From Clostridia bacterium (lineage in GTDB: Bacteria > Bacillota > Clostridia > Oscillospirales > Acutalibacteraceae), in contig JAFQEE010000002.1 of the NCBI GenBank assembly GCA_017399175.1, positions 1 to 39,969 on the forward strand: DNA of 39,969 nt, given 5' to 3'. Below, piece after piece: positions 1 to 39,969 of this stretch. The notes beneath the pieces are model-generated. The model was not told the DNA's origin, searched no databases, and saw nothing but the letters and a program-made list of their open reading frames with translations. Numbering within the stretch: the stretch's first letter is position 1; the number at the start of each line of letters is the position of its first letter. Made by a program: the position numbers and the translations under genes.

Positions 1-21
1 GCAGAACAACCAATTAAATAG

Positions 22-107
22 GTCATTCTGAGGAGTGTAACGACGAAGAATCTCTGTTGGTTTTATTGTACACTTCAAAGGAGATTCTTCGCTACGCTCA
101 GAATGAC
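22..107. repeat. Family A palindromic repeat (full copy)
   Basis: The left arm begins GTCATTCTGAGGAGTG and the right arm ends CTACGCTCAGAATGAC, with a loop of about 25 bases between them. The same arms recur at about 14 other intergenic places in the window. It lies just beyond the terminator of the lysis cassette. No coding capacity is seen. Confidence 0.9.
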
Positions 108-142
108 AAACCAAATTGGTTACCCCGATAAATTATGATTTA

Positions 143-172
143 CACAATAAAGGAGGGTGCGAAACCCTCCTT
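143..172 (-). terminator. Intrinsic terminator of the lysis cassette
   Basis: A 9-bp perfect stem (AAGGAGGGT / ACCCTCCTT on the minus strand) with a 5-base loop is followed by TTTATTGTG. It lies 10 bases past the holin stop codon and closes the minus-strand transcription unit. The U-tract is short. Confidence 0.75.
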
Positions 173-182
173 ATCTGTTATG

Positions 183-428
183 CTATTCCTTTTTCTTCAA
201 CTGCTTTACTATCTGATTTCCGTAAACTGCTGTGCCTGTTACAAGGACACCCTGCACTACACTTTCAGGTGAAAGTCCCATAATGGCAATAGCACCTACA
301 ACACCAATTCCTGAAAGTATAATCGGAATAAATTTATCGGGAATTTTCTCTGTATCCTTTAAGATTACGCCGATTATATTAAGTACAGGAATGAGTATGA
401 GTGCATTTTCTGTAATAAATTCTATCAT
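183..428 (-). CDS. Phage-type holin (Hol44 / holin 5-like)
   Basis: An 81-residue membrane protein. It has a hydrophobic N-terminal helix (about residues 5-24), a charged turn (DTEKIPDKF), a second hydrophobic segment (about 33-55) and a short amphipathic region ending in a Lys-rich tail (KQLKKKE). This layout and the VYGNQIVKQLKKKE-type end match small clostridial phage holins, which permeabilise the membrane so that an endolysin can reach the wall. The RBS AAAGGAG lies 6 bases before the ATG. It is the last gene of the cassette, downstream of XhlA and a GH25 lysozyme, which supports the call. The exact holin family is from memory and not searched. Confidence 0.82.
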   Translation of the reverse strand: MIEFITENALILIPVLNIIGVILKDTEKIPDKFIPIILSGIGVVGAIAIMGLSPESVVQGVLVTGTAVYGNQIVKQLKKKE

Positions 429-443
429 AAATTTCTCCTTTTA

Positions 444-701
444 CTATTTAATAAACAAGCTGACCACAGCTCCGCAGACAGCACCCATAAAAGCCACAAT
501 CAGCTTATCCCACAATGATGCCGGTCGCTTTTTCAGTGCTTCAATGCTCTCTTTCAGTTCACCCAAGGTCACAAGCATACTGTCAAGTTTTGTAACGCTT
601 TGCACCTGAGTAAGAGTGACCTCGTTGATTTTTTTATAGAGAATTTTTATATCCTCTTCCACAGTATCGAGTCTGTGATTTATAACATCCGTTTCTGTCA
701 T
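444..701 (-). CDS. XhlA-like hemolysin / lysis accessory protein
   Basis: About 85 residues. The N-terminal two thirds form a heptad-type coiled coil (INHRLDTVEEDIKILYKKI onward), followed by one C-terminal transmembrane helix (about residues 62-82, LIVAFMGAVCGAVVSLFI). This is the XhlA architecture; XhlA acts with a holin and lysozyme in PBSX-like lysis cassettes. I chose the ATG at 701 because GGAGTG lies a good distance upstream. An ATG at 719 would add MKWSDV and overlap the lysozyme stop, but has a weaker site. Gene order lysozyme-XhlA-holin is the usual lysis order. Confidence 0.83.
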   Translation of the reverse strand: MTETDVINHRLDTVEEDIKILYKKINEVTLTQVQSVTKLDSMLVTLGELKESIEALKKRPASLWDKLIVAFMGAVCGAVVSLFIK

Positions 702-705
702 AACA

Positions 706-1590
706 TCACTCCATTTCACTCTTTTTCACATAACCTGTCACATTCTGACCCACAGGTCTTTTAAAAACTTTGTCCTTGGAGTTTGTTATTCTCATTCTGT
801 TATTCATAACCTTGTCGTCATATATGTAGTATTCACCACTGATTGTGTTTACCTCTTTTGACGCAGTTGCGGTAGCATAAAGCTTTGTATTTTTTAGTTT
901 CACTTTTTCTCCTGCAGCGAAGTTTTTTGTTACAGGTTTGGTGTTTTCCTGTTTTGACGGTTTGCCTTTCTCATAACCATTAAGACCGTTAAGCTTCATA
1001 ATTGACGGATAATGCTTATATGCTTCATTCAAATCCACATAACCGTTGATTCCGTCAACCTTACCCCTTGAGCTCTTCTGCCAGAGACCGTAAGGCTTAT
1101 CGAATGTGGGTTTTTCTGTCCATTGTGCAAGCCAGATATCGTAATTTTCAAAAATTTCGTCCTCAAAGTAGTTGTCAAGCCAATGCTTGTTGGCGTAAAT
1201 ACAGACATAATATCCGTAACTTTCCATTTTCTCGCAGAAGGCTTTTGCAATCTGTGAAATCTTTTTTCTCCCAAGAGAAGCAACTCCCGATTCCTCCATA
1301 TCGTATGCTATGGGATATTCAAAGGTCTTGCCCTTGAGTGCTGAATGGCAATATTCAGCCTCCTTGACCGCTTCTTCAGGTGTTCTTGCATAAGAGTAAT
1401 GGTATGCACCAACAGGAATACCTACTTTTTTAGCACCCTCATAATTGATATCAAAAAGAATGTCTGTGTTGCCTTTTCCCCAACCAAAAGTGGCACGAAT
1501 CATAGCAAACTGAATACCGTCAGCCTTGACGAGATTCCAGTTGATTCTCCCCTGCCACTTTGAAACATCTATCCCTTTATATACTGACAT
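706..1590 (-). CDS. GH25 lysozyme (endolysin) with SH3-like wall-binding domain
   Basis: About 294 residues. The N-terminal GH25 muramidase domain (about residues 1-205) carries the family landmarks GIDVSKWQG (Asp8) and YPIAYDMEESG (Asp97, Glu99). GH25 enzymes cleave the MurNAc-GlcNAc bond of peptidoglycan. After a linker, residues about 220-290 look like a bacterial SH3 domain (EVNTISGEYYIYDD..MRITNSKDKVFKRP) that would bind the wall. There is no signal peptide, so release depends on the holin encoded two genes downstream. I chose the ATG at 1590 because GGTGGTGAG lies just upstream; an upstream ATG at 1608 overlaps the preceding stop codon. It is translationally close to both neighbours. 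Confidence 0.93.
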   Translation of the reverse strand: MSVYKGIDVSKWQGRINWNLVKADGIQFAMIRATFGWGKGNTDILFDINYEGAKKVGIPVGAYHYSYARTPEEAVKEAEYCHSALKGKTFEYPIAYDMEESGVASLGRKKISQIAKAFCEKMESYGYYVCIYANKHWLDNYFEDEIFENYDIWLAQWTEKPTFDKPYGLWQKSSRGKVDGINGYVDLNEAYKHYPSIMKLNGLNGYEKGKPSKQENTKPVTKNFAAGEKVKLKNTKLYATATASKEVNTISGEYYIYDDKVMNNRMRITNSKDKVFKRPVGQNVTGYVKKSEME

Positions 1591-1604
1591 AAACTCACCA
1601 CCCA

Positions 1605-2354
1605 TCATCCTAATCGTGCAAGAATTTTTGCAATTTCAGCATCTACATATTCTTTTGATACTGAATTTTCAAGTTTTGTTTTGTCTTCATCGGTAAAGTC
1701 ATTTGTTGAAAGGCCTTTACCATCTTCCTTTTGCACAGTATTTCTCGTAATATAACTGACAACAGATTGTTCAAAATTTTTAAATGCATCATCCATTATA
1801 ACCTGTACTTCATCTGCTATTTTCTGGATGTACTCTACAATCACCTTGTTCTGAACAGCGTTTTCACTATATTTTGACATTTTTGTATCAATAGTAATGC
1901 TATCTCCCTTTTCACCTTTGAATGTGCCAAGTCGGATTGCCTCCAGCAACGCGTTGATTGAAAAGTCATTTTCCCTTGCGATTGAATTGTCCGTATCAGG
2001 AGAATAGTCAAATGACAGACAGAATTTTCTCGGTTTTACAACCTGTACCGTATTACCGTCTTCATCAATACTTATAATATTAAAATAACATTCAACACCT
2101 TTAAGGCAAGTCATTGTCATAGGAATATTATAGGTTATGGTATTTGCTTCTGTGTCCAAAGCAAGATATTGTGTTCTGACCTTTGTGCCCATAAGTGAAC
2201 GGTATTCGATATAGTATCTGTAATCTCCTATGTAATCAGGAGCAATATTAAATTTTAATGTTGTGGCGTTATGTTCCCACATAACACCTGCGTTTTCGTT
2301 GATTTCTCCTTGACTGTCGGGAGTAATATCAATAGAAATAATTTTATTTTCCAT
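1605..2354 (-). CDS. BppU-like phage baseplate upper / fibre protein
   Basis: A 249-residue protein. The N-terminal half is a beta-rich region (IISIDITPDSQGEINENAGV; YIEYRSLMGTKVRTQYLALD), as in the baseplate upper protein domains of Gram-positive siphophages. The middle has a short collagen-like GEKGDS segment, then YSENAVQNKVI, a helical stretch, and the motif KGLSTNDFTDEDKTKLE seen in many phage fibre proteins. It probably forms a trimeric fibre or receptor-binding piece. RBS ATAAGGAG. Its stop overlaps the region of the alternative lysozyme start. No tail tube, tape-measure or other baseplate gene lies nearby, so its role in a lysis cassette is unexplained. The family call rests on motif recall. 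Confidence 0.65.
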   Translation of the reverse strand: MENKIISIDITPDSQGEINENAGVMWEHNATTLKFNIAPDYIGDYRYYIEYRSLMGTKVRTQYLALDTEANTITYNIPMTMTCLKGVECYFNIISIDEDGNTVQVVKPRKFCLSFDYSPDTDNSIARENDFSINALLEAIRLGTFKGEKGDSITIDTKMSKYSENAVQNKVIVEYIQKIADEVQVIMDDAFKNFEQSVVSYITRNTVQKEDGKGLSTNDFTDEDKTKLENSVSKEYVDAEIAKILARLG

Positions 2355-2364
2355 AAAAATCTCC

Positions 2365-2589
2365 TTATTTTTTATAATAATTTTTAAGTTGTAAGGCTGT
2401 GTGCTCCATTTCGTATTTTATCTGGTAAAATTTGCGAAGCTTCCTTTCAAGCTCCTTAACAGCCGTTTGGTCCCCCGACTCTTTTGCCTTTTCAATGTCT
2501 TTTTTGCATCGATTTATAAAAAAATTCTGCAATGAAATATGATTTTCATATTCCTTTCCAAGCTCTGCAAGTGTTTTTTCAGTTTTCAA
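2365..2589 (-). CDS. Small charged coiled-coil protein, unknown function
   Basis: 74 residues, almost wholly helical and charged (ELGKEYENHISLQNFFINR; AVKELERKLRKFYQIKYEME). I do not recognise a family. The start is a TTG at 2587-2589 with GGAGGCGC just upstream, and it overlaps the last 11 bases of the HTH gene, so the two are probably translationally coupled. Its place between the regulator and the baseplate-like gene suggests a small structural or regulatory role in the cassette, but nothing in the sequence shows which. Confidence 0.7.
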   Translation of the reverse strand: MKTEKTLAELGKEYENHISLQNFFINRCKKDIEKAKESGDQTAVKELERKLRKFYQIKYEMEHTALQLKNYYKK

Positions 2590-2998
2590 ATTGCGCCTCC
2601 ATAGAAGTTGCTTTCTTAATCTGGGATAAAAAATCCTCCTTATGAGGAGGTTTTAATATTTCATTATAAAAAAGCACATATTTCAATGATGTTTCCAGTT
2701 TTTTCTTTATGGTGTCAATTGTTCTGTAAAAGGACGAGCGTGATATACAATATTTTTCAGAAATATCACCGATTGACATTTTGTTCTGCCAATAATCAAT
2801 GGCAATATTACGCTCTTTTGCTGTAAGTTCGTTCTGCATAACCGACCTTACCGTATCCATAAGTTTTCGTCTTTTGTCATACACAAGATATCTGACAAGT
2901 GTTTCGGCTGACTTTTTATCAACGACCTCAAAATTTTCCGTGAGATAGAAATATTCTTCTGTCGAGATACATTCCAACTGTCCGCTTTTATAAAGCAT
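2579..2998 (-). CDS. Sigma-70 region 4-like HTH regulator
   Basis: 139 residues. The C-terminal half holds a sigma region 4 / ArpU-like helix-turn-helix (LTAKERNIAIDYWQNKMSI, then GDISEKYCISRSSFYRTID, about residues 65-110). No region 2 is visible, so it is not a complete sigma factor. I chose the ATG at 2998 because AAAGGAGGG lies 7 bases upstream; the frame is open further upstream, but across the promoter and SOS box. It is the first gene of the cassette. By analogy with late regulators of phages and UviA-type regulators of bacteriocin release, it could drive or tune the cassette. That is inference. Confidence 0.72.
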   Translation of the reverse strand: MLYKSGQLECISTEEYFYLTENFEVVDKKSAETLVRYLVYDKRRKLMDTVRSVMQNELTAKERNIAIDYWQNKMSIGDISEKYCISRSSFYRTIDTIKKKLETSLKYVLFYNEILKPPHKEDFLSQIKKATSMEAQFEN

Positions 2999-3055
2999 TA
3001 AAATCCCTCCTTTTGAAAAAAGAAAAACGCATATATTTTCATACACACGTTTTAT

Positions 3056-3069
3056 CGAACATTTGTTCG
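3056..3069. promoter_or_regulatory. LexA (SOS) box, perfect palindrome
   Basis: The 14-mer CGAACATTTGTTCG has perfect 5-bp arms and fits the Gram-positive LexA/DinR consensus CGAAC-N4-GTTCG. It lies just downstream of the -10 box of the cassette promoter, where bound LexA would block transcription start. It implies induction of the lysis cassette by DNA damage. Confidence 0.85.
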
Positions 3070-3082
3070 CCTTGCAATTTCT

Positions 3083-3111
3083 ATTGTAGCAGTAATTTTT
3101 ATTGTTGTCAA
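3083..3111 (-). promoter_or_regulatory. Sigma-A promoter of the lysis cassette
   Basis: On the minus strand, TTGACA (3106-3111) and TACAAT (3083-3088) are separated by exactly 17 bases. This is a near-consensus housekeeping promoter that would be strong unless repressed. The LexA box lies 13 bases after the -10. Confidence 0.85.
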
Positions 3112-3130
3112 CAGGAAAATAATTAAAGAC

Positions 3131-3166
3131 ATAAAAAAAGACGGAAATCATACGATTCCCGTCTTA
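3131..3166 (-). terminator. Intrinsic terminator of the secreted-peptide gene
   Basis: On the minus strand the stem AAGACGGGAATC pairs with GATTTCCGTCTT (one mismatch) and is followed by TTTTTTTA. It lies 17 bases past the stop codon of the 66-aa peptide gene and separates it from the cassette promoter. Confidence 0.88.
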
Positions 3167-3183
3167 ACTGTTTTAATTAAATC

Positions 3184-3384
3184 TTATTTGAAAATAATAC
3201 CGATGATTTCACCCAACGCTCTTAAAATATTAGCAAATAAATCAATAATTGTATCAATAAAACTTATTGTGTCTGTAGGAAGTTCACTTGGAAGCTCCGC
3301 AGCATCTGCGCCTGCTGCAAACGCAGTAACACACATAGCCAACATCATAGCAACTGTAAGTGCCATTGAAAGTGCTTTTTTCAT
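3184..3384 (-). CDS. Small secreted peptide with amphipathic C-terminus
   Basis: 66 residues. Residues 1-23 form a classic signal peptide (MKKALSMALTVAMMLAMCV, then TAFA and probable cleavage). The mature part, about 43 residues, starts acidic and proline-containing (ADAAELPSELPTD) and ends in a hydrophobic/amphipathic helix (ISFIDTIIDLFANILRALG, then EIIGIIFK). RBS AAAGGAA before the ATG. It has its own strong promoter and terminator. It resembles short exported peptides of unknown role in clostridia. A membrane-active peptide is possible, but no immunity, processing or transport gene sits beside it. Confidence 0.75.
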   Translation of the reverse strand: MKKALSMALTVAMMLAMCVTAFAAGADAAELPSELPTDTISFIDTIIDLFANILRALGEIIGIIFK

Positions 3385-3442
3385 AAAAATCAGTTCCTTT
3401 CTTGTAATAACTTTTTGTGTATATAATTCATTTTATGTGATA

Positions 3443-3471
3443 ATTATATATAATGAAAAATTAAAAGTCAA
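3443..3471 (-). promoter_or_regulatory. Promoter of the secreted-peptide gene
   Basis: On the minus strand, TTGACT (3466-3471) and a perfect TATAAT (3443-3448) are 17 bases apart. The leader to the ATG is about 50 bases. Confidence 0.8.
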
Positions 3472-3593
3472 CAAGTTTTAAGTCGAAAATTGATTACAAA
3501 AACGATTATGAACACTTGCCATTATTTCTGAACATTATTATTGTTTTTTATCAGAATAAATGAGAATACTATATTGTATCAGGGGGTGAAAAA

Positions 3594-3782
3594 ATGCTTT
3601 TTGGTAAGAAAAAACAGGCAGAAAAGAACAGAGAAACCCGAAAGGAAATCAAAAAAATCAGTGAAGAAATTGCAAAAATCTGGAACAGCGAAGAAGATAC
3701 AAAGCAGTTTGACGCAGAAGGCTGGTACACAGGAAATCCAAAGGATGCAGAAGTTCCCGTTCAGGACGCGGATGATTTGTAA
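3594..3782 (+). CDS. Small Lys-rich/acidic protein, unknown
   Basis: 62 residues. The N-terminal half is very basic and helical (FGKKKQAEKNRETRKEIKK), and the C-terminal half is acidic and probably extended (FDAEGWYTGNPKDAEVPV, ending DADDL). There are no membrane segments. GGGGGTG lies 6 bases before the ATG. A longer overlapping frame from 3541 has no comparable ribosome site and a less natural composition, so I treat this frame as the gene. Family and function are not recognised. Confidence 0.6.
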   Translation: MLFGKKKQAEKNRETRKEIKKISEEIAKIWNSEEDTKQFDAEGWYTGNPKDAEVPVQDADDL

Positions 3783-3809
3783 ATTCGGAATTCGTAATGC
3801 GTAATTATA
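3782..3809. repeat. Degenerate 'TAATTCG/TAATGCG' tandem heptamers
   Basis: Short tandem units (ATTCGGAATTCGTAATGCGT...) follow the stop codon of the 62-aa gene. The same units recur at 39838-39871. Confidence 0.7.
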
Positions 3810-3812
3810 TTT

Positions 3813-3930
3813 GGCTCCCTCTGACGAGGGAGCTGTCAACGGAGTTGACTGAGGGAGAGATTTAGTGAAAGGATAATCCTATCTCTCCCTCCGTCTGCTA
3901 TCGCAGACACCTCCCTCGTCAGAGGGAGGC
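3813..3930. repeat. Family B palindromic repeat (CTCCCTCTGACGAGGGAG type)
   Basis: The left arm GGCTCCCTCTGACGAGGGAG and the right arm CTCCCTCGTCAGAGGGAGGC are inverted copies. Between them lie nested small hairpins (GTCAACGGAGTTGAC; GTCTGCTATCGCAGAC). A second copy starts at the very end of the window. It holds no gene. Together with the rimP promoter and leader it fills the 338-base gap before rimP. Confidence 0.9.
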
Positions 3931-3986
3931 AAAGCACGATACTCCTATACATTATAAATGAAAAAGAACCAATTTCCAAAAAAGGG

Positions 3987-4015
3987 TTGATTTTTTATAT
4001 ATTATATGGTATTAT
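3987..4015 (+). promoter_or_regulatory. Promoter of the rimP-nusA-infB operon
   Basis: TTGATT (3987-3992) and TATTAT (4010-4015) are 17 bases apart, about 105 bases before rimP. No other good promoter was seen before ribF. Confidence 0.65.
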
Positions 4016-4040
4016 TTGCTATGTAAGAATATTCGTGATT

Positions 4041-4070
4041 TTGAGAGAGTGGGGCGACCCGCTCTCTCAA
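4041..4070 (+). promoter_or_regulatory. rimP leader hairpin with GCGA tetraloop
   Basis: A 13-bp stem (TTGAGAGAGTGGG / CCCGCTCTCTCAA, one G-T pair) is capped by GCGA, a GNRA tetraloop. It lies in the 5' leader between promoter and rimP. It is not followed directly by a T-run, so it is probably a leader structure (RNA stability or autoregulation) and not a simple terminator. Confidence 0.7.
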
Positions 4071-4120
4071 ACTTATGTGAGTGTTTTTTATGACAATTTA
4101 ATATTTTACAGGAGGTTTCT

Positions 4121-4603
4121 ATGAAAAAGAACACTGCCTCAGTGGTTTGGGATATTGCCCAGCCCATTGCTGACGAATTAGGTCTTATTCTCTGGGACGT
4201 TAAATTCGTTAAGGAAGGTGCAAGATGGTATCTTCGCATCACAATCGACAAGGAAGACGGCGTTTCTATCGACGACTGTGTCAATATGCATCACGCTATT
4301 GACGGACCTTTGGATGAAGCTGACCCTATTGAACAGGCTTATAATCTTCAGGTACAATCCCCCGGTATTGAACGCGAGCTTTGCAGAGATTTTCACTTTG
4401 AGTGCTATTTAGGTGAAAAAATTCAGGTACGACTTATCAAGGCTTTTGAAGGCAAACGAGAATACAAGGGTATTCTTATTGACTATGATAATGATAGTGT
4501 CACAATCGCTATTGATGAGGAAACTGAAATGAACATATTAAAGAAAGAAGCATCATGGATTAAGGCTGACGATTTCGGTGGAATCGGAAGCATTGACGAA
4601 TGA
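4121..4603 (+). CDS. rimP: Ribosome maturation factor RimP
   Basis: 160 residues, the usual length. It is needed for late 30S subunit maturation. Residues 1-80 match the RimP N-terminal domain (ELGLILWDVKFVKEGARWYL; ITIDKEDGVSIDDCV). The signature LQVQSPGIERELCRDFHF follows, and then the SH3-like C-terminal domain. RBS AGGAGG lies 6 bases before the ATG. It is the first gene of the operon, 21 bases before nusA, which is the standard arrangement in Firmicutes. Confidence 0.97.
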   Translation: MKKNTASVVWDIAQPIADELGLILWDVKFVKEGARWYLRITIDKEDGVSIDDCVNMHHAIDGPLDEADPIEQAYNLQVQSPGIERELCRDFHFECYLGEKIQVRLIKAFEGKREYKGILIDYDNDSVTIAIDEETEMNILKKEASWIKADDFGGIGSIDE

Positions 4604-4624
4604 AAGCAGGAGGTTTTATAGAAA

Positions 4625-5674
4625 ATGAATAAGAATTTTTTTGAAGCAGTTGCGCTGATGGAAAAGGAAACAGGTATTCAGGCTGATTACCTTTATGACA
4701 AAATCAGCGAAGCTATCGTAAAGGCTGTTAGAAAAGACTATAATAACAAGGACGTTGTTTCTTGTGACATCGACCCTGAAGCTCGTACAATGAGAGTTTA
4801 TGTTCACCTTAACATTGTTGATGAGCTTGAAGATTGGGATACAGATATCCTTGTTGAAGATGCACTTGAATATCGTGCAGACGCAAAGGCTGGCGAAACT
4901 CTTGAAATCGACCTTGACACAATGAAGTTCGGTCGAATTGCTGCACAGACAGCAAAGCATGTTATCCGTCAGGGTATCAAGGATGCTGAACGCGGTCAGG
5001 TTATTAAAGATTTCCAGTCAAAGACAAAAGACCTTGTTACTGCAAAGGTAAGCAGAATCGACCCTGTTACAGGAAATGTTACACTTGAAATCGGTAAGGG
5101 CACAGCAGTTCTTCCGAAGGGTGAACAGGTTCCCGGTGAAACATTCACAGAAGGACAGCTTATCAAGGTTTACATCAGCGATGTTAAAGAAACAACTCGC
5201 GGACCAAGCATTATGATTTCAAGAACTCATTCAGGTCTTGTAAAAAGACTTTTTGAACAGGAAGTTCCTGAAATTTCAGAGGGTATCGTTACAATTCACT
5301 CTGTTTCCCGTGAAGCAGGTATCAGAACAAAGATGGCTGTTAGCAGTGCAGACGAAAATGTTGACCCAATCGGTTCATGTATCGGTCAGCGTGGTGCTCG
5401 TGTTAACAACATTGTTGAGGTTCTTGGCGGCGAAAAGATTGACATTGTGAAATACAACGAAGACCCTGCACAGTTTATTGCTGCTGCGCTTGCTCCTGCA
5501 AACGTACTCGAAGTTGAAATTATTGACGCAGATGCAAAATCATGTCAGGTTACAGTTCCTGACCACCAGTTATCTCTCGCTATCGGCAACAAGGGCTTGA
5601 ATGCAAAGCTTGCTGCTAAGCTTACAGGCTGGAAAATCGACATTAAGCCTGAAAGCGGTTTCTACGAGGGCTAA
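4625..5674 (+). CDS. nusA: Transcription termination/antitermination factor NusA
   Basis: 349 residues, the short Firmicutes form without C-terminal acidic repeats. The N-terminal RNA-polymerase-binding domain covers about residues 1-125, followed by an S1 domain (about 130-200), KH1 (about 230-280, with [18 protein letters not shown]) and KH2 (about 300-345, with [20 protein letters not shown]). NusA binds RNA polymerase and nascent RNA and modulates pausing and termination. RBS AGGAGG. It lies between rimP and rnpM. Confidence 0.98.
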
Positions 5675-5703
5675 TCACTATTAAGATAAAAGGAGATGAA
5701 GTC

Positions 5704-5973
5704 GTGAAGCAGAAAAAAATTCCAATGCGAAGATGTAACGGTTGTAATGAACAAAAGCCTAAAAATGAGCTCATCAGAATCGTCAGAAGTCCTGAGGGTG
5801 AAATAAGCCTTGACCTTAAAGGCAAAGCATCAGGCAGAGGTGCATATATCTGTAACGATTTGGAATGTCTCCGAAAAGTGAGAAAATCACGCAGAATCGA
5901 CAGAACATTTGAAATGACTATACCTGACACCGTTTATGACAGTCTGGAGGAACAGATTAAAAACAATGATTAA
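5704..5973 (+). CDS. rnpM: RNase P modulator RnpM (YlxR family)
   Basis: 89 residues. The YlxR fold is evident from RRCNGCNEQKPKNELIRIVR near the start and GKASGRGAYICND in the middle. In B. subtilis the homologue binds RNase P RNA and modulates its activity. The start is GTG with AAAGGAG upstream. The stop codon overlaps the start region of the next gene. Its position after nusA is conserved. Confidence 0.93.
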   Translation: MKQKKIPMRRCNGCNEQKPKNELIRIVRSPEGEISLDLKGKASGRGAYICNDLECLRKVRKSRRIDRTFEMTIPDTVYDSLEEQIKNND

Positions 5974-6292
5974 CGAAAAATTAAGCGGACTTTTGGGATT
6001 GTGCCGTCGTGCAGGAAAAATGTCGTTAGGACACGACGCAGTAATCACTTCAATCAAAAAAAGAAAAGCGAAGTTGGTTATCACCTGTTGCGACACTTCA
6101 GAAAGACTTAAAAGAGAAATGCAGGATGAATGTTCTTATGATAACAGAAATATTAAATATATAGATGTATCATTTGATATGAAAGAACTTTCACTTTGCA
6201 TTAATGCTCGTGCAGGAGTTATTTCAATTGACGACAGCTCATTCGCAGAAAGAATGGCAGAAATTATAACGGGAGGTTATGTAAATGATTAA
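5966..6292 (+). CDS. ylxQ: L7Ae-family RNA-binding protein YlxQ
   Basis: 108 residues. The L7Ae/L30e fold signature is visible ([20 protein letters not shown], then [13 protein letters not shown]). YlxQ-type proteins bind kink-turn RNAs; the physiological role is poorly defined. I chose the ATG at 5966, which overlaps the end of rnpM and has GGAGG about 15 bases upstream. An ATG at 5936 would lie inside rnpM. The end overlaps the start of infB by 8 bases, so translation is probably coupled. Confidence 0.9.
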
Positions 6293-8642
6293 AAAGTACA
6301 AAGTGCACGAAGTTGCCAAAGACTTTAATATCCCAAGCAAATTTATTATAGAAAAAATTTCACAGTATTTCGAAAGTGAAAAGAAATCACAGACAGCTCT
6401 TGAAGAAAAAGAACTTGATTTTATCTTTGATGTAATCACAAAGGAAAATTCAGTAAAGAGTTTTGATGAATATTTCAGCGCTGCTCCACAGGAAAAGCCA
6501 AAAGCTGAACCAAAAGCAGAACAGAAAAAAGACAATAAGGCTACTGCAAAGGACAAAAAGGAGCAGAAAGCAAACGAACCACAGAAGAATGCTCCTGCTA
6601 ACCAGAATGCACAGCCAAAGAAAAAGGAAAAGGACCAGAACAAACCTTTACAGGCTCGTACAAAAGGTGAAATGCGTCATATTGATACAAGAGCAAACTC
6701 CTTTGATGCTGAAAAATACAACGAAAAATATGAAAATATTGCTCCTGCTAACGCTCACCAGAGTGATAACATGGTGAAAAAGCAGAAGCTTAAGCAAAAG
6801 AGCCAGCAGTACCGCAAACAGGGTATGAGAAGTGGCAAAAAGGAAACAGAAGCAGAAAGACTTAAGAGAATTGCAGCAGAAAGAGCAAAGAAACCACCTG
6901 TAATCACAGTTGGTGACGAAATCACAGTCGGTGAACTTGCATCTCGTCTTAAAATGACTGCTGCTGAAGTTATCAAAAAACTCTTTACTCTTGGTATGAT
7001 GGCTTCTGTTAACGAAGTTATCGACTATGATACTGCTGAAATCGTAGCAACTGAACTCGGTGCAAAAGTTAACCGTGAAGTTGTTGTTACAATCGAAGAA
7101 AGAATTATTGATGACTCAGAAGACGATGAAGAAAACCTTGTAACCCGTGACCCTGTTGTAGTTGTTATGGGACACGTTGACCATGGTAAGACATCTCTTC
7201 TTGACGCAATTAAGAACACAAATGTTACTGCTACTGAAGCAGGTGGTATTACTCAGCACATCGGTGCTTACAGAGTAAACCTTAACGGTCAGTACATCAC
7301 ATTCCTTGACACACCTGGTCACGCAGCATTTACTTCAATGCGTGCTCGTGGTGCTCAGGCTACTGACGTTGCAATCCTTGTTGTTGCTGCTGACGACGGT
7401 ATTATGCCACAGACTATTGAGGCTATTAACCACGCAAAGGCTGCTGAAGTTGACATTATCGTTGCTATTAACAAAATGGATAAACCGGGTACAACTGTTG
7501 ACAAGATTATGCAGCAGTTAACTGAACACGGTCTTGTTCCTGAAGAATGGGGTGGCGATGTTATCTGTGTTCCTGTTTCTGCAAAAACACATATGAATAT
7601 TGATAAACTCCTTGAAAATGTTCTTCTCACAGCAGAAATGAGAGAACTCAAGGCTAATCCTAACAGAGCGGCTAAGGGTATCGTTATCGAAGCTCGTCTT
7701 GATAAAGGTAAGGGCCCTGTTGCTACACTTCTTGTTCAGAACGGTACACTTCATTCAGGTGATATCGTTGTTGCAGGTACAGCAGTTGGTCGTGTTCGTG
7801 TTATGGTTGACGACAAGCACCGTGCACTTAAAGAAGCAGGTCCATCAGTTCCTGTTGAAATTATGGGTCTTGACGAAGTTCCACAGTCAGGTGACATCTT
7901 CAATGCTGTTTCTGACGAAAGACTTGCTCGTGAGCTTGTTGAAAAGAGAAAGCAGGAAAAGAAGGAAGAACAGTTCAATCAGTACCAGAAGGTTACTCTT
8001 GATAACTTGTTCTCATCAATCAATGCAGGTAAAATCAAGACTCTTAACATTATCGTTAAGGCTGACGTTCAGGGTTCAGTTGAAGCAGTTAAGCAGAATC
8101 TTGAAAAACTTTCTAACGAGGAAGTTCAGGTTAAGGTTATCCACGGCGGTGTTGGTGCAGTAAGCGAATCAGATATTATGCTTGCAAACGCATCAAATGC
8201 TATTATCGTTGGTTTCAATGTTCGTCCTGACCCTGTTGCTACTGAAATTGCAGAGCGTGACGGTGTTGATATGAGAATGTATCGTATCATCTATGACTGT
8301 ATCGAAGAAATTGAAGATGCTATGAAGGGTATGCTTGCACCTAAATTCCGTGAAGTATTACTTGGTAGAATTGAAGTTCGTAACGTATTCAAGCTTTCTT
8401 CTGCAGGTACAATCGCAGGTTCTTATGTTCTTAACGGTAAGGTTCAGAGAAACGCACAGATTCGTGTTGTTCGTGACGGTATTGTTATTGCTGAAGATTC
8501 AATTTCTTCACTTAAACGATTTAAGGATGACGTTAAGGAAGTGGCTTCAGGATACGAATGCGGTATCGGTCTTAACAAGTTCAATGACGTTAAGGAAGGC
8601 GACATTTTTGAAGCCTTTATTATGGAGGAATACAGAGACTAA
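6285..8642 (+). CDS. infB: Translation initiation factor IF-2
   Basis: 785 residues. Residues 1-50 are an IF2-N module ([20 protein letters not shown]). A long Lys/Glu/Gln-rich linker follows (about 70-200), then a second IF2-N module (about 205-255). The GTPase domain starts near residue 290 with G1 GHVDHGKTS, then DTPGH and NKMD. EF-Tu-like domain II, IF2 domain 3 and the C-terminal fMet-tRNA-binding domain follow. IF2 brings initiator tRNA to the 30S subunit. RBS GGGAGG. The stop overlaps the rbfA start (TAATG). Confidence 0.98.
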
Positions 8643-9001
8643 TGGCAGGATACAGAGTAGGTAGAGTATCGGAAGATATTAAACGAGAAATCGTTGCCGT
8701 TATCCGTGAATTAAAAGACCCGAGAGTAAGAGATAAAATTCTTACTGTTGTTCGTGTTGATGTAAGTTCTGACCTTTCATTCGCAAAGGTTTATGTAAGT
8801 TCAATGAGTGGCATTGACGATGCAAAAGAGGCAGTTAAGGGACTTACATCCGCAACAGGTCTTATCAGACGAGAGGTTGGCAGTAAATTGCACCTGAGGA
8901 AAACTCCTGAGCTTAAATTTATTGCCGACGATTCCGTAGAGCACGGTATGGAAATATTTAAGAAAATCGAAAGCACAGTTGAGGCTTCCGACGAGGAATA
9001 A
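8642..9001 (+). CDS. rbfA: 30S ribosome-binding factor RbfA
   Basis: 119 residues with the RbfA KH-like fold. Landmarks are RVGRVSEDIKREIVAVIREL, KDPRV and LRKTPELKFIADDSVEHG. It acts in cold adaptation and in 16S 5'-end processing during 30S maturation. Its start codon overlaps the infB stop codon, so it is translationally coupled. nrnA follows after 2 bases. Confidence 0.97.
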   Translation: MAGYRVGRVSEDIKREIVAVIRELKDPRVRDKILTVVRVDVSSDLSFAKVYVSSMSGIDDAKEAVKGLTSATGLIRREVGSKLHLRKTPELKFIADDSVEHGMEIFKKIESTVEASDEE

Positions 9002-9003
9002 AA

Positions 9004-9954
9004 ATGAAAATGATAGATGTTATGGAGTGCGTGTCACTCTTAAAGGAATTTGATAATTATCTTATCCTTTCGCATCGCAACCCTGATGGTGATACTCTTG
9101 GCAGTGCCTTTGCACTTAAAAGAGCACTGGATTTGTTGGGTAAAAAGTCTATGGTTCGCTGTAATGACGAAATGGCTGACAAATTTTCATATTTGTGGCA
9201 GAATCTCGACAACAGCGAAATAAAATTTGATAAAATTATTGCAGTTGATGTGGCTGACAAAAAGCTTCTTGGTGAAGAATTTGAGGCAAAATACGGTGAC
9301 AATGTGTTCTTATGTATTGACCACCATATGTCAAACCGAGAATATGCAGAAAATCTTCTTTTAGAGGACAGAGCAGCCGCTGCAGTTGTAATTTACGAGG
9401 TTATTTGTGAATTGGGAGTTGAAATAACTCCTGAAATCGCTAACTGTGTTTATACAGGACTTGCAACTGACACGGGTTGCTTTATGTTCTCAAACACAAC
9501 ACCGACAGTTCACAGAATTGCTGCTGAGGTTATGGAAAAGGGTGCCGACTACACACTTATCAACCGTCTTATGTTTGAAACAAGAACACTTTCATATATA
9601 AAGCTTGAGCAGATGGCAGTTGCATCCATTGAATCACATTTCAACGGAAAATGTGCAATTATGATAATCACACAGGAAATGTTCAAGGAAAGCGGTTCAG
9701 ATGAGAGCGAATGTGACGGAATTGCATCTATCCCTCGCAAAATCGAGGGTGTAAAAGTGGGTGTTACCATCCGTGAGCAGACTAACGGTAAGTACAAGGT
9801 TTCACTTCGTACTGTTGAGCCCTTTGATGCAGCAAAAATCTGTTCACACTTTGGTGGTGGCGGTCATAATCGTGCGGCTGGTTGTGAATTTGATTGTTCA
9901 TTGGATAAAGTGAAAATTCAGTTGCTCTCAAAGATTGCAGATTGTTTTGAATAA
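9004..9954 (+). CDS. nrnA: DHH phosphoesterase NrnA (nanoRNase / pAp phosphatase)
   Basis: 316 residues. The DHH domain has SHRNPDGDTLGSAFALKRAL (metal-binding Asp pair), VDVAD and the namesake CIDHHMSN. The DHHA1 domain carries GGGGHNRAAG near residue 290. NrnA degrades 2-5-nt RNAs and dephosphorylates 3'-phosphoadenosine 5'-phosphate. It is tightly placed after rbfA, a common position in Firmicutes. Two in-frame ATGs (9004, 9010) are possible; the first follows AGGAATAAAA. Confidence 0.95.
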   Translation: MKMIDVMECVSLLKEFDNYLILSHRNPDGDTLGSAFALKRALDLLGKKSMVRCNDEMADKFSYLWQNLDNSEIKFDKIIAVDVADKKLLGEEFEAKYGDNVFLCIDHHMSNREYAENLLLEDRAAAAVVIYEVICELGVEITPEIANCVYTGLATDTGCFMFSNTTPTVHRIAAEVMEKGADYTLINRLMFETRTLSYIKLEQMAVASIESHFNGKCAIMIITQEMFKESGSDESECDGIASIPRKIEGVKVGVTIREQTNGKYKVSLRTVEPFDAAKICSHFGGGGHNRAAGCEFDCSLDKVKIQLLSKIADCFE

Positions 9955-10305
9955 TTTGTCAATGGGATACGAAATTAATTTGTGACCGGTAGGGCGGGGT
10001 CTTGACCCCGCCGAAAAGCAACATACAAACCGACAACGGCTACAACACACCAAATCGGTCGCCTTGTAGGGTCGGGTCTCCGTGCCCGACCGCGGATTTA
10101 TCGGTTGACTACGGGCAGGCACAGAGACCTGCCCCTACATTCCAACCATATTGGTTAATATTTTACAATCGCAACGCAGTTCCGACATTCTGCATTCTGC
10201 ACTTGCCCAACAATCTCCAATTTGTCTATCATTTGTGATTGTAACACAGTTCATTCGAGTGGTATTTTCACTTCGTGAAAGTTATTATAAAGAAGGTATT
10301 TTAAA
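9955..10305. repeat. Gene-free mosaic of GC-rich palindromic modules
   Basis: This 351-base gap holds no convincing gene. It contains GGCGGGGTCTTGACCCCGCC (9993-10012), a TAGGGTCGGGTCTCCGTGCC module continuing to CCCGACC (10066-10091), and GGGCAGGCACAGAGACCTGC continuing to CCCCTACA (10112-10138). Degenerate GCATTCTGCA units lie near 10190. Just before truB is a small hairpin TTTCACTTCGTGAAA. Related GC-rich modules occur at 13782, 25433 and 35288. Confidence 0.8.
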
Positions 10306-11196
10306 ATGACAGGTATAATTTGTCTTGACAAGCCCTGCGATATGACATCATTTATGGCTGTTAAAAGAGCCTCAAGAATTCTTGGTGTCAAAAAAGCAGG
10401 TCATACAGGAACGCTGGACCCTATGGCTACCGGTGTGCTTGTTATTATGTTGGGACATTGTACACGATTTATTGAACTGTTGCCCGAACACAGGAAAAGT
10501 TATACCGCAAGGGTGAAACTCGGCATCACAACTGACACACTTGACATTACAGGTGAAGTTTTATCGGAAAGTGAAGTTGATGTTACATTGGAGCAGTTGC
10601 TTTCTGTGGCAGAAAATTATAAAGGTGAAATAATGCAGACACCACCAATGTACTCGGCACTAAAAAAAGAGGGTGAACGACTTTACGATTTGGCACGAAA
10701 AGGCATTGAAATCGAGCGTGAAAGCAGAAAAATCACCATTGAGAATTTAAAAATCTATGATTTTAACGGAACTGAATTTTCTATGGATGTGACCTGCTCG
10801 GCAGGTACATATATCCGTTCACTTTGTGATGATATAGGTCGAGAGTTGGGCTGTGGTGCTGTTATGACATCACTTCGCAGAACTGAGGCCAACGGATTTT
10901 CTATTGAAAAGTCAGTTACTCTCGAAGAATTAGAAAAACTTGTAAGTGAAAACAGAGTTGATGAAGTCATTACACCAGTTGAAACTGCACTTATGAGTTA
11001 TCCTGAAATATGTGTTTCAAAACCACAGGCAAACCGTTTTCAGAACGGTGGTACTTTGGGTTATGAACGCTTACACGGTGACTTTCCTGTTGGAATTTAC
11101 CGTGTTTACTCCCCTGATCGTGAATTTTTAGGTCTTGGGGAAATACATACAGAAAAAGGCGACCTTACAGTCAGAAGGGTGCTGGTAAAAGAATGA
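10306..11196 (+). CDS. truB: tRNA pseudouridine-55 synthase TruB
   Basis: 296 residues. The catalytic motif AGHTGTLDPMATGVL contains Asp38. The second motif (TPPMYSALKKEGERLYDLAR) and GTYIRSLCDDIG are also present. It makes pseudouridine at position 55 of the tRNA T-loop. RBS AAGAAGG. It is separated from nrnA by a repeat-filled gap but in the same orientation. The stop overlaps the ribF start by 4 bases. Confidence 0.97.
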   Translation: MTGIICLDKPCDMTSFMAVKRASRILGVKKAGHTGTLDPMATGVLVIMLGHCTRFIELLPEHRKSYTARVKLGITTDTLDITGEVLSESEVDVTLEQLLSVAENYKGEIMQTPPMYSALKKEGERLYDLARKGIEIERESRKITIENLKIYDFNGTEFSMDVTCSAGTYIRSLCDDIGRELGCGAVMTSLRRTEANGFSIEKSVTLEELEKLVSENRVDEVITPVETALMSYPEICVSKPQANRFQNGGTLGYERLHGDFPVGIYRVYSPDREFLGLGEIHTEKGDLTVRRVLVKE

Positions 11197-12077
11197 ATAA
11201 ACTTGCATTGGCACTTGGTACTTTCGATGGGTTACATCGTGGTCACCTTAATGTGCTGAATGAAGCAAAGACATTTGCATTGGAGGGCTTTGTCCCTGCT
11301 ATGCTTATGTTTGATACACATCCCCAATCCGTACTTAAAGGCTTTGCACCTCCCCTGCTTATAACACCGGAGGACAAGGAAATTCTTGCAAAACAAAACG
11401 GTGTTTTACCCGTTCATATAAGTTTCCAGGAAATCCGCAACCTTTCTCCCGAAGAATTTTTGCGTGACATTCTTATAACTCGGCACAATGTTGGTGCTGT
11501 TGTATGTGGTGAAAACTTTCTTTTTGGTAAAGACGGTGGCGGTAACAGTAAAATTTTATGCGAATTATGTGAAAAATACGGTGTTGTTTATCGCATGGCA
11601 AAAAGCACAATGTATAAGGGCGAAATGATTAGTGCCACAAGAATTCGTGAGGCTCTGGCGAATGGTGATATTAGAATTGCCAACGAGATGCTCGGACGAA
11701 ATTTCTCATATGATTTTCTTGTGGTTGAGGGGAACAAAATCGGCAAAAAGATTTTAGGCTTTCCTACAATCAATCAGCATTTTCCAACAGGGTTTATTAA
11801 CCTTAAACACGGTGTTTATGCTTCGCAATCAACAGTTGACGGTAAAATTTATCCGTCAGTTACAAATTTCGGTTGTCATCCCACAATCGGTGGTGACAAG
11901 GTCCTTTCTGAAACTTGTATTTTAGGGTTTGACGGTGATTTGTATTACCAGAAAATCCGCGTTGAACTTATTGATTTTATTCGTGCAGAAAAAAAGTTCA
12001 ACTCAAAGGACGAATTAAAAGCACAAATTGATGCAGACAGCAAATCGGCTATTGAAATATTTAACAAAATGGTTTAA
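11193..12077 (+). CDS. ribF: Bifunctional riboflavin kinase / FAD synthetase
   Basis: 294 residues. The N-terminal adenylyltransferase domain has ALGTFDGLHRGHLNVL (HxGH at residues 15-18) and ISATRIREALANGDI. The C-terminal riboflavin kinase domain starts near residue 175 (GNKIGKKILGFPTINQHFP) and contains GVYAS and TNFGCHPTIGG. It converts riboflavin to FMN and FAD. The overlap with truB marks it as the last gene of this operon. Confidence 0.96.
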   Translation: MNKLALALGTFDGLHRGHLNVLNEAKTFALEGFVPAMLMFDTHPQSVLKGFAPPLLITPEDKEILAKQNGVLPVHISFQEIRNLSPEEFLRDILITRHNVGAVVCGENFLFGKDGGGNSKILCELCEKYGVVYRMAKSTMYKGEMISATRIREALANGDIRIANEMLGRNFSYDFLVVEGNKIGKKILGFPTINQHFPTGFINLKHGVYASQSTVDGKIYPSVTNFGCHPTIGGDKVLSETCILGFDGDLYYQKIRVELIDFIRAEKKFNSKDELKAQIDADSKSAIEIFNKMV

Positions 12078-12136
12078 AATGTTAATAGTGTCAATTAGTG
12101 CTTATTTCCGATTTTTCGGATAGCAATATATTAGGG

Positions 12137-12171
12137 TTGTTGGAATTGAGTATTGGGGTATAAAAATACTC
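12137..12171 (+). promoter_or_regulatory. Possible promoter with overlapping inverted repeat before the alcohol dehydrogenase
   Basis: TTGTTG (12137-12142) and TATAAA (12159-12164) are 16 bases apart. A 7-bp inverted repeat (GAGTATT / AATACTC, 12148-12171) encloses the -10. This would suit repressor binding. The -35 is poor, so confidence is modest. Confidence 0.45.
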
Positions 12172-12208
12172 GATTTCCCTCACCAAAAATGAAAGGGAAT
12201 GATTTTTT

Positions 12209-13420
12209 ATGGCAAACGTATTTTTTAAAGCATTCTGCCGAGTTTATCAGAAGGTAATTATGTTCGTTGAGTTCTTCTTACCTTGGGGTGAACCTGAAAT
12301 GCTTACAGGTCCCGGAAGTATCAAAAAGCTTCCTGCATTCGTTAAGAGCAAGGGCGTTGACAATGTTCTTATCGTAACTGATAAGGGACTTACTTCTCTT
12401 GGACTTCTTAACTCACTTTATGAAGAATTGGATAAGGCTGGTGTTAAATACACAGTATTTGACGGTGTTCAGCCAAACCCAACCATTGACAACATTGAAA
12501 CTGCAAGACAGATGTATCTTGACAACGGTTGTCAGGGTATTATCGCATTCGGTGGCGGTTCACCAATGGACTGTGCAAAGATTGCAGCGGCAAGAGTTGT
12601 TAAACCAAATCAGCCAATTGAAAAAATGCGCGGTATTATGAAAATCGGTAAGAAACTTCCTCCGTTCTTTGCAGTTCCTACAACAGCAGGTACAGGTTCA
12701 GAATGTACACTTGCAGCGGTTGTTTCTAACCCAAAAACACACGAAAAATACGCTTGTAACGACTCTGTTCTTCGTCCTCCTTATGTTGTGTTTGACCCTG
12801 AACTTACAGTTGGTCTTCCTCCACACATCACATCAACAACAGGTATGGATGCTCTTACTCACGCTGTTGAAGCATATATCGGTAACAGTAATGTTCCTTC
12901 AACAATCAAGTTTGCTGAAAAGGCAACAAAGATGATTTTTGAAAACCTTGAAACAGTTTACAACGACGGTAAGAATGTTGAAGCAAGAAATCAGATGCTT
13001 TTAGCATCATATAACGCAGGTATGGCATTTACCCGTGCTTATGTCGGTTATGTTCACGCAATTGCACATAACCTTGGCGGTTTCTACGGACTTCCTCATG
13101 GTCTTGCAAACGCTGTTATTCTCCCTGTTGTGCTTGAAAGCTATGGCAGTGCAGTTTACACACCACTTGCAAAACTTGCTGATATCGTTGGTATCAAAGG
13201 TGACAGCGAAGAAGCAAAAGCAAAGGCATTTATCGCTGAAATCTATGCTATGAACGAAAGAATGAATATTCCAAAGGGCTTTACACAGATTAAGGAAGAG
13301 GACATCCCGACAATCGTTGAGCGTGCTCTTAAAGAAGGTAACCCACTTTACCCTGTTCCTGTAATCTATGGTAAAGAAGAAATGACTGCAATCGTTAAGT
13401 CATTGATGATTAAGGAATAA
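12209..13420 (+). CDS. Iron-containing alcohol dehydrogenase
   Basis: 403 residues, usual for the type III (Fe-ADH) family. The dinucleotide-binding region has IAFGGGSPMDCAK. FAVPTTAGTGSECT follows, and metal-ligand regions are TGMDALTHAVEAY and GYVHAIAHNLGGFYGLPHG (Asp and His ligands). It reduces aldehydes to alcohols, or the reverse, with NAD(P)H; the substrate (butanol, ethanol, 1,3-propanediol or other) cannot be told. About 25 hydrophobic/aromatic N-terminal residues (FFKAFCRVYQKVIMFVEFF) precede the usual start of the domain. The gene is monocistronic, with its own terminator. Confidence 0.93.
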   Translation: MANVFFKAFCRVYQKVIMFVEFFLPWGEPEMLTGPGSIKKLPAFVKSKGVDNVLIVTDKGLTSLGLLNSLYEELDKAGVKYTVFDGVQPNPTIDNIETARQMYLDNGCQGIIAFGGGSPMDCAKIAAARVVKPNQPIEKMRGIMKIGKKLPPFFAVPTTAGTGSECTLAAVVSNPKTHEKYACNDSVLRPPYVVFDPELTVGLPPHITSTTGMDALTHAVEAYIGNSNVPSTIKFAEKATKMIFENLETVYNDGKNVEARNQMLLASYNAGMAFTRAYVGYVHAIAHNLGGFYGLPHGLANAVILPVVLESYGSAVYTPLAKLADIVGIKGDSEEAKAKAFIAEIYAMNERMNIPKGFTQIKEEDIPTIVERALKEGNPLYPVPVIYGKEEMTAIVKSLMIKE

Positions 13421-13439
13421 TTTAATACATAAAAGAATT

Positions 13440-13470
13440 AAGGAACTCCAAATTAGGAGTTCCTTTTTTG
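13440..13470 (+). terminator. Terminator of the alcohol dehydrogenase gene
   Basis: The stem AGGAACTCC / GGAGTTCCT with loop AAATTA is followed by TTTTTTG. A textbook intrinsic terminator 20 bases after the stop codon. Confidence 0.93.
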
Positions 13471-13500
13471 TTGCAAAATCAAATTATAATTTATCGGGAT

Positions 13501-13682
13501 ATGTGGCGAAGCCACAATAAAGTAAATCCTTGCGGATTTATGAAGTATCCTGACGGATATGAAGTAGCTTACGCTATGAAGTATGCCTTACGGCATATTA
13601 AGGATTTGCTTTACTTCATATTTGTCAACGATAAATACTTCATAATCGAAGATTACTTCATATTGCGTAGCAATATTTCATT
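13501..13682. repeat. Mini-hairpin array with constant TGAAGTA/TACTTCA linkers
   Basis: Successive tiny hairpins with 3-4-base loops have different stems: TGTGGC-GCCACA, AAATCC-GGATTT, TATCC-GGATA, TAGC-GCTA, TATGCC-GGCATA, then ATAATC-GATTA and TATTGC-GCAATA. They are joined by TGAAGTA in the left half and TACTTCA in the right half, so the whole is also an inverted repeat. No gene overlaps it. With the terminator, the family A and GC-rich modules and the family C element, it fills the 523-base gap 13421-13943. Confidence 0.8.
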
Positions 13683-13711
13683 ATTCATCCCCTACAAACT
13701 CCAATTTGTAT

Positions 13712-13810
13712 GTCATTCTGAGCGTAGCGAAGAATCTCTCCAACAGTTAACATATCAACCAACGGAGATTCTGCCAAATAAAACGGTGGGGTCAAGACCC
13801 CCACCCTACC
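13712..13810. repeat. Family A left arm fused to a GGGGTCAAGACCCC module
   Basis: A normal left arm (GTCATTCTGAGCGTAGCGAA, 13712 on) is followed by a truncated right arm (GGAGATTCTG). This is joined directly to GGTGGGGTCAAGACCCCCACC (13785-13805). It appears to be a hybrid or nested insertion. Confidence 0.75.
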
Positions 13811-13842
13811 AAAGCTAACACAAAAGCAAATTGTACCACTAT

Positions 13843-13943
13843 AAAATTGAATTATTTTTTCGCAAGACAATGTGTCGGAGGCGAAGCTGTATAAAAATAC
13901 CGCGAGCCGATAGACACGCGGTATTGTGGAAAAAGAATCAATT
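13843..13943. repeat. Family C element abutting the valS stop codon
   Basis: The ends are imperfect inverted repeats (AAAATTGAATTATTTTTTCG and, inverted, TGTGGAAAAAGAATCAATTTT). The interior holds a hairpin AATACCGCG/CGCGGTATT followed by TTTAT on the minus strand, which can terminate valS transcription. It starts immediately after the valS stop. A second copy is at 35349-35443. Confidence 0.75.
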
Positions 13944-16646
13944 TTATTTATTTGCTATTTTTGCGATACTTTCTTCAAGCATATTGAGTTTTTCGTTATA
14001 CTTTGCGAGTTTTTCGCGTTGTTCGTTAACAAGTGCTTCAGGTGCTTTTGCGACAAATTTTTCGTTGTTGAGTTTGCCTGAAACAAATGCGATTTCTTTA
14101 AGCACACCTGCTTTTTCTTTTTCGAGTCTTTCGAGTTCTGCCTTGAAGTCAACGAGTTCGTCAAGTGGAATAAAGAGTCTTGCGTCTTCTGTGATAATTG
14201 CAACTGCCTCGTCATTTTCATAGCCCTTAACGAGCTGAACATCACTTGCTGATGCGAGTCTTACGAAGAAGTTTGCACCCTCAGAGAATGTGTTTTCATA
14301 TGATGTTTCAATGAAAATCTTTGCTTTCTTTGATGGTGGTACATTCATTTCTGCACGGCGGTTACGAACAGCCTTAATTGCCGTCATAACTCTTTCCATT
14401 TCTGCCTCGTCAGCCTTGAATGAAAGGTCATCAGTAAATACTGGCCACTCTGAAATCATAATTGAATCGCCATCGTGTGGAAGTGTCTGCCAGATTTCTT
14501 CTGTGATAAATGGCATAAACGGATGTAAGAGTTTGAGTGTATTTGACATTACATAAACGAGAACTGCTTTAACAGTAGCCTTTGCAGTAGCACATTCACC
14601 ATTAAGACGAATTTTTGCGATTTCAATGTACCAGTCGCAGAATACATCCCAGATAAAGTCATAAAGTTTCTGTACAGCAAGTCCGAGTTCGAACTTTTCA
14701 AGTGAATCTGTAACATCCTTAACAAGGTCATTATACTTACTTAAAATCCATTTATCTTCGATAGCAAGGTTCTTTGGAACATAAGGTGCATATTCGTTTT
14801 CATCAAGGTTCATAAGGATGAAACGAGCTGCATTCCAAATCTTATTAGCAAAGTTACGACTTGCTTCAACCTTTTCGTCAGAGAAACGCATATCATTTCC
14901 CGGGCTGTTACCTGTTGCAAGAGTAAATCTTAATGCGTCAGCACCATACTGGTCGATAATTTCAAGTGGGTCGATACCGTTGCCAAGAGATTTTGACATC
15001 TTTCTACCCTGTGCATCACGAACAAGACCGTGAATAAGAACTGTGTCAAACGGAACTTGTCCTGTGTATTCAAGAGCAGAGAAAATCATACGAGAAACCC
15101 AGAAACCGATGATATCGTAACCTGTTACAAGTGTATTTGTTGGGTAGTAGTGTTTAAGGTCTTCTGTCTGTTCAGGCCAACCGAGTGTTGAGAATGGCCA
15201 AAGTGCTGATGAGAACCAAGTATCAAGAGTATCTTCGTCCTGATGAATATTTTTACTGTTACACTTTGGACAAGTGCAAATCGCATCTTTTGTAACAACT
15301 GTTTCGCCACAATCGTCACAGTACCAAGCAGGAATTCTGTGTCCCCACCATAACTGACGAGAAATACACCAGTCACGAGTACCGTTCATCCAGTTAAGAT
15401 AGTTCTTTGTAAAGCGTTCAGGAATGAACTTTGTTTCGCCTTTTTCTACTGCTTCAATAGCAGGTTTTGCAAGCGGAACCATACGAACGAACCACTGTTT
15501 TGAAACCATTGGTTCAATAGTGTTATGACAACGATAGCAAGTACCAACTTCGTGCTTACGAGGTTCAACTTCCTTGAGATATCCGCCTGCTTTAAGGTCC
15601 TCAAGGATTGCTTTTCTTGCTTCCATTGTTGTCATACCTGCATACTTACCACAGTCAAGAACCTCAGGCTCATTTTCAGTAGCACGACCGCTTGCGATAA
15701 GCTCGTCGGCAATTCTCTTGTCCTCTGCACCTGTAAGATGACCATCATAAGTAAATGTACGAACGATAGGAAGGTTGTTTCTCTGACCAACCTCAAAGTC
15801 GTTAGGGTCGTGAGCAGGAGTGATTTTAACAACACCTGTACCCTTTGTCATATCTGCATGTTCGTCACAAACGATTGGAATTTCCTTGTTAAGTAAAGGC
15901 AAGATAACGTGACAACCGTGAAGATGCTTGTATCTTTCGTCAGCCACATTGATAGCAACCGCTGTGTCACCAAGCATTGTTTCAGGACGAGTTGTAGCAA
16001 GTTCAAGTTTTTCGCCTGTTTCCTTAACTGTGTAAAGAAGATGCCAGAAACTACCGTCCTGTTCTTCGTATTCAACTTCTGCATCAGAAATTGATGTGTT
16101 ACAGCAAGGGCACCAGTTAACCATACGGTTACCGCGATAAATCAAATCTTTTTCATAAAGACGACAGAAAACCTCGTTAACAGCCTTACTGCAACCCTCG
16201 TCAAGAGTAAATCTTTCTCTGTCCCAGTCGCAGGATGAACCGAGTTTCTTTAACTGTTCGATAATTCTGCCACCGTACTGTTTTTTCCAGTCCCAAGCTC
16301 TTTCTAAGAAGCCATCACGACCTAAATCTTCTTTAGTGATACCTTCCTTACGCATTGTTTCAACGATTTTTGCCTCAGTTGCAATTGATGCGTGGTCAGT
16401 ACCCGGTAACCAGAGTGTGTCATAACCTGCCATTCTGTGATAACGGATAAGAATATCCTGTAATGTGTTATCAAGAGCGTGGCCCATATGAAGCTGACCT
16501 GTAATATTTGGTGGCGGAATTACAATAGTGTAAGTCTTTTTACCTTCTTCACGCTTTGCGTGGAAATATTTGTTGGAAAGCCAGTCTTTGTATATCCTGT
16601 CTTCAACATTTTTAGGATTATACTGTTTTTCAAGTTCCTTGGACAT
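13944..16646 (-). CDS. valS: Valyl-tRNA synthetase
   Basis: 900 residues. This class I synthetase carries HMGH (residues 53-56, in GQLHMGHAL) and KMSKS (in [11 protein letters not shown]). A CP1 editing domain lies between them, and a Cys-rich zinc-binding insert ([20 protein letters not shown]) is seen. The C-terminal 65 residues form the ValS coiled coil. It charges tRNA-Val. RBS AAGGAG. I see no T-box leader upstream: the upstream DNA is family A repeats, so it may be read from upstream genes or from a promoter within them. Confidence 0.98.
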
Positions 16647-16960
16647 ATATATTCTCCTTAAACATTATTTACTTATTTAGTGTCATTCTGAGCGTAGCGA
16701 AGAATCTCTACTATCATTTTAGTAGACCCTTCGTTTCACTCAGGGTGACTTTTGCTTTGGTAAGTTGTTTGATGTCATTCTGAGCATAGCGAAGAATCTC
16801 AACGACGAGACCCTTCACTTCGTTCAGGGTGACTTATATTTTTTGTGTCATTCTGAGCGTAGCGAAGAATCTCTCCCAAAGTAAAATATAAAACCAACAT
16901 AGATTCTTCGTCACTCCGTTCCTCAGAATGACTTATAATATTAGTTTTCTTATCAAAAAT
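16647..16960. repeat. Three tandem family A repeats upstream of valS
   Basis: Copies lie at 16682-16749, 16774-16833 and 16847-16932. The first two have a left arm GTCATTCTGAGC and a variant right arm (CCCTTCGTTTCACTCAGGGT or similar). The third has the standard right arm ending CTCAGAATGAC. The gap holds no gene and no clear promoter. Confidence 0.9.
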
Positions 16961-17242
16961 CTATACTATTTCATCCCATAAATCTTTCCATTGTGGATTC
17001 ACGGACTCGACTAAAGCGTTTTTCTTTGCTCTAACCCAACCCTTTAGCTGTTTTTCTCGTTGAATAGCATCTCGAACATCTTTTGCTGTTTCAACATAAA
17101 CAAGTTTTGTCACATTATATTTTGAAGTAAACCCTTCAACAAGATGATTTCTGTGTTCATAAACGCGGCGAGTTATGTCATTTGTAACACCGATATACAT
17201 TACTTTGTTTGTTTTGTTAGTTAAAATATATACATAATACAT
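16961..17242 (-). CDS. GIY-YIG nuclease domain protein (stand-alone)
   Basis: 93 residues, almost exactly one GIY-YIG domain. The signature is YYVYILTN (residues 2-9) with MYIGVTND (15-22). Catalytic-type Arg (ITRRVYEHR) and Glu (AIQREKQLKGW) are present. Small stand-alone members of this superfamily are common, and their substrates are mostly unknown. The gene sits exactly between family A repeats: a right arm begins 6 bases upstream of its start codon (17248) and a full copy ends 28 bases past its stop (16932). No good RBS of its own was seen. Confidence 0.93.
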   Translation of the reverse strand: MYYVYILTNKTNKVMYIGVTNDITRRVYEHRNHLVEGFTSKYNVTKLVYVETAKDVRDAIQREKQLKGWVRAKKNALVESVNPQWKDLWDEIV

Positions 17243-17247
17243 TTTTT

Positions 17248-17331
17248 GAGATTCTTCGCTACGCTCAGAATGACCTATAATTTTAGTTATCTGTTTTCTA
17301 AAAAGAGATTCTTCGCTACGCTCAGAATGAC
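17248..17331. repeat. Two family A right arms in tandem
   Basis: Two near-identical 27-base arms (GAGATTCTTCGCTACGCTCA followed by GAATGAC) lie at 17248-17274 and 17305-17331, between the GIY-YIG gene and the DUF4364 gene. Confidence 0.9.
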
Positions 17332-17349
17332 CTCCTAACTAAGTTGTCT

Positions 17350-17904
17350 TTACACTGTAAGTGAAGTTATGATACTGGAGTAAACCTTTACAGGGTCGTT
17401 TATGAAATTTTGTTTTACTGTTTCTAATTGAAGGCTATCAACGACATAAATTGACAGTTTCATCATTTCTGTATCACGGTCAAAAAGGGTGAATGTGATT
17501 GTGTAGCCACCGTCGTCTTCCTTTTTGACTTCAATTTTATTTTCGCGTTCAATTTTTGCTTTTGTTGTAAGGCGGATTGCAGAATTAACTGCTTTTTCAC
17601 GAACAGTACGAGGAAGGCTTGTCTGTAAAAGTTCAGCAGCATCCCTGCCCTTTTCTGTAACTGAAATGACTTCTTCGTCATCGAGAATATCGGCTGTAAT
17701 ATTGCCTGTTTTTAAAAGTTCTTCGATTGCCTGACCAACTTCAAAAAAGTTTGCAAGGCCGTCCTCCTGCATAGCATCGTTGAGCATCTGTCGTGTCATA
17801 GGTGCATCAATACTTTTAAGAAGATAACAGACAAGAAGTCTTATATCATCACGGTTGCGGAGTCCGCCGAGTTCAATTCCCGCATCAAATGCATCAAAAT
17901 CCAT
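17350..17904 (-). CDS. DUF4364 family protein (winged-helix-like)
   Basis: About 184 residues. The N-terminal half resembles a winged-helix domain (DDIRLLVCYLLKSIDAPMTR; FFEVGQAIEELLKTGNI), and the C-terminal half is beta-rich (EVKKEDDGGYTITFTLFDRD). DUF4364 is typical of Clostridia, and its function is unknown; a DNA-binding or regulatory role is plausible. I chose the ATG at 17904 with GCAGGAG upstream. A GTG at 17913, overlapping the HAD stop codon, is the alternative. It follows the HAD gene without a gap. Confidence 0.82.
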   Translation of the reverse strand: MDFDAFDAGIELGGLRNRDDIRLLVCYLLKSIDAPMTRQMLNDAMQEDGLANFFEVGQAIEELLKTGNITADILDDEEVISVTEKGRDAAELLQTSLPRTVREKAVNSAIRLTTKAKIERENKIEVKKEDDGGYTITFTLFDRDTEMMKLSIYVVDSLQLETVKQNFINDPVKVYSSIITSLTV

Positions 17905-17909
17905 AAGTC

Positions 17910-18707
17910 TCACTCCTGCAATTCTTTAAGTATTTCTTTAATATCCTGACGGACATAAGTTGGTTTGATTTCGCTGTTTTCGATGTCGTCCACTGTACTT
18001 TCGCCACTTAACACGCAGATTGTGTCAACACCTGCATTATATCCTGACGCAATATCAGTATAAAGTCTGTCACCGATTACAACAGTTTCTTCTTTTGTGA
18101 AATCGGAACGCTCAACAGAGAAATCAATCATAAATCCGTCGGGTTTTCCTATATAAAGTGGTCTGCGGTTTGTTGCATAATTTATAGCCTCGCACATTGC
18201 GAAACAATCAGGCACAAGACCAAATTCAGTAGGACAACCTCTGTCAGGATTTGTTGCGATATATGGAATATCCTTTTTAGTCTGTAAGAGATATGACACA
18301 TCCCACAACTTTTTATATGTAAGTTCAGTATCATAACCAACGCAGATACAGTCAGTATCTTCGTCTGCCTCGGTTGTGATATTGACACCGTATTTTTCCA
18401 TTTCAGCAATCATTGAAGCAGTTCCCATACAATATATTTTCTTATTCGGGAAATGCTTGTTGAGATAAAGTGCTGTTGCTTGGGAAGATGTGAAGAAATT
18501 ATCCTCAGTCACCTTTATTCCCATATTTGAAAGTTTAATAACATAATCCTTGACCGAACGGGACGAGTTGTTTGTGATAAATACATACTGTCCGCCAACA
18601 GACTCGATATGTGCTAAAAATTCATTGACACATTCGAAAAGACGAGCACCCTCATAGATTGTTCCGTCCATATCAAGCAAGAATAACTTTTTATCTTTTA
18701 ACGACAT
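17910..18707 (-). CDS. HAD-IIA family sugar-phosphatase (NagD-like)
   Basis: 265 residues. HAD motif I is FLLDMDGTIYEG (Asp12, Asp14), motif II is FITNNSSRS, the C2-type cap lies in the middle, and motif III/IV is YIGKPDGFMI with VIGDRLYTDIASG. Such enzymes dephosphorylate small phosphorylated metabolites; the substrate is not predictable. It is 12 bases downstream of the GT2 gene and coupled to DUF4364. Confidence 0.93.
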   Translation of the reverse strand: MSLKDKKLFLLDMDGTIYEGARLFECVNEFLAHIESVGGQYVFITNNSSRSVKDYVIKLSNMGIKVTEDNFFTSSQATALYLNKHFPNKKIYCMGTASMIAEMEKYGVNITTEADEDTDCICVGYDTELTYKKLWDVSYLLQTKKDIPYIATNPDRGCPTEFGLVPDCFAMCEAINYATNRRPLYIGKPDGFMIDFSVERSDFTKEETVVIGDRLYTDIASGYNAGVDTICVLSGESTVDDIENSEIKPTYVRQDIKEILKELQE

Positions 18708-18719
18708 TTTCTGTCCCTC

Positions 18720-19778
18720 TTATCTGTTAGCCTTTAACTTGGCAAATAATTTCACATTTCCTGATTTCACCTTTGAAATAAATGTGCCTTCAAGGTAAGT
18801 TAAAAATGTGAATTTAAGTTTAATCGGAATAAGCATAAGCTTCATTACAAGTGAATTTGGTTTTGCAATTTTAAGTGATTTTCGTACATTGTCACTTGTA
18901 ATTATATTTTTAATCTCCTGCATTTTCTCTTTAAATGAAAGAGTGCAAGCAGAATTAGTTACATTTTCAATACAACCTACCACGCGTTCAATATAACGGC
19001 GGTAAATCATTTCACGGCTTTCTTCGGAATGAACATTCCAATGCTTATACAAATCAAGCATCCAGCCGTGTTCTTCTTCTCTTTTTGCGTACATATCACT
19101 TCTGTATTTTGCAGTTTCGCTGTCAGAACGAGCACGCATAAAGTGGTAATATTTATCTTCCATTAAAACTACTCGTTCCACATCACGAACAACATCAAGG
19201 TTGAATGGAAAATCGTCCCAGAATGTGTTTTTAAAACGAATGTCATTATCCATTACATACTTTCTTTCGAAAAGCTTGTTCCAAGGTGTATAGAGTAAGT
19301 TTTTATCAAACATTTTGTGAGCATACTCACGGAATTCCCTTTGTGAAGAAAACTCCTTTGTAGGTAAAGTCTGCTCTTGTGTATAAAATTCTGTATCGGA
19401 ATAATAAGTGTCGATATAGTACCCTGCAACGACGAGTTGAGCGTTATTTTTTTTCGCCATTTTGTACATATCTTCGAACATTGTGGGCTCTGCCCAGTCA
19501 TCGGAATCCACGAAATAAAGGTATTCACCACGAGCCTTTGGAATTGCAGTATTACGAGCAGACGGTGCACCGCCGTTTTCCTTATGGATAACGGTAATTC
19601 TGCTGTCCTTTAAAGCATAAGCATCACAAATTGCACCGCTATTGTCAGGCGAACCGTCGTCAACAGCAATCAATTCCCATTCGGTTAAAGTCTGTGCTTG
19701 TATGCTTTCGATACATTTTCCTATGAAATTCTGGACGTTATAGACCGGCATTATGGCTGTGATTTTGATATCACTCAT
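18720..19778 (-). CDS. GT2 family glycosyltransferase
   Basis: About 352 residues. The N-terminal GT-A fold is clear (ITAIMPVYNVQNFIGKCIES, ELIAVDDGSPDNSGAICD, ENGGAPSARNTA) with a DxD-type motif in YFVDSDDWAEP. It transfers a sugar from a nucleotide sugar onto an unknown acceptor. No membrane helices are visible. I chose the ATG at 19778 with GAGGAGG upstream; it overlaps the end of glf by 8 bases. Coupling to UDP-galactopyranose mutase suggests, but does not prove, that it uses UDP-galactofuranose for a surface glycan. Confidence 0.9.
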   Translation of the reverse strand: MSDIKITAIMPVYNVQNFIGKCIESIQAQTLTEWELIAVDDGSPDNSGAICDAYALKDSRITVIHKENGGAPSARNTAIPKARGEYLYFVDSDDWAEPTMFEDMYKMAKKNNAQLVVAGYYIDTYYSDTEFYTQEQTLPTKEFSSQREFREYAHKMFDKNLLYTPWNKLFERKYVMDNDIRFKNTFWDDFPFNLDVVRDVERVVLMEDKYYHFMRARSDSETAKYRSDMYAKREEEHGWMLDLYKHWNVHSEESREMIYRRYIERVVGCIENVTNSACTLSFKEKMQEIKNIITSDNVRKSLKIAKPNSLVMKLMLIPIKLKFTFLTYLEGTFISKVKSGNVKLFAKLKANR

Positions 19779-20877
19779 TACCCAATTCCTCCTCACAAAG
19801 AGCCAATGCAGACTCGATGCATTTATCCATATCGTAATATTTATACTGACCTAAACGACCGCCGAATATGACATTTTTCTCATTGTCGGCAAGTTGTTTG
19901 TACTGTTCATAAAGTGAATTATTTCTGTCATCATTAACGGGATAATAAGGCTCATCACCTTTTTTCCAATCGGCAGGATATTCACGGGTTATAACTGTTT
20001 TCGGCTGATTACCGAACTCAAAATGCTTGTGCTCAATAATACGAGTATAAGGCACTTGTCTTTCGTTGTAATTGACAACAGCAACAGGCTGAAATTCCTT
20101 AATATCCAAAGTTTCTGTTTCAAATCTCAAACTGCGATAATCAAGTTCACCGAGAGAATAGTCAAAGTAACTGTCGATTGTGCCTGTATAGACAATCTTT
20201 TCGGCAAGTGACAGAAATTCTTCTCGGTTTTCGAGAAAATCTGTATTAAGACGAACTTCAACACCATCAAGGAGTTTGTCAATAATCACATTGTAGCCAC
20301 CGACAGGAATGCCCTGATAAGTGTCATTGAAATAGTTGTTGTCATAGGTGTAACGGACAGGCAGACGCTTGATAATAAATGCAGGTAAATCCTTACAATC
20401 GCGTCCCCACTGTTTTTCTGTGTAGCCCTTGACGAGTTTTGTGTAAATTTCACGACCAACAAGGCTGATTGCCTGTTCTTCAAGATTTTTGGGTTCTCCC
20501 TTAATTTCAGCACGCTGTTCTTCAATTACTGCCTTTGCCTCTTCAGGAGTTGTTACACCGAAAATCTGTGAAAAAGTGTTCATATTGAACGGCAGGTTGT
20601 AAAGCTTGCCTTCATAATTTGCCATTGGTGTGTTTATAAAACCATTGAATTCACAAAACGAATTCACATAATCCCACACTTTTTTATTGCTTGTATGGAA
20701 AATATGTGCACCGTACTTGTGAACGGTAATATCCGCCACTTTTTCGCAATAGATATTACCACCCGTATGATTTCTTTTTTCAATTACAAGGCACTTTTTA
20801 CCTCGTTTTGTCGCTTCGTGAGCAAACACAGCACCAAAAAGTCCCGCACCCACTATCAGGTAATCATACTGTTTCAT
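19771..20877 (-). CDS. glf: UDP-galactopyranose mutase
   Basis: 368 residues, the family length. The FAD-binding Rossmann motif is at the N-terminus (DYLIVGAGLFGAVFAHEATK, then IEKRNHTGGN). Family landmarks include EKQWGRDCKDLPAFIIKRLP and FGGRLGQYKYYDMDKCI near the end. It interconverts UDP-galactopyranose and UDP-galactofuranose for surface glycans. I chose the ATG at 20877, where the conserved protein begins; the open frame extends 33 codons upstream without homology. It heads a minus-strand group with GT2, HAD and DUF4364. Confidence 0.95.
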   Translation of the reverse strand: MKQYDYLIVGAGLFGAVFAHEATKRGKKCLVIEKRNHTGGNIYCEKVADITVHKYGAHIFHTSNKKVWDYVNSFCEFNGFINTPMANYEGKLYNLPFNMNTFSQIFGVTTPEEAKAVIEEQRAEIKGEPKNLEEQAISLVGREIYTKLVKGYTEKQWGRDCKDLPAFIIKRLPVRYTYDNNYFNDTYQGIPVGGYNVIIDKLLDGVEVRLNTDFLENREEFLSLAEKIVYTGTIDSYFDYSLGELDYRSLRFETETLDIKEFQPVAVVNYNERQVPYTRIIEHKHFEFGNQPKTVITREYPADWKKGDEPYYPVNDDRNNSLYEQYKQLADNEKNVIFGGRLGQYKYYDMDKCIESALALCEEELGNE

Positions 20878-21216
20878 AAAACACCATTTAATAATGCAAA
20901 ATGCAAATCGCAAAGTGCAAAATGAACAACCATATTGGCTTGTCATTCTGAACGAAGTGAAGAATCTCTTTACCATTTTAATAGACCCTTCACTGCGTTC
21001 AGGGTGACCATAAGTTTGATGAGATTCTTCGTCGCTTTGCTCCTCAGAATGACATTTGTATTTGAGAATTGCAGATAAAATAGATGTAGTTTTACTTTCA
21101 ACTATTTTATATCACGGAGAATTGCTTGGATTTTGAATGGATTTTTGCTTTTAAGGGCGAAGGCTTATGCGGATAAGTCGAGACCGCAAAAGCGAAAAGG
21201 CGCCAAAATACCGCAA
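20878..21216. repeat. Repeat-filled gap between glf and yebC
   Basis: No gene is seen in this 339-base gap. It holds GCAAAATG-type tandem units (20894-20924), a family A copy with variant right arm (20942-21008), an isolated family A right arm (21021-21053), and a family D element directly after yebC (21123-21216). Confidence 0.85.
21123..21216. repeat. Family D element abutting the yebC stop codon
   Basis: Imperfect inverted ends (TGCTTGGATTTTGAATGG and, inverted, TGCGGTATTTTGGCGCC) surround a small hairpin (GACTTAT-CCGC-ATAAGCC on the minus strand). A second copy is at 30648-30741, after glgD. It begins at the base after the yebC stop codon. Confidence 0.75.
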
Positions 21217-21957
21217 TTATCCTTCGTAATCGTCTTCGTTTTCCCAGTTATGATATACGTTTTGTACATCATCATTTTCATCAAACATTTCGAGCATTCT
21301 GCCCATATTCTTGATGTCATCCGGGTTTGTGAGAGTTGTATATGTGCTTGGAACATATTCAACTTCTGCTGAAACGAATTTGTAACCCTTTGCTTCAAGG
21401 TCGTCACGAACTGCACCCATATCGTTTGCTTCTGTGCGAACATCATAGATTTCGTCTTCTGCAATAAAGTCAACTGCACCTGCTTCAAGTGCATCTTCCA
21501 TAAGTTGGTCTTCGTCAATGCCTTCTTTTTCGAAAAGAATTACACCCTGACGGCTGAACATAAATGAAACGCAACCGCTCTGTCCCATATTTCCACCGAA
21601 TTTATCGAAATAGTGACGAACATCTGCTGCTGTTCTGTTGCGGTTATCTGTAAGTGTTTCAACGATGATTGCGATACCTGATGGGCCATAGCCTTCGTAA
21701 ACGATTTCATCGTAGTTTTCACCACTGCCTTCACCTGCAGCCTTTTTGATAACTCTTTCAATGTTATCGTTCGGCATATTTGCAGCCTTAGCCTTTGCGA
21801 TTACGTCCTTGAGCTTTGAGTTACCTGCAGGGTCCGGTCCGCCTGCCTTAACTGCAACAGCGATTTCACGGCCGATTTTTGTGAAAACTTTCGCTCTCGC
21901 GTTATCTGTTTTTTCTTTCTTTCTTTTGATTGTACTCCATTTTGAATGTCCTGACAT
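21217..21957 (-). CDS. yebC: YebC/PmpR family regulator / translation factor
   Basis: 246 residues. It starts with the hallmark MSGHSKWSTIKRKKEKTDNA and contains GGNMGQSGCVSFMFSRQGVI and EVEYVPSTYTTL. The family has been described both as DNA-binding regulators and, more recently, as factors that help ribosomes at proline stretches; which applies here is unknown. I chose the ATG at 21957, where the family signature begins. The gene has its own promoter and is monocistronic. Confidence 0.95.
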   Translation of the reverse strand: MSGHSKWSTIKRKKEKTDNARAKVFTKIGREIAVAVKAGGPDPAGNSKLKDVIAKAKAANMPNDNIERVIKKAAGEGSGENYDEIVYEGYGPSGIAIIVETLTDNRNRTAADVRHYFDKFGGNMGQSGCVSFMFSRQGVILFEKEGIDEDQLMEDALEAGAVDFIAEDEIYDVRTEANDMGAVRDDLEAKGYKFVSAEVEYVPSTYTTLTNPDDIKNMGRMLEMFDENDDVQNVYHNWENEDDYEG

Positions 21958-21992
21958 AAAAACATACCTTTCCACTCTAAATTATTCGTACT

Positions 21993-22021
21993 ATTCTACC
22001 ACAAACGCATATATTTTTCAA
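21993..22021 (-). promoter_or_regulatory. yebC promoter
   Basis: On the minus strand, TTGAAA (22016-22021) and TAGAAT (21993-21998) are 17 bases apart, 35 bases before the start codon. The glgB promoter has the same two hexamers. Confidence 0.75.
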
Positions 22022-22036
22022 CAGTTATCGTAAGAA

Positions 22037-22252
22037 AAATGCAAAATGGAAAGCGCAAAATGCAAAGTGACCAACCAAATCGGTCAGTCATTCTGAGCGT
22101 AGCGAAGAATCTCTGCCCTATTTCAATAGACCCTTCACTGCGTTCAGGGTGACTTATATTTTTTAGTGTCATTCTGAGCGTAGCGAAGAATCTCTACTTA
22201 GGTGACATATTTACCAACAGAGATTCTTCGTCGTTTCACTCCTCAGAATGAC
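22037..22252. repeat. GCAAAATG-type tandem units and two family A copies
   Basis: Units of the GCAAAATG/GCAAAGTG kind lie at 22037-22070. Family A copies follow at 22087-22153 (variant right arm) and 22168-22252 (standard right arm). Together with the yebC promoter they fill the 373-base gap before sipL. No sporulation-sigma promoter could be picked with confidence. Confidence 0.88.
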
Positions 22253-22330
22253 TTTTCATTTAAAATAATATTTTAATTTCGGGTTGCATAAACTTAATTG
22301 AAACAACAGGCGAAAAAAGGAGCGAGAATA

Positions 22331-23863
22331 ATGGATTTCAATATTTTAAAAGAAAAAATATCCCTTTGCGAAACAGGAATTCAAGGTAACAGCGAGCACG
22401 CTGTTGACTGTCAGATTACACTACCCGAATATTTACCGGACATTGTGAAAATTCTGCGATGCTACTGCATTCCCGGTGTAAAATCACACCAGCTTAACGG
22501 TGACAGAATCACCGCTGACTGCGTATGCACTGTGCGGACAATTTATGTGAGTGAACAGGGTACGCTTCATTGTTTTGAGCAAAACATTCAGTTTGCAAAG
22601 CAAATTGAAGTCAGGTCAACAGTTAACCCAAGCGAAATCTTTGTAGGCGCTAAAACTGATTATGTGAATTACCGTGTATCGGGACAACGCAATTTCGAAG
22701 TGCACGGTGCTGTTACCATTTTCGCAAAATCAAGCGGCAAAAAGTGTATTGAGCCTGTGTCGGATGCTAAAGGTGACGGAATTGTGATTAAAAACGAAAC
22801 TAATGAAATCTGTGACCTTGTTGCTGTGGTTGAAAAGATTTTCAACATAAGCGAAACCTGTGATGCAGGCAATCTTTCCGAGCCAATGGGGGCTGTGATT
22901 TCCTCCTGTGGCTGGACCACAATCGAAGAACTTAAAATCGTATCGGATAAGTTATTCTTGAAAGGTCAGTTACTCGTTCATACAGCCTTCACGGGAACAG
23001 AAACTCATACGGTACATACACTTGAAAATGTTATTAACATAAATCAGATTATCGAAGCACCTGATATTACGGAAAAATGTCAGATTGATGCTTTTCTTAC
23101 CATATGCGACCTTGAAATCAAACCACGATTTGACCTTTCAGGGGATAAAAATCTTATTGATATTTCTGCAAGTCTTAACATCTCTGTCAAAGGCTACGAA
23201 ACACGACAGATTACCTGCGTAAAGGATGCATATTCAACTCAATATGAAACAGATATAAATAAATCTGTGGTTTATATATCTTCACTTCACGACAAATTCA
23301 GCGACAATCATCTCTGTCGCGGTGTTGCAGACCTTAACTCAACAGGTGTCAGCAAAATTCTTTCATTTATCTGCACCGACATTACATCAGGCTTTTCAGT
23401 TACGGAATCAGCCTGTGCAGTCAACGGTCAGGTCACGGCAGACATTATTTATGAAGATGCAAAGGGCGAAATCTGTTATGCACAAAGGGAATTCCCCTTT
23501 GAATACAGCAAACCGTTAACGGTTGAAAATGCCATTCTCACCTGCACACCACATTGTAGTGTTACTGCATTCAGTTATGTTTTAAACAGCGATAACAAAC
23601 TTGATGTACGAGTTGAAATTGATATAAACGCTTTCATTTTCTGTGAAAAAGAAAAGCTGATTACAACTCTGCTTTCAGTCAACAAAGAACGAGTTAAGAC
23701 AATACGAACAGCATCACTTACCATCTATTTTGCAGATACGGGTGAAGCGGTCTGGGATATCGCAGAAAAATACAACACAACAGTTGATGCAGTTATGCGA
23801 GAAAACCACCTGACAGAGCCAACTGTCAAAGAAAAATGCAAACTGCTTATTCCAAAAATGTAA
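22331..23863 (+). CDS. sipL: SipL-like spore morphogenesis protein (DUF3794 + LysM)
   Basis: 510 residues. The N-terminal and middle parts hold DUF3794/SPOCS-type repeats (VDCQITLPEYLPDIVKILRC is the typical start; later copies are near 170-260 and 300-430). The C-terminus is a LysM domain (about 465-510, FADTGEAVWDIAEKYNTT, VDAVMRENHL, CKLLIPKM). In C. difficile, SipL binds SpoIVA and is needed for coat assembly around the forespore. Here it lies 13 bases upstream of spoIVA. RBS AAAGGAG. The gene symbol rests on domain make-up and context. Confidence 0.88.
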   Translation: MDFNILKEKISLCETGIQGNSEHAVDCQITLPEYLPDIVKILRCYCIPGVKSHQLNGDRITADCVCTVRTIYVSEQGTLHCFEQNIQFAKQIEVRSTVNPSEIFVGAKTDYVNYRVSGQRNFEVHGAVTIFAKSSGKKCIEPVSDAKGDGIVIKNETNEICDLVAVVEKIFNISETCDAGNLSEPMGAVISSCGWTTIEELKIVSDKLFLKGQLLVHTAFTGTETHTVHTLENVININQIIEAPDITEKCQIDAFLTICDLEIKPRFDLSGDKNLIDISASLNISVKGYETRQITCVKDAYSTQYETDINKSVVYISSLHDKFSDNHLCRGVADLNSTGVSKILSFICTDITSGFSVTESACAVNGQVTADIIYEDAKGEICYAQREFPFEYSKPLTVENAILTCTPHCSVTAFSYVLNSDNKLDVRVEIDINAFIFCEKEKLITTLLSVNKERVKTIRTASLTIYFADTGEAVWDIAEKYNTTVDAVMRENHLTEPTVKEKCKLLIPKM

Positions 23864-23876
23864 AGGGGTGACAAAA

Positions 23877-25355
23877 ATGAGTAATTCAAGTGTTTATGAG
23901 AATATTGCTACACGAACAGGCGGTGACATTTATATCGGTGTTGTAGGGCCTGTAAGAACGGGAAAATCAACCTTTATCAAACGATTTATGGACACGGTTG
24001 TTCTTCCGAATATTGAGGACAATGCTTTAAGACAAAGAGCAAACGACGAACTGCCACAATCGTCAGCAGGAAAAACTATTATGACCACCGAGCCGAAATT
24101 TATTCCTGAAAACGCAGTTAAAATCACTCTCCCTGACAACGCAAGTTTCAATGTAAGAATGATTGACTGTGTTGGATATATTGTTCCTGCATCCTTGGGA
24201 TACATTGAGGGTGACCAGCCGAGAATGGTGCGTACTCCTTGGTATGAAAGTGAAATTCCTTTTAATATGGCGGCTGAAATCGGTACAAAAAAGGTTATTA
24301 CGGAGCATTCCACAATCGGTCTTGTGGTCACAACTGACGGTAGCATAAGTGATATTCCGAGAGATGAATACGAAGAAGCAGAAGAACGAGTAATTGACGA
24401 ATTAAAGGAACTTAATAAGCCTTTTGTGGTGCTTCTCAACTGTATGCACCCTGACAGCGAGCAATCAAGAAATCTTTCAAATCAACTTTCAGCAAAATAC
24501 AAAGTACCCGTTATGCCTGTCAACTGTCTTGACCTTACGGAAACTGAAATCAAGGAAATTATTACACAGATTCTTTTTGAATTCCCTGTCAAGGAAATCG
24601 GTGTTGATTTGCCACAATGGTTAGTCAATCTTCCCGAGGACCATTGGCTTAAAACCACCACATACAAGAGTGTTATGAAGTCAATTCAGGACATTAACTA
24701 TGTGCGTGACATCAGCACAATGACGGACACACTCTGCGAATGTGAGCACATTACTGACGCGAAGCTTTCTTCAATGGATTTAAGCGTTGGCAGTGCGTGG
24801 ATTTCTGTCAATATGAATAACAATCTGTTCTATAAAATCATTGAGGAATCAACAGGAATTTCCGTTGAAAACGAGCAAGGACTCCTTTCCTGTATGAAAG
24901 AACTTTCTGAAATCAAGGATGAATACACAAGAATAAAATCCGCCCTTGACGAAGTTCAAACAACGGGTTACGGAATCGTTATGCCCACAATCAACGAATT
25001 AACTCTTGAAGAACCTGAAATTGTGAAACAAGGTGGAAGATACGGTGTGCGACTTTGTGCATCTGCACCGTCAATCCATATGATGAGAGCAGACATCAAG
25101 ACAGAAGTCGCACCGATTGTGGGTAGTGAAAGTCAGTCGGAAGAACTTGTGAAATATCTTCTTGACGGTTTTGAAGATGACCCACGAAAAATATGGGAGT
25201 CCAACATCTTCGGCAAATCTCTTAACGAACTTGTCAACGAAGGTCTTCGCAATAAACTCTATCATATGCCGACAGATGCCCGAATGAAATTCCAGGAAAC
25301 ATTGGAACGAGTTATCAACGAAGGCTGTAACGGACTTTTGTGTATAATTTTGTAA
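23877..25355 (+). CDS. spoIVA: Stage IV sporulation protein A
   Basis: 492 residues, equal to the B. subtilis protein. The N-terminal NTPase domain has the Walker A motif VGPVRTGKST with the lysine at position 30, as in B. subtilis, and DCVGYIVPASLGYIEGD. The C-terminal domain ends with the hydrophobic tail CNGLLCIIL needed for localisation. SpoIVA hydrolyses ATP, polymerises on the forespore outer membrane and forms the basement layer of the coat. I chose the ATG at 23877 with AAAGGGG upstream, preferred over a GTG at 23868. It is in an operon with sipL. Confidence 0.98.
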   Translation: MSNSSVYENIATRTGGDIYIGVVGPVRTGKSTFIKRFMDTVVLPNIEDNALRQRANDELPQSSAGKTIMTTEPKFIPENAVKITLPDNASFNVRMIDCVGYIVPASLGYIEGDQPRMVRTPWYESEIPFNMAAEIGTKKVITEHSTIGLVVTTDGSISDIPRDEYEEAEERVIDELKELNKPFVVLLNCMHPDSEQSRNLSNQLSAKYKVPVMPVNCLDLTETEIKEIITQILFEFPVKEIGVDLPQWLVNLPEDHWLKTTTYKSVMKSIQDINYVRDISTMTDTLCECEHITDAKLSSMDLSVGSAWISVNMNNNLFYKIIEESTGISVENEQGLLSCMKELSEIKDEYTRIKSALDEVQTTGYGIVMPTINELTLEEPEIVKQGGRYGVRLCASAPSIHMMRADIKTEVAPIVGSESQSEELVKYLLDGFEDDPRKIWESNIFGKSLNELVNEGLRNKLYHMPTDARMKFQETLERVINEGCNGLLCIIL

Positions 25356-25740
25356 GTGCAAAATGCAAAGCGCAAAGTGCAAAGTGTCAGAACTGCGTTG
25401 CAATTATAAATATTAACCAATATGGTTATCTTGTAGGGGACGTCGACTCGGCGTCCCGTTTTTAATTTATCCGTTCACTTATTTCGGGCTGCCGAGGGTG
25501 CGGGTGTCCGGTGGACACCTCTGCAAAGCAGAAGCACCGACCGAACCGGCAGGTGAGACCCGTCAGCCCCTACGAAACAACCAATTTTATTTGTCATTCT
25601 GAGGAACGAAGTGACGAAGAATCTCTGTCGGTTGATATGTAACCGTTGGAGAGATTCTTCGCTACGCTCAGAATGACCTGCTTAATTGGTTATTGTGTTC
25701 GACAAATTATAATTTGCATATCAAATTCACTTATGTTGTA
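25356..25740. repeat. Repeat-filled gap after spoIVA
   Basis: GCAAAGTG-type tandem units begin at the base after the spoIVA stop codon (25356-25386). A GTAGGGGACGTCGACTCGGC module (25433-25456) and a GC-rich module with GTGTCCGGTGGACAC (25499-25573) follow, then a full family A copy (25593-25677). No gene and no clear spoIVA terminator were seen. Confidence 0.85.
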
Positions 25741-25791
25741 TTGCATTTGCCCTGTTTTCTTGCTATACTTAACTCAAGGCTTCTCCTTGAG
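25741..25791 (+). promoter_or_regulatory. Alpha-galactosidase promoter and start-site inverted repeat
   Basis: TTGCAT (25741-25746) and TATACT (25764-25769) are 17 bases apart. A perfect inverted repeat CTCAAGG-N5-CCTTGAG (25773-25791) covers the expected transcription start, a typical place for a repressor operator. It could alternatively act as a 5' RNA hairpin. Confidence 0.68.
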
Positions 25792-25818
25792 GGAAGGCAT
25801 AAAATTGGGGGAAATATT

Positions 25819-27909
25819 ATGGCAATACATATACTTGACAACAATATTTTTGTCCTTGAAACAAAGAACTCACACTATGTGTTGGGTGTTGACAATCGTG
25901 GCAATAACCGTCACATTCATTGGGGCAAAAAGTGTAACATAAACGATTACGAGTTAAAGGACATCTGGGACGAAAACTCAAATCACACAAGCCTTGATAT
26001 GGCAAAGCAGGAATACAGCGTTTTCGGTGGAATAATGTACCGCGAAAGCAATTTAAAGGTGCAATTTCCTGACAACTGCCGTGAAATCGAGTTGGAATTC
26101 GTGGGTGCAGAAGCAGATAACAATCTTCTTACCGTCACATTAAAGGACAAGGTTTATCCTTTACAGGTTGCCTTAAAATACAGAATTCAGGACAATGACG
26201 ACATCATTACCCGTTGGGCTGAAATCACAAACACAGGTGATGAGGACATTACAGTTGACCGAATGTTTTCTGCTGAATTGACACTTCCGTCTGTTAACCC
26301 TTACACCATCAAAAACACAAATGGCAGTTGGGGTGGCGAATATGTTGAAACAGAGTCAACACTCCCGGGTGGTGCTCTCGTTTTCGACAGTAAACGCGGT
26401 ACATCGGGACATAATCAATCACCGTATTTCATAGCATATCAGAATGCTGACGAAAAGCAGGGTGATGTGTATTTCGGCACACTTGCATATAGCGGTAATT
26501 TCAAAGTCCTTTGCACTCGCGACCTTTTCTATACAACAAGAGTGAGCCTTGGACTTAACGATTTTGATTTCAAGCACATTTTAAAGGCAAAGGAAACATT
26601 CGTAACTCCTATGGTTTTCTGCGGTTATTCACAAAAGGGTTTTGGTGAAATGAGCCGACAGATGAACCGATTTGCCATTAACAATGTTCTTCCGAAGCAG
26701 TTTAGTGACAAAATTCTTCCCGTTCTTTACAACTCATGGGAAGCAACTGAATTTGATGTTAACTGCAAGCATCAGACAGCACTTGCAAAGCTTGCTGCCA
26801 AGATGGGTGTTGAACTTTTCGTTATGGATGACGGTTGGTTTGGTGAAAGAAATCACGACAGAGCAGGTCTTGGCGACTGGTTTGTAAACAAAAAGAAATT
26901 CCCGAAAGGCATTGACGAACTCATTAAAAATGTCAACAAACTTGGAATGGATTTTGGCCTTTGGTTTGAGCCTGAAATGGTAAATCCTGACTCCGATTTA
27001 TTCCGCAAGCACCCTGAATGGGCATATCACTATGACACAAGAACTGCACACACTCTCCGTCATCAGTTGGTGCTTAATATGACACGAGAAGATGTTCAGG
27101 AATACATTTTCAACTGTATGGACGAGATGCTCACAAATCACAACATCAAATACATTAAATGGGATATGAACAGACCGTTGTCCGAAACAGGTGCCCAAAA
27201 TCTCGATTGTCCGCAGGATTTGTGGTACAAGCACACACAGGCAGTTTATGACATTGTTGACCGACTTAAAGAAAAGCACCCTGATGTTGCTATTGAAAGT
27301 TGTTCATCAGGTGGCGGACGAAGTGACTACGGTGCATTACTCCACTTTGACCAAGTGTGGACAAGCGACAACACCGACTCTATTGACAGAATGACAATGC
27401 AGAAATGGTTTACATATCTTCGCCCTACAAAGGCTATGCGTGCTTGGGTTACTGACATTAACTGGTACAACTCACCTATGAGTCTTGATTTCCGTTTCAA
27501 TATTGCTATGCAGGGTTCACTTGGCGTTGGCGGAAACCTTACAAAGTACAGTAAAGATGAGCTCGAAATCGGCAAAAAGAATGTTACTCTCTACAAGGAA
27601 ATCCGACATCTTGTGCAATTCGGTGACCTTTATCGAATTCTTGATGCGAAAAAAGACGAAATTCTCTTTAACCTTTATGTAAGTGAAGACAAAAACGAGG
27701 CTGTGGCATTCTTGGCATCTGCCGGTACAAGCTTTATGAAAAAGGAAATTCCGCTTCTTTTCGAAGGTCTTGACGACAATAAGATTTACACATTCAACCT
27801 CAACGGTCGCGACTATAAAAAGAGTGGTGCATACCTTAAAACTGTTGGTATTCCGACCTGCATTCGCGGTATGGGATATAACAAAATTATTAAAATTAAA
27901 GCGAAGTAA
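25819..27909 (+). CDS. GH36 alpha-galactosidase
   Basis: 696 residues. An N-terminal beta-sandwich (about 1-280) precedes the TIM-barrel. The barrel carries FVMDDGWFGERNHDRAGLGD, the nucleophile motif YIKWDMNRP (Asp449) and the acid/base motif VWTSDNTDSIDR (Asp517), with the CSSGGGRSDYG substrate loop between them. It hydrolyses alpha-1,6-galactosides such as melibiose and raffinose. There is no signal peptide, so it acts in the cytoplasm on imported sugars. I chose the ATG at 25819, just after GGGGGAA; an upstream extension through the promoter is not credible. No sugar transporter is adjacent. Confidence 0.95.
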   Translation: MAIHILDNNIFVLETKNSHYVLGVDNRGNNRHIHWGKKCNINDYELKDIWDENSNHTSLDMAKQEYSVFGGIMYRESNLKVQFPDNCREIELEFVGAEADNNLLTVTLKDKVYPLQVALKYRIQDNDDIITRWAEITNTGDEDITVDRMFSAELTLPSVNPYTIKNTNGSWGGEYVETESTLPGGALVFDSKRGTSGHNQSPYFIAYQNADEKQGDVYFGTLAYSGNFKVLCTRDLFYTTRVSLGLNDFDFKHILKAKETFVTPMVFCGYSQKGFGEMSRQMNRFAINNVLPKQFSDKILPVLYNSWEATEFDVNCKHQTALAKLAAKMGVELFVMDDGWFGERNHDRAGLGDWFVNKKKFPKGIDELIKNVNKLGMDFGLWFEPEMVNPDSDLFRKHPEWAYHYDTRTAHTLRHQLVLNMTREDVQEYIFNCMDEMLTNHNIKYIKWDMNRPLSETGAQNLDCPQDLWYKHTQAVYDIVDRLKEKHPDVAIESCSSGGGRSDYGALLHFDQVWTSDNTDSIDRMTMQKWFTYLRPTKAMRAWVTDINWYNSPMSLDFRFNIAMQGSLGVGGNLTKYSKDELEIGKKNVTLYKEIRHLVQFGDLYRILDAKKDEILFNLYVSEDKNEAVAFLASAGTSFMKKEIPLLFEGLDDNKIYTFNLNGRDYKKSGAYLKTVGIPTCIRGMGYNKIIKIKAK

Positions 27910-27923
27910 CATTAACATATATA

Positions 27924-28382
27924 TTAAAACGACGAGGAAGATTCCGTTCTTTTTCGTCGTTTATTTTTCTTTGTCCCCCAATCAACTGAAAGTTCACGAG
28001 CTCTTTTTTCTGCTAATTCAATATCAAAGCTGACTTCTTTTTGATGAAAATGTGTGTCGCATTTTCCTGAACGGATGTCATTAACATAAATTTTAATCGG
28101 CAGACCGTTCTGTTGATATTCCTTTTTGATAAGCGCTGCTTTTTCGAGCTCGCGTAATGTTTTTTTCGCTGAATTTACGCTGCACCTGAGGTGAGTTGCC
28201 ATTTGCTTTGTTGAATAATAAATAAACACGCCCTTTTCATCCTTGAAATTTTTGTTCTGCATTGAAAATTTGGTTCTGTTAAGAAAAAGACAATAAAGAA
28301 TTATTGCATTTGCAGAAAGACTTGCATACTTTTCTTCATAGACCAAATTTAACGGTAAAATAATAAAATAATCATTGTTCAT
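27924..28382 (-). CDS. RepA_N-like replication initiator domain protein (short)
   Basis: 152 residues. Residues about 4-105 look like the RepA_N winged-helix domain of Firmicutes plasmid initiators: FIILPLNLVYEEKYASLSAN, ILYCLFLNRTKFSMQNKNF, FIYYSTKQMATHLRCSVNSA and AALIKKEYQQNGLPIKIYV. Full RepA_N initiators are usually clearly longer, with a second half missing here; the tail is basic (KKNKRRKRTESSSSF). The last codons overlap a hairpin shared with the alpha-galactosidase terminator. RBS GGGAGG lies 9 bases before the ATG. Upstream are a promoter-hairpin leader, an AT-rich tract and four 22-bp repeats. It may be a plasmid relic or a regulator. Confidence 0.72.
   Translation of the reverse strand: MNNDYFIILPLNLVYEEKYASLSANAIILYCLFLNRTKFSMQNKNFKDEKGVFIYYSTKQMATHLRCSVNSAKKTLRELEKAALIKKEYQQNGLPIKIYVNDIRSGKCDTHFHQKEVSFDIELAEKRARELSVDWGTKKNKRRKRTESSSSF
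27927..27968 (+). terminator. Terminator of the alpha-galactosidase gene (possibly bidirectional)
   Basis: The stem AAACGACGA / TCGTCGTTT has an 18-base loop and is followed by ATTTTTC. It overlaps the 3' end of the RepA_N-like gene and, read on the minus strand, is followed by TAATATA. Seventeen bases past the alpha-galactosidase stop. Confidence 0.75.
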
Positions 28383-28385
28383 AAA

Positions 28386-28481
28386 AAAATACCTCCCATA
28401 TATAGGGCGAAAATCAAATTTCGTCCCGGGAAATGCGGGACAATTTTGTAAAATCGGCAGAAAATTTACAAAATGTTCACA
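28386..28481 (-). promoter_or_regulatory. Promoter-hairpin leader of the RepA_N-like gene
   Basis: On the minus strand, TTGTAA and CAAAAT are 17 bases apart. A hairpin TTGTCCCG-CATTTCC-CGGGACGA follows immediately (one T-G pair), then CGCCCTATATATGGGAGG ending in the RBS. A close copy of this block lies at 39685-39782 in the opposite orientation. Confidence 0.7.
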
Positions 28482-28627
28482 ATTAAGCGTATTTTTAGAT
28501 GTTTATTAACTACAAAACCGCAAAAAAATAAAAATAGATAACCGGTTAACTATTTCTGAATTTTCGTTGCATTATTTATAATAATTATTTATTTTTTTAT
28601 TTATATATATTATTTATAGGTCTCAAA
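28482..28627. other. AT-rich tract between the RepA_N leader and the 22-bp repeats
   Basis: About 145 bases with long A/T runs, densest at 28567-28618 (ATTATTTATAATAATTATTT and onward). ATAACCGGTTAACTAT lies at 28539-28554. It has no coding capacity. AT-rich DNA next to repeated sites is typical of replication origins, but this is only suggestive. Confidence 0.6.
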
Positions 28628-28715
28628 TTCTGACACGGTGGGTATTAATTTCTGACAGGGAGTACAATAATTTCTGACAGGGGGTACAATAAATTCTGAC
28701 AGGGGTAAATTGGAG
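28628..28715. repeat. Four direct repeats with exact 22-bp period (iteron-like)
   Basis: The core TTCTGAC starts at 28628, 28650, 28672 and 28694, exactly 22 bases apart, with consensus TTCTGACAGGGGGTACAATA and small differences. The repeats are contiguous, without spacers, so this is not a CRISPR. They could be iterons bound by the nearby RepA_N-like protein, or transposase-binding repeats at the end of a lost IS21-type element (the reverse strand reads TGTCAGAA at each unit). Confidence 0.8.
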
Positions 28716-28725
28716 TTTGTCGAGG

Positions 28726-28949
28726 AAATGCAAATGCAAAGCGCAAAGCGCAGAATGAAGGGGCGTGAGCGTCCGGTGGACGCTGAATTAGCGCTGTCTG
28801 AGCCGACGGGCGAGTATCTGCGACGCGGTTATAAAGAATAGGTCATTCTGAGGAGTGTAACGACGAAGAATCTCAAGTTTCGGTCACCCTGAACGCAGTG
28901 AAGGGTCTATTGAAATAGGACAGAGATTCTTCGCTACGCTCAGAATGAC
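28726..28949. repeat. Repeat mosaic downstream of glgA
   Basis: GCAAATGCAAAGCGCAAAGC-type units (28726-28758), a GC-rich module with GCGTCCGGTGGACGC (28760-28830), and a family A copy (28842-28949) that contains an extra inner pair of GTCACCCTGAACGCAGTGAA type. No gene. Confidence 0.85.
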
Positions 28950-28988
28950 ATATTTAATTGGTTATCCCGATAAATTATAATTAATTCC

Positions 28989-29016
28989 ATAGAAAAGGCG
29001 GAGTTGATGCTCCGCC
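28989..29016 (-). terminator. Terminator of glgA / glycogen operon
   Basis: On the minus strand GGCGGAG-CATCAA-CTCCGCC is followed by TTTTCT. It lies 21 bases past the glgA stop codon. Confidence 0.9.
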
Positions 29017-29036
29017 ATAATCTTATATATTCAATT

Positions 29037-30464
29037 TTATCCCTTAAGTATTTCCTTATAAAGACGAATGTATTCGTTTGCTGATTTGCCCCAGCTGTTG
29101 TCACATTCCATTGCTCGTTTAACGAGAATGTTCCAGCCCTCTTTATTGCTGTAACCCTCGATTGCTCGTCTGATTGTATAGAGCATATCGTGTGCGTTGT
29201 ATGTCGAGAATGTGAAACCGTTGCCCTCGTTGTCGCCTGAATCCTTGATACTGTCACGAAGACCGCCTGTTTCACGGACAATCGGAATTGTACCGTAACG
29301 AAGTGAAATCATCTGTGAAAGTCCGCAAGGCTCACTCTTACTTGGCATCAGGAACAAGTCACAACCTGCATAAATCTTCTTTGAAAGTGATGGGATAAAG
29401 CCGATTTTAAGTCCCATTTTGTCAGGATATTTGTCAGCCATTTCCTTAAAGAAGCTTTCGTACTGCCATTCACCTGAACCGAGAACTACAAACTGAACAT
29501 CAGTTGTTGCAAGCAATTCCTCAAGAACTGCTTTAACAAGGTCAAGACCTTTGTGACCCACAAGACGGGTAACCATACCAATCATTGGTACATCTTCTCT
29601 TACAGGAAGTGAGAAATATTCCTGTAATTTTGCCTTGTTAATCTTTTTCTTGTCTTGGAAGTCTTCTGCTGTGTAGTTAACTTCGATATCCTTATCAGTT
29701 TCAGGGTTATAAAGAATTGTGTCGATACCATTGAGAATACCACTTAATTTCCATGAACGCTGATTAAGAATCGGGTCAAGACCGTGTGAATACCAAGGGT
29801 CAAGAATTTCGTTAGCATAAGATGGAGAAACAGTTGTAACTCTGTCAGCACATTCAATAGCACCTTTCATAAAGTTGCAGTCACCGTCATATTCAAGAAG
29901 TGATGCTGCACTTTCAGGAAGACCGACAACGTCCCCTAAAAGGTCCATACCATAAGTGCCCTGATACTGAATATTATGAATTGTGAAAACTGTTTTGATG
30001 TTTTCATAACCAGGTCTTTGAGCATAAAGTGTGTTGTAATAAACAGGAGTCAATGCTGACTGCCAGTCGTTACAATGGATGATATCAGGCTTAAAGCCGA
30101 TATGTGGAATGATTTCAAGAACAGCACGAGCAAAGAATGCAAAACGTTCTGCATCGTCATAATAGCCATAAAGACCGTCACGCTTGAAATAATACTGATT
30201 GTCGAGAAGATAGTAGATTACTCCGCCTGCTTTTGCTTCAAAAACACCGCAGTACTGTCCTCTCCACGCAACAGGAACTGAAATACTTGTTACAAATTTC
30301 ATTGTATCTTTGAGTTCCTGACTGATTGTGTCATAAAGAGGCATTACAACTCTTGCACCGATAAGTCTTTTGCGAAGTGCTTGTGGCAAACTACCTGCCA
30401 CATCACCAAGACCACCACTTGCTTTAAAGGGAAGTGCCTCACTTGAAACGTATAAAACTTTCAT
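29037..30464 (-). CDS. glgA: Glycogen (starch) synthase, ADP-glucose type
   Basis: 475 residues, GT5 family. The N-terminal ADP-glucose motif is KASGGLGDVAG (residues 14-24), and the C-terminal motif is PSKSEPCGLSQMISLRYGTI followed by ETGGLRDSI. It extends alpha-1,4-glucan chains with ADP-glucose. RBS AAAGGAA. It is the last glycogen gene and is separated from glgD by 277 bases of repeats, which is unusual within an operon and may uncouple its expression. Confidence 0.97.
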   Translation of the reverse strand: MKVLYVSSEALPFKASGGLGDVAGSLPQALRKRLIGARVVMPLYDTISQELKDTMKFVTSISVPVAWRGQYCGVFEAKAGGVIYYLLDNQYYFKRDGLYGYYDDAERFAFFARAVLEIIPHIGFKPDIIHCNDWQSALTPVYYNTLYAQRPGYENIKTVFTIHNIQYQGTYGMDLLGDVVGLPESAASLLEYDGDCNFMKGAIECADRVTTVSPSYANEILDPWYSHGLDPILNQRSWKLSGILNGIDTILYNPETDKDIEVNYTAEDFQDKKKINKAKLQEYFSLPVREDVPMIGMVTRLVGHKGLDLVKAVLEELLATTDVQFVVLGSGEWQYESFFKEMADKYPDKMGLKIGFIPSLSKKIYAGCDLFLMPSKSEPCGLSQMISLRYGTIPIVRETGGLRDSIKDSGDNEGNGFTFSTYNAHDMLYTIRRAIEGYSNKEGWNILVKRAMECDNSWGKSANEYIRLYKEILKG

Positions 30465-30492
30465 ATGTTTTTCCTTTCAATTTATTTGATAA

Positions 30493-30741
30493 GTCATTCT
30501 GAGCGTAGCGAAGAATCTCTCCAAAAGTAATATATAAACTAACAGAGATTCTTCGTCGTTACACTCCTCAGAATGACATTGCAGGCGTGGAAGCCTGCCA
30601 CTACGCGGGTCATCGAGGACGCCAGCCCCCACACATCTCATTATAAATGCTTGGATTTTTGATGAATTTTTGCTTTTGAGACCGCAGGCTTACGCGTGTA
30701 AGTCAAGGGTGAAAAAGTGAAAATTCGCAAAAAGACTGCAT
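30493..30741. repeat. Repeats between glgD and glgA (families A and D)
   Basis: A full family A copy (30493-30577), a short GC-rich module (GCAGGCGTGGAAGCCTGCCA, 30581-30600, and onward) and a family D element (30648-30741) ending at the glgD stop. The D hairpin here is GACTTAC-ACGC-GTAAGCC; compared with 21123-21216, the C-G pair replaces T-A, so pairing is kept. Confidence 0.82.
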
Positions 30742-31857
30742 TTATATCACAATTTCTTTACCGATATAAACCGGATAACTTTCTGCACCGGAGAGAGTCT
30801 TATTTGGTGTGATAACAACGCTCTTGTCAACTACCACACAGTTGAGAGTTGAGTTCTGTGCCACAAAACCGTCCTGCATAACGATAGAGTTTTTGACAAC
30901 TGCACCTTTTTCAACTCGAACACCACGGAAAAGAATTGAATTTTCAACTGTACCGTCGATAATACATCCGTCAGCAATAAGTGAATTTTTCACACTTGAA
31001 CCAAGACCGTAAATCGCAGGCATATCGTCACGAACCTTTGTGTAAACAGGTCTGTCGTTGTTGAAAAGGTCGTCGCAGTTATCCGGATTAAGAAGTTCCA
31101 TATTTGTCTTGAAATAACTTGCCATTGACTCGATTACTGCTGAATAGCCTGTTGCTTCAAAGCCATAAATATTGAGTTTATCAACATTACCCTGAACAAG
31201 GTCTGTTTCAAAATCCTTATGATTAAGGCTGATTGCTTCATTGATAAGTCTTTCAAGAAGTGCTTTTTTCATCAAAATCACATTGAGTGAGAAGTTTACA
31301 TTTTCTTCTGTTACAGGAGAAAGTGTAACTTTTTCTGCCTTACCGTCGTCGTTCATATCGAGGACAATAACATCTTTAAGAGCAGGAACTTTACCGTTTT
31401 TGTAAACGATTGTCATATCAGCATTTTTTGCTGTGTGGTAATCCATAAGTGCTTCAATATCAAGATTGAGAACAACATTACAGTCAGAGAGAAGAACATA
31501 TTCTTCGTCAGCACGGCTGATGAATCCCATAATACCCTTTAATGATGTGAGCTTGTCACGGTTTCCGCCTGTTTCGTTTGTTGAGAAAGGAGGAAGAATG
31601 AAAAGACCGTCATTTTTACGGGACAAATCCCAAGGTTTACCTGTACCAACGTGGTCCATAAGTGACTGATAATTACTCTTTGTAAGTACGCCGACTTTTT
31701 CGATACCGCTGTTTACCATATTTGAAAGAGCAAAGTCAATAAGACGGTAACGGCAAGCAAAAGGAACAGAACCCATTGTACGAATTCCTGTAAGTTCACT
31801 GATACATTCATCATAGGCATTTGAGAAGATAATGCCAACTATATTCTTACCTGTCAT
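30742..31857 (-). CDS. glgD: GlgD, regulatory subunit-type ADP-glucose pyrophosphorylase homologue
   Basis: 371 residues. It resembles GlgC (RYRLIDFALSNMVNSGIEKV; left-handed beta-helix C-terminus with repeated SILFRGVRVEKGAVVKNSIV). The nucleotide-binding GGxGxRL loop is missing; the N-terminus reads GIIFSNAYDECISELTGIRT. GlgD-type subunits in Firmicutes are thought to assemble with GlgC and raise or tune its activity. It follows glgC by one base, with GGAGG inside the end of glgC. Confidence 0.95.
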   Translation of the reverse strand: MTGKNIVGIIFSNAYDECISELTGIRTMGSVPFACRYRLIDFALSNMVNSGIEKVGVLTKSNYQSLMDHVGTGKPWDLSRKNDGLFILPPFSTNETGGNRDKLTSLKGIMGFISRADEEYVLLSDCNVVLNLDIEALMDYHTAKNADMTIVYKNGKVPALKDVIVLDMNDDGKAEKVTLSPVTEENVNFSLNVILMKKALLERLINEAISLNHKDFETDLVQGNVDKLNIYGFEATGYSAVIESMASYFKTNMELLNPDNCDDLFNNDRPVYTKVRDDMPAIYGLGSSVKNSLIADGCIIDGTVENSILFRGVRVEKGAVVKNSIVMQDGFVAQNSTLNCVVVDKSVVITPNKTLSGAESYPVYIGKEIVI

Positions 31858-31858
31858 C

Positions 31859-33076
31859 TTATTTTGCCTCCTTTACTACATCTTCACTAACCTGTGTTTT
31901 TGGTGCAACTGACTGACCTTCACCGATTGTAACGCCTGCACCGACAACTGCAACGCCCCAGTCATCACGGTTTGCACAGTCTTCAGGACTTGCACCTACT
32001 ACTGCACCTGATTCAATCACTGCATTTTCAGCAACGATTGAATACTGAACAACTGCACCCTTTTTAATAACTGTGCCCGGCATTACGATTGAGTATTTAA
32101 CATCTGCACCCTCTTCAACAGTAACATTATTGAAAAGGATTGAATAGTCAACATTACCGAAAACTCTTGAGCCTTCTGAAACCATTGAATTCTGAACTGT
32201 CGCGTCAACAGAAATGTAATGTGGTGGGCTTACAGGTGTTTTTGCATAGATTTTCCAGCTTGTATCTGACAAATCAAGCGGAACTTTTGGATTAAGCAAG
32301 TCAAGGTTTGCTTCCCATAAGCTGTCGATTGTACCAACATCTTTCCAGTATCCGTCGAAGAGATATGCGTACATTGGCTCACCGTCAGCGTGCATCTTTG
32401 GAATAACATTTTTACCAAAGTCGTTACTTGACTCTGGGTCAGCCTCATCATCAATAAGATACTGACGGAGTTTGCTCCAAGTAAATACATAAACACCCAT
32501 TGATGCCTTATTACTTCTCGGATTCTTTGGTTTTTCTTCAAATTCGCTGATTGAATTGTCGTCATTGAGAATCATAAGTCCGAAACGGCTTGCTTCTTCC
32601 CAAGAAACCTCAAGCATAGCGATTGTACAAGATGCACCCTTTTCCTTGTGATATTCGAGCATCTTGTTATAGTCCATCTTATAGATATGGTCACCTGAAA
32701 GAATTACAACATATTCAGGGTCATAACGGTCGATGAAATTAATATTCTGATAAATAGCATTTGCTGTACCCTTGTACCATTCTGTGCCCTTAATCTGCTG
32801 ATAAGGTGAAAGAATGTGAACACCACCGTTAGCGCGGTCCAAGTCCCAAGCCTGACCGTTGCCTATGTAGTCGTTAAGTTCAAGAGGCTGATACTGTGTT
32901 AAAACACCGACAGTTGAAATGCCTGAATTTACACAGTTTGAAAGTGGGAAGTCGATAATTCTGTATTTACCTCCGTATGGTACGGCAGGTTTTGCAATGT
33001 TCTTTGTGAGAATTCCAAGACGGCTTCCCTGACCGCCTGCAAGAAGCATTGCAATACATTCCTGTTTTCTTGCCAT
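31859..33076 (-). CDS. glgC: Glucose-1-phosphate adenylyltransferase
   Basis: 405 residues. The catalytic loop is [30 protein letters not shown] and [14 protein letters not shown] follow, and the C-terminal half is a beta-helix ([20 protein letters not shown]). It makes ADP-glucose from ATP and glucose-1-phosphate, the committed step of glycogen synthesis. RBS AAGGAGG. It lies between glgB and glgD. Confidence 0.97.
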
Positions 33077-33107
33077 ATTTATTCCTCCTTAATTGGATGT
33101 TGATATA

Positions 33108-35000
33108 TTATCTTGTCTTTTTAAGATAGATTGTTGACATTGGTGGTAAATCAACAGAAATACTCTGTTCAAATCCGTGCATTCCTGTTTTTTCTGCCTT
33201 TATTTTTTCAGGTTGTGCTTTTCCTGTTCCGCCATATTTTGTGTCGTCAGAATTAAACACAATTTTGTAGTTGCCTTTCTGTGGAACACCGATTTTGTAA
33301 TTATCCCTTGCGACAGGAGTAAAGTTACAGATTGCAATAATTTCCTTACCCTTTTCGTCAATTCTGCGGAATGAAATTACTGAATTGTCGTTGTCGTCCG
33401 CACTTATCCACGAGAAGCCTTCCCAAGAATGGTCAACCTGCCAGAGTGGAGCATTGTCCTTATAGAAATGGTTAAGCTCTTTAAAATATGTCTGCAACTG
33501 CTTATGTGCATCATAATCGAGGAGCAACCAATCAAGTCCCTGCTTGTAATTCCACTCAATAAACTGACCGAATTCACTACCCATAAACATAAGTTTCTTA
33601 CCGGGATGAGCCATCATATAACCCATAAATGCACGAACACCCGCAAACTTTTCTTCATAAGTACCCGGCATTTTATTAATAAGTGAGCATTTACCGTGAA
33701 CAACCTCGTCATGTGAAATCGGCAATATAAAATTCTCTGAAAATGCATAGAAGAATGAGAATGTAATACAACCGTGATTGCCTTTTCTGTAAAGAGGGTC
33801 CATTGAGAAATATCGAAGAATATCATTCATCCAACCCATATTCCACTTATAGTTAAATCCAAGACCACCCATATAAACAGGCTTTGTAACCATTGGCCAC
33901 GCTGTACTTTCTTCTGCTATGAGCAAACTGCCGTGATAATCACGGAACACATTCATACTGAGTTTGTTAAGGAAATCTATTGTTTCAAGATTTTCGTTAC
34001 CACCGTCTTTGTTTGCAATCCAATGACCGTCGTCACGACCGTAGTCAAGATAGAGCATTGAAGCAACAGCGTCAACACGGAGTCCGTCAATGTGGTATTT
34101 GTCAAGCCAGAACATAGCACTTGAAATAAGGAAAGACTGAACTTCGTTTCTGCCGAAGTCAAATACCTTTGTTCCCCATTCAAGATGTTCGCCTTTTCGT
34201 ACATCTGCATATTCATAACAAGCAGTACCGTCAAACTCATAAAGTCCGTTGGCATCCTTCGGGAAATGAGCAGGTACCCAGTCAAGAATTACACCAATTT
34301 CATTTTTATGACACATATCAATAAGATACATCAAATCGTCAGGTGTGCCATATCGTGATGTTGCTGCGAAATAGCCTGTAACCTGATAACCCCACGAACC
34401 GTCAAACGGATATTCGGTAAGTGGCATAAACTCAATGTGAGTATATCCCATTTCCTTAACATACGGGATAAGCTCATCGGCCATTTTGCGGTATGAATAG
34501 AAGTTACCGTCTTCATACTGTTTCCACGAGCCAAAATGCACCTCATAAATATTTACAGGTCTGTCATACTGTGCTTTTTCTCTTTTAGCCTTTTCCCATT
34601 TATGGTCAGTCCACTTATATGAACCCAGCTCATAATACTTTGTGGCATTATCAGGACGGGTTTCCATATGATAACCGTAAGGGTCACTTTTCATAAGTTT
34701 TCTGCCGTCAGTAGTTGTGATACAGAATTTATATGAATCGTAGACTTTTACATTTTTTACATAAACTTCCCAGATACCGCCTGCAGTAATTCGCTCTGCC
34801 ATATCTGCAGTATCGTTCCAACCGTTGAAATCACCGCAAACGCTGACAGCAGTTGCATTCGGTGCCCATGTTCGGAAAACTACCGTGTTATCATCAACAC
34901 GATGCGCCCCCATATACTCATAAGCACGGGCATTGTTCCCTTGGTGAAACAAATACACAGGCACCTGAGCTTCATAATTGTTATTTTGAACTTCCGCCAC
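33108..35000 (-). CDS. glgB: 1,4-alpha-glucan branching enzyme
   Basis: About 630 residues, GH13. The N-terminal CBM48-type domain has [20 protein letters not shown]. The barrel has [20 protein letters not shown] (nucleophile Asp near residue 307), [10 protein letters not shown] (Glu near 361) and [10 protein letters not shown]. It introduces alpha-1,6 branches. I chose the GTG at 35000 because GAGGTGATG lies 3-12 bases before it; ATGs at 35006 and 35030 are alternatives. It is the first gene of the glycogen operon. Confidence 0.95.
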
Positions 35001-35034
35001 TTTCATCACCTCGCAATTATACTTATACACATAT

Positions 35035-35063
35035 ATTCTAACACTTCAAAAAAACGATTTCAA
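35035..35063 (-). promoter_or_regulatory. Promoter of the glycogen operon
   Basis: On the minus strand, TTGAAA (35058-35063) and TAGAAT (35035-35040) are 17 bases apart, 34 bases before the GTG start. Confidence 0.75.
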
Positions 35064-35071
35064 GTGATTTT

Positions 35072-35121
35072 TGCACAAAATGTTCAATTTGTTAACAAAT
35101 TTCATTACAAGCATTTGTGCA
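35072..35121. promoter_or_regulatory. Nested inverted repeats upstream of the glg promoter
   Basis: A 16-bp perfect palindrome AATTTGTTAACAAATT (35086-35101) lies 22 bases upstream of the -35. It is flanked by TGCACAAA (35072-35079) and TTTGTGCA (35114-35121). This suits a regulator-binding region; the regulator is not identified. Confidence 0.55.
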
Positions 35122-35168
35122 GTTTGTTACAAAAATTGACAAAAAAGATTAAAAACAAAAAAATAAAA

Positions 35169-35256
35169 GTCATTCTGAGGAACGAAGTGACGAAGAATCT
35201 CTGTTGCTTTTTATTGTAACCTATGAAAGAGATTCTTCGCTAACGCTCAGAATGAC
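35169..35256. repeat. Family A repeat (full copy)
   Basis: Left arm GTCATTCTGAGGAACGAAGT, right arm ending CTCAGAATGAC, with one extra base in the right arm (GCTAACGCTC). With a GGCGGGGTCAAGACCCCGCC module (35288-35307) and a family C element it fills the 443-base gap between glgB and the ABC exporter. Confidence 0.9.
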
Positions 35257-35348
35257 ACTATTTAAAATTACATATTAAAATGACAACGGCGGGGTCAAGA
35301 CCCCGCCCTACCGTAGTTTATTTAATTTTAAGGTATTGCCACCAAAAT

Positions 35349-35443
35349 AAATTGAATTATTTTTTCGCAAGACAATCTCGCGGAAAGGTCGCTGTATCAG
35401 GTATACCGCGAGTTGAGAGCAAGGACGGATTGCGGAAAAAGAA
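35349..35443. repeat. Family C element at the 3' end of the ABC exporter gene
   Basis: Ends AAATTGAATTATTTTTTCGC and, inverted, TTGCGGAAAAAGAATCAATT. It matches the element after valS (13843-13943) at both ends, with a diverged interior. The element boundary (AAAATTGA on the minus strand) runs through the gene's last codon and stop codon. Confidence 0.75.
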
Positions 35444-37360
35444 TCAATTTTCCGAGAAATTACCTGTATAAAGTTGATAATATTTTCCCTTTTGTTCAAT
35501 CAAATCGTCGTGGTCGCCACGCTCAATGATTCTTCCGTTTTCAAGAACCATAATTGCATTTGCATTACGAACAGTTGAAAGACGGTGAGCAATAACGAAA
35601 ACTGTTCTGCCACTCATAAGTTTATCCATACCCTGCTCAATGAGTTTTTCAGTTCTTGTGTCGATTGAACTTGTTGCTTCGTCAAGAATGAGCACAGGTG
35701 GGTCAGCAACAGCAGCACGAGCGATTGCTATAAGTTGTCGTTGTCCTTGTGAAAGGTTTGAACCGTCACCTGTAAGCATTGTATCATATCCGTCAGGAAG
35801 GTGTGTGATGAACGAATGAGCATTTGCAAGTTTTGCTGCCTCAACAATCTGCTCGTGAGTTGCCGTAAGATTACCGTAACGGATATTATCTTCAATCGTT
35901 CCTGTGAAAAGGTTTGTATCCTGAAGAACAATGCCGAGTGAACGACGCAAATCGTCTTTTTTGATTTTCTTGATATTTATTCCGTCATAACGGATTTTAC
36001 CGTCCTGAATTTCATAAAAACGGTTAATAAGGTTTGTGATTGTTGTCTTACCTGCACCCGTTGAGCCGACGAAAGCGATTTTCTGTCCCGGTTTTGCATA
36101 CAAAGAAACATCGTGAAGAACTGTTTTTTCGTCTGTGTAACCGAATGTAACATCTTCAAATACAATGTCACCTGCAAGGCGAGTATAAGTGATACTTCCG
36201 TCACCGTGAGTATGTTTCCAAGCCCAGATACCTGTATGTTTTTCAGTTTCGTGGATATTTCCGTTATTGTCAACTGTTGCATTCACAAGCATTACATAAC
36301 CCTCGTCGATTTCAGGCTTCTGGTCAATAATTTCAAAAATTCTTTCAGCACCTGCAAGTGCCATAAATGCGTTGTTGAACTGCTGTGTGATATTTGAAAT
36401 CGGTTGTGTAAAACTACGGATATACTGTAAGAATGCCACGATTTCACCCGGTGACATTGTACCTTTGAGTGCCAAAAGTCCACCCATAGCAGCAGTAAGT
36501 GCATAAGTTATATGAGAAAGGTTGTTCATAATAGGGCCTAACATACTTGCAAAAGTATTTGCACTTGTTGCAGCCCTACGAAGATTTTCGTTCACATCGC
36601 CAAAATGAGCAATAACCTCTTCCTCGTGGTTAAACACCTGAACCACCTTTTGTCCCTCAATGATTTCTTCGATATAACCGTTTACAGAACCTAACTGCTC
36701 CTGCTGTTTTTTAAAGAAGAAAGCACTCTTTTTGCCAAGAGTTTTTGTAACGAAAACCATTACGCATACCATTGCGATAACCACAAGAGTCATCTGCCAA
36801 CTAAGAGAAAGCATAATGATGAACGAGCCCACAATCATAACACCCGATGAAATAAACTGTGTAAGTCCTTGGCTTATGAACATACGAAGTGTTTCAACGT
36901 CATTTGTGAAACGGCTCATAATTTCACCGTTTGGTCGTGAATCAAAGAAACTGATTGGTAAGTCAGCAAGTGAATCGAACAAATCCTTACGAAGCTTGTT
37001 AAGAGTTTTCTGTGTGAGCCATACGGAGCATTTTGACTGTCCGTAAGATGCAATAGCACCACCAAAGAAAACACATGCCATTATGCCCAACATTTTGAAA
37101 AACTCTGTAACAAGTGGGCCTTCAAAATTTTTACCGATAAGCTGAGTAAGGAAATCGTCAATAATAGGCTTGATGAATAATGAGCCTGACACAGTTGCGA
37201 TTGAATTTATTGCCGCAAAGAGAAGCATTCCGAAGAATAAACCTTTTTGTTTGAGAATATATCCCATAAGTCTGCGGATTGTACCCTTTGTGTTTTTAGG
37301 TTTCTGCACAGGTCTGCCTCTGCCACGGTTACCCGGGCCACCACCCATTGGTCCTGCCAT
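35444..37360 (-). CDS. ABC exporter half-transporter with canonical ATPase site motifs
   Basis: 638 residues. The N-terminus is basic and Gly/Pro-rich (MGGGPGNRGRGRPVQKPKN). Six membrane helices cover about 40-330. About 40 extra residues (VDNNGNIHETEKHTGIWAWK and onward, about 355-395) lie before the NBD. The NBD has Walker A GSTGAGKTT (near 431), signature LSQGQRQL, Walker B ILDEATSSID (near 558) and the H-loop IAHRLSTV. Its start overlaps the partner gene's stop (TAATG). It is probably the catalytically complete half of a multidrug-type heterodimer. Confidence 0.94.
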   Translation of the reverse strand: MAGPMGGGPGNRGRGRPVQKPKNTKGTIRRLMGYILKQKGLFFGMLLFAAINSIATVSGSLFIKPIIDDFLTQLIGKNFEGPLVTEFFKMLGIMACVFFGGAIASYGQSKCSVWLTQKTLNKLRKDLFDSLADLPISFFDSRPNGEIMSRFTNDVETLRMFISQGLTQFISSGVMIVGSFIIMLSLSWQMTLVVIAMVCVMVFVTKTLGKKSAFFFKKQQEQLGSVNGYIEEIIEGQKVVQVFNHEEEVIAHFGDVNENLRRAATSANTFASMLGPIMNNLSHITYALTAAMGGLLALKGTMSPGEIVAFLQYIRSFTQPISNITQQFNNAFMALAGAERIFEIIDQKPEIDEGYVMLVNATVDNNGNIHETEKHTGIWAWKHTHGDGSITYTRLAGDIVFEDVTFGYTDEKTVLHDVSLYAKPGQKIAFVGSTGAGKTTITNLINRFYEIQDGKIRYDGINIKKIKKDDLRRSLGIVLQDTNLFTGTIEDNIRYGNLTATHEQIVEAAKLANAHSFITHLPDGYDTMLTGDGSNLSQGQRQLIAIARAAVADPPVLILDEATSSIDTRTEKLIEQGMDKLMSGRTVFVIAHRLSTVRNANAIMVLENGRIIERGDHDDLIEQKGKYYQLYTGNFSEN

Positions 37361-39120
37361 TATTCTCCACCTCCTACTGCATCAAAATCGTCACTGCCCT
37401 TTTGCTGTGATTCATAAATATCTTTGTAAATGTCGTTACGCTGGAGTAATTCCTCGTGTGTACCGATATCGTTAATTCTGCCTTCTTCAAGAATGATAAT
37501 CTTGTCGCAATCGGCAACAGATGAAATTCGTTGAGCAATAATAATCTTTGTTGTTTGTGGAATACAAGAACGAAGTCCTGTACGAATTTTCGAATCAGTA
37601 AATGTGTCAACAGCACTTGTTGAGTCATCAAGGATAAGAATTTTCGGCTTTTTAAGAATTGCACGAGCGATACAAAGTCTTTGCTTCTGTCCGCCTGAAA
37701 CATTCACACCGCCCTGACTCAAATCTGTGTTATATCCGTCAGGGAATGATGAAATAAAGGAGTGTGCATCTGCAATTTCACAGGCAGCCACAAGTTCTTC
37801 GTCAGTTGCATTTTTGTTACCCCAACGGAGATTTTCTGCGATTGTACCTGAGAAAAGGACATTCTTCTGAAGCACCATACTGACTGCTTCACGAAGTGCG
37901 TGGATTTTATAATCCTTCACATCCACACCGCCAACTTTGACTTTACCTTCGGTTACATCATAAAGTCTTGGAATCAGCTGAACAAGGCTTGATTTAGCAC
38001 TACCTGTTGCACCGATAATACCAACCATTTCACCACTGTTAATTTTAAAACTTGCGTTGTTAATCGTTGGAAGTGCTGCACCCTCATAACGGAAAGTAAC
38101 ATTCTGGAATTCGATTGAACCGTCTTTTACAACATTCTGTGTTGCGTTATCATCACGGATACTCGGAACTTCCTCAATTACTTCAAGGATACGCTTTGCA
38201 CTTGCCTGTGACATAAAGAACTGTGCAATAAGAAAAACAACCATAAGGAAATTCATAAGAATCTGCATAATGTATGTGAAGATAGCAGAGAAATCACCAA
38301 TAAGCAAAGTTTCAGCCGAAATTGCCTTTGCCGCAATAACAAGAATTGCAAGAATTGTGCCATACATAATCATCATAAATGCAGGCTGACCGAGAATCAT
38401 AAGCTTTTCAGCATGGAATGCCGCACCCATAAGCTCGTCATTTGCTTTTTTGAATTTTTTCTTTTCGTGTTCTGAACGGACAAATGCCTTTACAACACGG
38501 ATATTTGTAAGATTTTCCTGAATTGATGCATTAAATCCGTCAAACATTTCAAGCATTTTCTTAAATCTCTTTAATGCAATAGGTGCAAAAATTATAAGAA
38601 TAATTGCAATAAGCGGAAGTGACACCGCAAATGCCTTTGAAATTTCAGGACTCATTGTAATTGTGATTACAAGTGCCACAACAAGCATAACGGGAGCACG
38701 GAACATCATTCTTATCATCATAACAAATGTGTTCTGAACAGAGTTTACATCAGTTGTGATTCGTGTAATAAGTGATGCAGTTGAAAATTTGTCAATATTT
38801 GAGAATGAAAAACGCTGAATTTTGCCCATAATTGCTTCACGGAGAGTTGCACCGAATCCCATACCTGCAACAGCAGCCATTCGTGCAGCAACAGCACCGC
38901 AGAAAAGTGAACCGAGTGCATATAAAAGCATTTTAAGTCCCAGCTTTAAAATCTCGTTCATACTGTCATCAGACATTCCGCCCTCTGCCTGAACAAGATT
39001 GACAATATCCGCCATAACAAGCGGAATCATAAGTTCCAGCACAACCTCACCAATCATAAGAATCGGTGACATAATTGCGGGAAGTATATACTTTTTTGCA
39101 TATCTTAAAAGCTTAAACAT
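37360..39120 (-). CDS. ABC exporter half-transporter with degenerate ATPase motifs
   Basis: 586 residues. Six membrane helices cover about 15-310, and an NBD follows with Walker A GATGSAKSSL (Ala in place of the usual Gly before Lys, near residue 367), signature VSGGQKQRL and Walker B LILDDSTSAVD (Asp in place of the catalytic Glu, near 497). Such an asymmetric half is typical of heterodimeric exporters of the BmrCD/LmrCD/TM287-288 type. Translationally coupled to both the MarR gene (8-base overlap) and the partner half. Confidence 0.94.
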   Translation of the reverse strand: MFKLLRYAKKYILPAIMSPILMIGEVVLELMIPLVMADIVNLVQAEGGMSDDSMNEILKLGLKMLLYALGSLFCGAVAARMAAVAGMGFGATLREAIMGKIQRFSFSNIDKFSTASLITRITTDVNSVQNTFVMMIRMMFRAPVMLVVALVITITMSPEISKAFAVSLPLIAIILIIFAPIALKRFKKMLEMFDGFNASIQENLTNIRVVKAFVRSEHEKKKFKKANDELMGAAFHAEKLMILGQPAFMMIMYGTILAILVIAAKAISAETLLIGDFSAIFTYIMQILMNFLMVVFLIAQFFMSQASAKRILEVIEEVPSIRDDNATQNVVKDGSIEFQNVTFRYEGAALPTINNASFKINSGEMVGIIGATGSAKSSLVQLIPRLYDVTEGKVKVGGVDVKDYKIHALREAVSMVLQKNVLFSGTIAENLRWGNKNATDEELVAACEIADAHSFISSFPDGYNTDLSQGGVNVSGGQKQRLCIARAILKKPKILILDDSTSAVDTFTDSKIRTGLRSCIPQTTKIIIAQRISSVADCDKIIILEEGRINDIGTHEELLQRNDIYKDIYESQQKGSDDFDAVGGGE

Positions 39121-39565
39121 TTGTATCCTCCTTTTTGCTGAAACTTATCAGATTATTATTCATTCTTTTGACGAAGGATGATAAAAGTTCTATCTCGTCA
39201 TCCGTAAATCCAGTATAAGTTATATTGTCAATATTCAAAAAGTAATTATCGGCAAAGCCAACAATCTCCTTACCTTTTTTAGTAAGCTTTAACTTATGAC
39301 AACGAGTATCCTTTTTGTTTTCAAGACGGATAATAAACCCTGACTCCTCCAATTTTTTCAATGCCTTCGCGACGGCAGGCTGAGTAATATTCAGGTGTTC
39401 CGCAATTTCTTTCTGTGTTACATTTTCGTGGTCACTTAAAAACTTAAGTATGGGTGGCTGTCCAAATCCCAATCCATATTCACGAAATTTTGCATCAATT
39501 ATCTCACGGTGAAGAAAATGATACTTTTTAAATTCTTTATCTAATTTTTTAACTTTTTCTTTCAT
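39113..39565 (-). CDS. MarR family transcriptional regulator
   Basis: 150 residues. The winged-helix domain has VTQKEIAEHLNITQPAVAKA, LKKLEESGFI and the wing RLENKKDTRCHKLKLTKKGK, flanked by dimerisation helices. MarR proteins repress exporter genes until they bind a small ligand. It heads the operon with the two exporter halves, and two matching palindromes lie between its promoter and start codon, so it probably represses itself and the exporter. The ligand is unknown. Confidence 0.94.
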   Translation of the reverse strand: MKEKVKKLDKEFKKYHFLHREIIDAKFREYGLGFGQPPILKFLSDHENVTQKEIAEHLNITQPAVAKALKKLEESGFIIRLENKKDTRCHKLKLTKKGKEIVGFADNYFLNIDNITYTGFTDDEIELLSSFVKRMNNNLISFSKKEDTNV

Positions 39566-39599
39566 TTTTTCACTTCTCTTTTTGTTCTGCAGAAAATGT

Positions 39600-39626
39600 A
39601 TAACCAGTTATTAAATAACCAGTTAT
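39600..39626. promoter_or_regulatory. Tandem MarR operators
   Basis: Two identical 12-mers ATAACCAGTTAT (39600-39611 and 39615-39626), each an inverted repeat (ATAAC-N2-GTTAT), centred 15 bases apart. They lie just downstream of the -10 box. Confidence 0.75.
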
Positions 39627-39635
39627 ATATCTTAT

Positions 39636-39663
39636 ATTATATACCTTTTTTAACTACTGTCAA
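39636..39663 (-). promoter_or_regulatory. Promoter of the marR-ABC exporter operon
   Basis: On the minus strand, a perfect TTGACA (39658-39663) and a perfect TATAAT (39636-39641) are 16 bases apart. A strong promoter blocked by the operators when MarR is bound. Confidence 0.85.
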
Positions 39664-39684
39664 CCCTGAAAAAATCGCCCAAAT

Positions 39685-39782
39685 GTGAACTTTTTGTAAA
39701 CATTTTGCCGTTTTTATAAAATCGTCCCGCTTTTCCCGGGACGATTTGCGTTTTCCGCCCTATATATGGAGGGTATTTTTCT
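39685..39782 (+). promoter_or_regulatory. Orphan copy of the RepA_N promoter-hairpin leader
   Basis: It contains TTGTAA (39694-39699), 17 bases, TAAAAT (39717-39722), a perfect 8-bp hairpin TCGTCCCG/CGGGACGA (39722-39744), then CCGCCCTATATATGGAGGGT ending in a ribosome-site-like GGAGGG. It aligns over about 100 bases with the leader at 28386-28481. No start codon or open frame follows. Confidence 0.75.
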
Positions 39783-39969
39783 TCGATTGGTTAAATTTTT
39801 ACGAATATCTGCAAAGATAAATTGGAGGTTGTAAGGATAATTCGTAATGCGTAATTCGTAATTCGGAATTAAGGGGTGCGGGTGTCCGGTGGACACCTCT
39901 GCGAAGCAGAAGCACTGTCTGAGCCGGTAGGCGAGTGTCTGCGACGCGATTATAACGCCTCCCTCTGAC
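39783..39969. repeat. Repeat mosaic at the window end
   Basis: Tandem TAATTCG/TAATGCG units (39838-39871), a GC-rich module with GTGTCCGGTGGACAC (39873-39953), and the first 12 bases or so of a family B repeat (CCTCCCTCTGAC) cut by the window edge. No gene. Confidence 0.8.

Follow-up and report, generated by a model that had tools for sequence, protein, structure and literature searches.

The minus-strand operon at positions 150 to 3111 of the window, which is the whole stretch of 39,969 nucleotides analyzed here, is very probably a domesticated, phage-derived lysis cassette in the host SOS regulon that would be triggered by DNA damage. The source is an uncultured gut bacterium, and within its genus the cassette looks like a core-genome element, while other genera pair differing lysins and holins with related SOS-boxed regulators. 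Because nearly all examined members of the genus keep the cassette without a phage around, the genus probably possesses a built-in program to burst upon DNA damage. Programmed lysis after DNA damage has been worked out in few bacteria, and is there usually tied to a prophage or a bacteriocin. If the proposed function is correct, antibiotics that damage DNA would directly cause some of these gut bacteria to lyse and release what they contain. The locus would then also offer a clean, phage-free model in which to study why a lysis program is retained.

Architecture of the cassette

The window is an entire contig of the 2.11-Mb source assembly and its position 1 is the contig start, so that the left flank is unassembled. 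The window begins beside a dispersed repeat of about 124 bp. In the direction of transcription, a promoter and a LexA palindrome are followed by the genes for an HTH regulator, a coiled-coil-like protein, a fibre-like protein, a GH25 lysozyme, an XhlA-like protein and a Hol44 holin, and the operon ends with a terminator-like hairpin (Table 1). An earlier note on this DNA had described a minus-strand lysis unit with its own promoter, LexA box and terminator, and these parts are indeed present in the sequence, with the hairpin at the operon end in the place of the terminator.

Table 1. Features of the lysis cassette and its control region in the window
Feature	Position	Strand	Evidence or remark
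−35 hexamer TTGACA	3106..3111	−	TTGACA in 37 of 37 parsed leaders
Extended −10 hexamer TACAAT with TG ahead of it; spacer 17 nt	3083..3088	−	Sequence and leader comparison
LexA box, perfect palindrome CGAACAAATGTTCG	3056..3069	−	Core in 31 of 38 cassettes; similar core before lexA
Terminator-like leader hairpin (proposed attenuator), then TCTTTTTTC	3024..3053	−	−11.1 kcal/mol
HTH regulator, 139 aa, sigma-region-4/YlxM-like	2579..2998	−	Profile matches; start codon read from sequence
cc74, small coiled-coil-like protein, 74 aa, start TTG	2365..2589	−	Overlaps HTH gene; coiled coil by eye
Fibre-like protein, 249 aa	1605..2354	−	N-terminal domain conserved, C-terminal part variable in relatives
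GH25 endolysin, 300 aa	706..1608	−	E 7.4e-33
XhlA-like protein, 91 aa	444..719	−	C-terminal membrane segment by eye
Hol44-type holin, 81 aa (PF16079)	183..428	−	E 5.5e-20
Terminator-like hairpin, operon end	150..172	−	Tail moderately T-rich only

The matches to PF16079, to GH25 and to the PHROG holin and endolysin families are those of a phage holin-endolysin module. The XhlA-like protein reached an E value of 0.044 in Pfam, which falls short of Pfam's cut-off, and of 2e-7 for the PHROG label “hemolysin.” Pfam contains a UviB/BhlA model, and for the holin only PF16079 was matched in Pfam at E values up to 0.1. The earlier note had called the fibre-like protein BppU-like; this identity was dropped, since no BppU profile matched the protein of the window, nor did one match the N-terminal domains of 26 family members. 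PHROG tail-fibre matches were weak, with at most 2 of these 26 members per family, and may reflect collagen-like repeats; a comparison of the fibre domain with the PDB gave no convincing match.

The HTH protein matched a UPF0122/YlxM-like profile (E 1.6e-5). Its frame is open from position 3151, and the most likely start, as read from the sequence, is the ATG at 2998 behind a Shine-Dalgarno motif. The gene for cc74 was detected in only 16 of the 38 cassettes of the genus, and relatives of cc74 adjoin the HTH gene in other genera too.

Control region of the operon

The promoter was already described as near-consensus in the earlier note, and TTGACA-17-TACAAT matches the consensus at 11 of 12 positions. 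Promoter-like sites are not more common here (16) than in shuffled sequences (mean 14.3), so that support for this promoter comes from its conservation. The LexA box had been called perfect and placed at the start site. It is a zero-mismatch palindrome with its center about 20 nt after the −10 motif, just past the likely start site, and CGAACATTTGTTCG at positions 3056 to 3069 is the sole zero-mismatch CGAACN4GTTCG in the 2.11-Mb assembly. A perfect core (GAACN4GTTC) is located ahead of the cassette in 31 of 38 cases in the genus; the other 7 are without it, which indicates that SOS control is not universal.

Evaluation of this box needs to consider the background of similar sites. Genome-wide, GAACN4GTTY occurred 57 + 68 times compared with 121 + 133 times for a reversed control, which is below the control, and a narrower pattern was not enriched either (7 + 9 versus 11 + 12). 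Because the genome-wide count is below the control, the box was judged by its conservation. The nine sites of the narrower pattern revealed no clear repair gene besides lexA. In the source genome, GAACAAATGTTT is positioned about 78 bp before lexA, and GAACAAATGTTT or GAACATTTGTGC, each of them one core base off the cassette box, was found upstream of lexA at 22 of the 29 lexA loci examined and was absent at the other 7. A core operator at the promoter and a motif like that of lexA, two sequence marks of membership in the LexA regulon, were both found. Control of the cassette by LexA is supported by the conservation of the box and by the similar core before lexA itself.

A terminator-like hairpin that follows the LexA box and precedes the HTH gene was missed in the earlier note. 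Its predicted energy was reached by 2 of 30 shuffles of the same leader and is by itself not beyond chance. Such a hairpin was present in 37 of 37 parsed leaders of the genus, compensatory changes occurred at 5 of its 10 base pairs (covariation), and among the stretches upstream of other open reading frames, 23 of 188 contained a hairpin at −9.5 kcal/mol or better. Most leaders in other genera have a weak hairpin or none. These data suggest that the leader hairpin, an element new here, is a second lock as in the alp lysis pathway of Pseudomonas. The chances that it is a working attenuator are about even.

Conservation and phage context

The earlier note had proposed to look for the unit in related genomes. 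A cassette, defined as genes for the HTH protein, GH25 and a holin or holin-like protein on one strand, was found in 38 of 39 genomes of the genus; in the 39th, only the holin is visible, at a contig end. The Hol44 holin itself occurs in 37 of the 39, as a single copy in nearly all, and the two genomes without it contain another small membrane protein in the cassette that looks holin-like by eye. The cassette adjoins rimP in 12 of 38 cases and is located at other, recurrent housekeeping sites in the remainder. For gh25, holin, xhlA and hth, the identity to the genes of the window tracks that of nusA, with Spearman coefficients between 0.77 and 0.89 for 11 rimP-sited relatives, which are not independent of each other, and this tracking points to vertical descent. 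In the four pairs with values for all genes, Ka/Ks was 0.025 to 0.063 for gh25, 0.023 to 0.054 for the holin gene and 0.057 to 0.122 for xhlA, compared with 0.050 to 0.062 for rimP and 0.035 to 0.056 for nusA; a value of 1.9 for the holin of one close pair depends on a Ks of only 0.017. Purifying selection is, as judged from these ratios, acting on the lysis genes.

A family-wide search with the HTH protein gave matches in 193 of 200 genomes, mostly weak ones of the YlxM/sigma type, and the survey outside the genus covered the strongest HTH match of each of the 20 best genomes. A LexA-like box was located at 11 of these 20 regulators, not counting L241, with a box about 2.7 kb from the HTH gene, and L240, with a box outside the scanned stretch. 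A second domain of the Cro/C1 type was seen in other-genus regulators. Behind the regulators, lysins of the NlpC/P60, M15, amidase_3, M23 or GH25 type were found, and the holins vary, too. Together with the holin-like protein in two genomes of the genus, this suggests an arrangement that is kept while its parts are swapped.

The open reading frames flanking the cassette, sampled as the nearest two of 150 to 800 aa per side where present, were mostly housekeeping (122 proteins at 37 of 38 loci). No structural, packaging or integration genes were seen among the families listed for the relatives' flanks (25 of 34 and 25 of 78). The PHROG labels “tape measure” for 3 and “terminase large subunit” for 2 of the 122 proteins were interpreted collectively, not protein by protein, as cross-matches. 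The earlier note had considered a complete prophage immediately to the left; relatives that are readable there show housekeeping flanks, and the holin is single-copy in nearly all of the genus.

The phage collection contained no match to a long form of the HTH protein and a single record, MT835647.1, matching that of the window, which was also the best GH25 match. In this record, the genes after the cassette look bacterial by eye. A public “phage” entry thus seems to be a piece of bacterial DNA with the cassette, a warning that lysis genes alone are no prophage marker. In IMG/VR, scans with the fibre, the HTH protein (two queries) and GH25 confirmed no relative. The holin scan yielded at least 9 viral contigs; on one of them, L108, a distant relative of the fibre (E 3e-7, 27% identity) is followed by a lysin-like open reading frame (by eye) and a holin relative.

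Proposed mechanism and alternative readings

The sequence shows the cassette, its conservation, the LexA-type box and the leader hairpin; LexA repression, attenuation, a contribution of the HTH protein and lysis are inferred and may be combined into the following model. LexA bound just past the start site would block a strong promoter, and DNA damage would allow transcription of the operon through LexA cleavage. The intrinsic terminator of the leader, as a second lock in the genus, probably holds basal expression low, and the sigma-region-4-like HTH protein may carry RNA polymerase past it, resulting in a sharper switch; that the HTH protein is an antiterminator is only a tentative suggestion. 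The holin would then open the membrane and the GH25 lysozyme, helped by the XhlA-like protein, would cut the wall, so that in a fraction of the cells lysis or vesiculation may set the cell contents free.

The earlier note had compared the cassette with the UviA/UviB type. In Clostridium perfringens, UviA/UviB are a DNA-damage-controlled sigma-like regulator and a holin-like protein. The likeness in logic holds, but the cassette has a holin of another family, PF16079, with a full endolysin, and is chromosomal instead of being on a bacteriocin plasmid, and Pseudomonas offers the closer parallel in its alp pathway. In alpRABCDE of Pseudomonas aeruginosa, DNA damage leads to autocleavage of a repressor, and an intrinsic terminator is located between promoter and lysis genes (PMC7969949). 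A terminator-like hairpin in this place was also found in the cassette. As judged from its sequence, the cassette would share with alp a damage-cleaved repressor, a terminator before the lysis genes and a death program kept by the host. They differ in that the cassette box is that of LexA, with no AlpR-like gene in the operon, in that the regulator gene is part of the operon and comes after the terminator-like hairpin, and in that the parts are of Gram-positive phage type. A dedicated LexA-like AlpR repressor was absent from the six proteins of the operon and its two small neighbors.

Gene order also fits another origin. Fibre, lysin, XhlA and holin follow each other as in a phage late region, the contig stops right beside the cassette, L108 contains distant fibre and holin relatives, and GH25 relatives with less than 60% identity occur in 111 phage records. 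That the cassette is the decaying end (fibre and lysis module) of a prophage to the left of the window is nevertheless extremely unlikely: the unit occurs in 38 of 39 genomes of the genus at recurrent housekeeping sites with a mostly single-copy holin, it is under purifying selection with a conserved promoter, LexA box and leader, and the IMG/VR scans with HTH protein and fibre confirmed no relative, L108 aside. A prophage remnant was rejected on conservation, position and selection, and the domesticated stand-alone device preferred in the earlier note is supported. The cassette might instead serve a phage-tail-like bacteriocin or a gene transfer agent, providing its release arm and its fibre, with the particle genes elsewhere in the chromosome. 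Of the 38 cassettes, 28 contain a fibre gene, the tips examined in three cases bear GDSL hydrolase or phosphodiester glycosidase domains, and the regulator recalls GafA and GafYZ, sigma-factor-like HTH regulators of gene transfer agents, of which GafZ is an antiterminator with a proposed binding site between −35 and −10 (PMC11150451, PMC9638019). This likeness, as sigma-like regulators of domesticated phage genes, is one of description, and the accessible parts of these sources do not mention for GafA or GafYZ the Cro/C1-type second domain of the other-genus regulators. The fibre gene, however, is missing from 10 of 38 cassettes, and tail sheath PF04984 was found in 2 and Dit PF05709 in 1 of 39 genomes, neither in the source genome, albeit with a Dit model that matched only 1 of 14 control genomes and could miss a divergent non-contractile tail. 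The search for particle genes covered these two tail families. The particle-release reading is quite unlikely, and a tailocin was rejected as candidate given this near absence, within the insensitivity of the Dit profile.

Slightly less improbable, but still unlikely, is a secretion or vesicle-release device that exports the fibre or vesicles and is not a killing program. Type 10 secretion systems are host-owned, phage-derived holin/endolysin cassettes; the operon differs by its LexA-type control and the lack of an identified exported cargo. The same kinds of parts occur in xhlAB-xlyA of PBSX in Bacillus subtilis, which has a share in the vesicle release that follows DNA damage (PMC5589764). 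An XhlA-type protein, a holin and an endolysin are tied to DNA damage and cause lysis and vesicles there; PBSX is a prophage, whereas the cassette is a lysis unit by itself, under a LexA-boxed promoter and with a regulator of its own. No cargo was found for the cassette, and the obvious candidate, the fibre, is missing from 10 of 38. Altruistic defence, with lysis triggered by phage or rival damage before phage progeny mature, would agree with the SOS-type box and the genus-wide conservation; nothing seen in the neighborhood of the cassette points to defence, and this reading is very unlikely.

A broader form of the preferred lysis cassette is conceivable, though doubtful. A large family of gut Clostridia may possess an ancestral programmed lysis, composed of an SOS-boxed pair of HTH and coiled-coil-like proteins, exchangeable phage-type lysins and holins and often a fibre with variable tip. 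In the genus of the window, the regulator would be an antiterminator whose gene lies past its own terminator. Once LexA is cleaved, leaky read-through would then reinforce itself and commit single cells to lysis. At three loci of other genera, L234, L236 and L243, a boxed HTH-cc operon occurs without lysis genes, and the pair of regulators may therefore do more than control lysis.

Lysis operon and its conservation in the genus

The minus-strand cassette is very probably a domesticated, SOS-controlled lysis device, as the earlier note had proposed, and this reading is supported by its conservation in the genus, its housekeeping flanks, the selection on its genes and the LexA core GAACN4GTTC, which is located at the promoter of 31 of 38 cassettes. 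On sequence grounds, the cassette is core to the genus of the window, with relatives in other genera. It would be similar in working to the alp pathway of Pseudomonas and to the PBSX lysis genes but is a member of neither, and no description of it was found among the titles and abstracts listed for open-licence PMC papers. The HTH, coiled-coil-like, GH25, XhlA-like and holin genes were all present in one unit with its own promoter, perfect LexA box and terminator-like hairpin, as previously claimed, and adjacent genes overlap or are separated by at most about 15 bases. The GH25 lysozyme keeps the catalytic motifs of its family, as judged by eye.

Features of the lysis operon and its neighborhood in the window
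Feature	Position	Strand	Remark
Lysis operon	3111 to 150	minus	single operon, promoter to terminator-like hairpin
Promoter TTGACA-17-TACAAT, extended −10	starts 3111	minus	from sequence
Perfect LexA palindrome	3056-3069	minus	from sequence
Hairpin and T-run	3024-3053	minus	between LexA palindrome and HTH gene
HTH gene, 139 aa	2998-2579	minus	first gene of operon
Coiled-coil-like protein, 74 aa		minus	after HTH gene
Fibre-like protein, 249 aa		minus	after coiled-coil-like gene
GH25 lysozyme		minus	after fibre-like gene
XhlA-like protein		minus	after GH25 gene
Hol44 holin		minus	last gene, after XhlA-like gene
Terminator-like hairpin	150-172	minus	operon end
66-aa peptide	3184-3384		signal-like start, amphipathic tail (by eye); own promoter-like and terminator-like sites
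62-aa protein	3594-3782		conserved beside rimP
Dispersed repeats, about 120 bp	18-141, 3812-3931		dozens of copies in the genome

Relatives were inspected for the same unit and its neighbors. At 38 of 39 genus loci, the HTH, GH25 and holin or holin-like genes were found in the same orientation, and at the 39th, in G005, only the holin is present, at the end of a contig. The holin profile matched 37 of 39 genus genomes, with one copy per genome except in G021, which has two, and in G000, the genome of the window, where a further match was very weak. The second copy in G021 (locus L160, 7642-7884), where the cassette HTH and GH25 were not detected, perhaps belongs to a prophage. In G034 and G030, which gave no profile match, another small membrane protein, phi-LC3-like by eye, is encoded between the fibre gene and GH25.

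An XhlA-like gene in either of two forms was present in 37 of the 38 cassettes, the fibre gene in 28 and the coiled-coil gene in 16. The N-terminal domain of the fibre was found in 26 of 59 genomes searched, all 26 among the 36 that belong to the genus, G000 included. The fibre is dispensable and the lysis unit is not, because the ten cassettes without it (L153, L155-L159, L161-L163 and L166) keep the order HTH, (coiled-coil), GH25, XhlA, holin, with a LexA core ahead of every one and no space for a fibre gene. The tip domains of the fibre vary, with a GDSL hydrolase in L064 and L080 and a phosphodiester glycosidase in L062, and many fibre proteins contain collagen-like GDK repeats.

Ka/Ks values of close pairs, some with Ks above 2 and close to saturation, were 0.025-0.099 for GH25 (12 pairs), 0.039-0.153 for XhlA (11 pairs), 0.023-0.199 for the holin in 12 of 13 pairs (L070-L071 gave 1.9 on a Ks of 0.017), 0.08-0.28 for the HTH in 11 of 12 pairs (one was saturated) and 0.136-0.345 for the fibre (8 pairs). 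The comparison genes rimP and nusA gave 0.050-0.062 and 0.035-0.056 (4 pairs each), and the four pairs having both gave 0.025-0.063 for GH25 and 0.023-0.054 for the holin. Constraint on GH25 and the holin is about that on housekeeping genes; the HTH and especially the fibre are freer.

Genomic position and the question of a phage

The alternative considered in the earlier note was the remnant of a prophage to the left of the window. The window is the entire contig G000:C21 of the G000 assembly (2.11 Mb, 72 contigs), and this contig begins at window position 1, beside a dispersed repeat (18-141, about 124 bp) whose many copies in the genome may explain the break. Since the left flank is unassembled, the question was put to the relatives. 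The cassette adjoins rimP-nusA in 12 of 38 cases, including the window; a ClpC-like gene (by eye) lies upstream in 10 of 26 mapped loci, mostly with an McsB-like gene, and other cassettes adjoin a glycogen-synthase-like gene or further housekeeping genes. A flank set was made from the nearest two open reading frames of 150-800 aa per side where present, leaving out longer ones such as ClpC, and yielded 122 proteins from 37 of 38 loci (none from L064). Among the 25 of 78 Pfam families listed were RimP, an McsB-like kinase (ATP:guanido phosphotransferase, 10 of 122), sugar transferase, aldolase and acyltransferase. As in the window, where the earlier note saw no phage structural genes, the flanks in relatives are mostly housekeeping.

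The 25 of 34 PHROGs families listed included "tape measure" (3 of the flank proteins, best 6.4e-10), "terminase large subunit" (2, best 1.9e-10) and a transposase (1). The first two are read as cross-matches, at the level of the set and not protein by protein, because two members carry a HerA-type ATPase (Pfam). Profile searches of the 39 genus genomes found a tail sheath in 2 of them and a Dit protein in 1, with G000 having neither; as the Dit profile detects just 1 of 14 control genomes, a divergent tail could escape. The sole phage record matching the HTH of the window, MT835647.1 (L254), also its best GH25 match, is an unverified scaffold obtained from human faeces and labelled "Bacteriophage sp." Its cassette, complete with box and leader, is followed by genes that read by eye as bacterial (sugar metabolism, glycosyltransferases), and the record appears to be a mislabelled bacterial chromosome fragment. 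Identity to the proteins of the window rises with nusA identity in the 11 rimP-sited relatives, which are not independent points (Spearman 0.82 for GH25, 0.77 for holin, 0.89 for XhlA, 0.79 for HTH), and this fits vertical descent with a few relocations.

At the rimP site, longer homologues of the 66-aa peptide, e.g., proteins of 209-270 aa that by eye have a membrane anchor at the C terminus, occupy the same position in relatives, and the 62-aa protein is kept beside rimP in all 11 with 41-63% identity.

LexA box, leader hairpin and HTH regulator

Of the 31 cassettes with the core, 24 have CGAACAAATGTTCG or its reverse complement as the 14-mer at the box. In parsed leaders, the core is centered 18-20 nt past the −10 site, except in L069, whose core falls between the −35 and −10 sites. 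Published clostridial LexA-site searches used GAACN4GTTT/C (PMC4234289). In G000, CGAACN4GTTCG occurs without mismatch only as the cassette palindrome, and a loose LexA motif was not enriched genome-wide over a reversed control. The single lexA gene of G000 has GAACAAATGTTT about 78 bp ahead of its start; GAACAAATGTTT or GAACATTTGTGC was present upstream in 22 of 29 genus lexA loci and neither in 7. The core is missing at seven cassettes (L070, L071, L077-L080 and L165), which have in common the alternative promoter sequence TTGACAAGTAACA; their genomes keep GAACAAATGTTTG at five of seven lexA genes and GAACATTTGTGC at the other two. These cassettes have probably lost or replaced SOS control, and the TTGACAAGTAACA promoter suggests another input. 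Elsewhere in G000, a 94-aa open reading frame with one membrane segment (by eye) and no match in a Pfam search is located directly behind a LexA-like box (L173, 1500-1801); it is possibly an SOS cell-division inhibitor.

All 37 parsed leaders, the stretches between promoter and HTH gene, contain one stem-loop with a T-run behind it, with a mean of −16.9 kcal/mol; the L074 leader, missed by the promoter pattern and similar by eye, is outside this set. Only 13 of 1110 dinucleotide shuffles reached the real energy, and −9.5 kcal/mol or better was found in 37 of 37 leaders versus 23 of 188 upstream 125-nt stretches of other reading frames in the same loci. For the leader of the window, 2 of 30 shuffles reached the real energy, so that its hairpin is supported by homology, not energy. 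RNAalifold on 26 of the 37 hairpins, picked by hand, gave 10 pairs, 5 with compensatory changes. A terminator in this place, ahead of the first gene, would act as a second lock.

The HTH of the window matches YlxM/UPF0122 and sigma region 4, and two longer relatives from another genus, L234 and L236, combine Sigma70_r4 with a Cro/C1 HTH_3 domain. AlpA of the Pseudomonas alp system is reported to bind between −35 and −10 and to take the polymerase past an intrinsic terminator into the lysis genes (PMC7969949); AlpA-like action is reported for the sigma-like HTH protein GafZ of a gene transfer agent (PMC11150451). By analogy with both, the cassette HTH may be an antiterminator, which, encoded behind the putative leader terminator, would feed back on itself.

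Relatives beyond the genus

In a sample of 345 genomes of the order, the fibre domain matched 8, five in the genus and three outside it weakly (E 3.7e-8, 1.0e-6 and 6.9e-4). Of 200 family genomes, 193 gave a match to the HTH profile, mostly a weak one. Outside the genus, the 20 genomes with the strongest matches, from 14 genera, were inspected at their best HTH place. A LexA-like box was found within the approximately 340-680 nt scanned before the match in 11 of these 20 loci, from 8 genera (core perfect in 6, a single mismatch in 5); 113 of 4000 random 450-nt windows had one by chance. Downstream of the HTH, 10 of 13 loci mapped in detail have a lysin and/or holin-type gene: GH25 in L237, L241, L242 and L244 (all except L242 by tblastn alone), NlpC/P60 in L238 and L240, M15 in L239, amidase_3 in L250, M23 with an SPP1-type holin in L253, and a holin only in L248. 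In L234, L236 and L243, LexA-boxed HTH and coiled-coil genes stand alone, without lysis genes downstream. By eye, L235, which is outside these 13, combines genes for HTH, coiled-coil, fibre-like and NlpC-like proteins, with no LexA-like box found. A hairpin of −9.5 kcal/mol or better follows the box in just 2 of the 13 loci, L248 and L241, in the latter with the box away from the HTH gene, which makes the second lock a likely trait of the genus of the window. A type I dockerin ends the lysins of L238 (4974-5639), L240 (409-1092) and L242 (9704-10522), an odd host-type addition that could tie them to cohesin-bearing host structures.
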